Source of the DNA: Fistulifera solaris | Taxonomy: Eukaryota > Bacillariophyta > Bacillariophyceae > Naviculales > Stauroneidaceae | Direction of reading: 5' to 3' | NCBI GenBank assembly: GCA_030295235.1 | Contig: AP026162.1 | Location: 2,108,001-2,172,000 of the forward strand | Length of the DNA stretch: 64,000 nucleotides | Shown: positions 1 to 64,000 of the stretch, one piece after another | How positions within the stretch are numbered: the first letter of the stretch is position 1 | Layout: each line of letters begins with the position of its first letter | Position numbers and translations under genes: made by a program | The notes under the pieces: generated by a model | Told to the model about the DNA's origin: nothing | The model's input: the letters and a program-made list of their open reading frames with translations, nothing else | The model's database searches: none

Positions 1-387
1 CAACAGGACCCGCGCACACGATTTGCAGACACACTGCAACAAATGCAGCGTATGCCGGAAGAAACCAATATGAAAGACCGGCAAGGCCAACTTGATGTAC
101 CCAAAATGTCCCGCACAATCGACCAATTTCTTTTTGCACGTCGCACAGGACGACAATTTGTCCGAAACACCCAACCGGGGATCGAGACATCCCCCGGGGG
201 CCGGGGTCCGACTCGGCATACGAAATAGGTCGCGACTGGAGACTTGAAATTCCGCGAGTCGTTGCATTTCGCTCGGTGACAATATACCGAATTGCAAGTG
301 CGAGATGCGTTTGGGCATGATATCACCTTTGACGAGTCCTTTGCTGCCTTCCGGGTCGTCGTGTTCTTTGACTTTCAATTGCATCAT
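1..387 (-). CDS. RPC1: RNA polymerase III largest subunit, N-terminal part (runs off left edge)
   Basis: Reading the minus strand from the ATG at 387 gives 129 uninterrupted codons that leave the window at base 1. The start resembles the clamp head of eukaryotic Pol III subunit 1 (RPC160/POLR3A): a KRISHLQFGILSPSEM segment, a P-G-G-C-L-D-P-RLGVSDK stretch, then the zinc motif C-x2-C-x6-C-x2-H ending in GHFGYIKL, and a second CxxC (CVCKSC) near the edge. That order (clamp entry, CxxC..CxGHFG, CxxC) is diagnostic of largest subunits, and the GILSP wording fits Pol III best. The product would transcribe tRNA and 5S RNA genes. A second in-frame ATG follows immediately at 384. The gene is divergent from the neighbour at 799. 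Pol I or Pol II are less likely alternatives. Confidence 0.9.
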   Translation of the reverse strand, partial: MMQLKVKEHDDPEGSKGLVKGDIMPKRISHLQFGILSPSEMQRLAEFQVSSRDLFRMPSRTPAPGGCLDPRLGVSDKLSSCATCKKKLVDCAGHFGYIKLALPVFHIGFFRHTLHLLQCVCKSCARVLL

Positions 388-798
388 CGTGTTAGGTGTT
401 GCTTTAATAGTAGTGTCTTTTAGCAATGACTTCAATGGGCTTTACTCGGAAATAAATACAGAAGAGCACTTTTTCTTATGATGCACCTCTTTATCTTTTG
501 TAACTTAGCGGCCGGAAGGATATTTTTTTGTGTGGTGATTGGTGAGATGCGGTTTCGGCCGGGGCAAAACGTGATACGACACTCTTTAAGTATACCCAAA
601 GGAGTATCCGGTACGCATTATACAGGTGAAATTGTTCATGTGGTACCCATCCGTATAGAACAAAATGTCTTGCTCGTTGCACCTCGTTGCGTCGCGTTGA
701 TTGCGATCATATAAAACGCGTCCTCGTCGTAATAACATTACCATAATAACCTTTCACTATCATCCCATTCCCCCCATTCATTCATTTATTATTACACA
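388..798. other. Divergent intergenic region RPC1 / Tim17-like gene
   Basis: About 410 bp holding both 5' ends of two divergent genes. No RNA gene, repeat or convincing extra reading frame is visible; the short frames here lack coding character. It presumably contains both promoters, but I cannot point to a defined element. Confidence 0.5.
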
Positions 799-1362
799 AT
801 GTCATCTTGGGAACGCTCTCGCTACATTCCGTGGGATCGAATCCCCAAAGGCAACAATATTGACGTGGATTCGGCCAAAGAACGCGTCTTTCGTGAGTTA
901 CAACGCGACAACATTGAAGAAGAATTACTGACACAAGACACGTCCGCATCCATCAGTTCGCCCAAAATTACGTACTCGAATATGCAATTACTCCGCCAAG
1001 TCGCGTTTGGATTGTCGATTGGTGGTATTACAGGCGTCGTATTTGGTTTCATGGACAGTATGCGACAAGTGGGAGAATCGTCGGTCTTGTCAAATGCCTC
1101 CAATTCCGCGAAAGCCAAGTACTTGTTTCAAGGGACAACCCGGTCCTCGTTATTGTTTGGTGGATTCTTTGGAGGATTTCAGGCACTCAAATACGGTATT
1201 CGAGTGGCGGCGAATCCGGGAGAAGTGTCTGAAATTGTGGGGGCGGGGGCGGTTTCCATGGGGGCCCTCTTTTCCCAGCCGGCGTATCGAGCGTCGGTGC
1301 CGTATTGTGGGATGCTGATCCTGATGGATGCGGTGCAATTATTTATGCGAAAAACGTCGTAA
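799..1362 (+). CDS. Tim17/Tim22/Tim23-like mitochondrial membrane protein
   Basis: Intact 187-residue protein with no intron. A polar N-terminus of about 60 residues is followed by three or four Gly-rich hydrophobic segments, around residues 66-86 (GLSIGGITGVVFG), 115-135 (LLFGGFFGGFQALKYGIR) and 145-182. Gly-x3-Gly patterns in short helices are typical of the Tim17/22/23 superfamily, which includes inner-membrane translocase channels and the complex I assembly factor TIMMDC1. It therefore probably sits in the mitochondrial inner membrane; which member it is cannot be decided by eye. It converges on the F-box gene, with 35 bp between the stop codons. The start is the only ATG before the conserved part. 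Confidence 0.6.
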   Translation: MSSWERSRYIPWDRIPKGNNIDVDSAKERVFRELQRDNIEEELLTQDTSASISSPKITYSNMQLLRQVAFGLSIGGITGVVFGFMDSMRQVGESSVLSNASNSAKAKYLFQGTTRSSLLFGGFFGGFQALKYGIRVAANPGEVSEIVGAGAVSMGALFSQPAYRASVPYCGMLILMDAVQLFMRKTS

Positions 1363-1397
1363 TAGAAGCAAAGTCTATGTTTAGAAGCCTGCAAATT

Positions 1398-2594
1398 TTA
1401 AGCATGATCCTGATTCTCATCGTCACCATCATCTTCGCTAGCCGAATGCATGTCATGATCCTCGTCTTCTTCTTCTTCATCATCATCACTTTCGTTCGTT
1501 GTGTCATCACTCATATCGTCCTCCTGAAGCATTTGTTGTACTTCTATTTCGGCTCGTAAGGGCTGCATATTCAAGCGCACCACACGTCGTCGAGGATCGG
1601 CCGGCAAAAATTCCATCCCCACTCCGACTAATAAATCGCGAAAATCGTCCAGAAAACCAGCACCATCTTCCGCCGCGGACGGTGGTGCCGGTGGAACACG
1701 GGTTTCCTGTGTCGATGCTTGTTCTTCGGCTTCGCATTGAATAATCTCTTCGACAGCCGCTAACGAATCTTCCGTCACTTCAATGCGATACATTTGAAAA
1801 AAAGCTACCAAAGGATTGTTCTCCAATCCACTGACAACCAGACTATCTTCTACCTCTTCCTGCTGGCGAGACTTTCGTTTCTGTCGCTTAGCACGCCACG
1901 CCAATTCCAAACGGATCGTCATGGACACGCGCAACAACAATTGCGGATAAAATGAGGAATGCGTCCGGGGCAATTCGGCTTCTGGATGTGCCGCAATCGC
2001 CCCCACCTCTTTGAGAATGGTATAATTCCGCGAAAAATTTCCCGCTTCATCATCAAACAGAACCGTGTGGATGCGTCCGTCCGATAACAGCAATTGGTGT
2101 CCTCCACCGCCGCCGACCTTATACCACAGTTGGTAGGTTTCACCCTCCATCGAACATGTCGAAAAGGTCAATTTGCAGGTTTCTTCTTGATGCGGCGCCA
2201 AGGAGGATGTACAAACGACACGTCCTCCGTGAAACGGCCGAGAAGGATCGGGAGGGACCTGCCGCGAACGACCCACAATAAAAATTTGACCCTTGTGGTG
2301 ACCCCAACCTTGATCGCGCCAACGAAACGTCACCGTCATACTGTGCACTCTTCGACTCAAACAAGGAATACGGACCCACGGCAGTATGTCATCTCCATTG
2401 GTAGCGGTCGGAACAAACCGTTGTCGCGTAAAGAGTTGCCGCGAATCGCGCAACAACCGCAGCGAAAGACTGGCGTGCAAATTCCGACAGGTTTCCGCCA
2501 AACGCAACGCGTCGTACGGACACAAGTACGACGCGGTCCGTCGTTTCAGTTCGGCCGGTAAAAGGAGAATGGGAAAGTATGAAAAATCATTCAT
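1398..2594 (-). CDS. F-box-like protein with acidic C-terminal tail
   Basis: Intact 398-residue reading frame. Residues about 11-44 (LPAELKRRTASYLCPYDALR then LAETCRNLH) match the F-box pattern of a Leu-Pro start, a helix and a second helix ending in C-R. F-box proteins bring substrates to SCF ubiquitin ligases. The middle (about 75-230) has no repeat I recognise: no Kelch, LRR or WD pattern. A basic patch (about 235-245, KRQKRKSRQQ) and a final stretch of nearly 40 mostly Asp/Glu residues suggest a nuclear protein. Substrate unknown. The tail ends 35 bp from the convergent Tim17-like gene. Confidence 0.6.
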   Translation of the reverse strand: MNDFSYFPILLLPAELKRRTASYLCPYDALRLAETCRNLHASLSLRLLRDSRQLFTRQRFVPTATNGDDILPWVRIPCLSRRVHSMTVTFRWRDQGWGHHKGQIFIVGRSRQVPPDPSRPFHGGRVVCTSSLAPHQEETCKLTFSTCSMEGETYQLWYKVGGGGGHQLLLSDGRIHTVLFDDEAGNFSRNYTILKEVGAIAAHPEAELPRTHSSFYPQLLLRVSMTIRLELAWRAKRQKRKSRQQEEVEDSLVVSGLENNPLVAFFQMYRIEVTEDSLAAVEEIIQCEAEEQASTQETRVPPAPPSAAEDGAGFLDDFRDLLVGVGMEFLPADPRRRVVRLNMQPLRAEIEVQQMLQEDDMSDDTTNESDDDEEEEDEDHDMHSASEDDGDDENQDHA

Positions 2595-2744
2595 GTTGAC
2601 TACAAGAAGTGCATGAAAATGGGAACAACAGCGTATTGTCTGTCGTGTTGTGGGGGCGGTATGCTTTTCGAAAAAATATCAATAAGGTTACAAATTTCGC
2701 ACTCGGCGCTGCAAGGTGCGACTCGCAGAAATTCCGTCTGCTCT

Positions 2745-3290
2745 AGGTAGATTCAAAAGTAATGACTATACTCCAAAGTGTATGATAACTTATCCACGAC
2801 TGAAATTCAGTCATGATTCAAATTTCTTTCAAGCGACAATATTGCCTACAACTCGCTCGTTCAGCATATCTGCTTCAGATTTATTGGTTGTTGTTGCAAT
2901 AAAATTGTCCTTAGCAGGGTTTGCATTGCATTCCTTGATGTTTGTACGTCGAAAAGCCTGGCGAAACGTTGCCTGCGTATTTTACTATCGACCAAAAAGT
3001 GTTGTCCGTATTTCGCCACTTAATTTCGTTTGAGCGACGGTGTTACCTATGATTCGCTCGTTCTCCACATTTACTTGAGCACCATCTATTGTTGTCGCAA
3101 CCAAATAGTCTAGTCGTTTAGCAACATTTGAATTTTAAATGCCATTGTATTTTACGTCGTGCAAAACGTTCTCTGCCGGTTTTTACTATAGACCCAAAGT
3201 GATGGTTCAAGCGATTGCATTATTTCAACGACAACCATCCATAAACCGCACCCCAAGTACATCCATTCAATCCTTGTCGTTTCTTAAATT
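2745..3290. repeat. Degenerate intergenic repeat array (family A)
   Basis: Non-coding stretch with diverged repeats of about 200 bp. Recurring blocks are TTTTACTATCGACCAAAAAG / TTTTTACTATAGACCCAAAG, ACCTATGATTCGCTCG / GCCTACAACTCGCTCG, and the dyad GACTGAAATTCAGTC at 2798-2812. The same blocks recur at 54.04-54.86 kb and partly at 16.8-17.8 kb. Confidence 0.6.
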
Positions 3291-3390
3291 ATCACCGAAA
3301 TAAAGCCTCGATTAAATAATGGTGAACTGCGTATGATGCCATTTTGGGAAAACAAATGATTATCGGAACATGCGAATCAAGAACTCATAT

Positions 3391-3640
3391 TGGTGACTGA
3401 CATTCAGTCGTGGTAATATTGAGAGAACAGCGATCTTCATCGATTTCGCAAGGATTTCGATGCTCATATTCAATGCTTGCTTTGTATAGATTGCTTGTCC
3501 GCTTCGGAAGACTCTTCTGTTGATGCAGAGTGAGCCGAAAGGACGAAAATGAATGGGCTTTTTTCGCTTGATTGTCCAGTGTTGTGATTCACGATTGAAC
3601 TCCAGTCGTGCGTTTTGTCGCCTACACTTTGATATTATAG
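3391..3640. repeat. Intergenic palindromes of the GACTGAA-TTCAGTC family
   Basis: GACTGACATTCAGTC at 3395-3409 is an inverted repeat with 6-bp arms and a 3-nt spacer. A weaker copy lies near 3594-3616 (CACGATTG then CCAGTCGTG). The rest of 3291-3839 holds no gene I can support; the antisense frame 3360-3728 lacks any family resemblance. Confidence 0.5.
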
Positions 3641-3839
3641 AGAAGTGGAACGGGCGGCGGTCAGTACGCTCGGACGACAATAAAAAACGGAAAACGCGCA
3701 TCATCACCGCATCACCTGCTCTTTTCATTGCGTTGCAAAGCTAATAGAGATATCGCTTTTCCTTTCTCGATTGACTTTTCATTGCTAAGACTGCAGCACC
3801 AAGAGCTGTGATAGTCCTGGTCCGCGCTTGCGTAAGATT

Positions 3840-4256
3840 ATGAAGTTGTCTATTTCGTCGGTGTTCTTGCTCGTTATCTCCTTTCGCCAAAAAGGATCGT
3901 GTGGTTTCATGTCGCACGCCACCTCCCCTCCCGCTCCCCTATCAGCCGCCACAAACAAAGAAGAAGAATCTCCGGAGATTCCTCTTCTACCGGCAGCTGA
4001 TCCGAATTCCAATATTCCCCGCATCAATTTGGGCGAGACGATACGATTTGAAGAGATGGGACCGATTATTCTCAATTTGGATGGTTCGACGCGTCGTATC
4101 GCCAATTGGGATCAAATGACAGAACACGAGCGACAAGTTACCTGGCGTCGTATTAGTAAGCGCAATGAGGAACGAAGACAGCTTCTATTGCAGCAGCGGC
4201 AAGAACAGCAACAGCAACAAGAATCAGATGCAGCGGAAGCTGAGAAGGAGCTTTAG
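3840..4256 (+). CDS. Small secreted or plastid-targeted protein, conserved in algae
   Basis: 138 residues, intact, no intron. The ATG at 3840 begins a clear signal peptide (MKLSISSVFLLVISF) that ends near GSCGF. A small residue followed by Phe at the cleavage site is the usual plastid bipartite signature in diatoms, so plastid import is plausible. The mature part carries a compact block (IRFEEMGPIILNLDGSTRRI, then ANWDQMTEHERQVTWRRISK) that I associate with small uncharacterised algal proteins, followed by a Gln-rich helix. No enzyme motif is visible; function unknown. It converges on the ChaC-RCC1 gene with 66 bp between stops. Confidence 0.7.
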   Translation: MKLSISSVFLLVISFRQKGSCGFMSHATSPPAPLSAATNKEEESPEIPLLPAADPNSNIPRINLGETIRFEEMGPIILNLDGSTRRIANWDQMTEHERQVTWRRISKRNEERRQLLLQQRQEQQQQQESDAAEAEKEL

Positions 4257-4322
4257 GCATAAGCTCGCGTTGGCCGCCTTTTGTAGAAAAGAAATTAGTA
4301 GTAGATTAGATAACCACCAATA

Positions 4323-6444
4323 TTAGTTAGAAACGACTCTCATTGCTATTACGTGTGCACCTCCAGCGGCCACCCTCAGACGTGATGTGTCTTCGGGAGT
4401 ACCGGGAGTGAGAGGGACCGATGCACCTATCGCTCGAGTGAGCTGATGCGCATCTTCCGTAGACCCATCGGCCAAGTTCCCGTGTTCGTTCCAACCACAA
4501 CTCCAGATGCGATCTTCCGCATCGACCAGTATTGTAGACTCCGAACCGCAATCCAGTGATACAACGGAATGATCCTTGAAGAGTAACCTGGGTCGTGTGA
4601 CACAACTTGTATCCGCCAGACCCAGTTGGCCTTTGTCGTTGCGTCCCCACCCCCAAACTATTGTTTGATTGTCGGCATTTTGCGCTAGCACAACGGTATG
4701 AGACCACCCGCAATGTATCGCTTGCACCGTCCACGTGCTATCAACGTCCACCAGTCTCGGTGTTGGGTCTGACCTGTCAACTGATTGTCGACCCAATTGA
4801 CCGTATTGGTTGTCGCCAAACGTCCAAACTCGGCCTTTCGCATCCAAAACTACTGTATGTCGCCTTCCGCATGCTACTTGAATGACTTTCGAGTCGCTGG
4901 GCGTCCAGGAACTCCCTCTAAACATTGACCAAATTTGCGGCATCCAAAGGTAATGAGTTGGCCGTCTTTGGTGACACATGCGGAGTGAAAGAGTCCAGCG
5001 GCTACCTCCTTGAATATAACATCTTTGTAGAGTGCAACTTCCGTTGGCTCAAATATGGAAATAGCTTTCCTTTCGATCTGTCCGTTCACTTGTCCTCGGC
5101 TGTTGTCGCCAAAACCAAACAATTTTCCCGTTCCCCGTTCCAGGACCAGCGTATGAGAAAAGCCCAGTGCCACTTGGTCGACCACTATTTGTGCAAGCGG
5201 CCGAATCGGGTGGATCGGTAACGACGAGTCTGACACGACATTGTCGCCTCTCCCCAGTTGTCCATGTTCGTTCCATCCCCACAGATACAATTGACCTTCT
5301 TGGGTCAAAAGCGCACTGTGACCACCTCCCGCGTAAATTCCCGTGGCTACATCGGACCGTCGGGAGACGCACAACACGGATTCGGTCATGACATGTGCGT
5401 CTTCTCCTTGGTGCAGATTACCGACCGCATCCTTTAGAAGCAATTGATTATGCTGATTGGAACCCGCTGCCACAAAGAAGAACAACGTGGCATCGCGTTG
5501 AAACGATTTGGTCATGGATGAGAGAATGTAAGTATCATCAAAGAGTTGTTCCATTTGAGACGCAGTTGTCGATGATTCTAAAAAGTCATCCAATTGATGT
5601 AAATATTCATGATTGGCGCCACTGGGACCGACGGCGACCGACATGATGGCTGGGAATGGGTGAGGTGTTTACAGCGCTAGCCACTTCGAACAATCCATAT
5701 TCTACGTACCTGCAGCAAACGGTAAATAACGCAACACTCGAGGCCATATGGCGGGATTGTCCAAAGTCCCTCGATACAACAAGGCTTGCAATACTTGACC
5801 CGTTTGATCGTCAATGACATCAATTACATCCCTGGCGTAGCCCTTCCGAAACGAGTGAGTACAAGTTGAGCTCCTTAATTAAGTGAGTTTGCTTACATGA
5901 CTTACACCCTTTTCTCGAAAATCCAATTCTGCCAGACATTCGTCCACGAGTTCCGACGGCACTTCGTACACCAATCCTTCGGTGAACGTCGGCGAGTCGT
6001 AATCCAGCGATCGCAGTTGCCGCACTTCGTCATCTTTCAACAAGGTACACACAATTCCGGGAAACGACGGGACTCCTCGATGATCGGTACTTTTTGCGCC
6101 CAACATCGACGGTATCCTCTTGCCTTCGCGGGGCGATGGTGGACCGACGGATGCGCCAGAACACCCGATCCTGGATTCCAACACAAGGATCCGTATCCAA
6201 AGAGACGCAAACAACCGTGATTCTGTTCGATTAGCTCTTGAACGGCGGCATGTTCTGGTACAATTCCACCAACATATATTTGTGCGACTGGATCCCAGAT
6301 CGGCGTGCCTTCTTCTATGTTGAGTTGCATTGGACGAGAGGTCGTCGTCGACAGCGGAGGATGATTCGTCCAGGCAATTACCAGCGCGGGGAATGTAGCG
6401 ACAATTAACACGAAGCGGTAAAACAGATATTTCGATCCAAGCAT
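4323..6444 (-). CDS. ChaC gamma-glutamylcyclotransferase fused to RCC1 propeller
   Basis: One gene of three exons: 6444-5906, 5842-5710, 5649-4323 (introns 5843-5905 and 5650-5709, both GT-AG and phase-consistent). The N-terminus is a signal peptide (MLGSKYLFYRFVLIVA) ending in VIAW. The ChaC domain follows: LRLFGYGSLCWNPG, STDHRGVPSFPG, LDFREKGGY (the conserved Glu is present) and GPSGANHEYLHQL. That last ChaC signature lies in exon 3, in the same open frame as about seven RCC1 blades (LYLWGWNEHGQLGRG, VWTFGDNQYGQLGRQ, CGWNEHGNLADG), so this is a fusion. ChaC enzymes split glutathione into 5-oxoproline and Cys-Gly; RCC1 propellers bind proteins or act as exchange factors. Two one-base losses break the frame: the T run at 6091-6095 and near 4924. 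Corrected length about 666 residues. Plastid or secretory location is inferred. Confidence 0.8.
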
Positions 6445-7152
6445 AAGGAGAAATGCGTGTATTTTCTTGTTATCGGACTCCTTCTTTGAAGAATGGCCGT
6501 CATCATGATCGAAAATAAAGGGGAGCAAAAATGGGCCGATATGCCCTTGCATTTTTGGCCGAAAAGCACGTTTTAGAAACAATACATCTATAAAGTACCG
6601 GAAAAGTATATGTAAGCATAAGCAGTAGTGCGAATCTCGGAGCGGTACTTCAGTACCGGCTTTCGTCGCAGCGTGGTTGCGAAATGTCACTGACAGACTG
6701 CACCCACTTTGAGACTCGTGACTTGCAGATTACAAAGTTGCACACTCACATAGACTGTAGCTCAACTTTCGCGGGACACACTATTTTTTGATAAAACGAT
6801 TGCACGAAAAAAACGAGAAACACAAACTCATCAACAAAACAAGCATTTTATTTGGGAGCACTCAACATCTCGAGTGAGTACACAGCAGCAAAGTTCATTG
6901 AAAAGAAGTAACAGAGTGTGTTACCCTAGGTACACTAGAGTGCTACTGGTACGTGCGCTGAAAGGCTCTAGAGAGACCGTTTTTGATACCGCTACGATCT
7001 CAGTATTGCTTCAACAGTTACACATTTGTAAGTACAATCCGTAAAAAACTTGCCTCCAAACCTGCATTTGCATTTTCTAAAAATGACGGTGACGAACAAA
7101 ACATTCTCTTATCATGATGTTATAACAAGAATCATCAACCATTACTGAAATT
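6445..7152. other. Divergent intergenic region ChaC-RCC1 / pol kappa
   Basis: About 700 bp between two divergent genes. The ChaC frame stays open upstream to 6690, but the Met at 6444 starts the signal peptide, so the extra part is probably 5' UTR. Otherwise I see nothing beyond AT-rich sequence. Confidence 0.5.
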
Positions 7153-9197
7153 ATGATGAATCCCTACAAACGAAAAAGACTGAAAGAAGAGTCCCCGGCG
7201 ATGGAGGAAACAACAACGGCAGACGCCTCCGCACTCGTCATCGCGGCGGCCGACAAGGCCGGCATGGATGGCATCGATCGCCGTCGCATTGATGCCATCA
7301 TTTTACGCGAATCCGGCAATTCACTCTATATTCAACAACAAAAGAGAAGAGACGAGAAAGTCAATGAACGAATCGTTGCGATGAAGAAGAAATTACAGAA
7401 TCAAATGACGCTTCATCCGCCTCACGAAAGTCTCCCTTCCATCGACCGCATGTTGATCGAATGCATTCAAAAACGACCCAACAGATCCACGTGTGTGGTT
7501 GTGGACATGGATATGTTTTACATGGCTTGCGAATTGTTGACGCGACCCGAGTTGCACGACAAACCCGCCTGTGTCGGTGGTGGCATGATTCTGACGAGCA
7601 ACTATCCCGCACGAAAATACGGTGTCCGCAGTGCCATGGCGGGTTGGATTGGGGATGCTCTTGTCCGCGAATTGTCCAATGGCACGGAAGAATTGATTCA
7701 TGTTCCGTCGGATCATCCAAAATACGCGCAACAATCACAAGTAGTACGGTCCGTCTTGGCCGAATACGATCCGCAGTTGCGTGCGTACAGTTTGGATGAA
7801 GCCTTTCTGAATTTGGGACCGTACTTGGCGTGTCATCTTCTGCATCCCGAATGGCCTCATGAACAGATCAGTAAGACGTTGATGGAAGATGAAGAGGATG
7901 GAGATGTGAAAGCTTCGTCCGAAGGCGAATACGATGACAACAGCCCAGACGACGTTTCTATACAAAACGAGAGCGAAGACAAATTGTCTTATCTAGAGAC
8001 ACTAGGTCAGTTTTCCAATCATACTTGCTTGGAAGCAGCGGGAACGATTTTGACAGATATGCGACAGAAGGTGTTTGAACGCACGGGTGGTTTGACGTGT
8101 TCCGCTGGTTTGGCACCGAATTTCATGTTGGCCAAGATTGCCAGTGATCAAAACAAACCCAATGGACAATGTCTCGTAGCCAGTGATCAAGGTTCGGTAC
8201 GCGAATTTCTTCACCCAATGGCCACGCGCAAAGTATCCGGCATTGGTCGCGTGACGGAGAAAATACTGAAAGCGTTTGACATCCACACCGTCGAACAAAT
8301 GTACGAGCAGCGTGCGTTGATCCAACACATCTTCACCCCCGTGCAAGCCAATTTTTTGTTGCGAGCATCGGTGGGATGCTCCAGTTCTGATAGCTTTCTG
8401 GAAGAGGAACAAGAGGAAAGCAAAGGAGTTGGTCAAAAGGAATTAGTCGCGAACGAACCTTCCGTCCCGGCGATTCGTGGAACGAAATCAACGCTCGACT
8501 TGAAGATATAGGACGCCTGTTATCGAATGACATGCAACGGAAAAACTTTTGGGCACACACCATTACTGTCAAAGTCAAATTGCACACATTCGACGTCTTG
8601 TCACGGGCACGGACGTTGCCGCGTGGTGTGTTTGTGCAGTTACCCGAAGATCTGGTCCGGCACGCGACGGAACTGTTGGCGGAGGTGAGACACGAATTCA
8701 TGTCTAGTCCGGAGCACCGTTCCAAGCCCTTTTCCGTTCGCTTGTTGGGCATTCGCTGCAACAACTTTCGTCACGAGCAGGAAACGGAAAGCGTCGGGTG
8801 TGATCAGTTGAATCTCGATCAATTTCTTCTCCCCCGATCGACGTCGCCGGTTCTCCGTGCCGCCGCAGCCCAGGAAGGGATCAACGCTTGTAGTGAATCA
8901 AAAATGGAAGAAATGTTACACGACGACCTAACAGTCAAAGCGGAGGAAACGAATGACCATGACGACGCAACTCAAAATGTCGTACCGCAGGACGATTTGA
9001 CAACCACCAAGGACTGTGAACCAGTCACCGCTATCTGTCCCGTTTGCGGACTATCTCTTCCATCCAATGACAATCTAGTGGTCAATCAGCACATTGATAC
9101 TTGTCTCAGTGGACGCGCGGTCCGAGAAGCCATCCGAGAGACGCGCCATCCGAAAAAATCCCAACTCGACTACTATTTTGCCAATCGTACAGAATAA
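7153..9197 (+). CDS. POLK: DNA polymerase kappa (Y family) with UBZ and PIP-like tail
   Basis: Translesion polymerase of about 681 residues once one frame break is allowed for. Catalytic motifs are in place: VVVDMDMFYMACE (about 115-127), RAYSLDEAFLN (about 212) and TCSAGLAPNFMLAKIASDQ. The little-finger start (GISRERTF) appears only if the A4 run at 8435-8438 is A5; that single change joins the two open frames 7153-8511 and 8440-9197. The C-terminus has one UBZ-type finger (CPVCGLSLPSNDNL...NQHIDTC), and the last residues KSQLDYYF resemble the non-canonical PCNA box at the end of human pol kappa. An acidic insert sits at about 245-275. It should bypass lesions on ubiquitinated PCNA. Its stop is 19 bp from that of RPN8. 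Confidence 0.9.
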
Positions 9198-9216
9198 TTG
9201 AATGCTCCTTATTTTA

Positions 9217-10293
9217 TCATTTTTTACTGTCGGCTGGTTTCGTATCCTCCTTCTTTTCGTCTTTGATTGGCTCCGCGTCTTCTTTCTTTTCCTCTTGTAA
9301 GGCCGTCCCGTCTTCACCATAACGAATCTTATTGTTGACGAGATCGTGCAACGCAATGACACTGCGAATCAACGCCGCCAAATAAAGGGCCATTTCCAAA
9401 TCATTCGTTTTGACAATCAAGGATTGCACCAAATCGGGTGTATTCAAATTGGGCAATAGATTCAATATCGTTTGTAAATTGGCAATAATGTCGTGATTCG
9501 GTGGAATGGTACCGTGCGCCACGGCTTGTAAGTAGTCTTTGCATTCGACCAACTTTTCCGTGAGGGTGGCCATTCCGGCGACTTTGGCTTTGATTAAGGA
9601 GGCGACGGTACTGATGGTCGGATCGTTGATGTCGCGCAACAAATGTTCGACCCCGACTTCTTCCGCTTCCAAGGCCCCCATTTGGACGGGCACGTGCGCA
9701 AAGGATCGATGAACTTGTTGTTTGCCCGACAATTCTTCGACAACACGATACGAGGTAATGGGCAAATCTTGTCGATCGGGACGAATATCAATGATACAAA
9801 AGATGGCGGGCGTCAAACTGCCCGGGGGCAAGAACCGTTCGACAATGTCGTGAATGCGCAAATCGTTGGGTCGAATTTGGGGTCCCGTCGAATAAAAGCC
9901 CACGACGCGTTCTTTGGCGTTGACTTTGCGGTACATGTGTAACATGCTTTCGAGAAAATTGTGATCCAAGTAAAAGACGGCCTAGTAGATAGTTGGAAGA
10001 TGAAGAACATGAGAACGTCCTGTTGAATAATAGACATACACTCCATTTCATAGACGTACCGGATTCTTGGAATCTTCTTCGAACGGCACGGCAAAGGAAT
10101 TGGTCACATCGACGGATCCTTTCGTGACTTGTCCCAACAAGACACCGACCACGCGTTTGCGAGTCCCTCTCGCCACACGATGATAATGATCGGCGGCCGA
10201 CAGGAGCACGAGCGGATGCAGGATGACTTGTTCGACATCGGACGTCAATTTGACGGGCGTCACAATATCATCGTCTTCTGCTTCGGTTGTCAT
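9217..10293 (-). CDS. RPN8: 26S proteasome regulatory subunit RPN8 (MPN domain)
   Basis: Two exons, 10293-10060 and 9981-9217; intron 9982-10059 is 78 bp, GT-AG, phase 0. The product is 332 residues, near the usual 320-340. It starts with the MPN fold ([38 protein letters not shown]) and continues [31 protein letters not shown]. The catalytic JAMM His-x-His is absent, as expected for RPN8, which pairs with the active subunit RPN11 in the lid. The C-terminus ends in a Lys/Asp/Glu tail. Related MPN proteins (eIF3f, CSN6) match less well at the [11 protein letters not shown]-type segment. The gene is intact. Confidence 0.92.
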
Positions 10294-10692
10294 TGTGTTT
10301 GTGAAGGTTTATATTGTATTACAAATAATTGATTTAGATTAGAAGAGGAGTGCTGATGTTGTTGTGCTGCAAGTAAAAGAATGAATATCATTATCGTCAT
10401 GGCCGCGTTTGTTGTTTCGTTGTCGATCGTCTCGCTTCTCCATCGATTGGGGTATCCGTTTAAAAGTACACGCGACACCCAATTCAAAAGTAGCGTGACG
10501 ATGTCGTGTCCTTATGTATTCTTTCCAAAAATGTTGCACCGGTACCCGTTACACTTGCGTCGATCGCTCGAAAGCGGAGGGACATTATTTTTTCGACGCG
10601 AGCAAAAACCGTGTCACCGCACTGCAATCATTTTGTTGACCAGTACCATTGCCTGTTTTGCCCAAAAGAAAACCAAACTAGAACAAGTAAAG
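10294..10692. other. Divergent region RPN8 / glycosyltransferase
   Basis: About 400 bp. The glycosyltransferase frame is open back to an ATG at 10381, but the first part has no family resemblance and I place the start at 10693, just before the membrane anchor. No other structure seen. Confidence 0.4.
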
Positions 10693-12362
10693 ATGGACGA
10701 CGACAATGAAAAATCAAAACGATCCAAATTCGTGAGCCAAAAGCGTCGGAAAGCTTCATCGACGAGCATTGTTCCGACGGCGATCGTTTGTTCCGTGACC
10801 GATCATCCCGGGGCCATTGAACTCGGAGTCATTCTTTGTATTTTAATCATTGCGCTGTATCTCTTTGGCTTTTATGAAGCCGTCATTTCCCTTCCGCAAA
10901 TTCGTGGAGATCCGTTTCATTTGCATCATCAAGCGTCACTCCGTGGTTTAAGTCAAGCACAAAACGTTCCACACTACGAAGAAGATGTAGGTGCGGCTCC
11001 AAAGAAGAAGAAGGCAGTGACAATTCCACCGGGCCAATGGCCCGTCAGTATTCGGGATGAAGAATTCGAGACGATTCTACATCCCGGTGATTTGACAACA
11101 CAAATGAAAGTGCCGAAACTGTGGAGTTATCCCATACACAACAACGAACTCATGACCCGCGATACGGCACTCCAAATTGGATCGTGCGTTGAACCCGATG
11201 AACACGGTCAGTACAACCGCGGCGAATCCTGTCCTTTGGAGAAACGTACCATCTTTGTCGGCATTGCATCGTATCGTGATTTTGAATGCCGTTCGACGGC
11301 GGAATCCATTTTTTGAGGGCGAAACATCCCGAACGCATTCGCATTGCGGTCGTGGATCAAATTGTCGATGGCGAAGATGCCTTGTGCAATGCACCATTAT
11401 TGCCGTGTGACACGCATCCGGAACAAGGATTGTGCAAATACAAAGACCAAATTGATGTGTACCAAATGGATGCGGCTTTGTCGATTGGACCCGTCTTTGC
11501 CCGGCACATTGGCTATCGCATGTACCGGGGCGAATATTATGCGACACAGTCGGATGCGCACGTGACCTACACACAAGACTGGGATGCCGATATTATACAA
11601 CAATTGGAAGTCACCAAAAATGAAATGGCGGTTTTGTCGACCTATCTCACGGACGTCCAAGGTTCCATTGATGAACAGGGTCATTCCTTGCGACATACCC
11701 GGCCCATTATGTGCAATACCTATTACGAAGGAGGGATCCAAGGAATGCATCTGCGACACGGGTCACAGCCGGAGCGCACGCCGTCGATCCAAGGATCCCC
11801 GCAATTGCAGCCATGGTGGGCGGCCGGTTACTCGTTTTCGCGGGGACACTTTGTGGTCAATGTTCCGTACGATTACAATCAGCCCATGATCTTTCAGGGG
11901 GAAGAAATGTCCATTGGTATTCGTGGCTTTACGATCGGTTACGATTATTACGCACCCGAGCGGAGTGTGTGCTTTCACCACTACGCGGTCGGCAAGAATG
12001 CCGAAGTCCGCAAGAAAGTGCACCATTTTTGGGAGAATACCAAGTTCAGTGGCACGGGCAAGAAGGCAATGGCGCGATTGTTGGGCATTGTGCACATGAA
12101 TCCCGAGGTGGATCCGCAGACATGGGATCATGCGGACGAAGACATTTACGGCATTGGAGGTGTCCGCACACCGGAAAAATTTTACGAAACCTTTGGAATC
12201 AATGTCAAGGAAAAGAAAGTGGAAGGGCATTTGTGCAGCTTTGTGGATACGGGCGGGAAGATGCATTACGAATTTTCACCATTCTTACGAAGTGATGGTA
12301 TGGGCGTCGACTACTCGAAGATCAATTACAAGTTCAAAGATCCCCGACCGAACGAAAAGTAA
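10693..12362 (+). CDS. Type II membrane GlcNAc-type glycosyltransferase
   Basis: About 556 residues after correcting one base. A basic cytoplasmic stretch (KRSKFVSQKRRK) precedes a single anchor (GVILCILIIALYLFGFYEAV), giving type II topology in the Golgi or ER. The luminal domain reads RTIFVGIASYRDFECRSTAE, RIAVVDQ, then a DXD-like aspartate centre (QSDAHVTYTQDWD), QPWWAAGYSFSRG and QGEEMSIGIRGFTIGYD. This is the layout of the GlcNAc transferase family that includes Skp1 hydroxyproline GlcNAc-transferase. The frame breaks at the T6 run 11309-11314; with T7 the two open frames join as TAESIFLRAKHPER. The donor and acceptor cannot be told from sequence. An upstream in-frame ATG at 10381 is possible but less likely. 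Confidence 0.85.
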
Positions 12363-12411
12363 AACTTCAAAAGGAGTTCAAATACCGCTTGATAACTTTT
12401 ACTAAGAGTAG

Positions 12412-13732
12412 TTAATCAAAGCAATCCCAATCATCGCTATGATAATACTCGGCGAGTAGACGATAAAGGAAACTCGGTTGAAAGGAACCGACATTGGTGA
12501 TGAATAGATCGACGTGCTCGGGTTTGATAATGTCATGGAGGGGGTTCACAAACTCAATATCTTCCAGCAGTTTGGCCTGCACTTCGGCGTATTCCATGAC
12601 GCTGCTGGGACTGAGCAGATCATTCATGGTGTCTTGTCCTTCATGAGGAAAGATGGGACACAGTTTAAAGAGACCGGTCGTGCAAACGACCGGAACCGAA
12701 TTGTGTTTCGCGGCGAGGGCTACCAAATTGCCTCCACTCGGTGTCATTAAACTGCCATTGGCCAATACAGCGTGCGCGGGAAGAATGACTTTATTGACAC
12801 GGGCCATGACAGCAAAGACGGCGGAGTCGTTGATTAAGGTAACATCCAACCCGGCATCGGCTAGTACCTTGGCCATCGAGTGACCGCTATTTCCCGGAGC
12901 TCCTTCACAGATAATGACTTGAAAATCCAATTTCTTGGCCGCGGCTGCCTTGAGGAACAATTCCACCGTCTTGGATCGTCCGCTGGTCAGTATAATCTCT
13001 CCCGAGTGAATGTGATTGACGACTTGTTCATTAATGTTTTTGTATAAATCCTCCAACTCATTGACAATTTCGTCCACTGCCACGAACGAAATGCGAGATT
13101 AGATTAATTTTTGAGCAGGGTGAGTCTACCAAAGCCTGCTAAAAGCGCTATGTTCGGCATCCATGATACTTACTCGCTTCCATGACGGTCGATTTGAGAC
13201 CCGAACGTTCTTGATAATAAAACGCGGGATACTCTGGACTCACTAGATCCGCATCCGCAAAGGATTCTTGTCTCTGATGATCGCCACTTCTCACACTACT
13301 GATGGACCGGGATGCCTTGACATGCTGCGGCAACGCCCACAACATGCTCTGCAACGAAAGTCGACCGCCGGTCGAATCGATCGTGTGTTCGTTGTCAAAA
13401 TTGGCTTCTTCCCGCACCGCCGCCATAATGCGACGTACCACATTCCCAATGGACGGTTCGTGATATCCGGCTTTTTGCAATTCGTGTCCAATGCCGCGCA
13501 ACAACAGATGCAATTGCGCCGGATTTTTCCATTTCGTCGAGCCCACCATGTGTCGTAAGAAATCGACGGTCCGGTGAATTACGATTCTGCGGTCCATTTG
13601 TTTGAGACGACCACGACGAAGTTCGAGGAGAAAGCGATCCAGTAACGCCAAATGTTTGCGATGGTGTTCTTCGAGCCACCGACGGACATCAAGATAATTG
13701 CGAATCTCCGTTTCGTCTGCCAGGCCTGTCAT
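12412..13732 (-). CDS. EIF2B2: Translation initiation factor eIF2B subunit beta
   Basis: Two exons, 13732-13174 and 13076-12412, with a 97-bp GT-AG intron (13077-13173) whose split codon gives Met. The 407-residue product is close to family length. The helical N-terminal half (FLRHMVGSTKWKNPAQLHLL, NVVRRIMAAVREEA) leads to the Rossmann-like regulatory core (ILTSGRSKTVELFL, VIICEGAPGNSGHSMA, LINDSAVFAVMARVNKVILP, ANGSLMTPSGGNLVALAAK). This distinguishes beta from alpha and delta through the NSGH and SLMTPSGG wording. It is part of the decameric guanine nucleotide exchange factor for eIF2. The frame is intact. It converges on the glycosyltransferase with 49 bp between stops. Confidence 0.92.
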
Positions 13733-14192
13733 TCTTCTTTAACTACGTTTCGGCGCTTGTTTCCGGAGCTGATTCGGCAAGTAAACTAAGCTGTCAACTA
13801 ATGCAGTTGACAAAAGCTCAAATTAGAAGAAGGGCTTCAAGCTACAAATAATAGAATTGCAACCTCAATCATCCGCACCGCATATTTTTTTCATTATTTC
13901 GGCCGCAACTCGGCCACCGCAAACAAGACGATTGATTAGCGTTAAGGCTAGCCATGACGAAAATCAGTCGTGGTTGTCGTAAACAAAAAGTAATCTACTC
14001 TATAGGCTATAGTACTTCATGATGACCGGAATTCAGTCGCGGTTTTGTTGAACCCGCACTCTATTGCGCCAAAAACGCGTCCGCCGTTTTTGCAGTTTGG
14101 AATTTGCGTTGTTGATTTTGATGGCCACCCGTTTTTATAGTCGATTCGTCTTTCACTTCTTCTTTTGTATGAATATTGTTTTCGCACTCAAT
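13733..14192. repeat. Intergenic region with two CAGTCG-type palindromes
   Basis: Divergent intergenic DNA holding two degenerate members of the GACTGAA-TTCAGTC family: CATGACGAAAATCAGTCGTG at about 13953-13972 and GACCGGAATTCAGTC at about 14023-14037. No gene is supported between 13733 and 14192. Confidence 0.45.
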
Positions 14193-14900
14193 ATGAAAGC
14201 ATCTTCCAGAACAATCTTTTCGGCAGTTTTTGTTTCTGTGGCGGTACATGCACTGCTGCTTCCCAAGGGCCGACAAACCTTCCGATTGCAGCAATCGGCA
14301 GGGGGATGATGTGATCGCACGGGCCCGTGAAAATGCCGGAATGTTCGATGTTTTGGAACCTCCCTCCTTATTTGATGATGATTTACTGGACGATATGCAA
14401 CAAGCACTTTTGACCATGGAAAACGAGTGCAACAAGGGCCGGGTTCTTTGACGTCGTCGGAAGTGCAAGATTTGGGAGCGCGATTGAATCGAATCATTCA
14501 AGAAATGAAAGAAAATGAGCATTTGACGGCAAGAGATCTGTTGAAGAATGATAATAGCCATCACTCTACGACTCCCGTTGCCCCAGCTGCTTCCAACACC
14601 CAGCAATCGAGTAGTCTGGACCAATTGGAAGACGATACACCGTCGTACGATGGCAAAGGTGGAATGGGACAGCCCCGTGGTACCGTCAACACTTATATTA
14701 TTGAAGGAATGGAAGAAATGGACTCGGAGACCTACCGTTTAGCGTTACAACAAAGCATTATTGATCGACAACGAGAGCGTCGTAGAAGCGGCAAAGTGGG
14801 GAACCGTGGAACCATTGACTACCTGAGCTCTCTCGGCGGTAAGCCCGACCGGAAAATTATGTTCGATCCCGATGAAAAGAAGGATACGAAAAAGAAGTAG
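14193..14900 (+). CDS. Signal-peptide protein with UIM-like helix, function unknown
   Basis: Three short open frames read as one 235-residue gene if G5 at 14301-14305 loses a base and GGG at 14436-14438 gains one. The start at 14193 opens a signal peptide (MKASSRTIFSAVFVSVAVHA); an ATG at 14121 is an alternative. The body is acidic (LFDDDLLDDMQQALLTM) and helical (LGARLNRIIQEMKENEHLTA). A late segment, SETYRLALQQSIIDRQRER, resembles a ubiquitin-interacting motif, which would be odd behind a signal peptide, so I treat it as chance or a plain helix. The C-terminus is basic (DEKKDTKKK). No known family recognised. Opposing single-base changes leave the total length in frame. Confidence 0.55.
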
Positions 14901-15368
14901 ATGCAATCGACGTTGGAATGAAATTAGACCAAAACACGTGTGTCTCGTTAAATTGCTGTGTTTTCCTTTCAAAATGTGTTACACATCATAAGCTAACTGA
15001 AAATAGTTACTCATTTTTTCTCTTAAAGCTGATCTTCAGCTGTACGATTGAACCGAGCAAGTCCCAATATCTGAACAATTGTTAGCCAAGTGCCTCTAAG
15101 CTATATAGACCCGACAGACTTCCTTGCCAACAGACAGTCGCGCGTTGCTTTGCAGAAACAATAAGTGACGTACTTCGTAATCATAGCTTCTGTCACATCG
15201 TGATCAAAAACCTACATGAAGATGCTATACTTCAACAGCAACGGTAACCTTAGTATCTTTGGACGAGCAGATGACGGACGTAAAAATGCATTGCTTATTA
15301 TCATCGACAACAGCGACCTTGCGGTTGTCTCATTCATGCATCTCTTTATTAGCTTCGATTACCAAAAG
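14901..15368. other. Intergenic region upstream of ketoacyl reductase
   Basis: About 470 bp with no gene. The downstream frame is open back to 15216, but Met at 15369 directly precedes the membrane segment, so the rest is taken as 5' UTR. Confidence 0.4.
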
Positions 15369-16399
15369 ATGTCTATCGCCTTTATCAAAGAAATTCCTCC
15401 GGTGGTCGCTGGACTCGCTGGGCTAGGATTCCTCGTGGCTCTCTCGTTGGTTGTCAAGGTATGTGAAATCGACACGTTCTTATTTTTCAGCATTCCTTTC
15501 TCACTCATTCGCTCCGCCCACAACAGGTCCTTTCCTCGACTTACAACACTTTCTTACGTCCAGGTAAAGACTTGAAGAAGCTAGGAAAATGGGCGGTAGT
15601 AACGGGTGCTACGGATGGCATCGGAAAGGCCTACGCCATGGGCTTGGCCAAAAAGGGAATGAGCATTGTCTTGATCAGTCGAACGGAAAGTAAATTGAAC
15701 GAAGTGAAAAAAGAAATTGAAACCAAGTATTCGGGGATTGAAGTGAAGCATATTGTCTGTGATTACTCCAAATTCGATAAGAAAGCGCAGGATGAGCTCA
15801 AGAAGCAGTTGGTGGGCCTCGAAGTGGGGGTGCTCGTCAACAATGTGGGTGTCAGTTACCGCTATCCTCGTTACTTTCACGAACTGCCCGATGATGAAGT
15901 GCAAAATCTTCTTACCATGAACATTGACTCGGTCGTCTGGATGACTCGTTTCGTTCTTCCTGGTATGATTGATCGCAAGAAGGGTGCCATTGTCAACATT
16001 TCGTCCGGATCGGCGTTGTACACGCTCCCCCTCTTGGCCGAGTATTCGGGTGCCAAGAGCTTTGTGGAAAAATTCTCTCGCGCTATTAATGCCGAATACA
16101 AAAACAAAGGCATTACCTGTCAGTGTCAGGCTCCGTTTTATGTCGCGACCAAATTGGCCAAGATGCGCAAGTCGTTCTCGGTTCCTGATCCGAACCAGTT
16201 TGTGGCGTTGGCGTTGAAGTGGGTGGGATACCCGGATTGTGTGGTGCAACCGTTCTGGGTGCATGCGCTACAAGGATGGGTCATGCACCGTGTTCCCGAC
16301 TCGATCTTGGCTTGGTTCATTATGAACATGCATTTGGCCATTCGCAAGAAGGGAATCAACAAGGATCTGAAACTGGCGTCGGAAGGAAAGCTAGAATAA
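15369..16399 (+). CDS. KAR: Very-long-chain 3-oxoacyl-CoA reductase (17-beta-HSD12 type)
   Basis: Two exons, 15369-15458 and 15527-16399, with a 68-bp GT-AG intron; 320 residues, matching the family (about 310-320). Exon 1 encodes a membrane anchor (PPVVAGLAGLGFLVALSLVV). The short-chain dehydrogenase core has VVTGATDGIGKAYA for NADP(H), NNVGVSYRYP, the Ser of IVNISSGSA and the catalytic YSGAKSF (Tyr-x3-Lys). It carries out the second step of fatty acid elongation in the ER, reducing 3-ketoacyl-CoA. The C-terminus lacks an obvious dilysine signal. The frame is intact. A 17-beta-hydroxysteroid dehydrogenase role is the alternative, but in algae elongation is the expected job. Confidence 0.9.
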
Positions 16400-16564
16400 G
16401 CTAGTTCTTCTACCAGATATCGGACATGTTTAGCCCAATTGCATCTATAAACAGAAATAGCTGTTTGTCGAAATTGCTAATAACAAGTAGTTCCTCATTG
16501 CCTCTACTGCAGTTCGTAGTTCGTGCAGTTCGGTAGGATGAACACACAGTTTCAAAAATAACTG

Positions 16565-16625
16565 AGTCATATACAGAATTTCTGTGAGAGAAAAACTTGG
16601 CTGGTTCCAGAATTTCTGGGATCTC
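16565..16625. repeat. CAGAATTTCTG palindrome pair
   Basis: ACAGAATTTCTGT and CCAGAATTTCTGG lie about 40 bp apart. Both belong to the same palindrome family that fills the arrays at 23.9 and 59.1 kb. Confidence 0.6.
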
Positions 16626-16943
16626 ATAACTTTAGCATCATAATATTTCGAAATTTACAGCTTTTGTTAACATATTATTAAAGTTACGGGTAAATCAAGT
16701 CGCAACATTGATGATTCTGAACTATTTGTTTTTTAAAAAAAGAGTTTCTTTTATTTCACGTCAAAGTTAAGAGTTTCTTTTATTTTACGTCGAAAATCCG
16801 AGGATCGACACCTTGAATTTTTACTATGAACGGAGTGTTGGTTTACCTATTTATTGCCTTGGTCACGTACCGAACCACAAAGGGATCCGTTTTGAGTCTC
16901 TCGCATCCGTCCATTGTCATTCAAATGCGAATATTATTATAAC

Positions 16944-17216
16944 TAGCCGCCTGCGGCTAGCCCTGCGGGGAGCTTTTTTTTTCGTTCTCGCCCTTCCCGC
17001 AAGCGGGGGGCTCGTTCCCCGTGGAAAAGCAGAAAAGCAAAAACAGTGACTGAGCCTGTACGCTGGACTCGATGTTGGCGCTTCGCGGGTTCGCGGGTTC
17101 GCAAGCCCCAGCATCCAGTATGCCACTCGACGAAGCAAAAGCGGAAAAAAGCGGCAAAAAAAGTTCCTACCGTGACACACACACACACACACGGACACTC
17201 AGCCTCGCGCTATTAT
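16944..17216. other. GC-rich insert inside the tandem repeat
   Basis: About 270 bp of sharply different composition lying exactly where one repeat unit ends and the next begins. It starts with the perfect dyad CTAGCCGCCTGCGGCTAG and contains GCGGGTTCGCGGGTTCGC, poly-T and poly-A tracts. Short frames exist on the minus strand but none looks like a protein. Confidence 0.6.
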
Positions 17217-17236
17217 AAATAGATAGATAGATAGAT
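17174..17236. repeat. Microsatellites (AC)n and (TAGA)n
   Basis: An AC run of about nine units near 17174-17192 and a TAGA run of about five units at 17217-17236 close the GC-rich insert and abut the next repeat unit. Confidence 0.85.
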
Positions 17237-17852
17237 TACGGGTAAATAAAGTAAACTATTTGTTTTAAATGTTTCTTATATTTTTCGTCGAAAATCCGAG
17301 GATCGACACCTTGAAATTTTTACTATGAAACGGAGTGTTGGTTTACGCCAGCCAAGACTGGATTGTGCAGTAGTCACGTACCGAACCACAAAGGGATCCG
17401 TTTTGAGTCTCTCGCATCCGTCCATTGTCATTCAAATGCAAATATAATTACAATTACGGGTAAATAAAGTTGCAACAATGATGAATCTAAACTATTTGTT
17501 TTTAAAAAATGTTTCTTATATTTTTCGTCGAAAATCCGAGGATCGACACCTTGAAATTTTTACTATGAAACGGAGTGTTGGTTTACGCCAGTCAAGACTG
17601 GATTGTGCAGTAGTCACGAACCGAACCACAAAGGGTTCCGTTTTGAGTCTCTCGCATCCGTTTATTGTCATTCAAATGCGAATATAATTACAATTACGGG
17701 TAAATAAAGTCGCAACAATGATGAATCTAAACTATTTGTTTTAACTGTTTCTTATATTTTTCGTCGAAAATCCGAGGATCGACATCTTGAATTTTTACTA
17801 TGAAACGGAGTGTTAGGTTACTTTGTACCTCATCTAAGATTTCTGAACGAGG

Positions 17853-17912
17853 AATAACAGAATTTCTGTATGATGAAAAAACCTCAACCAGAATTTCTGA
17901 AGCAAGCCATGC
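17853..17912. repeat. CAGAATTTCTG palindromes downstream of repeat B
   Basis: AAGATTTCTGA, ACAGAATTTCTGT and CCAGAATTTCTGA follow in 60 bp, the same family as at 16565, 23.9 and 59.1 kb. They sit about 100 bp upstream of the next gene. Confidence 0.6.
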
Positions 17913-18000
17913 GTTTATTTCAAGACAACTGATAATAAAACAGCTGCCATTACGCTTCAATAAACCAGAGTGATATAAACATTTTCCGTCGCCTGTTTTC

Positions 18001-18987
18001 ATGAGTCGAAAGATCCTTAGCAGATACTCACAAGTTGCAACATTTGTGCTCCTGGTCGGTTCTATTGCAAGCTTTACGTTTTACAGAAACCCACAGAAGC
18101 CACGCCGACCCATCAGTTTCGTGCGTAGTACATTGGAAAAACGAGAATATGTGGACCACGCAGACCTATTTGCCGCAAATGAACCCCAGCAACGCCGAAG
18201 TGAATTATGGCTAGATCTGCGAGAAACAGCCATTGCGCCAAGAGAAGCTCTTCAATTTCTGGAAAAACAACTTTACAACAAAAACGACAACATGAGTATG
18301 GATACATCCGATGTTTCTCCACGAAAAGTACTTTCGTTGATCGACAAAGTGTTGTTGCCAGAGGAGATTTTTGCTAAAGTTGTTGCTAGGGGCGACGATA
18401 TAGGTTTCCCTCTGCTCTACACGGTGAATGATGAATCCATTCTAGTAGAAGGTAACCGTCAGACAAACCAATCTTGTCCATCGGGGAAAATTGTCACGTG
18501 CCGGCACACCGAAATACTCGATCCGCTCACTGCGATGGACATTACAAGCATTGGACAGTGGTCGTTTGTAGACAAAACAGATGGGTCTGATGAATACGAA
18601 AGGATTCTTTGGCTGGAAAAACAAGTCGCCGGATTGGTCGACTTTTTATCCTCGACTACGGCTGCACCTATCCTGTCATCCCAGGGTTTATTAGTACCTT
18701 CTATCTCCGACAAGATCCTGTCTAGGAAGGGTGGAGTTGCTGTCTCCTGTCGCACGAGGACAGCATTTGTACAATTGAATTCGGCACTGGAACAGTCGTT
18801 GTGCTCGACCCTTGTCACTCGCACAACAGATTCGGGCATTCTTGTGACAGTTGAAGCACCTTTGGGGGTGAGAATATCTCCACCATCGCTTCGAACAGCG
18901 TTGGTGTTGCCCTTGGATTTACGGATATGGGAAGCGGCGAGAGATATCCAGGAGGAGGAGGAACATGAAACGGAGATCGACGAGTAA
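18001..18987 (+). CDS. Orphan protein with N-terminal membrane anchor
   Basis: Intact 328-residue frame without intron. The N-terminus (SQVATFVLLVGSIASFTFY, about 9-28) is a signal anchor or signal peptide; the ASF within it could be a plastid-type cleavage site. The remainder is globular, mixed helix and strand, with an acidic end (EEEEHETEID). No motif, metal site or repeat is recognisable, and I do not know the family. It lies 90 bp after the last palindrome of the repeat region and converges on the cyclo-ligase with 30 bp between stops. Confidence 0.6.
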   Translation: MSRKILSRYSQVATFVLLVGSIASFTFYRNPQKPRRPISFVRSTLEKREYVDHADLFAANEPQQRRSELWLDLRETAIAPREALQFLEKQLYNKNDNMSMDTSDVSPRKVLSLIDKVLLPEEIFAKVVARGDDIGFPLLYTVNDESILVEGNRQTNQSCPSGKIVTCRHTEILDPLTAMDITSIGQWSFVDKTDGSDEYERILWLEKQVAGLVDFLSSTTAAPILSSQGLLVPSISDKILSRKGGVAVSCRTRTAFVQLNSALEQSLCSTLVTRTTDSGILVTVEAPLGVRISPPSLRTALVLPLDLRIWEAARDIQEEEEHETEIDE

Positions 18988-19017
18988 AATGTGAATCTAA
19001 TGTCACCAGATACACTT

Positions 19018-19785
19018 TTATTTATTCTTAGGTTCGATTATTTCGCTTGGTGTTATGATGAGATCCATACGTCTATCGTACGACTCCACCGGAATTTCCT
19101 CAACCAACTGACAAGTCAAACAAACTGCAAGCAAGCAGGGAGGTTTTTTGTCGCTTGATATCATGCGCTGAATGAAGCGATCGTAGTACCCCTTCCCTTG
19201 GCCAAGGCGATCACATTTTCGATCAAAGGCAAGGCCAGGAACGATGAGAACGTCAATGTCACCTTCTTTGGCCAGCACAATCGGCATTTCCGGCGGTGGC
19301 TCCGGGATACCCCACTTGTTTCGCGGCCACGCGTGGTGGAAGAGCTCTCCGGCCTTGGTAGCACTTTGATCAACCTTTAACAGCTCCATATCCGCATGTT
19401 CAAAATTCTTGCCTACTTGTGGGACATAAATGTGTTTGCCGCCTTCTACAGCGTTCCGTATGGCTGGATCAGTATCGATTTCGAAGCTGGGCATCGAAAG
19501 GAAGAGCCCCACCGATTGGGCTTGCTGATACACAGGGAGATCAAAAAGCCGCTTCCAAACCTCAAGACTTTGACTCTCTATGTCTTGTCTTGATAATTGA
19601 CTTATCATCGATCGAACTTGCTTCCGTAATAGCTTTTTGCGTGTAACGATATCGGTTGCACCGGTGGTAGCCGAAACTGAACTCATTTTTCGACGCAATA
19701 CCGAACGAAATGATACTTTGCTATCAAAACAAATTCCCGGTTTCAGCAAAGCGCTTATGAGAAAACTTCCTTTCCAAGCGTACAT
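19018..19785 (-). CDS. MTHFS: 5-formyltetrahydrofolate cyclo-ligase
   Basis: Intact 255-residue protein. The family core starts at about residue 50 (KKLLRKQVRSMI), with HIYVPQVG for nucleotide contacts and the hallmark LIVPGLAFDRKCDRLGQGKG then YYDRF, where the Gly-rich loop binds ATP phosphates. It converts 5-formyl-THF to 5,10-methenyl-THF, clearing a dead-end folate. A 45-residue N-terminal extension with Arg, Ser and hydrophobic residues (SFRSVLRRKMSSVS) suggests mitochondrial or plastid import; a Met at about residue 34 could start a cytosolic form. The core alone is about 205 residues, the usual size. Confidence 0.9.
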   Translation of the reverse strand: MYAWKGSFLISALLKPGICFDSKVSFRSVLRRKMSSVSATTGATDIVTRKKLLRKQVRSMISQLSRQDIESQSLEVWKRLFDLPVYQQAQSVGLFLSMPSFEIDTDPAIRNAVEGGKHIYVPQVGKNFEHADMELLKVDQSATKAGELFHHAWPRNKWGIPEPPPEMPIVLAKEGDIDVLIVPGLAFDRKCDRLGQGKGYYDRFIQRMISSDKKPPCLLAVCLTCQLVEEIPVESYDRRMDLIITPSEIIEPKNK

Positions 19786-19877
19786 GAAGCTTTTTAAGGA
19801 AGAACACTAGTCTATGTGACTTTGAAGCGGAAACGCTCGCATCGCTGTCGCTTTTTTCGCGTTCGAAAAAATGTTTG

Positions 19878-19907
19878 CAAATCGTGACTGAAACCCAGTC
19901 GGATTTG
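19878..19907. repeat. Extended GACTG-CAGTC dyad
   Basis: CAAATC-gt-GACTG, a 5-nt loop, then CAGTC-g-GATTTG: a longer-armed member of the GACTGAA-TTCAGTC family, able to form a hairpin of about 11 pairs with one bulge. Confidence 0.55.
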
Positions 19908-19924
19908 GTTCATCATACTCCGGA

Positions 19925-19999
19925 AAGGACGTTAAAATTCTGCCTCTCAGTACATATTTCTACGTAGCGCTTACGGCGAGGCAGAATTTTAACGTCGTT
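19925..19999. mobile_element. MITE-like hairpin, copy 1
   Basis: 75 bp. The terminal inverted repeats share an 18-bp perfect core (ACGTTAAAATTCTGCCTC and its complement) and extend to about 22 bp with one mismatch. The inside (TTTCTACGTAG..TTACGGC) carries a small dyad. No coding capacity; a non-autonomous element or structured relic is the simplest reading. No clear target duplication is visible. Confidence 0.6.
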
Positions 20000-20512
20000 T
20001 CTAGTATTCACATGGTAGCATGATCTCTACTCTGTCTGAAGATGCATCTAGCCTCTAGCCTCTAGCAATGTTACAAGGTGATCTTTGCGTACGATAAGCT
20101 TGTTCGCGAGTGGTAACTAAAGGCTAACATACAGGTGTTTGGAGAAACAAAGATGGGATTACGTTCGGGATAAATCGATTAACTGATTGTTCATTCTTCC
20201 AGCCTCTACCAGGTATTCACCTCATCGGAGTGAGGATAGCCAACTTTCACATTATGACGTCCTGGATTCGTGAAAGGAACCTCCCTCTTGAAATATTTCC
20301 CGATTAGTAAACTTTTTCAAAATTCTACCAAAAGACCTTCTTGACTTTCGCATTCCTCCACCACATACTCTCTAAACAGACTCTAGCGCTAGGAGAGGAT
20401 GCCGGCAGAAAAAATGGTTGGCAGACCGATGAGAAATTCATCGCGACAGACGGAGCCATCATCCCTTAAAAATCTGTAAACCGTGGCGCCTCAGAGTCTG
20501 CAAGCTTTTGGA

Positions 20513-20587
20513 AAGGACTTTAAAATTCCGCCTCTCAGTATAAGTTTCTACGTAGAGCCTACGGCGAGGAAGAATTTTAACGTCGTT
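20513..20587. mobile_element. MITE-like hairpin, copy 2
   Basis: Second copy 590 bp downstream, same orientation and same length (75 bp), about 85-90% identical by eye to copy 1. Its terminal repeats are less perfect (CTTTAAAATTCCGCCTC against GAGGAAGAATTTTAACG), as expected for an older copy. Confidence 0.6.
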
Positions 20588-21236
20588 CCCTAGTCTAGTG
20601 CGATTTTACACCGTTGAACATCCGTACTCTCTCTTTTGAAGGTTCGTTGACCAACTATGGCGAGAGAAGAACTATTGCCGTGATCCTCGCCAAGGGGAAA
20701 TCACAATGCACACAACATGCACACCGTTTTCTGCGTTCTATGCTTTCTGAAGCTATGTTTCGATATGGACTGTCTCCCACGGAGTAAGCCATGTTTCCGA
20801 GGTTTCTGAATTATACGATGACGCAAGATTTGCAAGGTGACGTTAAACACAAAGAAGTGATTTGATTGGTGCGATAAAAGAAAGCAGGACGCTTGTAACA
20901 GATGACGCTTGAGGTTCGCTTTCTGAAGTGGCCACATCATTCCTGTTGCAGATTGTGTTTGTGTTCGCGCCTTCGCTATGGAACACAAAACATTGATAAC
21001 GAAAAAGGTCAAAAGGTTGAAACCAGAACTGCAAACACCAACGCCCTCAGACGATTTGCTCGGCCTCATCACATAAAACAGTGATCCACATTATTATTTC
21101 GCAACATCGCTTCGATTACGGAACAAAGCACAAGCATACACAACCGATCTCACGAGCAAATTGGTTTTTCGCAACTTATCATCTTATCAATCCACAGTGG
21201 CAAATCCGAAAGAGTGTACCATCTATACTTTTCATC

Positions 21237-22397
21237 ATGGCACAGCAGGAAGAAACAACGAAAATGGAGACCAAATTAAGCTCGGCAAGTACTAGCCTCT
21301 CGGGTTCCAATGGCTACTCGGCTGATAGTGAAAGAACGCGGTTAGCTCAAGCATCTTCGTTACCCGTCTCCATCAGTCTTCACGAACATGATGCAAAGAA
21401 GTTTCTTGCTCTCTTTCCATCTGGAATTACAAATCTCAAGCGCGATCCTGACTTCGAGCTGAATCTCAGCCGACAGTATCTTGCCAAACGCGCCAAAACC
21501 GATCTCTTAAGTTCAGGGAAGGACATGCCAACAAGCAAACTCCACGATCTTCTTCCTGCAGGCGCTCACTTGACAACCGATGTCGTGAATCACATACAAA
21601 GCTCATCTATTCCAGACGCATCATGCATACATAACGTCACCCCTGATCCCTGTGTATATGACGATGCAAGTACATTGGCATCTCTGGTCGACATATGCAG
21701 GCATGTTTACGCTGGTAGGCCGTCAATGAACTCTATGACAGCCGATGGCTCTGGCGGAGAGACAAATAGGGAGGAGAGCAGAGAGGATTCCGCGAGCTCT
21801 GTCACCGATACCGAAAGCTCAACATCCGACGACGGCGCAAAAGAGGTTCCTAGACCTTCTCTCTTTTCGCAAGGAGGAGTTTCTGGAGCGTCTTCAGTTG
21901 CCCGGTAAGTTCTTTTGTCGAAGTGTTTTCACGCAGCTCGAAGTGATTTCTCACTCTTGTATGATCGTTGATAGTTTGATACTTTCCAGCGATTATCCGT
22001 TTACTATTGCTCATGCGAACGCAGTCTTCGAGAATCTAGTGAACTTCACATTAACGCGCGTGCTGGGACACGCTGTTGGTCATTTTTGGCCGGCGATCCT
22101 CTAGCCGCGGCACTTCAGGAATGTGTCACCCATCAATCCCATGCGACTGTGGAAAACCAGCGACTACGCATCAAACCGATCGGCAAGGGACCAAAATCAT
22201 ACATATGCACGATTCATATCTCCCCGCATGGCCTACCCGCCCCATTCTCAACGTATTTGAGCATTTTGATCGTGCCTGATGAAAAGCAGCCGCAAGACTC
22301 GTTTCCGGAGACAGCAGTAAGCGAAGAGCCTTTTGATCCTGAAGTAGACGATTTTGAGACGATGTCGATGGAAGAGCCTACAAAAATCATGGGTTGA
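21237..22397 (+). CDS. PAS-domain protein
   Basis: Two exons, 21237-21904 and 21990-22397 (85-bp GT-AG intron; the split codon gives Arg). About 358 residues. The first 220 are Ser-rich and largely disordered. A single PAS domain follows: DYPFTIAHANAVFENL, RVLG, then AGDPLAAALQECVTHQ, and a beta strand region (SYICTIHISPHG, STYLSILIVPDE). The T5 run at 22083-22087 must be T6 to join GHFLAGDPL, so the frame is broken there by one base. The flavin-binding Cys motif of LOV domains (NCRFLQ) is not present. A sensor or dimerisation role is inferred; no output domain is recognisable. The frame is open to a GTG at 21081, but the ATG at 21237 is preferred. Confidence 0.7.
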
Positions 22398-22713
22398 CAT
22401 CATCTTTTGCAAAGTTCTAGATTGCGACAACTATACGCTATGCCGAATGACATCATTAGCAAACTGTAAAATAATGAACATTTTGAGCATATCCTGATTG
22501 CCTCTTACTAGTTTTTATACCAAGGCTGTACGATCATCAAGTACGACTTATACGAACCCAGCCATTGAATCAATCAAACTGAGAAAGTGCATAAGGATGT
22601 AACGAGTAAACCATCTTCGATCAACACCAAAAAATCAGGTTTAATGCGATGAAATAAAAGTTGACTTCAGTGTACGTTTCAAAAACTTTGTTTATCAGCG
22701 CGTTCCCCGCGCC
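22398..22713. other. Convergent intergenic region PAS / Sel1 genes
   Basis: 316 bp of AT-rich sequence between two stops; nothing recognisable. Confidence 0.4.
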
Positions 22714-23558
22714 TTACTCATCGAGAAGACGGCCCACTCCGGGCAGCACGATTCGAGCAATATCTTCGAGACGACGAAGAGCTCTTCGAGAATCCTCATC
22801 ACCATCAATCGCAGCTCGATAATACCACAAGCACGCTTCAGCATCACTTTGGGGCACCCCACGAGCTTCTTCAAAGGCCTCCCCGATGGAATACTTGGCG
22901 GTCAAATGTCCTTTTCGGCGGCCTTCATGTACCATTCCAAAGCCTTTTCGTCCGACTGTTCCACAGCCAAACCCAGCTCATAGCATAAACCCAATTCCGC
23001 CATGGCCTCTACGTGACCACCTTCGGCGGCTTTTTCGAACCACGCCACCGCCGCAACGACGTCCACGTCAATGCCGTGCGAGCCGTTTTCGTACACAAGG
23101 GCCACCTCGTGTGCCGCATCCAAGTTGTTTCCGACTTCATACGCCGCTTCTAACCAGGCGAGTCCGGCGGTCGGATTGTTGGGTAAATAATACGTGGCAA
23201 TTTCTTTCATGGCCGCGGCCGAAAATTCGTTCAAAACGGCGTTATTGCGTCGCAGGGGCATCTGACATTCGTCTTCGTCGAGCCCCGAAAGTTGTCGTAG
23301 TAATTTCATGGCAGACGGAGGATTGCTGGACAAGCCATCGGTTCCATGAAGCAACGCTTGCGCCAACGACCACGCCGCCGAAAGATCGGAGGAGGCCGCG
23401 TCGTACAGGATGTGCGACCAGGAGGTTTGCACGGCCGCCAGTCGTGCTAGGTCGCCCCATTCCGCGAATTCCAACAAGCATCGGTGCAACACCTCCGCGG
23501 GAATGTCAATGTTGGCATTCTCGAAGTAAAAGAGAGGAAGAGATGGACGTCCGCTCAT
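22714..23558 (-). CDS. F-box-like protein with Sel1 repeats
   Basis: About 281 residues after restoring one base. The N-terminus (DIPAEVLHRCLLEFAEWGDL, then ARLAAVQTSWSHIL) reads like an F-box. From about residue 130, Sel1-type helical repeats follow: AGLAWLEAAYEVGNNLDAAH, AVAWFEKAAEGGHVEAMAEL, ALEWYMKAAEKGHLTAKYSI, ACLWYYRAAIDGDEDSRRAL. The frame breaks at the T4 run 22912-22915 (plus strand); a fifth base restores the exact Sel1 wording AAEKGHLTA. The start at 23558 is chosen because the longer frame to 23675 adds a stretch with no resemblance. An adaptor for a ubiquitin ligase is inferred from the architecture. Confidence 0.72.
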
Positions 23559-23890
23559 GGTTTGCGAAGGAAAAGTATATTCTGTTTGCAATGAAATAAT
23601 AGAGTGCATCGGATTTCGTAGAACAAAAACCTCCGACGACGAAAAAAAGACCGTCCAAGGTCCAACGTGGCGCATTGGGCGCGTTGCGCGTTTGAATTTT
23701 CGGATGAACTTGGGCTGACGGTGTACACTGCACTGCAGTGTTCATTCATTTGTACATTTCATCGTATTGTTCGATACGGTGTCGTGTTTACATTTTGTAC
23801 GATGGTGAACTTGAAGCAAACCACCGCGAAATGAATGGCTGCAAGAAGTTGAGTCTTGATCAATAAGTCAGTCATGAGTCATGAGTTATG
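23559..23890. other. Intergenic region upstream of the Sel1 gene
   Basis: About 330 bp. Holds the likely 5' UTR and promoter of the minus-strand Sel1 gene; short A-rich and GTTT-rich stretches only. Confidence 0.4.
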
Positions 23891-24345
23891 CTGCTTCCAG
23901 AAAATCTTTACACGGTGTAAAGGTAAAAAGGTTCATACCAGATTGGGGAATGCTGCATGGCTTCGAGAATGAGACGGTGGTTTCGATAAATACCTTTTGT
24001 GTGATTTCCAGATTATCTGGAAGCAGCGATCCCGTCATAAAGAAATTCTGTTTGAATGGTCCAGAAATTCTGGACCGGATGATGTTTTCTTCTCACAGAG
24101 GTTCTGTGCTGGTTCCAGAAAATCTATTTACGGTGTAATGGCTCATACCAGATTGGGTAATGCTGTATGGCTTCGACAAATGAGACGGCGGTTTCGACAA
24201 ATAGCTTTTGTGTGTTTTCCAGATTATCTGGAAACAGCGATCCCGTCATACAGAAATTCTGTTTGAATGGTCCAGAAATTCTGGACCGGGTGATGTTTTC
24301 TTCTGCAGGTCCTGTGCTCGGTCCAGAAAATCTGGATACGATGTA
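23891..24345 (+). repeat. Palindrome array, two 210-bp tandem copies (family C)
   Basis: Two tandem units (about 23891-24108 and 24109-24345) with a 210-bp period. Each unit holds CCAGATTATCTGG, (A)AGAAATTCTGT, GGTCCAGAAATTCTGGACC and CCAGAAAATCT(GG). The order GTCATA-CAGAAATTCTG, then TCCAGAAATTCTGGACC, then GTTTTC is shared with the array at 59.1 kb, which lies in the opposite orientation. No coding frame is conserved between copies. Confidence 0.8.
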
Positions 24346-24644
24346 CTGTAGTAAGTAAGTTCTGACGTCTAAATCCATGACTATAATGTAGTAATGGCTA
24401 AATAAATCTTACTATTTGCGTTACAGTGAGCTTGTTTTCGGTGGGCCTCTTCTTCTTTTCTCGAAAAAAATCGAAATGGCGGAGGTTCGTGTTCTGCGTG
24501 TTCTGTGCTGGATTGAGTTGATTGATTTGATTTTGAGAATGTGTCAATGCTTTTGGCTGTTGGGTCTTCTTCTAATCGAGAATGCCAATGGAAAGGAGTC
24601 GAAACTTCTTTATCAGCAAGAAACGTTCGCAATCATCTCATAAA

Positions 24645-25293
24645 ATGACGACCATGATGTTAAAAAAGCCTGCGACTCACTGGACTACTCGTCATTCTTC
24701 TTCTACCGGGAGAGTCTTTGATTCAGGGCTCTTATTTGTATCGAACAAATGACGCTCCCCGCACATCCGGCTCGCGTTTAAATGAAGTCGCCTCAAAAGC
24801 ACAGGAGGAAGATGTGGTGACTCAAGGAACGGAGACGCCGTCCAATCACATTGTTGTGACATCGGAAATGGAAATGGATATTCCGATTCAAGTCTGTTTC
24901 GACGCATTTTCCGACTTGCCACGACAGCCCAGCTGGTCTCCCTGGTTGCATTCCGTTTCGTACGATGAGAAAAATCCCCACGAAACCGTCTGGAAGATGC
25001 GCTATTTGGGATTACCGATATCGTGGCGGTCCATCAGTACCAACAACCAACGTCCGCATGTCATTGAGTGGAAATCCATCAAAGGTCTCAAAAACTTTGG
25101 TCGAGTGGATTTTACCCAGCTCACGGAGCGAACGACACACATGAAGCTTACCCTGACGTTTGAAGTCCCACGGATTGCGGCCCATGTGCTCACGCAATCG
25201 CCGAAAACCACGCGGATGGTCGAGGATCGGATGTTACGAACGACGTTACAAAATTTTCGAAATGTTGTCTTGGAAAACGATATGAAGGAATGA
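24645..25293 (+). CDS. START/polyketide-cyclase-like (SRPBCC) protein with signal peptide
   Basis: The conserved frame starts without any ATG, but dropping one base from the A6 run at 24662-24667 joins it to the ATG at 24645 and produces a textbook signal peptide (MMLKSLRLTGLLVILLLPGE). The 215-residue product then carries a START-like fold: VTSEMEMDIPIQVCFDAFSD, PSWSPWLHSVSYDE, RPHVIEWKSIKGLKNFGRVD and a long C-terminal helix (MVEDRMLRTTLQNFRNVVLE). This is the cyclase/dehydrase branch near COQ10-like lipid or quinone binding proteins. Ligand unknown. ER or plastid targeting follows only if the signal peptide is real. Converges on the helicase gene. Confidence 0.72.
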
Positions 25294-25484
25294 TTTCAAA
25301 GAGACGGTCGATCGTAGACTACCGAGATATTTGGTAGCATCAATGAGCGCGGTCTTGTTCGACAATAAATTTCAAGTCAATCGGACTATTATTGTGTGTG
25401 AGTAAATGTATGATTATAGAAAAGACTATCATTTTGTATAAGTCTCTTATGATATTATAACGGAAGTGGCGTGCTATCTCTGAC

Positions 25485-27524
25485 CTACTCCCAGTAGTGC
25501 GGGGCAACTTCACGCAGCCACGAGGCTTCAATAGCCGAAACAGCTCGGAGCTCGATGCCGCCTCGAGGGCCATCCATGGTTTCCCCCATAAACAATGTAT
25601 TCACTGCTGACAGGGGCATGAGAAGCGTAAATACTTGTCGAGGCAGGGACGACCAGAATGTTCTTCCGGAGAGTATAGTAGCGACCATCATTGGAAAGTT
25701 TCGCGACATTGAAAAAGAATCCAGCAGTGACACAGCGTCGGATCGCTTTGCTCCTCGAGTCATCGCCCGTAATCCCCATGGCTTCTACTTTTCCAAATTG
25801 CCGAAGAAAACCCGCGAGTTGGTTCCGGACTTCCAATGCGCGCTTCAAAGCGATATAATTGATGTACTTTTCCTTGCATTCGTCTTCATCCAAAGATCGA
25901 TCCTCAGCTTCGGCGAGTACGTTCGTGTAAGTGACGTGATCTCCGCTGGGATCAGCAAGGGATGCCACCGACGCCTCATAATCAAGTAACTGTTGCTGCC
26001 GTCTAGATCGAGGTTTATGAAATAAATCACGAACCTGCAATGCAGCTGCGACGCCTAGCACCTCCCAAGAACAGCCCGCAGATAGAGACTCCAATAACAT
26101 CTTTGAAACTGGTGGTTCTATGGGGAACTTTGACAGGTCTATCCCCAACTTTGTCAAGTTCGTTTGCTTATCAATTGCACCAAGGGCAAACAAAAGTTCC
26201 AGCCCATGAGAGAGAGCGTCGACACTAGGTACATCCATAAGATCAAACGCAAGAATGTTCTCCACCCCCAGCGCTTTCAAAGTCAAGATAAAACTTGCCA
26301 GATTGGTACGGAGAATCTCTGGGGGCGTCTGAACTTTCATATTCTTAACCATAAAGTCTTCTGTGAACAAACGAAAACACTTTCCTGCCGACAAACGACC
26401 TGCTCGCCCAGCTCGCTGCCGCGCACTGGCTTGGCTGATTGGACCGACAATCAAGCGCTCTAATCCGGTTCGAGGATCAAAATATGGAAGCTTGACAAGG
26501 CCCGAATCAATCACGAAGCTAATCCCTGGAACGGTGACACTCGTTTCGGCGATATTTGTTGCAAAAACTATGCGTCTGGTCTTCTCATCGTTGCTGTCCG
26601 CCTGAAATATCCTTGTTTGCATATGCAGCGGCAGTGTACCGTAAAGTGGTAATAATACAACTGGAATAGAATTCTCCCTCAATCGCTCTTCCGCCAAACG
26701 TATCGCTCTGTCAATGTCTTCTCCAGAAGGCAAAAAGCAAAGAATATCACCTGGTCCTTCACTTCGGTGAATCGAAAGCGCTGTCTCTACCATCGACGAA
26801 ATATAATCTTGTGCTGGCTTTTCCATGTACAGAATGTCGACGGGATAGTGTCGACCGTCAACAGAGATGATTGTTCCTGTACCCAGAGGATCACCGCCGT
26901 CTTTGTTTCCGACGAAAAGTTCAGAAACACTTGCGCATCAATCGTCGCACTGCACACAATCAGCCTTAGATTTTTTCGAACCCGGCGAATCTTTTCAGCA
27001 GTCCCAGTACAGCATCGCTATTCAGACTTCGCTCATGAGCTTCATCCACCATTACAACCGAGTATTTCGACAGAAGAGGGTCCGAGAGGGTAGCCTCGCG
27101 AAGAAGCAGACCATCGGTAACGTACTTGATTTGTGTATAAGGCGACGATTTATCGTCAAAACGAACCGAATAACCAACCCGTCCCCCCTATTTGAGTGCC
27201 CGATTCCTGTGCAACTCGTTGCGCCAGAGATACAGCGGCGATCCTCCGGGGCTGTGTGACGACCACTTGGAAATTATTTGCTGCCCAACCTCCGGACTCA
27301 ACTAAATACTGAGGAATTTGAGTACTCTTCCCGCTTCCTGTCTCACCTACGATAACCAAAACAGAATAATGCTCTAACGCATAGAGAATTTGACGCTTGT
27401 GTTTGTAGATGGGGAGAATCATGCGCTGTTGAACCAACGGCATGCGAGACGGCGCGGCAAAGACACTCGGCCAAAAATCATCCTCGTTTCTTGTTTCCGG
27501 CTTCCAAAAGCCAGCCATCTCCAC
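25485..27524 (-). CDS. DHX35: DEAH-box RNA helicase, DHX35 type
   Basis: About 679 residues (human DHX35 is about 700) once four single-base breaks are allowed for. Motifs in order: [17 protein letters not shown], Ia [28 protein letters not shown], Ib [86 protein letters not shown]. The HA2 and OB-fold regions follow, ending in [11 protein letters not shown] as in DHX35. Breaks: C6 27183-27188 (one extra), T4 26992-26995 (one short), A4 26915-26918 (one short), C5 25583-25587 (one extra); each change restores a motif. It is a spliceosome-associated helicase in the family. No intron is needed. Confidence 0.9.
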
Positions 27525-28066
27525 AGCAATCTGATATTATGTACAGCAATGACTACGGCAGCATTGCGAGTTCATGGTATTTCTCAGAACACATCATAAA
27601 AGTGTTGACTCTCAATGCTGTTGATAACTGCATAAAAATCTTACTCGTGACTCCTCGCTAGTGACTCATCATTGAGTCACGGTCATTAATTCCTTTCAAA
27701 TGCAGTCATGCTTGGCTATACAAAAAAAGTATCTACTCCGATTTTTCACGAGCTGATTCAGTCCCGTAGGCTAACCTGTATGAGCCATGAAGTACAATTC
27801 AAAAATGGTCACGGTCCGTTGAGCGTTGGCGACTAAAATTGCGGGCATCGACGTCACAGACATCAAGAAGGTGACATGTACTGATTCCGCCTACTGTCCA
27901 CATGTACACTGAGTGAGACGTGAGACGTCATGTCAAGCCAACTCGCTCGTGAAAGTTGGAACTTGGAAATTTGTGCGCGTCTGTTCACAAAATTCGATCG
28001 TTCGATTGGCTTTATCCGATTTTTGTTGACAAGCAATAGAAAAGCATTATAAAACTACCAATCACC
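27525..28066. other. Divergent intergenic region helicase / small mitochondrial gene
   Basis: About 540 bp. Contains direct partial repeats of GTGACTCATCATTGAGTCAC type near 27650-27690 (a TGACTCA-like dyad, AP-1/bZIP-like in shape) but no gene. Confidence 0.45.
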
Positions 28067-28491
28067 ATGATGTTGTTAGCAGCTACGACTCGTGCTACCC
28101 GTACGACCATCATTCGTCAATCTCGCGCCCTTTCGTCGCAGGGATCGGACGCCGTGGAAAAACTTCGTTCTGTTTTAGAAGAATACCGTCTGCAAAAGTA
28201 AGTCATCTCGGTCGATTGGCTTGTGTTTTACCTGGTATCAATGCCTCTGACCGTTTGCTTTGTTTTTTACTTTAGTTACGCGCAAGAGCTTCCGGGGCGC
28301 TTTAAAAGGATATTGTGAGAGCCGCCACCGTAGAGAATACCGATCGTATTGCGGTTGGTGGAATGGAACGTGTTTTGTCAAACATCGGCGCGACAAACAA
28401 AATCTCCTCCACCGAGATCAACACGATCTTTCAAGAATTGGGAAACGGAACAGGAGAGATTTCGATCAATCGCTTTTCTTCTCTCATTTAG
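28067..28491 (+). CDS. Small mitochondrial protein with EF-hand-like end
   Basis: Two exons, 28067-28197 and 28276-28491 (78-bp GT-AG intron, phase 2). Exon 2 reads through only if the A4 run at 28304-28307 is A5, giving NYAQELPGRFKKDIVRAATV. About 115 residues. The N-terminus (ATTRATRTTIIRQSRALSSQ) is a standard mitochondrial presequence with basic and Ser/Thr residues and no acids. The body has a conserved-looking YAQELPxRF block and ends with ISSTEINTIFQELGNGTGEI, which resembles a degenerate EF-hand helix-loop. Function unknown. The small size and break explain why no long open frame marks it. Confidence 0.6.
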
Positions 28492-28707
28492 AGACCAAGA
28501 AACAATTTACTCGCTCTCCTCAAGCTTATTGCGTCTACAGGATATGAGGACCTAAAAGATGAAGAGAATAGATAGATTATAGAGACATAAACCACTACAA
28601 CTAGACCATAATTTTGGTGATCAAGCTGTTTTCAAGATTACGCTATCTCAATTTAGGTGTTATCGATGTGACTAGGATAACGTGACGGATATAACAGATT
28701 GTGAATT

Positions 28708-31221
28708 TCATTGTGAGCCAACTCTCCTCAAAAGTTCATCGCGGATCAGAACCCTAATGTCTTCTCCGCCTTTGAGTCGTTGAAGCAGCTCAGTCGGGTC
28801 AATCCGCAATTCCTCCGCTATTTGAAACAACCTCTTTTTACCCGTACCTCCGACGATGGCTCCAACACAACGACTTGCTTCACATTCTTCGGCCGATGTG
28901 AGCGTTCCATGAGAACTCATATGAGAAGAAACACAGCTTAAGCTGCTTAAATCCGAGTACATGCCTCTTAAAGCGGTATCTTTCGTTTGCATATGTGCTG
29001 ACATCTCAATGCTTTTTAGTGATGCTTGAGACCCCTCGGCAAATGATCCCGGGTCAGATATTGAGCTGTAGCTGTCTCCTAAAGTGAGGCTTGTAAGCGA
29101 TTCGTTCTTGATTTGCCCTCCATGCATGATGCAGTTAAGCCCTTTGGCAAGTTTGCGCGGCGCTTTTATCTCTGGTAGTATATTCGGCACATCTCCAGAG
29201 GCGTACGAAAAGCTCGCAAAACTCAGTAGTTTGTGTCTAGGTATCATCAAGTCAGAATCCAGTACACTCTGCTTCTGTCGAAGTGTATCATGCGATGCAA
29301 CGTAAGGCTTGACATGTGAAGGACGCGTTTGTTTGGTACTATCCACAACTGGATGCTGTAATGGTGCGCTAGTCGTGTCATAGTGACAGCTCAGGAGCGC
29401 TAGAATACTGCCGCCTGTCAGATATGGCTCTTCGTCGAGCTGCTCTAAACTCTGCAGAGATGTTTTATGAAGTCGTTGTTGTTGATTTCTTTTCAATCTA
29501 TTGTTGGAAACGTCAGATAGTGCAGCGTTCGCTTTAGGATTGTCGTGCTCCGACGAAAGTGTCAGAGGCAAACTAGCTGTACCTCGCGTACATGAAGGGG
29601 CTTTCAAGAAAAAGTCATTTGTTTTCTTTAGGCCTCTGACGCTTGGCTTCACTAAAGAGCGATCAGCTTTTTTCGTTCTTCGCTTCGAGTGCTGCTTTAA
29701 AGCGACATCCTGCCGAGGCGTGTATGGTAAATCGATTCTTGTGCTGGCACTGCATTCGTCGAAAGTAAGGTGTGTAGGCGACGCAGTTGTGTCGCGGAAA
29801 CAGAGTGGAAGCGTGAGCAGACCATTTTTGGCATACAATTTAAGCGAAGGCGGCTTTTGCGTTCGGTTTAAGGCTGGTTGACTCGCATTCGAAATGTTCA
29901 ACTCTCTTTCTTTGCTGCAATGGTTTGACTCTTCCATATTAATTTGGCGACCGCTTTCACTATGCACAGTTGGCGGTAGCTGCTCCGTTATCTGGATTTG
30001 AATCCTTGTCGAGATTGAAGCTACACTGCAATCACTCTCTCCTCTGCTGTAACGGATTTTGTCTTCGCTGAGTGGTGACTGGAACGAAGTTCTTCTGTCG
30101 GTGGCCTCCTGCTTTGCTTGGGAAACCAACAATGGCAACGACTCAGTGCTGAGAACCAATTCAAGCTCCTCTCTCGTCGAATGATTACCACTTTGCTCCG
30201 ACGAGACCTCTAACGTGGTGTCTGGTCGATTTGAAGAGTAGCTGTACTGATTCTCCTCAGTAGTTTTCGACTGTGGCGTTGCATTCCCAAAGCTATTGTC
30301 AATTTGTTGTGTTTCAACATCAACGAAGTCTCCACTATTGAGGTTGATGCCGGATGGCTTGTCTACAAGTGATTGATTGTCTCTGATTGATGTCGAACGC
30401 ACTTGGCACTTTTCATTCCGGTTCATCTTCCACTGAATACTTTTACTCTTACTTTGTACATTCACCTGGGAGAGTTTTTCCGCACCACCAGTCTTTTTCG
30501 CCACCGCACAACGAATCCGACGAAATATTCTCTTCCAGTCCATGCGTATGTTTCTACTTCTCTGGCAGCGATTCTCTTGAATGGTGAAATCCTCTGCTGT
30601 CAAGAAGGGTTCCGGATTGCTCGTTTGATGATTCTCATCGGCAATGAGTTTTGGATATTTAATGCAAAATGAACTTTCTGGATCCCGATATTCTCTCTCT
30701 TTGTTTCCCTTCAATGACAAACGTAGCCGCAAAATCTTTCTTTCTTGTTTTCGTGCTGATCTCACGCAGATGGAAGATTGTTGCTTATAAAGATCCATCG
30801 CTGGTTTCTGACCTTGAAAATTTCCATTCTTTGAACTTCTGGAAAATGCACTTTGCTCAGAACTGACAGTTTGTGTCGGTCCAAAGTGAGCCTGTAGAAC
30901 TAGATCACTTGAAGTTGTCTTTTTTGTTTCCAAAGTGTCTGACACCGCAGCCTTTGTCGCAGAAGTGGACCCTGCCCCCAATGATTGGCATGTCTCCGGT
31001 TTTGGTCTTATCTGGACAGCTGAGCAGTGTTCACATTTTAACTCCGGATAATTTTTACGGGTCAAGAAGCGGAGCACCATTTCTTCTCTGTTATTCTTTA
31101 TTGGAAATTCATTTGTCGAAGTCTCAAAGTCGAAGGGGGAGAAATTCGAATGCAAACTTTTTGAAATGAAAACTGTAGAAGCGATTCGCCACTTAGACAG
31201 TGGGCGAACAACGGAAAACAT
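28708..31221 (-). CDS. Large Ser/Thr-rich orphan protein
   Basis: Intact 837-residue frame, no intron. The sequence is polar and low in hydrophobic runs, Ser, Thr, Lys and Gln rich, with many basic patches, so mostly disordered. A lone CEHC near residue 60 is not enough for a zinc site. The only compact part is the last 45 residues (KKRLFQIAEELRIDPTELLQ, then RLKGGEDIRVLIRDELLRRV), which looks like a small helical domain. No family recognised. The gene is divergent from the kinase at 31484. Confidence 0.6.
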   Translation of the reverse strand: MFSVVRPLSKWRIASTVFISKSLHSNFSPFDFETSTNEFPIKNNREEMVLRFLTRKNYPELKCEHCSAVQIRPKPETCQSLGAGSTSATKAAVSDTLETKKTTSSDLVLQAHFGPTQTVSSEQSAFSRSSKNGNFQGQKPAMDLYKQQSSICVRSARKQERKILRLRLSLKGNKEREYRDPESSFCIKYPKLIADENHQTSNPEPFLTAEDFTIQENRCQRSRNIRMDWKRIFRRIRCAVAKKTGGAEKLSQVNVQSKSKSIQWKMNRNEKCQVRSTSIRDNQSLVDKPSGINLNSGDFVDVETQQIDNSFGNATPQSKTTEENQYSYSSNRPDTTLEVSSEQSGNHSTREELELVLSTESLPLLVSQAKQEATDRRTSFQSPLSEDKIRYSRGESDCSVASISTRIQIQITEQLPPTVHSESGRQINMEESNHCSKERELNISNASQPALNRTQKPPSLKLYAKNGLLTLPLCFRDTTASPTHLTFDECSASTRIDLPYTPRQDVALKQHSKRRTKKADRSLVKPSVRGLKKTNDFFLKAPSCTRGTASLPLTLSSEHDNPKANAALSDVSNNRLKRNQQQRLHKTSLQSLEQLDEEPYLTGGSILALLSCHYDTTSAPLQHPVVDSTKQTRPSHVKPYVASHDTLRQKQSVLDSDLMIPRHKLLSFASFSYASGDVPNILPEIKAPRKLAKGLNCIMHGGQIKNESLTSLTLGDSYSSISDPGSFAEGSQASLKSIEMSAHMQTKDTALRGMYSDLSSLSCVSSHMSSHGTLTSAEECEASRCVGAIVGGTGKKRLFQIAEELRIDPTELLQRLKGGEDIRVLIRDELLRRVGSQ

Positions 31222-31483
31222 ATTCCCCTATGTACTTATAAATCCGGTATACATGTTGTTAAGTACGAAATGAATAGGTTTACATTTTTCTCCACTATAA
31301 ATATGAATCTTACCGGTATCCGTTGTATGTACCTTTTCGCCTCGCATCCTCGCATCGCGTCGCGTCATGGACGCAGTATTTCACTTCATCTCTCATGATA
31401 CGTTTACTTTCATTAATTGTTGCATAGGAAAGAGGGGGTCCTTTCTATTGCCTTATATCTTAACAAATTAGCAGCGAACAAGT

Positions 31484-32890
31484 ATGGCGGAAAAAGAAGG
31501 AATGGAGAAAGATTCTTCAATAATTGCCGTATCAAATTCCTCGGCCTTTGAATGGCCTCCAGACCCTTCATGCTACGAACTCATAGGGAAGATCGGACAA
31601 GGAGCTTTCGCTACAGTTTGGAGAGCAAAAGCTCCGGAAGAGAGAGAATGCGCAATCAAAGTTCTGAATCTTGATCATGTAGATACAAACTTAGCGGAAA
31701 TCCGGCTGGAAGTTCAGGCGATGAGACTTTCCTTACACCCGAATATTCTGACCTGCTATGCGGCATTCGTAAACGAAACCAACCTGTGGCTATTGACGCC
31801 ACTCATGAGCAAGGGAAGCTCGCTTCATTGTTTACAAAGAGCTCGAAGAGTATTGCGTGATCGTAATGAGGTAGCAAAGATGGAAGATCACATCCTTTAT
31901 ATTCTGCACGAAACACTGTTGGGGCTTCAATACATCCATGAAAATGGTCAAATACACCGCGACATAAAAGCGGGCAATGTTCTGCTGGACGGAAACGGAG
32001 ATGTGCGGATCGCTGATTTTGGAGTTTCTGGGTGGCTGGTGCAAGGCGGTGCACAGCAAGAAAAGGCAAAAACATTCGTTGGTACTCCATGTTGGATGGC
32101 GCCGGAGGTAAGCTGCACCTAGGTCTACAATAGCTGCCGCCGACTCTTCTCATATTTTTGGATGGAAAAGGTGATGGAGCAAGTACACGGATATGATTAT
32201 AAGGCCGATATCTGGAGTCTCGGTATCACTGCTTTGGAGCTTGCGAAAGGATACGCACCGTACGCCAAATATCCACCCATGAAAGTTTTGATTCTCACAA
32301 TCCAAGAGGACCCGCCCTCATTGGAATCTTACATAGACGACGATGATGACGATTTGGCATGCTTTGAAGAATATACTCGGACGTTTCGCACCCTTGTGCA
32401 GTTATGCCTACAGAAGAATCCCGCAAAACGACCCACTTGTCAAGAGCTGCTGAATGGTAAAATACTCTCTTTCATGAATGACCCAGCCGTGCGTCAAACG
32501 AAACGAGAAACAATTCGATCACAAGTATGTGACATTGTACCTGACGTGGGGTCGCGATCTTCATCTTCATCTCCCAGTAACCGACAAATGCCGGGCAATG
32601 CCCCGATATCCATTGTCTTGTCGAAAGAAGTAGATCGACCGCCTGGTACAACTTGGGTGTTCCCGGATGGCTCTCAAGTTCTTTCATCATCGATGACACC
32701 CGTGTCTATAGATGATGTACTGGAAGAGCTAGATGAATTCGGTAAACAGACTGGCGGTGAGCACTATAGATCGAAATCGGCGGAAGAACTGGCGAAGAAC
32801 TCTGGCGACGATAATGTTCAGGATGACCTTGACGCTTTTATGGATGAATTTGAGCAGAATACTGCCGGTGAAGACTTTCGACGCCTATAG
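31484..32890 (+). CDS. Ste20-type protein kinase (OSR1/SPAK-like)
   Basis: Two exons, 31484-32107 and 32171-32890, with a 63-bp GT-AG intron directly after the APE motif; 447 residues. Kinase motifs: GKIGQGAFATVWRAK (Gly loop, about 35-49), CAIKVLN (Lys59), HRDIKAGNVLL, ADFGVSGWL and VGTPCWMAPE. The HRDIKAGN and GTPCWMAPE wording marks the germinal centre kinase branch of Ste20 kinases, closest to OSR1/SPAK, which control ion transport through WNK signalling. The C-terminal 170 residues are acidic and Ser-rich; a conserved C-terminal RFxV-binding domain of OSR1 is not evident. Intact frame. Confidence 0.88.
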
Positions 32891-33074
32891 ACCTAGTCGT
32901 TGTATAGAAATAATAATCTAACCGCTAATCGATTGTTTATGACTTATGACATTCAACCATTTTTCCGCCTACCTGTAGTTGAGTCTGTACGTCTGTCGCT
33001 GCACTGTGCGCGAAACTTCAAGCTGCTGCGTTTGCCCGTTTTGAACCGCATCGCAACCTCACAAATAAGGCACC

Positions 33075-34666
33075 ATGGCGGACGCTTGTGAAAACGCTGT
33101 TTTGACCCATTTGTCGCAATTCCCCGACGCTGTTATCAGCGACACATTTCCGTGGTCGAAGGAAAACGGCTTTGATCACGGAGCGGTCGTCGGATGTATT
33201 AAATCGCTCGAGGTCGACGGCTATGTCGTCGCCGAATCGCTGTCGACATCCTTTTATACCTTATCTGATGAAGCGGAAGGCATTCTAGCCAATGGAATTT
33301 CACAAGAAATGGCAGTATTCAATGCGATTGTTGCGGCTGGATCAATTTCGGAGCCGGATCTTATTGCTGCCGTTGGGAAGGATATAGCGAAAATTGGAAT
33401 GGGCAAGTGTATGCAAAATAAATGGATTCAGAAGGACAAAGAAACAAAAAGCTTAGTGCCCGCGGCAGTAGCTGGGGATGTGAAGGACGAAGTAGTCGAG
33501 CAGTTACAAGCTTTGAAGGAGGGAAAGTTTGCAGAAGATGCCATTTCGAGTGAGGTACGGCCTTGTTACATTTTTATTTAGTCTATCTCAAATTCTTTTC
33601 TGACTCACAACTCTCTATCTCAAAGGTCAGTAAAGCTTTGAAAAAGCGCAAGCTTATCAATCTAACGACTAGAAAATCGATGAAAGTTGCTCGAGGACCT
33701 TCCTACGCGCCTGTTCGAAAAAGAAAAGCGGCGGATCTCACCAAGGAGATGCTTGAAACCGGGGCTTGGCAGACAACCGAGTTCAAGCCTTATAACTTTC
33801 AAGCGTTTGGTGAAAAGGTCGGAGGTGGATACTTACACCCCTTACTCAAAGTTCGTGCCGAATTTCGAAAGATTCTGTTGGAGATGGGATTCGCAGAGAT
33901 GCCCACGAACAAATGGGTGGAATCTTCGTTCTGGAACTTTGACTCTTTGTTTCAACCGCAATCGCATCCAGCACGCGACGCCCATGATACGTTCTTCATC
34001 AAAGAGCCAGCTTCCACTGTCTCGGTACCGGAAGACTATTATGAACGCGTGAAAACGATGCACGAAGTTGGTGGGTCGGGCTCTATTGGTTATCGATACG
34101 ATTTCAAACGCGAGGAAGCCTTCAAAAATCTTCTCCGAACGCACACGACCGCGGTTTCATCGCAAATGCTTTATAAGTTGGCGAATCAGGAAGGTGGCTT
34201 CAAGCCTGCTCGCTACTTTTCCATCGATCGGGTGTTCCGTAACGAAACTATGGATGCCACGCATCTCTGTGAATTTCACCAAGTGGAAGGATTGGTCGCC
34301 GATTACGATCTATCTTTGGGTGACCTGATTGGAACGATTGAGACGTTTTTCAAGAAGATTGGAATCACCAAGCTACGCTTCAAGCCAGCTTTCAATCCTT
34401 ACACAGAACCATCGATGGAGATTTTCGGTTATCATCCGGATTTGAAGAAATGGACAGAGATCGGCAACAGCGGTATGTTCCGTCCTGAGATGCTTGCGCC
34501 TATGGGGTTGCCAGAAAATGTACGTGTGATTGCTTGGGGCTTGTCACTAGAACGTCCAACTATGATTAAGTATCGTATTAAGAATATTCGCGAGCTCTTT
34601 GGACACAAGGTTGACATGGGAAGGACACGAACGGCTCCAGTTTGTCGCTTCGACAGTCAGGCTTAG
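33075..34666 (+). CDS. FARSA: Phenylalanyl-tRNA synthetase alpha subunit, cytosolic
   Basis: Exons 33075-33554 and 33626-34666 (71-bp GT-AG intron); 506 residues, as in other eukaryotes. The N-terminal half has winged-helix tRNA/DNA-binding repeats ([40 protein letters not shown]). The class II catalytic core holds [19 protein letters not shown], the DTFF entry, motif 2 [35 protein letters not shown] for the phenylalanine pocket and motif 3 [20 protein letters not shown]. It pairs with the beta subunit, encoded elsewhere. Intact frame. Confidence 0.94.
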
Positions 34667-34841
34667 ATATCTTCTTAAATGATGTTCCATACTACGGGAG
34701 CAAAGACTACAGACTAGTTATCAAAATTCATTTGATCGTCCCAGTCATCATCGTCGTCTTGGTGTTCGTCATGATTCCGATTGTGGTATCGAAAGGAGCC
34801 TCCAGGAGTTAGTCTGGCGGTCATGTCAACGTCAAGATCTC

Positions 34842-37138
34842 TTATGGAGCCAGTGATCGCATGCAGACCCTTGCTTCCACCCTTTTTCCTACTTTGCGAC
34901 CTTTTTTCTGATTCTTAGATTCTTTGGAAATATCACGCTTCATTCCTTGCAAATAAGTCTTGTATCCAATTTTCGGTTGAAAGAAATTGACATGAGAATC
35001 AACTAGACCTTCATCCGAGCTGTCAACATTTGTTACTGCAACCTTCTTGTTGGCTAAGCGGATACCGGCATAAATGTTGAGCAACGATGGCTTCATTTTA
35101 GGTGGGTCAGCAGTGTTTCTCATTGGCGTCGAATCGAATAAGTCGTCGTCATTGGAAAACCTCTGTGGATTGCATAAAGTCTGAGATGGTTTCACTTTTA
35201 CAACTGGAGTCTTGATCAAAGAATACCATTGCTCGCGGCATTGCCCTGGTGACTTGCCATCAACGGCTGCTGCTACCTGATCCCAAAATGTTCCCGACAT
35301 CGGATTTGATTGCCGATGAGCATGCTTTAATTGCTCGAGTTGTACAGGTAGCCATTCTGTTTTACCTTTCAACTCGATCGGATTATCGTTGTTAGTCAAA
35401 GAACAACTGCCATTTGCCGCGGGCATGTTAACACGATTTGTGGAAACTTCGTCGCGTTTGAGGTCGTTTTCGTCGCTTTCCAAATTAGGATCCGATTTCT
35501 TTTTCGGAACTTTTTCATCGACATACTCGGATGCATTGCTTGCTTCTAAACGTGAGGAACTGTTGACAGTAACCTCATCGGAGAGTCCTTCATCAGCAGG
35601 AATGTCTGGGCTGCTACCTGATCTCGCGGAAGGTGTGTAGAAGGCTGTTGGCTTTCTATTACGCTTTGATCGTTTGACAGACAAAGCAGGTTCAACACAA
35701 TTCAGATAATCACTATTGTGGCTATGCGCGAAGGGCTCCGCAACTTTTACATCTCTTGTGCGTGAAGTGTTACAATCTTCCAGTGGCTTTAAAGATGGAT
35801 CTATGACGGGCGAAGTTGGCGGTTTCTCGTTCCTAGTACTTTCCTTCCTTGAAGAGCTCGATTTTTTCCGTGTTCTATCTACGGGCGAAGGATCATTACA
35901 GGATGACGCTGCTGGATTATATGGCTGATCCTTAGCACGAATCGTTCCTGAGGTTAAAACATTCTCTTCAATGGAATGGAAAAAGTTTGTTGGTTTCCTC
36001 GACCTTTGCGATCGTCGAGTTTGCTTTTCACTGTGGTCACAACATTCATTGGCAGCAGGACAAGATGGTTCAGTGATAGTTGGCGATGATTCGACGTCAT
36101 TGTTCTCCAGAGCAGCGGGGGATTTCGTTCGTTTTGTTGGATGTCGTAGTTGTTGAGCATTCAAAGTTTCCTTTTGAATTTGATCACCAGATTCTTTCGC
36201 AATACCACCCGATGGATCAGAGTTAATGAGTTCAACGTAGGATTGTTTCCGAACAGCGCAGTTTTTCGCGGGGGAGACCTGCAAGGTTGCGTTTAAATTG
36301 ACGACGGCGTTTGATCGATCCACTAGCTTCGACAAGCCGGATTTATTCGGCGTTTTCTTCCGATCCTGCTTCTTCGGCACGGATGCTAAGCTAGGAGAAA
36401 AAACTTGTTTCTCGTTTTTGAACATTCCACGTGGTACATCTTCGATCGAGACCGGCAACCATATTCTGTCATTGCGCTTAGGTGAAGCAATGCTCAGTCG
36501 TTCCATGAGACTTTCGAGCCCCATACTGTCTGAATGATGTGGTCTTTTCGGCCGTCTAATGTTTTTCGTCTTCTTCACATGCTTTTCGCGCGAGTTTGCA
36601 AGGCGCTCCGACTTGTCGCTGATATCGAGTGAGTTGCGAAAAGAGTTGCCAGCCCATCGCTAGATTGCGCCTTCTCGGGCGTCAAAGAGTTCTGATCACT
36701 GGTAACTTCATCACTTGCGAAAGAATCCGTCATGCTCCGGTTTTGGGAGAAATTGGGTTTGCGCGATTCTGCTTCAGTCACTATTTTTCTCGTTAGCGCT
36801 GGCTTCCCTATTGTCGTCTTTTGAGACCTCAATGAGTCACTCATAAAGGATGCTAGCACCCCTCCAGTTACAGACTGCTTTTTTGCGATCGTTTTCGGTA
36901 CTTTGTTTCGGAGAGAGTACCCTGATCCACTGTCCTTATTTGTTACCCGACGGCTGCATCTTACATTAGTCACAGACGCTAAAACCGAAGTTGACTCTGA
37001 AAAGTGAACTCTTCGTTTGACCTCTTTTGCATTTTCTTCTTTCGTCTTACGTTCTCCGTTGCTGGCAAGGCTGTCCATTGCCTTCAGCCGTACCCCCGTT
37101 TCGTTACTGGTCGACCCATAGACGCGAGAGAATCGCAT
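34842..37138 (-). CDS. SANT/Myb-domain nuclear protein
   Basis: About 765 residues once the T4 run at 36583-36586 (plus strand) becomes T5; this joins the open frames 37138-36575 and 36578-34842 as RAKKHVKKTKNIRRPKRPHH. Most of the protein is disordered, basic and Ser-rich, with repeated RSKRNRKPTAFY / RSQRSRKPTNFFH motifs that look like chromatin-binding basic patches. One ordered domain near residue 600 (TEWLPVQLEQLKHAH, TFWDQVAAAVDGKSPGQCRE, QWYSL) is a SANT/Myb fold. A centromere protein of the KNL2/MIS18BP1 type is one possibility, since those pair a SANT domain with long disordered regions, but the SANTA domain is not seen. Treat as chromatin-associated, function unknown. Confidence 0.68.
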
Positions 37139-37605
37139 TCTATACTCGGAAAGCGATGCAGTGATAAAGTCATTTGTTCAAGAATGCTGAGAACAGAATT
37201 GTATGTTGCAGCATCAAAACAACAAACGCAAAGATTGCCGTCCATCGTTTGTTGTTTTTTCTCTCACGATTTTGTGACCCGCACTGTGCTGGCGGGCGCG
37301 CTTCGCGGCACCAGGCTACAACTTGCGTCTATACAACAGATCAAAAGCATACAGCCCTTAGGATAAACATATTATTTTACATAAGAACTTGGTACGCGCG
37401 ACGTAATTAGTATCACTTACGATGTAGTGGCAATAATGTCGTTCTCACATCTCTGTCACGCATGACGGCATGACGTCATAACTCGGCCTGTCTCTTTTTT
37501 TTCTTTCCTTCCCTCTCATTCCTATCCAATAATGGCTATACTCCGGGGTATTATGTTTGTGAAGTCTATTGTCAATACGTCTCGTTAATACAATCTTGTG
37601 TTTCA
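37139..37605. other. Divergent intergenic region SANT / ferredoxin
   Basis: About 465 bp with the 5' ends of both genes. Contains a polypyrimidine tract at 37490-37520 and the TACTCCGGGGTA dyad; no gene. Confidence 0.45.
37539..37550. promoter_or_regulatory. TACTCCGGGGTA dyad upstream of ferredoxin
   Basis: ATACTCCGGGGTAT, 56 bp before the ATG at 37606. The same 12-mer occurs before two other genes (48207, 60165). Regulatory role is inferred. Confidence 0.4.
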
Positions 37606-38351
37606 ATGATGAGAGCGCTGAACAAAATCATTTCTAGAATATGTGTGCGTGGCGGAGAAAAGACTCAACAATATGTAACGGAACAACCGTTTCGTCAGCG
37701 TTTGCAAACGGCCAAGACATCACTTTATTCGACCAGTGGTAAGAAGTTGCGGTAGCATTTGTTCTAAGGTTTCTTCTTACTTAGTTATTTCGAACCAAGC
37801 TGTTATCCGGCAAAAAACTGTTCCAATCGTGTTCGTAGAGTCCGATGGCACCGAAAAAGAAGTGATGGCTGAGATCGGCAAGAACCTTCTCGATGTTGCA
37901 CATGGTAACAATGTCGAATTAGAAGGTATGTAATCGGGTTCGAAATGTGTGCTATCAGGGATGCTGAATTTTGACACTATGCTCATTTGATGCAAACTAC
38001 AGGTGCTTGCGGTGGTGAGCTCGCCTGTTCGACATGTCACCTTATTTTTGAAAAGTCGATATACGACAGTCTTCCCGCAAAGACGGATGAGGAAGAAGAC
38101 ATGTTGGATCTTGCCTTTGAAGTGACTGAGACGTAAGTGGAGCACGCCGATGGTATTTGTTGCAACTATACAGTGACTTACTTCGAAGTTGTGGGAACTC
38201 GCAGATCGCGCTTGGGCTGCCAAATTTTAGTCCGAGAAGACTTCTCCGGAATGAAGGTTAGTTGACGCGACTTTTAGTTTCTCTCCCAGTTCGTTTGTCT
38301 CAATGTTTTTATTTGATTGGATAGGTGCGGATCCCCGACGATGGCTTTTAA
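37606..38351 (+). CDS. Mitochondrial [2Fe-2S] ferredoxin (adrenodoxin type)
   Basis: Five small exons: 37606-37738, 37785-37925, 38003-38132, 38205-38256, 38325-38351; introns of 46-77 bp, all GT-AG and phase-consistent. The first acceptor is uncertain: 37798 would also keep the frame, making the first intron 60 bp. About 160 residues. The N-terminus is a mitochondrial presequence ([15 protein letters not shown] and following). The core has [20 protein letters not shown], the cluster ligands in [12 protein letters not shown] (Cys-x5-Cys-x2-Cys), [15 protein letters not shown] for partner docking and the fourth Cys in SRLGCQI. Adrenodoxin-type ferredoxins donate electrons to Fe-S cluster assembly and to heme or P450 enzymes. 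This is the most intron-dense gene here. Confidence 0.9.
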
Positions 38352-38948
38352 CGATATGTCTCTAGAGTAGTTCAAAGCAATGTGGTGCAAGCTTCCTATC
38401 TGTTCTAAAAGGATCGATCCATTATCCAATCTTCTTTGCCGTTACTAGTACGCATACCTAGCCAAAATTGTGAGCCATAGCTATAGCTAGATAGCATAGT
38501 TTTTGGGGTTGACTACGGGTTTGATTGCCCGCAACTTCTCAGATCGCGGTTCGGGGTTCGGGGGACGGGGAAAACTAGGTAATCACAGAGACACTGTGGA
38601 AGATGATGTAGTTGAAGGAATTAAGTAAAATTGTTAGCGCACAGTTTATATAAGGCGGTTTTTTCCAACGGATAAAATTAGTCCGTTGTCAAGGATAATT
38701 AGACAAATTACGTCGTTGCGGACTACTTTTGGCGTTCTATTTAGTTGTTGAAACACAAGATTGACTCCGCCGTCTTTTTTCTGAAGAATGTTTTTCAACG
38801 AACGAATGAAATTGAAAACGCCCCCACGCTCATTTGACTCTTAATTTAAAGAATCATCGTTTCACGATAGATCCATAGCGTTGCCGCAACATCTCGCTGA
38901 CTTTATTATATCTGAAGCTTTCGTCTAGAGAATAAAAGAATTTTGAGC
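38352..38948. other. Intergenic region after ferredoxin
   Basis: About 600 bp without a gene. GGTTCGGGGTTCGGGGGACG near 38548-38567 is a short GC-rich direct repeat; otherwise AT-rich. Confidence 0.4.
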
Positions 38949-40448
38949 ATGCCGTACCATCGATACAATAATAGCGAAGACGATGAAGATGCAGATGGAG
39001 TGGATACTATCGTAAGGAATGCAAACATTTTCCTCGACGGAGAATCTGTAATCCTGCCCGAGTCGACCTACGGAGACGACCAATTTGCCGACGATGTGTC
39101 TTCCATCAATAGCTCCATTCATCCGAATAGAGACGTTGTAACGTTTGAAAACGATCTTCCGACCAGCTCGCGTCACCTGAAAATCAAAGGGATCAGCCCA
39201 CAAACCAAAGACACGACACCCAGCTTTATCGAAGAGAAATCCCGAACCTCGAAAGATACACGGAGCGTACCGACGTCGCAAAGTCAGCCCGCTGAAGTTG
39301 CATCATCCTCATTTTGCCTTTGTGGGTCCGACAAGCACCGACTTGGCTGAAAATTGTTTTTTTACTCAGTGTCCTACTTTTGGTCGGGGCGATGGTTCTC
39401 GTTGTCGTGGGACTCGTGTTAGCCATGTCTTCGAACGACGAAGACTCGAATGCATTGACGGGTGGAGGCAATGGTACCTTTCCGCCGAGTACGCAGACTA
39501 CGTTGGCTCCGGTGGCGACGCCGACGATCGACGAAACATCACCGCCAACTTATCCACCGAGTGATTTTCCTAGTACAATCGTGCCTTCGCAAATGGACGA
39601 GGATCTTCTCACAATTTACGTCACAATGGGAGAGTTGGAAGAGGATCTCGAGCAACTATCGTCGATTCCTACTGCTTCTGGCAATTCGGTTTTAGTGCAT
39701 CTGGGGAACTGGAATACAGATTTTTCAGAGAATGGGTGCGAAGACATTGATTTTGATGAAATCAAAGGCATCTACTCGAATTCTTCAGTGCCTGTCTATT
39801 TCGTCGTCGGTGACAGTGAATATGGCGGTAAGTTTATGTTCGCAAAAAACTTTTTACGTTTCAATTTTTTGTCTTAACGATCGCGCTTTGTGCTTCTTAG
39901 ACTGTTCGGATCCAGTCACTGCTTTGGATGAATGGAGAACTAACCTCGTCGGCTACGAGAGCGAATACTGGGAATCACCACCGTACCAAGTTTCCCGCAG
40001 TGAGCGAAATCCGGAATTGTTTGCAATAGAAATGGGCAATACTGTCGTTTTAAGTGTGAATGTGGGACAAATACAAGCGGATGGGGATGACAGGGAGGCC
40101 AGCAGAGTATCGAACGAAAGCTTGAGATGGATCGCGGCTCTCTACGAGGAGAATTGGGATGTCCAGCGCAACTTCGTTCTGCTCTCTAGTCAATTCTTAC
40201 CCGGGAATGATGACCAAAGTATCCGCTTTTTTGAAAATTTGTTGGCCGACATTCCGACATACGATCTAATCCAATTTTACTGGATCCAAGTAGGAGACGA
40301 CCAGAACTTGGATATTTTGTCGCAGTACGATGGTATTGAAAATCTTGATGTAATAACAGTGGTCAATCAGTCATGGCCATTACTTCGAGTTGCGATCAAC
40401 ACGTCAGATGTTGCCGAGGAACCGATAACATTTGGCTACGCTAATTGA
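38949..40448 (+). CDS. Type II membrane protein with phosphoesterase-like ectodomain
   Basis: Exons 38949-39827 and 39901-40448 (73-bp GT-AG intron, phase 1); about 475 residues. The T4 run at 39312-39315 must be T5 to join the cytoplasmic part to SSFLPLWVRQAPTWLKI and the anchor (VFLLSVLLLVGAMVLVVVGL). A Thr/Pro-rich stalk follows. The outer domain reads SVLVHLGNWN, CEDIDFDEIKGIY, VPVYFVVGDSEYGDCSDPVT and ALDEWRTNLVG, which parallels calcineurin-like phosphoesterases (…PVYFTPGDNEW-DC…). The usual metal ligands look partly replaced (HLGNWN for a GD-x-H type site; GDSEY for GDNEW), so catalysis is doubtful. Converges on the dehydrogenase gene, stops 45 bp apart. Confidence 0.65.
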
Positions 40449-40493
40449 GAAAGTAGCAAGGGGTAATCTATTAAATTTTCTATGTTTGGTCGA

Positions 40494-42807
40494 CTAGACG
40501 CAATAGGTGAGCCATTTCGGCGATTCCCGAGCCATTTCCGCGAATTCTCTGTCAACTGGCATCGTACTCTGCAAGAACAATTTTAAGTTAAGGACCATAC
40601 TGGATCAACACCGCAATAAAGGAAACCCAATACTCACCTTAATGTGACCAAGCGGGAAGTAACAGCTTACGAAATTACCGGCCATCGGAAACGTTTTCAT
40701 AGGCTCTGAAATAACCACGCGGTTATATACGTTGCCTTCTGACACGGCTTTGTCATCAGGAAGGTAATATGCTATTTCGTGATCTTTGCAAAGGGAAATG
40801 AGGCCAGTATTGTCGGGATCAATCACAAGCCCTACCTGGTCGCGTGCATTGGTCGCATAGAACATTATCACTATCGGTGCAACGTCGTCCCATAGAGTTG
40901 TACTGGAACAAATCAGGAACGTTTTTGACTGAACGGGAGGTCTTTGCAGACCCCACAGCGCAGTCCTGGATGTACCAAAACCTTCTTTCGGATTCACTTG
41001 GGTAGCATCCCTGATGTAACCGATGACGGTAAAGCAATATCCTTGAACATATGGGTCATTTATTTGAGCAAGAAGCATTTTGACACTTTCTGTGTAGAAC
41101 TCATCCATTTTTAGGCCCTTAAGATAGTCCAGCGAATATGTAGCATCGTAAGATGGATTGGAACTCGGTACGACGACCGGAAACTTGGTGTAGTTTTTCA
41201 AATCACTTCGCGGAGGGAACTCTCCAAAGATCTCGGCCTCTTGAGGGCGTGCTTGACACGTCAAAGCAGGCGGCATCTCTGGGTTGTCACAGCTGCCGAC
41301 TGTATTCACGACCATCCCCGTCCTTTCAAATAATCGTAGTAGCAGAGCTATACTGTCTTTTCGAGGACCATTGACGGCCAAGCTAATAGGCTGGTTTTCG
41401 TTCAGCCAGCTGGCAACACAATCCAAGTTAGCATCATCCTCAATATCTAGCTTGGAGAAATCCACAACGACCTTTCTCCAAAACTCATTGATTCCTGGTT
41501 GCGGCAGGGTATTTTCGATCTTGATGTAGGCGTCAACTTCATTGTGAACATTGTAACCTATGCTAGGAGGCTGCGTTCCTTTGGGCTGGGCGAAAATCCC
41601 AGCAAACACAGACTTCTCAACCGCTTCGGTACCAGTCTCGAGTTGTTGTGTCTTATCGAAAATCGACATGAGCTCGCCATCGTGAGCGGTCTTTGGAACA
41701 ACACAATGACGTAAGGCTGTACATTGACCCGAACTCTCGATCGTCGCGCTGATCTGAATCGCGTTCTTGACAGCGTCAGTAAGTTCTGTCGCTACCATCG
41801 TGTTGGGACCTCCCGTTGATGCCACTACTTTGGGATAAGATTTCATGATTTCGGCGGCCATTTCTCTGGAGGATGTGGTGTACAAGTTGCCTGTGTAATT
41901 CTCGCAAGACTTGATAATATCTTTGATATCCTCCAGCGAACACGACAGAAAGGTGATCATACCCGGATCAATACCGTGCTGCACGCAAAGTTGAACCAAC
42001 AGTTCCGCCCATCGATATGCATGTTGAGCCGTGTTCGTCCTTCCCAGAATCACACACGGAATTCCAACTTCCAGCGAGCGTATCGTCTTGCGAAACAGAT
42101 CCAGAAAATTGGTAAAGTTAGAAACACAACTCACGTAGATTGCTTGTCGGTTAATGAGAACTTTTCCGTGTGCTTCGTCTCGTAACAGTAGGTCATTCAA
42201 ACGTTGCTCTACCACATTGGCCATGATGGCCTCCTCAATCTCGGTGATACCATCTTGCTTCATGAAATCCAAACATTGATTACCGACCAAAAATCCAGCA
42301 TACTCATCGGACAGTAATATTTTTTCAATTTGGCGCATCGGTTTCCGGAGATCTTTGTAAGGAGAATCATAATCTCGAATGTGTCCTTTGAGCATTTCGA
42401 CTTGTTCCGATGATGCCAGCCACTGGGAACCATTTTCCTCACCCAACGCGTTGATTGTTGTCACCATTGTTCCGCCTTTCAGCTTTTTTGCCGTAGAGTA
42501 TCGTTGTCATCTACCATGAATCATGTTTGTGGTGTTCCGACCAGAAAAAAAAACGCTCGGTGAGTCCTATGACATGATGTAGACGAGAGTATGCTGGCCG
42601 ATCACTTACGGGAGAATCGTACCACAACTGGCGATCAAAGGAGTCCAGGTAGGTCAAAGCACTTTGGCGGAGTCTCACTGGATCAGGTGTAGGAAGATTA
42701 TTGAAGCAAGCCGCATATTCTGTGGTGCCAAAATGGAAACTCATCGTACGACGGCTTCTGTACAAAGGATTACAACGAGGAAAGACGGACCTCAACGTTC
42801 GATTCAT
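40494..42807 (-). CDS. Divergent aldehyde dehydrogenase superfamily enzyme
   Basis: Three exons: 42807-42610, 42482-40638 and a short last one 40568-40494; introns 42483-42609 (127 bp) and 40569-40637 (69 bp) are GT-AG and phase 0. 705 residues. The simple open frame runs on to 40605, but a GTGAGT donor at 40637 and TTCTTGCAG acceptor give a better end, STMPVDREFAEMARESPKWL. The N-terminus looks mitochondrial (NRTLRSVFPRCNPLYRSRR). ALDH-like features include FLDLFRKTIRSLEVGIPCVI, ASTGGPNTMVATELTDAVKN, the likely catalytic Cys in SSGQCTALRHCVVP and FGTSRTALWGLQRPPVQSK. Nearest in flavour to the pyrroline-5-carboxylate dehydrogenase/PutA branch, with an unusual long N-terminal region. Substrate not predictable. 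Confidence 0.75.
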
Positions 42808-43577
42808 TCTTGACTAAAGCAGTGTCTTCAATAAAAATTACAGCAGGAAGTTGAAGTAAAAGCTGTAAACATTGATTGTGATGGCATTTGCGTTCCGAAG
42901 AACATTTGCTTTGCAGAAGTGCGGTGTCAAAGATTTTTTCTGTTCGCGATAAAGCAAATAAAAGCGCGGTACCGCGCCCGCTGTCCCGCCCCCTCGTGAT
43001 TAAAAATCGCAGTAGTCTAGCCGTACTTCTTCTGGCCTAAAGTCGCTAGCATTCACGCAAAGTCGAATACGGCTTTGAAAGATGAGGATGAGTACAGGTA
43101 AGCAATCTATACGTATTGCTATAAAAGTCTTTGTAACCACGGGGACGTATTCAAAAGTCAGTTTTGTCAGGTAATTTTTCGAGATACAATCGTCTACCTT
43201 ACAACGTGGATAGTCTAGGACTTAAAATATAATATCAAAGTTAATTATTTATCGTGTGACCTTTACTCGTGAAATACTCTGTAATTAGTTCGCCTACTAT
43301 TCCATGAACGACTTCAAGATGGTCACGCTATCATCTGATTTTATTGATTGTTTCCAGCAGACCTTTTTAATGCCCTCGCAAGGGCAACGGACATTACAAG
43401 CTCCCGGCAGTTGAATTGATGATTTGATTTTCTATAATCTCGGTTGAAGCGCAGATGAACTTATTACGAAAACTTGGTCTAATTAGTTTCGCAATCGATC
43501 GGTATTGCCAACCGATGTAACCTATCTAAGTATGCCGCTTTCGCAAGCGCGTTCGACGCTGAAGCCTCGCAATATTT
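42808..43577. other. Intergenic region dehydrogenase / cyclodeaminase
   Basis: 770 bp without a supportable gene. Includes a GC-rich run near 42972-43000 (CGCGGTACCGCG is a perfect 12-bp palindrome at about 42967) and CCCTCGCAAGGGC near 43372, also dyad-like. Confidence 0.45.
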
Positions 43578-44150
43578 TTATTCGTCGGAATCTAGAAGCT
43601 CATCTTCAGCTTGTCGTATCTCTTGCAATAGACCATGTAATCGTTTTCTTTCATCGACTGACGGCTTGTTCACCATCACCGTTTGAAAAGCAGCACGGGC
43701 GGCCCCGGCTAGTTGATGAATGCCAACTTTAGCATCCGATGTTATGTTGGGGTTACAGTGTGGTAAGAATTCTTGAATCGCTAAAATATGTAAATGACAC
43801 TTCTCAACCAGCGTCGTCGGTACAGCGAGCGCTCTGGCTTCAATACTCGCCTTTTCCTCGTCTGATAACGAAGAATCTTTCCAGGTTCGTTGGAGATCCG
43901 CATAGGCTTCAGCATCGTCATCGGCTACCTTCAACAAATCCTCCAGATGAATGGATTCTATCAAAGCCTGAGCCTTGGCCGCCGCGCCACTCTCGATATC
44001 TTTTTTGCGTTGTGTGTACGCCGCAGCCATACTCGCCGCGGAGGCACCAATCGCTGCACCCACTGCCGCTGCCGCGCCACCACCGGGAGTTGGTTGTTTG
44101 GCGGCTAATGAGTGAACGAATTTTCCAATCTGTTGCGAAGAAGTCGCCAT
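43578..44150 (-). CDS. Formiminotransferase-cyclodeaminase (FTCD-C) family protein
   Basis: 190 residues from the Met at 44150 (MATSSQQIGKFVHSLAAK); the open frame continues to 44219 but that part is His/Met-rich leader without resemblance. The signature is KQPTPGGGAAAAVGAAIGAS followed by a helical bundle (MAAAYTQRKK, LKVADDDAEAYADLQRTWKD, EKASIEARALAVPTTLVEKC). The FTCD-C fold carries cyclodeaminase (formimino-THF to methenyl-THF plus ammonia) and, in single-domain bacterial relatives, methenyl-THF cyclohydrolase. Single-domain form here, no transferase half nearby. Intact frame. Confidence 0.85.
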   Translation of the reverse strand: MATSSQQIGKFVHSLAAKQPTPGGGAAAAVGAAIGASAASMAAAYTQRKKDIESGAAAKAQALIESIHLEDLLKVADDDAEAYADLQRTWKDSSLSDEEKASIEARALAVPTTLVEKCHLHILAIQEFLPHCNPNITSDAKVGIHQLAGAARAAFQTVMVNKPSVDERKRLHGLLQEIRQAEDELLDSDE

Positions 44151-45043
44151 TGTCAAAGGATTGTGAATGGATTGATGCCCATGGGTGTAGTGATGCGGCA
44201 TCGCATCATGCATCTTCACGAAAAAATCGTGTCCCGTGTAGATGATGATACAGTTTATGTGAGTGTGCTGCTCTTTTTAGTCTGTGAGTCACGAGCCACA
44301 AACAGGGTTCAGTCTGTCCGTGCGTCCTCTGTGACATTTTTTCAGCCACGCTACGACTTCGACCTAAAGCCCGAGTACCGTTCCGAGCTACAGACTACTT
44401 TGTTAGATTATACTTATTTTTCTGGTACTTTCAGGCCAGAGTCTGTTCAAACCGTGCTTCTTGGCCAAAAATGCAAGGCCATATAGCTCAGGGACACGGG
44501 AACGCACCTCTGCTTGGTACATTTTTCTACGGGGAGCCTACGTGAGTGTACACTTTTCCCGAACCTTCCAGATTTTTGGCCCACTTTTGGCCCATTTCCT
44601 TTTCACCCTCATTTTCATGCCATTGAGCGACCTTTGCTGCAACATTACTACATTATTCTCGGATTTTCCTGCAAATAATGATCTTCATGCTAATGAGATC
44701 ATATCGGTAATAGTCGCGCGCGGAAAATCGTTTCAGTAAGGGTCTTATGCCTTCGTAATAGGAAGGATTCTCCGCAGAGCGTGATCCTGACCTGCAGCTT
44801 GACGGTGACTTGATTCGGCCGAAAAGGGACATAACTTTGTTGTAGTGGCTACATATACGTCGCTAGAGGAGATGGAGGATACGATAGCTAAAAAGCCTAG
44901 TTAGGGCGAGAGATAATCAAGGTTGAGCTGAAGTGATTCTTTAGGTTAAGCGACAAGCGATAGCATACTGCCTCAGTCTTGACATCGAAATGCGAAAGCT
45001 GTTCTTACTTGTAGCGTTTTCAAGCATAATTGTGATTATTCGC
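44151..45043. other. Intergenic region, 0.9 kb
   Basis: No gene supported. The plus frame 44112-44486 overlaps the FTCD start and has no resemblance. A TATAGCTCAGGG string near 44481 recalls a tRNA D-arm, but no cloverleaf can be built. Confidence 0.45.
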
Positions 45044-47907
45044 CTATAACATCATCTCCGATTGATCATCATTGAAGTCCTGAGACATTTCCGATTGTAC
45101 CATGTCTTCGTCAGAAGCTTCTTCAATAAATTGCTCATTTTGTTCGTCATCGTCAGCAGCACCCTCGTTATTATCGTACTCTTCCGAATTCAACCCAAAA
45201 TCGTTATCCATCAACTCCGCGTTATCTACCTCCATTCTTTCTTCACATCTCCCATTAGAGGGGATTTCAAAATATGGACCCAGATACTTGATGAATGCAC
45301 CGAATTTCTGTTGATCCGCGAGATGACGACTTCCCGTCCATTGTATTTCGTCTGCAAACACTTTAAAAGCAGCTTGCACCGTAGAAAGGTTCAACTTAGC
45401 CGGCCATGGCTTGCGGACTGCATGCGGTGGGTCCGCTAACCCATTTCCATTCACTATAAAGCTTTCCAGTCCTTTCGTTAAAGTGTCGACGAGACTCGTA
45501 TCGTCACCAAACAACGATAGCAGCAACTTTCTCAAAGGACCGTCGAAAAGCTTGGTAGTATCACAGCGCCCCTCGATACTTTCCCGCAAAGGTTACCAGC
45601 ATGGCTGAAGTCCCATTTTAAGCTATGACAGCGCTTTCGGTGATGCTGCATTGCCAGCGGGTCCGGCGTCTGGAACCAAACCGAGCCTGGTACACGAAAA
45701 GCTATTGGGATCCCACTACACGTTTGGCATATCCAACAAGGCTGTTGTTTCGTCGACACGTCGATAAAGCCATGAGCACTGAAATCATCCACCTTTTGAC
45801 ATTCAGCCACGGTATTAATCGAAGAGAATGCTTGTAAGCGCTCAAAGAGTCGATTGAAATATTTTCTCTGGGAACCAAATTGCAGAGAAGCACACTGGAC
45901 GGAGTGAATTTTCCTCGTCGCCACCAAGGCTTGTTTCACGTCAGTCGGAAGGTAAGTACAGTTTAGAAAGTGATTGTAGTAGCTCGAGTTGAGTGCCGAA
46001 GCATAGTTGTCTGGAGCAGAGGGGTAAGATCGACCCGAAGGAGATACTTGACACTCGCGGTCATGACAGTGTATGCAAGACAACCCATATAGCTGAGATC
46101 TTGTTGGATTGTTCGGACCAACTGCCTTGAGCTGACGCATGGCCAGGAAAACGTAATCAGACACAAGACTCCGGTCCTCGGGTCGAATCAAGCAATCGTT
46201 CATGGCTGGATCCCAATCGCTCTCCGCGCTTCGTAGAACCGTTTGGGTTTCTTGGTCGTCGACAGTTGGGTAATTGGACTCCTTTACTATTTTGCTAGCC
46301 GTGGCTATTGGTGCCGTCAATCTTGCGTTTGTAGTTGAAGTTGGTGGCGACAGCAGACCTTGTTCTAGCGGCAAACTTGCAATGATTGGTGCCATCTCCT
46401 CCTCCGTTTTATCTTCAGCGCGAATCCTCTCCCACAAGTCCTGCATGAATTTTCGTTGCGAACCGTACGGTAATTGAACCAATTGTCTCGTGTGTAGACG
46501 CTTATACTCGGATAGAGCTCTTTTTGTTGCTTGGGGCATGTAGCGACACTTTTGCAAATGTGACCAAAATGAATTCATGATCGATGATACCATGTTGTCA
46601 GCAGCCGAAGGATAGGACCGAAAGTACTCCATTGTATCCGCGCAATGACGACATGAGTATCCCGCCAATCCTACATGTACACTTTTTGCCCTTTTGCCTC
46701 TCGAGGTTACATCGGAAGGAAGAGCATTGCATATTTTCATTTGCCGAACTGTGAGGAACATGAAGTCTGTCACCAGAACTTTTTGCTCAGCTGTACACAG
46801 ATTACTTTTATCTAGGTCAGCAATAGCTTGAGCCAACACTCTTTCTGAGGCTTCATCTGCAGTTATCTTCGCTGCAGTTGCAGCAGACGATGACACCACC
46901 TTAGCTGGTGCTGCGGTTGTTGAGGATTCTAGACCATCGTTGTCATCAACGCCAGTCGTGTGTTGGAGAATCTGGTGTTGTTGCCTTATCGTTTCCAAGG
47001 GCAAAGGTCCCAAAGACAAATCCCTTTCAAATCGCAAGCCGTCATCTGTATCGGTAAGGCCTATTCTCTTTGCTGCAATAATGTAATACAGAGGAACTGG
47101 GATAGCAGTTTTGAATCGCTTCGATGAAAGCTCAGATTGCAGTTGAATAAACGCGAGTTCCTGACGTGCATCATTTGACATATACTTGCAGTTTTGTTCG
47201 AAATGTAAAGTCGGCTTTTGTGTGCAGCTGGTATGTAGGCTGCTCAAATTTGTAGGGTATGACATTGCTCCTATCGGCCAAGGGTCCCTCACGGACCGGC
47301 GTGCTGCTTTGCAATGAATACACCTAATTCCAACTCGTCCTACCGTGACAGCACGTCTTCCCGCCTGAAGAAGTGACGCATCTTCTACGGTTGCAGAGAA
47401 GAATTCAAATTGTCGGCGAGTCCAGGTCTGTAAAGGTGACAGGTAGAAGCTGTCGTCAGGCATTGCCATCGAAATCACGCCTTCGTACCATCCTTCGTCG
47501 CGATGAGATGCAAGTGCAGAAGGAATAGCGTCAGGGTGAACATCTATCATAATGCTATCGTCGACTTTGATAGCAACACCCTCTTTTAATCCAAGTTTCG
47601 CATTCACATCAATCCGCAGACGTTTTGGTTGCTCAATTTGATTTGCTTGTGACGATATAACTGGCTCTATTTTCACAGTAGATGGGATCAAGTACGGATC
47701 AAGCACATTTTCTTGTGTATCTTGGTCTCCAGCATTGTAGTTCATAGTCAATAGAGTCAAAAAAGATGGATATCCCTTTGCGCGTCGTGCGGCCCGGCGA
47801 ATCTTGCGACGACGTTGTTTGCGTTCTTCATATTCAATTTCTTCCGAATCACTCCGTACCCGCAAAGCCGGCTCTTCTTCTAAAATTTGAACGCTGTCAT
47901 CATCCAT
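45044..47907 (-). CDS. Nuclear protein with four Cys-His-Cys repeats
   Basis: About 954 residues with one break: the frames 47907-45532 and 45589-45044 join if one base is added near 45583-45590 (NLLRESIEGRCDTTKLFDGP). Four zinc-like units share the plan C-x-x-C ... YP(S/T) ... H ... C: GIRCIHCKAAR..MSYPTNL (from residue 196), GYSCRHCADTMEYFRSYPSA, GLSCIHCHDR..RSYPSAPD and QQPCWICQTC..HHRKRC. Units 2 and 3 are each preceded by a DYVFLAMRQLKAV / DFMFLTVRQMKIC helix and followed by GSQRKFMQDLWERI / GSQRKYFNRLFERL. The N-terminus is basic (ERKQRRRKIRRAARRAK) and the C-terminus acidic. Probably a nucleic-acid or protein binding zinc module peculiar to diatoms; function unknown. Confidence 0.7.
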
Positions 47908-48370
47908 CGTTCAAACTGCATTGAATAGATACAACAAGTAAGAACCCAATAACGGATATCAATGATGCTATCGTTCATTTCAAAATAATTGCGCATCGTC
48001 CTTCGTCGGCAAAAGGGACGCAGTGCCGAGTGCCGACCGAGCGATCACGAGAGTGTAGCAGTCACGTATCAACTTTTAACGGCAGGAGGACAGACAATCG
48101 TGACGTAGGTCTGATCTGGTGTCGGGTCTTGTTTTCGTACTACGTAATTCACACAAGTAAGTTCAGTCTTGTTCAGGATGCCCTAAGCTAAAAAACTCAA
48201 CTCTACTACTCCGGGGTAGTATGTAATATATTTCAGTACAGGTTACGGCCACCTCTCTTCTCTCCACATTTTCCCGACAAAAATTCCCTCCAAACGACTG
48301 CCACATTTTCAAAGATGAAGTCAAACAGAATCAATCATCATCACTTCAATTGAACCATTTCACTCGAACG
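47908..48370. other. Divergent intergenic region
   Basis: About 460 bp between two divergent genes. Holds the TACTCCGGGGTA dyad and nothing else recognisable. Confidence 0.45.
48207..48218. promoter_or_regulatory. TACTCCGGGGTA dyad
   Basis: Here the arms read ACTAC..GTAGT around the common TCCGGG core, 153 bp before the ATG at 48371. Role inferred from recurrence. Confidence 0.4.
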
Positions 48371-49153
48371 ATGACGAAAACACTCACATCGCTAATAGTG
48401 TCATCGGTGCTCGTTTCCGTATCGTGGGCGCAGAACGATGTCATGACTAGCACCTTGCCCGAAATGACAGAGCCGTCGTGCACAATGGATGGCGATCGGT
48501 TGATATGCAGCAACATCATGTCAATGATGGAAGATATGAATGGAAACCCCGTTCTTATATCATCAAGTGTTTCATGTGCGTCAAGCCCATCCATGTTTGA
48601 TTTCCGACAAGCGGAAGGATGTACATGCACGGCGCAAGTTACGACTGGAACCGAAACTAAAACCTGTGGATGCACAGTTTGCCCCGCCGGCTACGGAATT
48701 AATCCACTAAGCGTCGATTGTGGAGGCCAAGAAGACCCCTACGTCATGGATACTTGCACATCATTGGACTGCAATTTCGATTGCAATGGAAAATGCTCTG
48801 GGGGCTGCGATATCGACCCTCTCCCGGCAGCATGCGCCAATTTATGTTCCAGAGACGGCGATATTTCAGAGTCGGACAAATTAATAGAGACCCAGTCGGA
48901 TATTCCATCCGAGATTCCCTCGGATGTACCATCGGACGTACCATCCGGTCTGCTGTCGGATTTACCCTCGGATGTGCCCACGATAACACCCACTCTGTCT
49001 CCCACTTTGGCTCCCTACATTGCGGCTCCAACTACACCAACCGCACCATCTTCGTCACCAGTTACCCTAGATGTCGTTAGCGACTCAATGAGGCTGCACA
49101 GTCTGGTTACTTTTGTCCTGTCGACTGCAACCGTCATGTTCTCCACATTGTAA
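48371..49153 (+). CDS. Cys-rich secreted or GPI-anchored surface protein
   Basis: Intact, 260 residues from the ATG at 48371. Signal peptide MTKTLTSLIVSSVLVSVSWA, then about 140 residues with some 20 cysteines (ADG-type spacing such as CTCTAQV, CGCTVCPAGYG, CTSLDCNFDCNGKCSGGCD). A stalk of Ser-Asp-Pro units follows (SDIPSEIPSDVPSDVPS) and then Thr/Pro repeats. The final hydrophobic stretch (LVTFVLSTATVMFSTL) fits a GPI signal or membrane tail. Extracellular disulfide-bonded coat or adhesion protein by architecture; no named family recognised. Confidence 0.7.
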   Translation: MTKTLTSLIVSSVLVSVSWAQNDVMTSTLPEMTEPSCTMDGDRLICSNIMSMMEDMNGNPVLISSSVSCASSPSMFDFRQAEGCTCTAQVTTGTETKTCGCTVCPAGYGINPLSVDCGGQEDPYVMDTCTSLDCNFDCNGKCSGGCDIDPLPAACANLCSRDGDISESDKLIETQSDIPSEIPSDVPSDVPSGLLSDLPSDVPTITPTLSPTLAPYIAAPTTPTAPSSSPVTLDVVSDSMRLHSLVTFVLSTATVMFSTL

Positions 49154-49723
49154 TGATAAATTTTTAGACAGCAAAACTCGTTCTGTAAGAGCTATTTTGC
49201 GTAGGAATGAGTACAGCACTAATTTAGACCAACGTTTTTTATGAAGGATCTAAGGTTGGTGACTGATGATGTCGACTGTCTGCTGGAGCGCGCTGCATGT
49301 AAGGTTGCAGAAGTAAGCATTGAATACCACATACAGGGCATTCGATTGGCAAGGACCATTCAGCGCAGTATCGCACGCAAATACATAGTACAATGATTGA
49401 AATAACATTACCTAGTCCTTAGAGTTGTAATTCTTTTTGTGATTTGAGATATGCAGTGGTCCGAAACGTCCGGTTAAAGTAATTCGTTGAAATAAATTCG
49501 GTCATTAATTTCCCGGGACTGAAAGCTATTTTAGTCGGAGAAAAGTACCGGTCAGCCTACACATGGTTGTATAGTAGACATACCGATGGGATAAGCTGCG
49601 CCATTAATGAACGTGAGGTGCAAAAAGAAAGTGTTCTGCCGCTTTTGTTCTCATCATTCCTTTGTAAGTGGTGAATCAAGCACACTAACAACACATTGCA
49701 ATTAAATTAATGATTAATATACT
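49154..49723. other. Intergenic region before MRS2
   Basis: 570 bp without gene; AT-rich, no repeat or palindrome noticed. Confidence 0.4.
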
Positions 49724-51167
49724 ATGATAGGTGCTCCATGGATTCTGTCGAAGAATTTTCTACGCCGCAACGGGTGGAAGATACTACTGGGCAAGGAAGC
49801 CTGCCTCACAAGGTGCACTCCTCCCAATGCTCATTATCGTTATACCTCAACATGGCAAACAACGCCCCGGAAATCTACTTTAACTCCATCATTAAATGCT
49901 TCCGGACATTCATTTAAAGTGTTGAAATTATCATACAACCGAGGAGAAATTGAAACCTTCAATATGACGACAACTCAACTACTGAAACAAGCTTCTATTC
50001 TCCCCCGCGATCTGTTCACATTGAATATCACCAGTCGACAAGAACGCCGGATGAAAATGCGACCCGAACGATATGTATCGGCTATTGTTCCGAAAGAATC
50101 CGTGGTGTTACTCTCGTTTGGTAGTATTCGCGCCGTCGTGGGTCTCGATCACGTTTTTCTCTTTGATGCGCACAAACCCATGGTGCAAACTTTCGCGCGA
50201 GAAGTGGCTGCCGTCTTTCGATCGGGTAACTTGCACGGCGACCCGCCAGAACTTGTCTTTTTAGAGCAAGTGTTGAACAGTACTGTGGATTCATTCAATC
50301 GTCGATTGCGCTTGTATGAGCCAATTGTCGATTCCTTCCTCGATAAGGTTTCGAACGAAATATATTCGGATACCGGAGTTCATCAACTCGTTCCATTAAA
50401 GGATTCTCTGCAGTCGTTTGAAATTCAAGTCAAACAAAGCATTGATTGTTTGACCGGTTTATTGAACCAAGACGACGAGATGCTGGATTTGCTCTTGACC
50501 GAACAGGAAGAGGCTCGATTTCAAGGATTGACGGTCGAACATACGCGCCACGAACATGTGGAATTACTACTCGGTGTATACGCCAGAGAACTGGACAACA
50601 TATCGGCGGAAATCAGCTATGCGTTGGGACGACTTCAATCGAAACAAGAATTTGTGGCCTTGTCACTGGCTGGTTATCGGAACAGGATGATCCGCATGAA
50701 TGTTCACATAGGCATAGCAGGGTTAACGTTTGGTTTCGGTACTACTGTTGCTGGTTTCTTTGGCATGAATTTAATGAACGGCCTTGAGACTTCTCCGATT
50801 GCTTTCGATTATGTAGTTCTGAGTGCTGTGGGGGTGGAGGACTCATTGCAGTGGGTGCATTGAATTATCTGAGTGGATCGGCTATGCAAAAACGTGCTTC
50901 GAAACGACTGGAAGAAATCGAGACATTGACCAACGCACTGAGTGATCTAGGTGCCATCGACTATTCGATCAAAACGACACTTCGACAAGGACTTTCCGTA
51001 GACCGTCAAACGTTTCGGAAAATGCTGGAGAAGGCACGACCAACCGAGAAGTCACCGAGGCAGAGGTCGACCTAATCTTCAATGTGTTTGACCGAGCCGA
51101 AGACGGTCACATTGACGAGCACGACGTGCCCTCGAATACCAACGCATTACCATCGAATCTGAATTAG
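49724..51167 (+). CDS. MRS2: MRS2-type mitochondrial Mg2+ channel with EF-hand-like tail
   Basis: About 481 residues with two missing bases: one in the G-rich stretch near 50836-50840, one at GG 51033-51034. MRS2/CorA features: RDLFTLNITSRQERRMKMRP region, SIRAVVGLDHVFLFDAHKP, LPFE-type helix replaced by PPELVFLEQVLNSTVDSFNR, a long coiled stalk, and the pore signature FGMNLMNG after a first membrane helix (HIGIAGLTFGFGTTVAGF). The second helix (VVLSAVGVGGLIAVGALNYL) is restored only by the first correction. The second correction reveals a C-terminal helix-loop FNVFDRAEDGHIDEHD, an EF-hand-like loop. The N-terminus is basic and Ser/Thr-rich, fitting mitochondrial import. The stop overlaps that of the convergent gene. 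Confidence 0.88.
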
Positions 51168-51888
51168 TTGCCGTAATTTAATTTTTTTACACTAGTGTTG
51201 GGTATTGTTCCAGGCGGGGTTACAAGTTGAAGGAGAGCTTTCGCAGCAGGAATTTCCCATTCCTCGTCATAGAAGACAACCCGAAACCTTCTCTTGGCGT
51301 CCTTTTGATACCAGAACTTAGTACGACCAATCACATCAATTCTTGGCTTCCATGGTAGTCGTTGTAGATTGCCCACCATATTCCATCGTGTTTGCACGTA
51401 TCCTTCCTTTTGTTGAGTTGAATATCCAAAAGTACCGAGCTGCATTCACCCGGAGGCACCAAAGCGTCGACAATCGGTCGTAAGTTTTGAATATTGCGCA
51501 CAAAAACGTCCGTTCCAATGAACGAGAGTGTCGGATCTGTAAAGGTACATTCGTTATCAAAGGCGGTCAAATCGATATCGCCCGTCCATAGATAGTTCTT
51601 TTGAGTATAATCCTCACGAATGCGCCTTAGCAATTCTTCCGGTGATCTCGGTAAGTACTTTTGTAGCGTGTCAGTATTCATGGGTGGTTCGATTCTCGAA
51701 AAAGCGTTCACCAAGTTCGTCAGCGAAGAGACGACACCTTTTGAGGCAACGTTCGAACTATCGTAGCTGGAGGTGTTCTTTTCTTTCAAAGCCGGCTTTT
51801 CGTGCTTGAAGCGAGTTAAAAAGGCATGAACATCGTTGCTGCCGAGCATGTAGACAGTTAAGAATGTTTTCAATAAGTATTTTGTCAT
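51164..51888 (-). CDS. DUF2358-like plastid protein
   Basis: About 241 residues once the T4 run at 51408-51411 (plus strand) becomes T5, which joins SVLLDIQLNKKEGYVQTRW. The N-terminus is a signal peptide ending at DVHAF, the Ala-Phe site used for plastid import in diatoms. The domain reads YLPRSPEELLRRIREDYTQK, LWTGDIDLTAFDNECTFTDP, LSFIGTDVFVRNIQNLRPIV and RLPWKPRIDVIGRTKFWYQ. This is the SnoaL/NTF2-like fold of the DUF2358 family found in cyanobacteria and plastids, of unknown activity. Its TAA stop is interleaved with the TAG of MRS2 (shared TTAG at 51164-51167). Confidence 0.78.
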
Positions 51889-52059
51889 GTTTAGCTATTT
51901 TTTGAAAGAACATGAAGAGCGTTTGACGAAATGAAAATTTCAACGACAATAAAAGATGTATGCGGCTTTGCATTTATTTTCCTCCTGACACGTCATCACC
52001 GCCACTCTTAATCAAACAGAGCGATCCAACAAAACTAGGTCAAATATTGATTCTGCTAC

Positions 52060-53601
52060 TTAGCTCACTAGATAAGGGCTGGATAGCGTCGCAAAACCAG
52101 AAGCTACACCGCCTTCATCCACATTACTAAACTTGGTGCGCAACAAGAAACCTCCGTATTCATTGTGCACGACGTCTCCGTCACAAGAGGCAACAATCGT
52201 ACCGAAACAGCCCAACTCGGAAATGGAATCCCCAGATCCTTCAATACGACCGGATCGTAGCAAGATGGCTTTCTGTTCGGGAGGGAAGAGACGCTCCATT
52301 AAGATATATTCACCCAGCGATTTGTCTAACTTCATCTTCTTGTCACTGCCCACTTGCACGTTGGCCCTGATCTTCTCCGCTAAGTTATCTCCGTAAAAAT
52401 TATAACCACCGCCTTCACGTTGCGGTTTCAAAACGTATTTTGCTTGTCCACCTTCCAGCACTTTCTGCAAGGCATCCAAATCGGCACCTGTGGCGTCCTC
52501 GCCCAAGCTGTACAACCCAGCAAAAGCTTTTCTCATGCGCAGCGCCATGTCCGCATCATCAATGAAACGTTCCAAAACACCGGGCCGAGCCAACTCTTGT
52601 TGCACTTTCTTCGTTCCCGCCAAGTGATAGCCCAAATTGGGTGATTTGGTCGCACGAGACTTTTCCAGCATGGCTCTCGCTTGCCATTCGACACCATCGT
52701 AGCCATCGGGGTAATCGGTGGGCGCATACCCGGCGCGATAATACACAATCGCAATCTCTCCTTCCGCAATCGAAATCGCACCCGTTTCCTCGTCCACGAT
52801 CAGTTCCGCACGCAGTTGCCGCAAGGATTTGCGGACTACCATGATATTGTAGCGTTCAAAGAGATTGAATTCAAGCATGCGTTGATCGACGGTGTTGCTT
52901 TCACCTTGTTGTACTACAAAAAGTACGATAGCCTGTTTGACACCAAAACGTTCCTCATAGCGTTTCATAGCGACGTTGAATGCTGCCGGCAAACATTCCA
53001 TGGTAGGATTGATGGGGACGGCGTCGTTTTCAGTCGACGACGATGATGCGTCTCCAAGCACTGCACGCTTATTCATGTCCATGAAACTCTGAACAGAACC
53101 CGCAAAGCGTTGACACAAAAACAAATGCAAGGAAGCCACTTTCGAAGATAATCCCGCAAATGATGAAGCGATCGTATTGAGTTCGACTTGTTTGATATTG
53201 TTTCCTTCGTGTAACATGTAATCACTGCGATGAATTCCGAGACGATCGGCTTGGGCCGCGTGTTGGTTCGGTATATCGACGTAAATCTCCCGATACAGCC
53301 GCAACAGTTGAGCTGTATAAGGATCCGCTTCGGACACTCCTCCACCCAGTGTCTTTTGTAAGAAGGCACCATCTCGACTGATGCGATCGACGAGAAGATT
53401 GAAGGACGGCGCCAACGATTGGGCTTGCTCAAAGGCCGCACGCGGATACGCATTGGGCAAGAGCGATATCGGTGCGCATTCGAAATACGAGTATTCGGTA
53501 GTTCCGTCCGTTCGTTTCTTTTCGACTTGCACGCCATTGGCGGAAGCATATGCGTTGGCGGCGGATGCGAGAGAATCGAGGGGCAAATTGAAATCGGCCA
53601 T
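52060..53601 (-). CDS. GSS: Glutathione synthetase (eukaryotic type)
   Basis: Intact 513-residue single-exon gene. Family marks: PISLLPNAYPRAAFEQAQSL, SDYMLHEGNNIKQVELNTIA, FVVQQGESNTVDQRMLE, VYYRAGYAPTDYP, VLKPQREGGGYNFYGDNLAE (the Gly-rich ATP lid) and EYILMERLFPPEQKAILLRS. The end, LLRTKFSNVDEGGVASGFAT, closes the active site. It joins gamma-glutamylcysteine to glycine, the last step of glutathione synthesis. No targeting sequence, so cytosolic. About 46 kb away lies the ChaC-RCC1 gene for glutathione breakdown; linkage is probably coincidental. Confidence 0.95.
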   Translation of the reverse strand: MADFNLPLDSLASAANAYASANGVQVEKKRTDGTTEYSYFECAPISLLPNAYPRAAFEQAQSLAPSFNLLVDRISRDGAFLQKTLGGGVSEADPYTAQLLRLYREIYVDIPNQHAAQADRLGIHRSDYMLHEGNNIKQVELNTIASSFAGLSSKVASLHLFLCQRFAGSVQSFMDMNKRAVLGDASSSSTENDAVPINPTMECLPAAFNVAMKRYEERFGVKQAIVLFVVQQGESNTVDQRMLEFNLFERYNIMVVRKSLRQLRAELIVDEETGAISIAEGEIAIVYYRAGYAPTDYPDGYDGVEWQARAMLEKSRATKSPNLGYHLAGTKKVQQELARPGVLERFIDDADMALRMRKAFAGLYSLGEDATGADLDALQKVLEGGQAKYVLKPQREGGGYNFYGDNLAEKIRANVQVGSDKKMKLDKSLGEYILMERLFPPEQKAILLRSGRIEGSGDSISELGCFGTIVASCDGDVVHNEYGGFLLRTKFSNVDEGGVASGFATLSSPYLVS

Positions 53602-54039
53602 GAGAGCAGTAGTTGGCTGATGGAGCCGCCCAAGTATACCGATGAAAAAAAGAAAAGTATGTCAAGGAAAAGACTCGGTTAATGCGAAGAAACATACTGT
53701 CCTTTTGGGAAGAACAGCCTAAAAAGATCTTTGTCGTTTGGTTTGTGTTTTTATTACAAACATTCATCGACGCAAATGAAGCGCGGATCGATGTTCTCGG
53801 CGGTTCGACGTTATTCATTCGACGCAACGTAAATTTTAGTGACAAAAAGTTACTATACCACGTTATGTTGGTTATGCAGACCGCTACCAGACTAGCCTTC
53901 ATTATTGTGCCAACTTGCCAAAATGATTCATTGAATTTACACGGTCGAAGTACAATAAGCACTGTTTCCAATACAAGTAGTCAACTCATTTTTAACTTGG
54001 ATGATTACTCTTGTAAATGATTATTTGTCGATGAAAGAA
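53602..54039. other. Intergenic region before repeat array
   Basis: About 440 bp; short frames only. TTTTGGGAAGAACAGCC and neighbours show no family resemblance. Confidence 0.4.
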
Positions 54040-54860
54040 TGAGATTAATAAACATTTACTATAGGACCAAAGTGTTGGTTCAAGGGTACCACGACTGCAT
54101 TTCGGTCACGAATCAAAATGCTTCCAAGCAAAAACTGCTACCTAACTTTCATCCATTCTGTCTACTTAGTGAAGATTTTGTTTTTCTTACGGCCCTTTAT
54201 TTTGGCCAGCATATGCTGTACACGTATTGACTCGTAACGTCGATAAAACTTGTGAATCGTTGTCTTCCATATTTACAATAGGCCCAATGTGTTTTTCGTA
54301 TTTCGGCACGACTGCATACTAGTAGTGTCATGAATGAACATTCGTCCGACCCAAACGGCTACCTAACCTGCATCCGTTCTGCCAGCTTGCTAAAGATAAT
54401 TTGCTTTCTTCCACGCAGCGACTCGCTACGTTGATAAACCTTGCAAATCAATGCCTTCTGTATTTACTACTCCGTATAGGCCAACGTGTTGTCCGTTTTT
54501 GGGACGACTGCCTTTTTAGTCATGAATCAATATTCTTTCGAGCCAAACTGCAACTAAACTTTCATCCATTCTGTCAGCTTGTTGATAATGTGTTGTTCTT
54601 ACGGTCTCATTTTAGCAGCATTTGCAATCCATATCTCGATTCGTAGTGTCGATAAAACTTGTGACGACTCCTTGCTTTTGAATAAAAATCTTCGAGCCAT
54701 CTGTTTTTATACGGTGCGGTTACGTGAGCACCATTTGCAATACACGCATCGCTTCGTTTCAGCAAAATTTTAATCAGATGGTTGTCTTCGGTATGTATTA
54801 CTCCGTATAACTTATAAGCGTATCCTCAACTTTACCAAGACTGAATTTCAGTCACGAGGA
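54040..54860. repeat. Degenerate tandem repeat array (family A, second location)
   Basis: Roughly four diverged units of about 190-220 bp. Marks: ATCCATTCTGTC / ATCCGTTCTGCC at 54151, 54371 and 54564; GACTGCATTTCGGTC near 54092 with later copies near 54310 and 54502; CGATAAAACTTGTGA; TTTACTATAGGACCAAAGTG; TACTCCGTATA. The array ends with the perfect-arm dyad GACTGAATTTCAGTC at 54839-54853. The same unit is present at 2.75-3.3 kb. Confidence 0.7.
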
Positions 54861-54996
54861 ACCGCCATTGATTTTTTTGGGCGCTCATCTTGCACTTATA
54901 TTCTGTTTCGTTTGCTTTTAATGAAGAGTCTGCTTTGTCGCACTTGATCCGCTCCCTCTTTCTTCCATAAGCGAGCACGAAAACGAAAGAATCGTC

Positions 54997-55932
54997 ATGT
55001 CCGACGGTTCATCACTTCTCGTCAACGTGCTCGCATCCGGCATGGCCGGTATCATTGCGCGTATCTTTACGCATCCGCTCGATACCGCCAAAGCACGGTT
55101 ACAAGCAGTTTCTAACACGCAACAACAGTACCAGGGCACCGCGGATGTGTTACGAAAGACCTTGCGGACCGAAGGTATTCGAGGATTCTATCGGGGCTTT
55201 GGGGCTGTTCTGGTCGGCGGAACACCGGGAACGGCGATCTATCTGTGCGGCTATGAAGCCGCGAAAAAGGGGCTGGCGGAACAGTACAGAGGAAACGATT
55301 TTGTAATTCATTTTACCGCGGGCATGATTGCAGAGACGTTGGCTTGTATCATTTATGTGCCGGTGGATGTCGTGAAGGAACGCATGCAAGTGCAGCACAA
55401 AACAGGGGGAGGAGCACTGATGTATCGCAATAGTTGGGATGCCTTGCAAAAGATTGCGGCAACGGAGGGCTTGGCTGGAATTTACAAGGGATACGCAGCA
55501 ACACTGGGATCGTTTGGGCCATTCTCGGCGCTTTATTTCGTCTGTTATGAACGCTTCAAGTACTGGACACGGTTGCATTTGACGCAATCGAACCACAGCG
55601 AGCTGCGCGAACTCGAACACATCGAAGTACCATTTCATTGGCTGTTAGTGTGCAGTTCATCGGCTGGTGCCTTGGCTTCTTGGGTTACGTCGCCTCTCGA
55701 CATGGTTAAACTGCGTTTGCAAGTGCAAAGAGGAATCGATCATTCCAACAGCAATATAGCTGCTACTTACAACGGCGTTTGGGATTGTTGGCAAAAGACG
55801 TATCGAGCTGGAGGGCTAGCCGGCTTGTGGAGAGGCGCGGGTGCTCGCGTACTTTACACAGTTCCAGCCACGACAATAACAATGACGAGTTACGAAACCT
55901 GTCAATCCATTATTGCAAAGGCTTTGTCGTGA
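54997..55932 (+). CDS. Mitochondrial carrier family (SLC25) protein
   Basis: Intact, 311 residues, no intron. Three tandem carrier repeats, each with the P-x-[DE]-x-x-[KR] signature: THPLDTAKARLQ (about residue 26), VPVDVVKERMQV (about 126) and TSPLDMVKLRLQV (about 230). Each is followed by a GIRGFYRGFGAVL / GLAGIYKGYAATL / GLAGLWRGAGARV segment. Six membrane helices in the inner mitochondrial membrane are implied. Contact-site residues needed to name the substrate cannot be assigned safely; SAM- or metal-carrier subgroups are possible from the PLDTAKARLQ wording. Confidence 0.92.
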   Translation: MSDGSSLLVNVLASGMAGIIARIFTHPLDTAKARLQAVSNTQQQYQGTADVLRKTLRTEGIRGFYRGFGAVLVGGTPGTAIYLCGYEAAKKGLAEQYRGNDFVIHFTAGMIAETLACIIYVPVDVVKERMQVQHKTGGGALMYRNSWDALQKIAATEGLAGIYKGYAATLGSFGPFSALYFVCYERFKYWTRLHLTQSNHSELRELEHIEVPFHWLLVCSSSAGALASWVTSPLDMVKLRLQVQRGIDHSNSNIAATYNGVWDCWQKTYRAGGLAGLWRGAGARVLYTVPATTITMTSYETCQSIIAKALS

Positions 55933-56199
55933 ACTTTACACATCTACCCATGACCGGGGACGTATACGCTGGCTCGACGGAGATCTGCCATGACCAGATA
56001 TCAGACTGAACCAGACAACATGATTGAAGCACCGCCACATTCTGAGCCACTTTTTGACAAGCACATCATTTTTGTTCATCAATGAATTGCAAAAACTGCA
56101 GTACGCCATAACTTTGACTTTACAAGCATTTAAAGAGATAAAATCAAAGCTTTTGATTTAATCCAAGAATTATTTTGAATTGATGCTTATGTATTGTTA
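55933..56199. other. Short convergent gap
   Basis: 267 bp between the carrier and the first AlkB gene; nothing seen. Confidence 0.4.
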
Positions 56200-57040
56200 T
56201 TATGATGTTGTAGTTAAAGGAGATTCTCGCATGGTGATTGACACTCTTCGGTCCGATAGCAAGTCTTCGTGCGAGATACCATGCGTAAAATCGTACCGCG
56301 CTGCACCGGTAAGTATCTGCAGCGTTCGACGCTTTAACAAGACCCTCTTTACTGACACTGCCGTGTTACGAGTCGGGGCAACATTCCGGAACGTCATGAC
56401 ACAATCACCGGCTATCGACAGGTTGGCGATCGGCTCCTTCGACAGATCCCAATTATCCACATGAGGTTTTAGCCAGTGCCCTTCGTCTCTCCTATAATCA
56501 ATAGCTTTGGCTTCATTCGGGATACAGCCCATCATCTGCGGGAGGACATTCAACTTCGGAAACAAGATACTTTGCACAAAAATCAGGCAAAGGATTCTCT
56601 GCTGCCGTGACTTTCCTCTCTCGTAGATCACAGTGTACGCCCCATCTTTTTCCTCCGTGAAGCCCGTAAGAGTTTTTACCACCCCATGGTAAGAACTCGT
56701 CTTTCTTGATCACGCTTTCTCCATCCAATTGAGCCATGATTGCTTTTTCTTCCTCCTCGCTTATGAAATTCTCAAAGAGAAATAAACCGGGAATGGGTTC
56801 GCTATAGCGTCGTCCAAGTAATCCATCTTTTTCAATCGACAGCAATCTCTGACTGCTTTTACAATCAGAGACGTGGACCAGGAGTCGTTGCAAGGAGAAT
56901 GAACACTGACAAAAAGGACATGTCGTTTCGAAGTCTCTCTCACTTACTAAGCTGTATTGTGGTTTCTTGAAAAGTAGATCTGACGACATATTCTCCTGAC
57001 GAGACAAATGGAACAACGCTGGGCGCCTTTGCTGTTGCAT
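56200..57040 (-). CDS. UBZ4-AlkB dioxygenase, single AlkB domain
   Basis: About 279 residues; the A5 run 56578-56582 (plus strand) must be A4, which joins PDFVQSILFPK as in the paralogue next door. The N-terminus has a Rad18-type UBZ finger, CPFCQCSFSLQRLLVHVSDC (residues about 41-60). The AlkB-like Fe(II)/2-oxoglutarate domain follows: IPGLFLFENFISEEEEKAIM, PNEAKAIDYRRDEGHWLKPH, the HxD of PHVDN, then ILTGAARYDFTHGI with the distal His and DRRVSITMRE with the 2OG Arg. AlkB enzymes oxidatively demethylate nucleic acids or proteins. The UBZ suggests recruitment to ubiquitinated chromatin or PCNA; this is inference. It lies 431 bp from the double-domain paralogue in the same orientation, so they arose by tandem duplication. 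Confidence 0.82.
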
Positions 57041-57471
57041 GCTAAGATATCTTGAACGACGACGTTTTGGGAGTTACCAAGTAGCTTGCTCTGACGACCA
57101 GATGTAAAGAAATGGCACGACGCGCAAAAACAAAGAAGGTGCCTCAAAATTCGAAAACGGCTTCTCATCTTTTTCGAAGGGTCCCGAAACTTGTCTGATT
57201 GGCTGGTCAAATTTCAAAATCTCAAAATACTATTTTTGGCGAGGGTTTGTCCCACTTAAAGAAGGGTCGCATGTTTTGCATTATGGTTTCTCTTTTCTGT
57301 GGCGTAACTTTGAAAAGACAAACTCGCCCATGTCTGAGTTGGCAAGACGTTTCTGTACTATTAAGTTTCCTGGATACACGCAAACGCTTACCCTCTATTA
57401 GTCGATGAGATGGACCTCGCGAAATGTCCGTGTTTATCACTCCTGACAAGTGATCTGCCCAAATAACATCC
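57041..57471. other. Gap between AlkB paralogues
   Basis: 431 bp holding the 3' end of one paralogue and the promoter of the other. The frame 57222-57563 is a shadow of AlkB sequence. Confidence 0.5.
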
Positions 57472-59035
57472 TCATGTAGCATGCCACGGTGTTTCACGCA
57501 TGGTGAGAGACACTCGTCGGTCCGAAAGAAGATCCCTGCTCTCGATCCCATGAGAAAATTCATATCTCGCTTTACCCGTCATCACCTGAAGACACCGACG
57601 TGGTAAGCGCACCTTCTTCTCGTTCACCTCAAGATTTCGACCACGTGCTTCGTTTCGATACGTCATGATACAATCGCCGCACAGAGACAAGTTTGCAATG
57701 GGCTCTTTGTGTCGCTTTCTATCATCGACGTGTGCTTTCAAGTAATCGACTTTTTTCTCTTCGGTAGTCGATTGCGTTGGCGTCGTTGGGCACACAGCCC
57801 TGCATAGATTCAACCCGCTTCAGTTTGGGCAAAATTATGCTCTCCATGAAGGCTGGCATTTCCGTTTTCGGAGACCTGAGAGCTCGACTCCAAAGATCAT
57901 AATCCATACCAAAGCGCTTTTCTCGATGGTGACCCGTGTGATGCTCCGTTTTCCATTTCAAGTGTTGCTCGCAATCAAGTTCTTTTATGATGGCTTCCTC
58001 CTCTTCGACGGAAATAAAATCAAAGTAGACGTAGAGACCTGGGAGCGGCTGAACCGATGGTTCAATCCTGTTGATAGCAGCCGTTGCCGCAATACTTTTT
58101 TGGTTTTTATCATACTGCCACCACCATTTCACTTTTAGATCGTCGTCTTTAATGCACGGTGCTGACATAGTCAGGTTCCTTTCTCTGTCCGTCAAAGGGG
58201 ATTCGCGCATGGTGACAGACACACGTCGGTCTGATAACAAGTCTTCGTGCGCGATACCATGAGAGAAATCGTACCGTGCTTTACCCGTAAGAATCTGCAG
58301 CGTCCTACGCTTCAGCAGAACCCTCTGTACGGATGCAGCTGTGTTACGATTCGGAGCAACATTCCGAAAAGTCATGACACAATCGCCGGCGATCGATAGA
58401 TTGGCGATGGGCTCTTTCGATAATTGCCTGTCATCCACATGAGCGTCCAGCCAATGCCCTTTCTGTCTTCTGTAGTCAATAGCATTTGCCTCGTTCGGTA
58501 CGCAGCCCATCATTTGCGGCAGTTTTTTCAGTTTCTCAACCAGGACGTGTTGCACGAAATGGGGTAGCGGATTCTCGGGGGCACTCACTTTTCTGTCACG
58601 TAAATTGCAGTGAACGCCCCACCGTTTTCCATCATGTGTACCATTGAAATTGCAAGCTTTCCACGGTAAAAATTCGTGTCGATGCATGTCACTTTCGCCG
58701 TCTAATTGGGCCATTATTTCTTGTTCCTCCTCCTCGGTAATGAATTCTTCAAACAGAAAGAGGCCAGGAAGCGGTTCACTGTAGTTTTTCAATTGAATAG
58801 AAAATTCATCACTTCGTCTCGACGTCTCTCTTTGAGTTCCATCGCAGTTGGAAGCGTGGACTTCCAGGCGATGCAACGGCAACGACGTCTGACAGAGAGG
58901 ACATATACCGAAATTACTCCCATTGACGAGCTTTCGTTTCTTGAGCAGCAGCAACGACGACGACGACGACGACGACGACTTGTTATTCTCTTGACATGAC
59001 GGAATAAAAGCTGTAAGTCGACTTTGCTTGGGCAT
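57472..59035 (-). CDS. UBZ4 protein with two tandem AlkB domains
   Basis: About 520 residues; the T6 run 57751-57756 (plus strand) must be T5, restoring DYRREKVDYLKAHVDD. Order: Ser run from a (CGA)n tract, UBZ4 finger CPLCQTSLPLHRLEVHASNC (about 45-64), AlkB domain 1 (PLPGLFLFEEFITEEEEQEI ... GHWLDAHVDDRQLSKEPIAN ... YDFSHGIAHEDLLSDRRVSV), a linker with SAPCIKDDDLKVKWWW, then AlkB domain 2 (PLPGLYVYFDFISVEEEEAI ... YLKAHVDDRKRHKEPIANLS ... YEFSHGIESRDLLSDRRVSL). Both domains keep the HxD, the distal His and the Arg, so both may be active. Domain 1 is closest to the neighbouring single-domain gene. Double-AlkB with a ubiquitin-binding finger is not an arrangement I know. Confidence 0.85.
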
Positions 59036-59144
59036 GTCGGACTAAGAATTAAGCAACGACTTTTTCTTAAATGTTATTTGATAGCATTCACAATTTCTGG
59101 TTTAATGAACGTTCAAACAAAGCATGCGCGCCATCGGTTGGATC

Positions 59145-59815
59145 GAAAACAACAGGTCCAGAAATTCTGGACCACCACAGAATTTCTGTATGACCAAAAA
59201 TAACCTTTCCAGATTTTCTGGAATTTGCATTTGTGTTCGTTATGATCCAAACCACAGTTTCCAGAATATCTGGAACGTCCACAACGTTCGGTAGGGTCAA
59301 AACCACCGCACCAAGAGTTTCTGGAACGTGCACAGCATTTCGGTGGGATCGAAAACAACAGGTCCAAAAATTCTGGAACACCACAGAATTTCTGTATGAC
59401 CAAAAATAGCCTTTCCAGATTTTCTGGAATTTGCATTTTCCTTCGTTATGCTCCAAACCACAGTTTCCAGAAATTCTGGAACGTCCACAACATTTCGGTA
59501 GGGTCCAAAACACCGCACTAAGAATGTCTGGAACGTGCACAGCATTTCGGTGGGATCGAAAACAACAGGTCCAGAAATTCTGGACCACCAGAGAACCAAA
59601 AATAACCTTTCCAGATTTTCTGGAGTTTGCGTTTCTGTTCGTTATGATCCAAATAATAGTTTCCAGATTATCTTGAACGTCCACAGCATTGCGGAAGCGC
59701 CCAAAACACCGCACTAAGAGTTTCTGGAATGCGCACAGCATTTCGGTGGGATCGAAAACAACTGTCCACAATATCTGGACAAATAAAGTTTCCAGAGTTT
59801 CTGGAATAGGAACTT
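59145..59815 (-). repeat. Palindrome array, about three 206-bp copies (family C)
   Basis: GGTCCAGAAATTCTGGACC-type and ACAGAATTTCTGT palindromes recur with a 206-207 bp period (AGGTCC at 59154, 59360, 59567, last partial copy near 59762). Each unit also holds CCAGATTTTCTGG, CCAGAATATCTGG or CCAGAAATTCTGG, and AGAGTTTCTGGAACGTGCAC. The minus frame stays open for 243 codons because each unit is in frame-compatible length, but it is repeat-derived. Confidence 0.85.
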
Positions 59816-60437
59816 TCACTCACCCCGATTTTCTGTAGAGCGGAAACGAACTCACGAAAATTGAGTAAGTCTCTTAACCTTTTGCCCTCATAGCTCTAGA
59901 CACTTACTCTTTTAGCTCTAAAGAGACTAAAGAGGTCCTCTCCAGAAACTGATAGAGTAAACATTACGGAGTATCATCAACGGATAAACACGTTTGAAAT
60001 TTATTGCAAAGTTATTTTTTGTCGCTATGTACACATACTCTATAACAGTACATTGTACCAGAAAAATAGCGTCCGTATAAAAGCAAAACACTCGACCCTC
60101 TCGCACAAGAACTTTTCAATGGTTTTGCGAAGCAGCACATGACGAGTAACAAGAGCCAAACAATTACTCCGGGGTAATAATTTCGAATGAGTTGTTGATG
60201 CGAAACAGAATTACATTTATTTAAAGGGCTCCTACCCCATTGATTCCCTGTCCGGCTGATTGCTCTTTTTCATTGCATGGATTATTAAGCCGAGAGCCGC
60301 AAACTGAAGAATCATCCAGTACCAGTAATTTCACCCTTCGGTCTTCTCCATATCCTACGAAATTCATTCTTCCATGAAAATTCGTTCTCTCGACATTCGT
60401 TAAAAATTGAATACTTTGAAAGAATCCGGCCGTTGTC
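59816..60437. other. Intergenic region after the array
   Basis: About 620 bp, AT-rich, with CATTACGGAGTATCATC near 59961 and the TACTCCGGGGTA dyad. No gene. Confidence 0.45.
60165..60176. promoter_or_regulatory. TACTCCGGGGTA dyad
   Basis: Arms read ATTAC..GTAAT around the TCCGGG core, 273 bp before the ATG at 60438. Third copy of the motif in this window. Confidence 0.4.
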
Positions 60438-61061
60438 ATGTTTCAAAGCAACGTAGAGACCGGTAATGCTCGTTATTGCATCACCTGCGAACAACTGATT
60501 CGACCTGGAGCGATCACTTGCGTCGATTGCGAAAAGATTTTAGATATCATTGCTGGCAGTCCGGTTCCTTCCTTTCCAAGTACTATTAAAGCGAATATTC
60601 CTGCAGAACCGTCGACCGACTTGTGTTGCATGTGCTCGAGTCCTACGCTACTGGGTTCGCAGTTTTGTTCGGAATGTGAATGGTCGATGGCGATGGTGCT
60701 GGAAGACCCCCAATACGCCTACGAGAATACTGTGGTGCTTCCTTGTCAAACCAACACGCGCGTGGTGACACAAGACACAAGAGTGGGTCATACAGAGAAT
60801 ACTGGTACACAGTCGACACATGTCGCTGATTCGGACGACGATGAAGAAATTGAAGTTGTCGCCCAACTCACGGAAACGGAGCTCATGATGCAAAGATACG
60901 AAAAAGCCAAGCAGAGTGGAGATGTCATGGAGTTGTTAGATGATGACGACGACAATGATGATAATGATGCGTCTAAGCCGCTGGAAATGGTAGCAAACGG
61001 CACCTGTGAAAGCGACGATGAGATTCAGTTCATCAAAACGGTATCCAGAACGGCCACTTAG
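60438..61061 (+). CDS. Small protein with two zinc-ribbon-like Cys clusters
   Basis: Intact, 207 residues. Two four-Cys units: CITCEQLIRPGAITCVDCE (residues about 14-32) and CCMCSSPTLLGSQFCSECE (about 67-85), each CxxC-x10-11-CxxC, the spacing of short zinc ribbons. The second half is acidic with a DDDDDNDDNDASK run and a helix (LTETELMMQRYEKAKQSGDV). Likely nuclear; no family name fits. The TACTCCGGGGTA dyad lies upstream. Confidence 0.65.
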   Translation: MFQSNVETGNARYCITCEQLIRPGAITCVDCEKILDIIAGSPVPSFPSTIKANIPAEPSTDLCCMCSSPTLLGSQFCSECEWSMAMVLEDPQYAYENTVVLPCQTNTRVVTQDTRVGHTENTGTQSTHVADSDDDEEIEVVAQLTETELMMQRYEKAKQSGDVMELLDDDDDNDDNDASKPLEMVANGTCESDDEIQFIKTVSRTAT

Positions 61062-61868
61062 AACGACTGGAATGTGAAGTCAACAGCTTAGCTGGAAAGT
61101 GACGGGGTGCCTTTCGACACGAGCATGTTTGCTCAAGAAGATGGAAGTGATGCGTTTATTCGACATACTGATTCTACTTCTGATGCCCCACGGCTCAGCG
61201 ACCACAGCTCATCTCTGTCGCTACAACGCCTCTTGCGCTTTTCAAGAAGACTGAACGAATACTGGGACAATTTTTTGTTTCCAGGTGTTTGATTTGGTGA
61301 AATGAACTCATTTGACCAGATGCAGAAGGGAGCTAATATTTGGACGATTCGACCTTGTCGCATGAAAGTGTCGACGTAGCCCTCTGACATTCCCCCCAAG
61401 CCGCTTTGTACCAGCTAGAGCTCAAACCAAGACGCTATACACTTTTCATTACAAACAATCGGCGGATGTTAGTTCGAGAAAGCCATAATTTGAAACCACT
61501 ATCCACGCAGGCGCTTATTTCACTGAAAGAGTTGCCCCTAATCTCCTGAAACTCTTATAGTCTATCGCATGTTAAAGGCGTACGAACTGTTCGCTAGAGA
61601 GTCTGAGTTAGTTCGATTTAATTCAATAGGCATCGATGGTTTAAGTGAGTTGTTTTTGTTGCGTCTCTATAGCTCGGTTGTAAAAATAACCTTAAACCTG
61701 ATACGGAGTACAGAAGGTGCTAGCCGCCCATCATCGTCGTCATTTTTATATATGATGGCCGAGTTCTCTTTTCATTATTCGTTCTTGATTCATGCATTTA
61801 GTAAACAATCGTTTCTCATCGACGTTTTAAGATAGAATACACGAAAAGACCGAACTTGTGGCTGTATC
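61062..61868. other. Intergenic region, 0.8 kb
   Basis: No supportable gene; GATACGGAGTACAG near 61699 is a relaxed version of the TAC-TCCG-GTA dyad. Short frames on both strands lack resemblance. Confidence 0.4.
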
Positions 61869-63265
61869 ATGGATGAATTGGCTACATTAGAAGTGTCGGC
61901 GGAAGGGGAGACAACGACAACGCCGGACGTCGAAGTCCCTGCGGATGGTGAATTTCGAATCTTGATGCAAAGTTTGGAAGATGACAACAAAAGTCAAGAC
62001 GGAGAATGGGTACAGCTGGCCGAGGAGTTACCGGAAAGTGCCCCCACATCATCCAATCCAGTGGACGACGAGGGCGAATCGTTGTATGGGCAGCCTTTGA
62101 GTGTTAAAGAAGCGGCCGAGAAAATGCCGCCGGGAGGAGGTGGATTGATTTACACGGCAACTCTCATTCCCGATGATTTCTTCAAAGATCAAAAGCTAGC
62201 GAAATTGGTCGGAAAAGGCATTTTGAATTCCGAACGGACGGCAATTAAGCCACGGCGGCCTTCCCTGGCCGTTCGGTCGAGTAACTTTTTCAATCCTTGA
62301 CCAAAGTCGGTCCAAGGTATATTTTTTCGGGAATTTTGAATGGATGGCCCGGTTTGACTTGTTTAGAGGTGCTGGAATTGGAAAAGAAAGGCAAGATAGT
62401 AGGAGTGTGGCACAAGGTATGGAATGCTAAGGAAGATGGTGCGAAAGGTTTGCCCTTGAAGAATCCGGAAGGAAAGACCGTTCATAGGGTCGTACTTCGA
62501 TGTGCGCCATGGTCTAGTCAAGGATGGTCCAAGGATAGTCCTGGATTCGCCTTTTGGTATGAAGCGCAGAAGCGAGAAAGGCCCGAAATGAGTTATGGCA
62601 CGAACATGCTCAGAACGGTGGAAGATTCGATTTGCACTCATATTCACATGGTTTCTCATCGCTACGCAGTCAAGCGAGAGAATCCAAGGGATCTATTGAC
62701 ATATCACTCTGTTTGTTTACTAGAATGGGATCATGGGAAGTATACGACAGTGGCAGAAACCGCATATCTGAACGGCATCGGAGGATTTAAAGGAAAGAGC
62801 AACTTTTACGCCGACAAAGATCAGCCCAGGACGAAACTGTACGACACCATGCCGGCAGAAATGATACTTCCCTGGAGAACAAACTTGGCGGAAATTCGAT
62901 GCTATGATGTAGAAGCTAAGAACTTGGATGAATTTTGGTCCTACTTGAAGAAATACGAAGGCAATCATCAGCGGTTTATCGACCCAAGGGTTTCATTCTC
63001 GCACCCCGCTCGACTAACGTTTCGATCCAAGGCGCACATAGCTCAATATCTTCTCAACTACATTACGCGGGATGCATCATACGCAGACCTGAAGCGAAAC
63101 TGCCAAACGTTTGCGGCTGACTTTTGCTCCTTTATTGCCGGAAAGAAAGACATTGTTCCCTTTCATCCTGTAATTCGTTTCGACTACCAACCCAGGCCGT
63201 ATTTCTTCTTATATGACAGCCATATGTACATTAAAAAGGAAGATAAGAAGAAAGGAAAGAAATAG
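61869..63265 (+). CDS. LRAT/NlpC-like cysteine enzyme, putative
   Basis: About 465 residues if the T5 run at 62286-62290 is T6 (SNFFQSLTKVGPRYIFSG) or a T is added at 62297-62298. The first 110 residues are acidic and variable. The second part has YIFSGILNGWPGLTCLEVLE, MVSHRYAVKRENPRDLLTYH, a His in YHSVCLLEWDHGKYTTVAE, and near the end a Cys in YADLKRNCQTFAADFCSFIA. A His-bearing strand followed later by an N-C-x-x-F helix is the circularly arranged site of LRAT and related papain-like (PPPDE, NlpC) folds, which act as acyltransferases or peptidases. The distance between His and Cys is large, so the assignment is tentative. The C-terminus is basic (KKEDKKKGKK). Stops are 36 bp from RAD23. 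Confidence 0.6.
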
Positions 63266-63301
63266 AGCATTGTTAATGACAACTTATCGCTAGAAGCCAT
63301 C

Positions 63302-64000
63302 TCAGTCATACATATCTTCGTCGTCGTTGCCTCCATCCCCATTATCGTCCCCGTCATTGTTTCCAGAATCATCGTGTCCTCCAAAAAATCCACCGCCGTC
63401 TCCCATTGAGTCCATCAACAAGTTTGCCGCCAAGGCTTCGTTCTTATCGCACGCCAAGAAAGCTTGAGCCGCTTCCGAACGATCAAAGCCCATTTCTGTA
63501 AGTCGATCCACAGCCGCCATTTCTTCTTCCGTTAATCGCAATACTTGCTGTCCGCCATGTCCTTCTCCGCCTCCCATGTGAGCCATAAATTGTTGCAACT
63601 GTTCCGGTGGCATCTGACCCAGCATTTGCGCCGTCATACGCAATTGATCCGAACTCAGTCCCATCATTTGTGCCATCTGATCGAGCTCGGACGGGCTCAT
63701 GCTTTGAATCATCTGCGCCATCTGAGCTGGGTTTCCCATGCCTTCCATGGGCATACCCATACCACTGGCCGAATCCGAGGACCCTGTTGGAGCACGACTT
63801 CCGGTAGGGGCAGAAGATGGAGCGGCGGTGACAGGTTCGTTCATCATCTCTAAAAAGAGGGCCTGGTGCGCGTTGATTTCTTCTAATAATTCCGGCTGTT
63901 GCTGACCAATTTGCGCCAAAACTTGCTGCAGCATTTGTGGATTTGATTGCACTAGGCGACGCAGCTCGTTGAATTGCGGATGATTCCGTAAAGCCTGCAA
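63302..64000 (-). CDS. RAD23: RAD23-type UBL-UBA shuttle protein, C-terminal part (runs off right edge)
   Basis: 232 codons open at the window edge. Residues 1-55 of the visible part are the XPC-binding/STI1 domain (LRNHPQFNELRRLVQSNPQM, VLAQIGQQQPELLEEINAHQ). Near the end is the second UBA domain (LTEEEMAAVDRLTEMGFDRS, EAAQAFLACDKNEALAANLL). RAD23 brings ubiquitinated proteins to the proteasome and stabilises the XPC/Rad4 damage sensor. Between them lies an extra Met/Gln-rich segment (SELDQMAQMMGLSSDQLRMT), another STI1-like helix pair that RAD23 usually lacks, and the tail after the UBA is Gly/Asp-rich. The UBL and first UBA should lie outside the window. Confidence 0.88.
   Translation of the reverse strand: MQALRNHPQFNELRRLVQSNPQMLQQVLAQIGQQQPELLEEINAHQALFLEMMNEPVTAAPSSAPTGSRAPTGSSDSASGMGMPMEGMGNPAQMAQMIQSMSPSELDQMAQMMGLSSDQLRMTAQMLGQMPPEQLQQFMAHMGGGEGHGGQQVLRLTEEEMAAVDRLTEMGFDRSEAAQAFLACDKNEALAANLLMDSMGDGGGFFGGHDDSGNNDGDDNGDGGNDDEDMYD

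Follow-up and report, generated by a model that had tools for sequence, protein, structure and literature searches.

Evidence for a ChaC glutathione-cleaving domain fused to an RCC1-like propeller in a nuclear gene of the diatom Fistulifera solaris

Glutathione turnover of the ChaC2 type has been described for small cytosolic enzymes (PMC7022552; PMC12756093). Human ChaC2 itself is a short cytosolic protein (a chain of 184 residues in the PDB entry 6k95), in which Tyr6, Gly7, Ser8, His39, Arg40, Glu74, Glu83, Tyr87, Tyr109 and Tyr144 are named as conserved or catalytic residues (PMC7022552). Another ChaC-domain protein, RipAY, is activated by thioredoxin (PMC12756093). RipAY belongs to another organism and has another role than the diatom protein described below; the likeness between the two would be a ChaC enzyme activity that depends on a protein partner. 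The RCC1-like domain (PF25390, PF00415), the other component of the diatom protein, is shared with UVR8, RPGR and HERC1/2. To our knowledge, RipAY has no propeller, and none of UVR8, RPGR and HERC1/2 carries a ChaC domain.

Fistulifera solaris is an allodiploid diatom (PMC13276009) for which 42 chromosome pairs were reported (PMC5935921). A guide target of 23 bases, published for both of its apt homoeologues (PMC13276009), has two exact matches in the genome analyzed here, one on contig C38 and one on C39. In the assembly that we used (61 contigs, 51.7 Mb) the contigs are apparently paired. The window, i.e. the whole stretch of 64,000 nucleotides that was analyzed (positions 2108001-2172000 of contig C1), aligned along its length with contig C2. 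The gene described here appears to belong to both subgenomes of one hybrid genome. The homoeologue on C2 (locus L011) retains the start, both introns and the stop; the two copies are 86.5% identical across the gene and 82.5% across the wider block.

In the window we observed a three-exon gene on the minus strand (6444-4323) with a hydrophobic leader, a ChaC domain and an RCC1-like domain (Table 1). In the reading that we prefer, with a probability of roughly three in four, one nuclear gene makes one protein composed of the leader, a ChaC glutathione-specific gamma-glutamylcyclotransferase that would cleave glutathione, a short constrained linker and an RCC1-like propeller that would serve as a binding module, while the change of frame inside ChaC is an error of the assembly. 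The observations behind it concern the gene structure, the conservation of two copies, the coding constraint and the catalytic residues; the activity, the targeting and the role of the propeller are what we infer.

Table 1. Features of the ChaC-RCC1 gene (positions are those of the window).
Feature	Position	Strand	Remarks
Hydrophobic leader MLGSKYLFYRFVLIVATFPALVIAW	6370..6444	-	Possible signal peptide
Exon 1	5906..6444	-	ATG at 6444-6442; hydrophobic leader, N-terminal extension, first part of ChaC with GYGSL, STDHRG and the equivalents of human ChaC2 Glu74 and Glu83
Frame change 1	6091..6095	-	Run of five A inside ChaC, common to both copies
Intron 1	5843..5905	-	63 nt, GT-AG, phase 0
Exon 2	5710..5842	-	Middle of ChaC (GYARDVIDVIDD...LLYRGTLDNP)
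Intron 2	5650..5709	-	60 nt, GT-AG, phase 1
Exon 3	4323..5649	-	Tail of ChaC (GPSGANHEYLHQL), linker, RCC1-like domain; stop TAA at 4325-4323
Frame change 2	about 4913..4925	-	Inside RCC1, window copy only

Both exon junctions that an earlier note on this DNA had drawn, 5906|5842 (phase 0) and 5710|5649 (phase 1), stood up to comparison, with the GT and the AG of each GT-AG pair kept in the homoeologue. The alignment of the two copies showed that intron 1 keeps its donor GTAAGT and its acceptor AG, while the donor of intron 2 is GTACGT in the window copy versus GTAAGT in the homoeologue. A phase model, whose sole input is how the substitutions between the two copies are spaced, marked 5644-5706 as non-coding at intron 2, and 5875-5900 alone at intron 1. 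The earlier note had also held that exons 1 and 2 supply the rest of ChaC in phase; it had placed the introns correctly, but exon 1 spans two reading frames.

For the homoeologue, with exons joined and a single X put at the ChaC frame change, the Pfam ChaC family (PF04752) matched residues 83-263 with an E-value of 2.5e-29 (103 bits against a cut-off of 21). The three ChaC pieces of the window copy, searched singly, had E-values of 0.0078 (16.7 bits), 2.1e-8 (34.9 bits) and 0.013 (16.0 bits); the first and the last of them fall below the cut-off on their own. The best match of the ChaC part among PDB sequences was human ChaC2 (6k95, E 6.1e-18), and the domain aligns with ChaC2 (PDB 6k95, 6ky0, 6ky1) over chain residues 3-149. 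All ten of the ChaC2 residues listed above are present in this alignment in the homoeologue (10/10), and the same ten are present in the window copy. Because the catalytic residues are conserved, we propose a glutathione-cleaving chemistry: the domain would most likely split glutathione into 5-oxoproline and Cys-Gly through the Glu-dependent cyclisation that is usual for such enzymes. What the diatom protein has beyond the ChaC2 plan is the leader, the N-terminal extension, an inserted stretch of roughly twelve residues and the C-terminal propeller.

The ChaC matches found in the genome were confined to this gene pair, both in a family search, where 2 of the 4 candidates scored were matches, and in a protein search, where all 8 ChaC pieces lay within the two copies. 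These searches treat each exon separately and give scores to the top candidates alone, so they could overlook a ChaC that is distant or rich in introns. Elsewhere in the window, about 46 kb from the ChaC fusion, there is an open frame for a eukaryotic glutathione synthetase (52063-53661, minus strand; Pfam GSH_synth_ATP, E 1.2e-100).

The RCC1-like part of the homoeologue (residues 287-663) matched the Pfam profile WD40_RLD (PF25390) nearly end to end (positions 4-363 of 363; E 3.2e-70, 237.7 bits against a cut-off of 150). In the window copy the pieces match RCC1 repeats of Pfam, and the two halves of the RLD scored 115 and 138.3 bits alone (cut-off 150). Among PDB sequences the propeller part had its top matches in UVR8 (6xzl, E 6.8e-37) and RPGR, whereas RCC1 itself (1a12), the protein of Ran nucleotide exchange, was a weaker match (E 2.7e-24). 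Against the preferred reading, the phase model called non-coding the stretches 4256-4435 in both copies, 4721-4908 in the window copy and 4721-4788 in the homoeologue, despite the Pfam RCC1 match.

We found that the tail of ChaC, the linker and RCC1 follow each other in a single open frame. Counted from stop to stop, it is 264 codons long in the window copy (5668-4877) and 451 codons long in the homoeologue; in both cases intron accounts for the first few codons. As the earlier note had stated, the signature of the end of ChaC, GPSGANHEYLHQL, shares this frame with RCC1 repeats. In the phase model a single coding phase extends over 5643-4909 in the window copy, and over 5643-4789 in its homoeologue. 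Values of dN/dS between the two copies were 0.22 for exon 2 (44 codons), 0.41 for the tail of ChaC (20 codons), 0.10 for the linker (39 codons), and 0.28 and 0.45 for RCC1 before (180 codons) and after (195 codons) the break of the window copy.

Could these be two overlapping or neighbouring genes, one for ChaC and one for RCC1? ChaC proteins and RCC1 proteins are usually found apart, and translation of a separate RCC1 protein could begin at an in-frame methionine of the linker (SQMEQLF) that both copies have. On the other hand, no stop codon separates the domains, ChaC lacks a stop of its own, the homoeologue is open from the tail of ChaC through RCC1, and the linker evolves under constraint in the frame that the domains share (dN/dS 0.10), which makes two separate genes unlikely. 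As had been argued before, the ChaC domain includes the ATG at 5644; this ATG is not conserved, the homoeologue having CTG at the same place. Altogether we consider two genes quite improbable; a second, shorter product could be made from the conserved methionine of the linker. As judged from sequence, there is good support for one gene in which ChaC is fused with an RCC1-like domain, namely two homoeologous copies, conserved introns and a coding constraint that runs through the linker. The fusion proposed in the earlier note stands on these grounds, although the note had overlooked the two frame changes.

The first of these changes concerns exon 1. The frame of the ATG at 6444, which contains GYGSL...GYRRCWA, ends in a stop after 135 codons, and the STDHRG...DFREKG part is read in a different frame. 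In both copies the phase model switched coding phase at 6073/6074 with no non-coding gap. Read each in its own ChaC frame, the stretches before and after the change had dN/dS of 0.12 (48 codons) and 0.04 (61 codons), a pattern that vanishes in the other two frames. Such strong constraint on both sides indicates that the ChaC domain is selected as protein. An intron in exon 1 was rejected as the cause of the change, as the homology to ChaC resumes within about ten bases.

We regard a run miscounted by the assembly as the probable cause of the change inside ChaC and as its best explanation, because this assembly often errs in the lengths of A or T runs. Three copies of an organelle-like dnaK region (L020, L021 and L022) differ only in the lengths of such runs. 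In a wider comparison of about 6.7 kb (present twice in C60 and once in C61, by inference the plastid) there were 0 substitutions in 6757 aligned columns, while the A/T run lengths varied. For runs of 3 and longer, classed by the longest copy, the fractions of A/T runs that varied were 5/270 at length 3, 1/115 at length 4, 5/40 at length 5, 9/19 at length 6, 11/13 at length 7 and 2/2 at length 8; for C/G runs they were 0/41, 0/6 and 1/1 at lengths 3, 4 and 5. Two of the three copies were short at 4 of the 19 length-6 sites, so one and the same miscount can arise more than once. In all three copies the dnaK gene of the organelle-like region is broken over several frames. A nuclear HSP70 gene changes frame at a place that its two homoeologues have in common, and at a second place in the C1 copy only.

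Within the window, four stretches with a phase switch in both copies were picked by eye. Three of them (at about 8.4, 11.3 and 22.1 kb) have the frame change at or near an A/T run, and the fourth resembles a splice donor. Against a pure run-length account, only 18 of the 55 one-base differences between the copies, counted in well aligned context across coding and non-coding parts of the window, fall in A/T runs of 5 or more. Many of the 55 may be true divergence.

Two of the genes concerned can be named. In that of a Y-family DNA polymerase (7126-9194, plus strand) the Pfam domains IMS and IMS_C are in different frames; the change, at about 8.43 kb in both homoeologues, is a probable assembly error. 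In that of a GlcNAc-type glycosyltransferase (10357-12359, plus strand) positions 90-350 of the 352 of the profile match within 11286-12359, and the frame changes at about 11.33 kb in both copies, with T runs of unequal length. Several genes look broken in this assembly, probably through miscounted run lengths, and care is needed in their interpretation.

If the change inside ChaC were real, ribosomes could cross it by programmed -1 frameshifting, which both subgenomes would have conserved and which would yield a product of 135 residues as well as the long fusion. The change is indeed common to the two copies, whose identity is 86.5% in the gene and 82.5% in the wider block, the sequence is constrained on either side of it, and the 34 bases around it (6105-6072) are identical between the copies. 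The canonical slippery heptamer of -1 frameshifting has the form X XXY YYZ, and the site, read in the upstream frame, does not fit it. Nor did we find a stable downstream structure, since the 91 nt that follow folded no better than shuffled sequences (z of +1.36 and +0.56, pseudoknots left out). Also, run-length errors do occur in this assembly, and A/T runs lie at or close to the places where three other genes of the window shift frame in both copies. We thus give programmed frameshifting very little credence.

One fusion gene with a miscounted run inside ChaC remains the preferred reading. Against it, neither copy has an unbroken reading frame in this assembly: the ChaC frame is interrupted in both, and in the window copy so is that of RCC1. 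There a stop at 4876-4874 ends the frame of exon 3, and the RCC1 repeats further on are read from a different one (5048-4323), whereas the homoeologue stays open at this position. The claim that RCC1 is in one frame with ChaC is thus true of the first repeats, but the later ones are out of frame in the window copy.

The break in RCC1 lies outside any long run, so a run-length error explains it poorly; it is either an assembly error or a real deletion. With a real deletion the window copy would be decaying while the other copy stays open, which is compatible with the preferred reading. The restriction of the change to the window copy, its position outside a long run and the rise of dN/dS from 0.28 before the break to 0.45 after it all point in this direction. 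However, dN/dS is below 1 in both parts of RCC1, and the break is not unusual, because 31 of the 55 one-base differences, a count in which real and erroneous ones are mixed, fall in runs of 1-3 bases. We consider decay of the window copy unlikely.

The leader is hydrophobic in both copies, with the Kyte-Doolittle mean over 12 residues reaching 2.57 (window copy) and 2.60 (homoeologue). It ends in ALVIAW in the former and in ALIFCW in the latter. Of the signal peptide with an Ala-Trp end that had been suggested, the hydrophobic leader and the Trp are conserved, but the Ala is replaced and the homoeologue has Cys-Trp. The first 70 codons had dN/dS of 0.92 between the two copies, which amounts to free evolution; presequences often evolve freely. 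In secretory and plastid-targeted proteins of diatoms, the cleavage site of the signal peptide is followed by an aromatic residue. By its sequence features, the leader fits a signal peptide, perhaps one for plastid targeting, and the protein may be directed to the secretory path or the plastid. A small convergent gene nearby (3840-4256, plus strand), whose stop is separated by 66 bases from the stop of the ChaC fusion, has a hydrophobic start followed by CGFMSH, which we take to resemble a diatom plastid-targeting signal.

A collection of viral contigs contained no relatives of the ChaC-RCC1 protein. In contigs of prokaryotic genomes 34 loci matched, chiefly to the RCC1 part. Three of the 34 alignments started within the first 20 residues of the query, i.e. 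in the tail of ChaC (residues 8, 16 and 18), and the others covered the linker and RCC1. The ChaC part searched against these 34 loci (tblastn, E up to 1) gave one match only, of 15 residues with E 0.06, in L064. Both scans find close relatives only, as they are seeded by short exact peptides. With no ChaC-RCC1 relative found in the viral and prokaryotic contigs, the conservation of the fusion rests on two copies in one hybrid genome. A search of NCBIfam with the joined protein returned no family. In the literature on ChaC with RCC1, gamma-glutamylcyclotransferase and diatoms, judged mostly without full text, we found no description of a ChaC-RCC1 fusion. Two papers that came up as sources on ChaC (PMC7050145 and PMC11135702) were set aside, as the word chac in both belongs to an author's name.

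As to function, the propeller is most likely a binding module that would place or regulate the enzyme. A further possibility, which we put forward tentatively and hold to be less probable than not by a clear measure, is that the sole ChaC of this diatom is the leader-bearing fusion, and that its RCC1 propeller binds a partner and so sets where or when glutathione is destroyed outside the cytosol, in the secretory path or the complex plastid, unlike the stand-alone cytosolic ChaC2. If the fusion is true, the propeller could be used as bait for partners, and a fused propeller in the seemingly sole ChaC of a photosynthetic cell would offer a direct handle on the placing and control of glutathione turnover.
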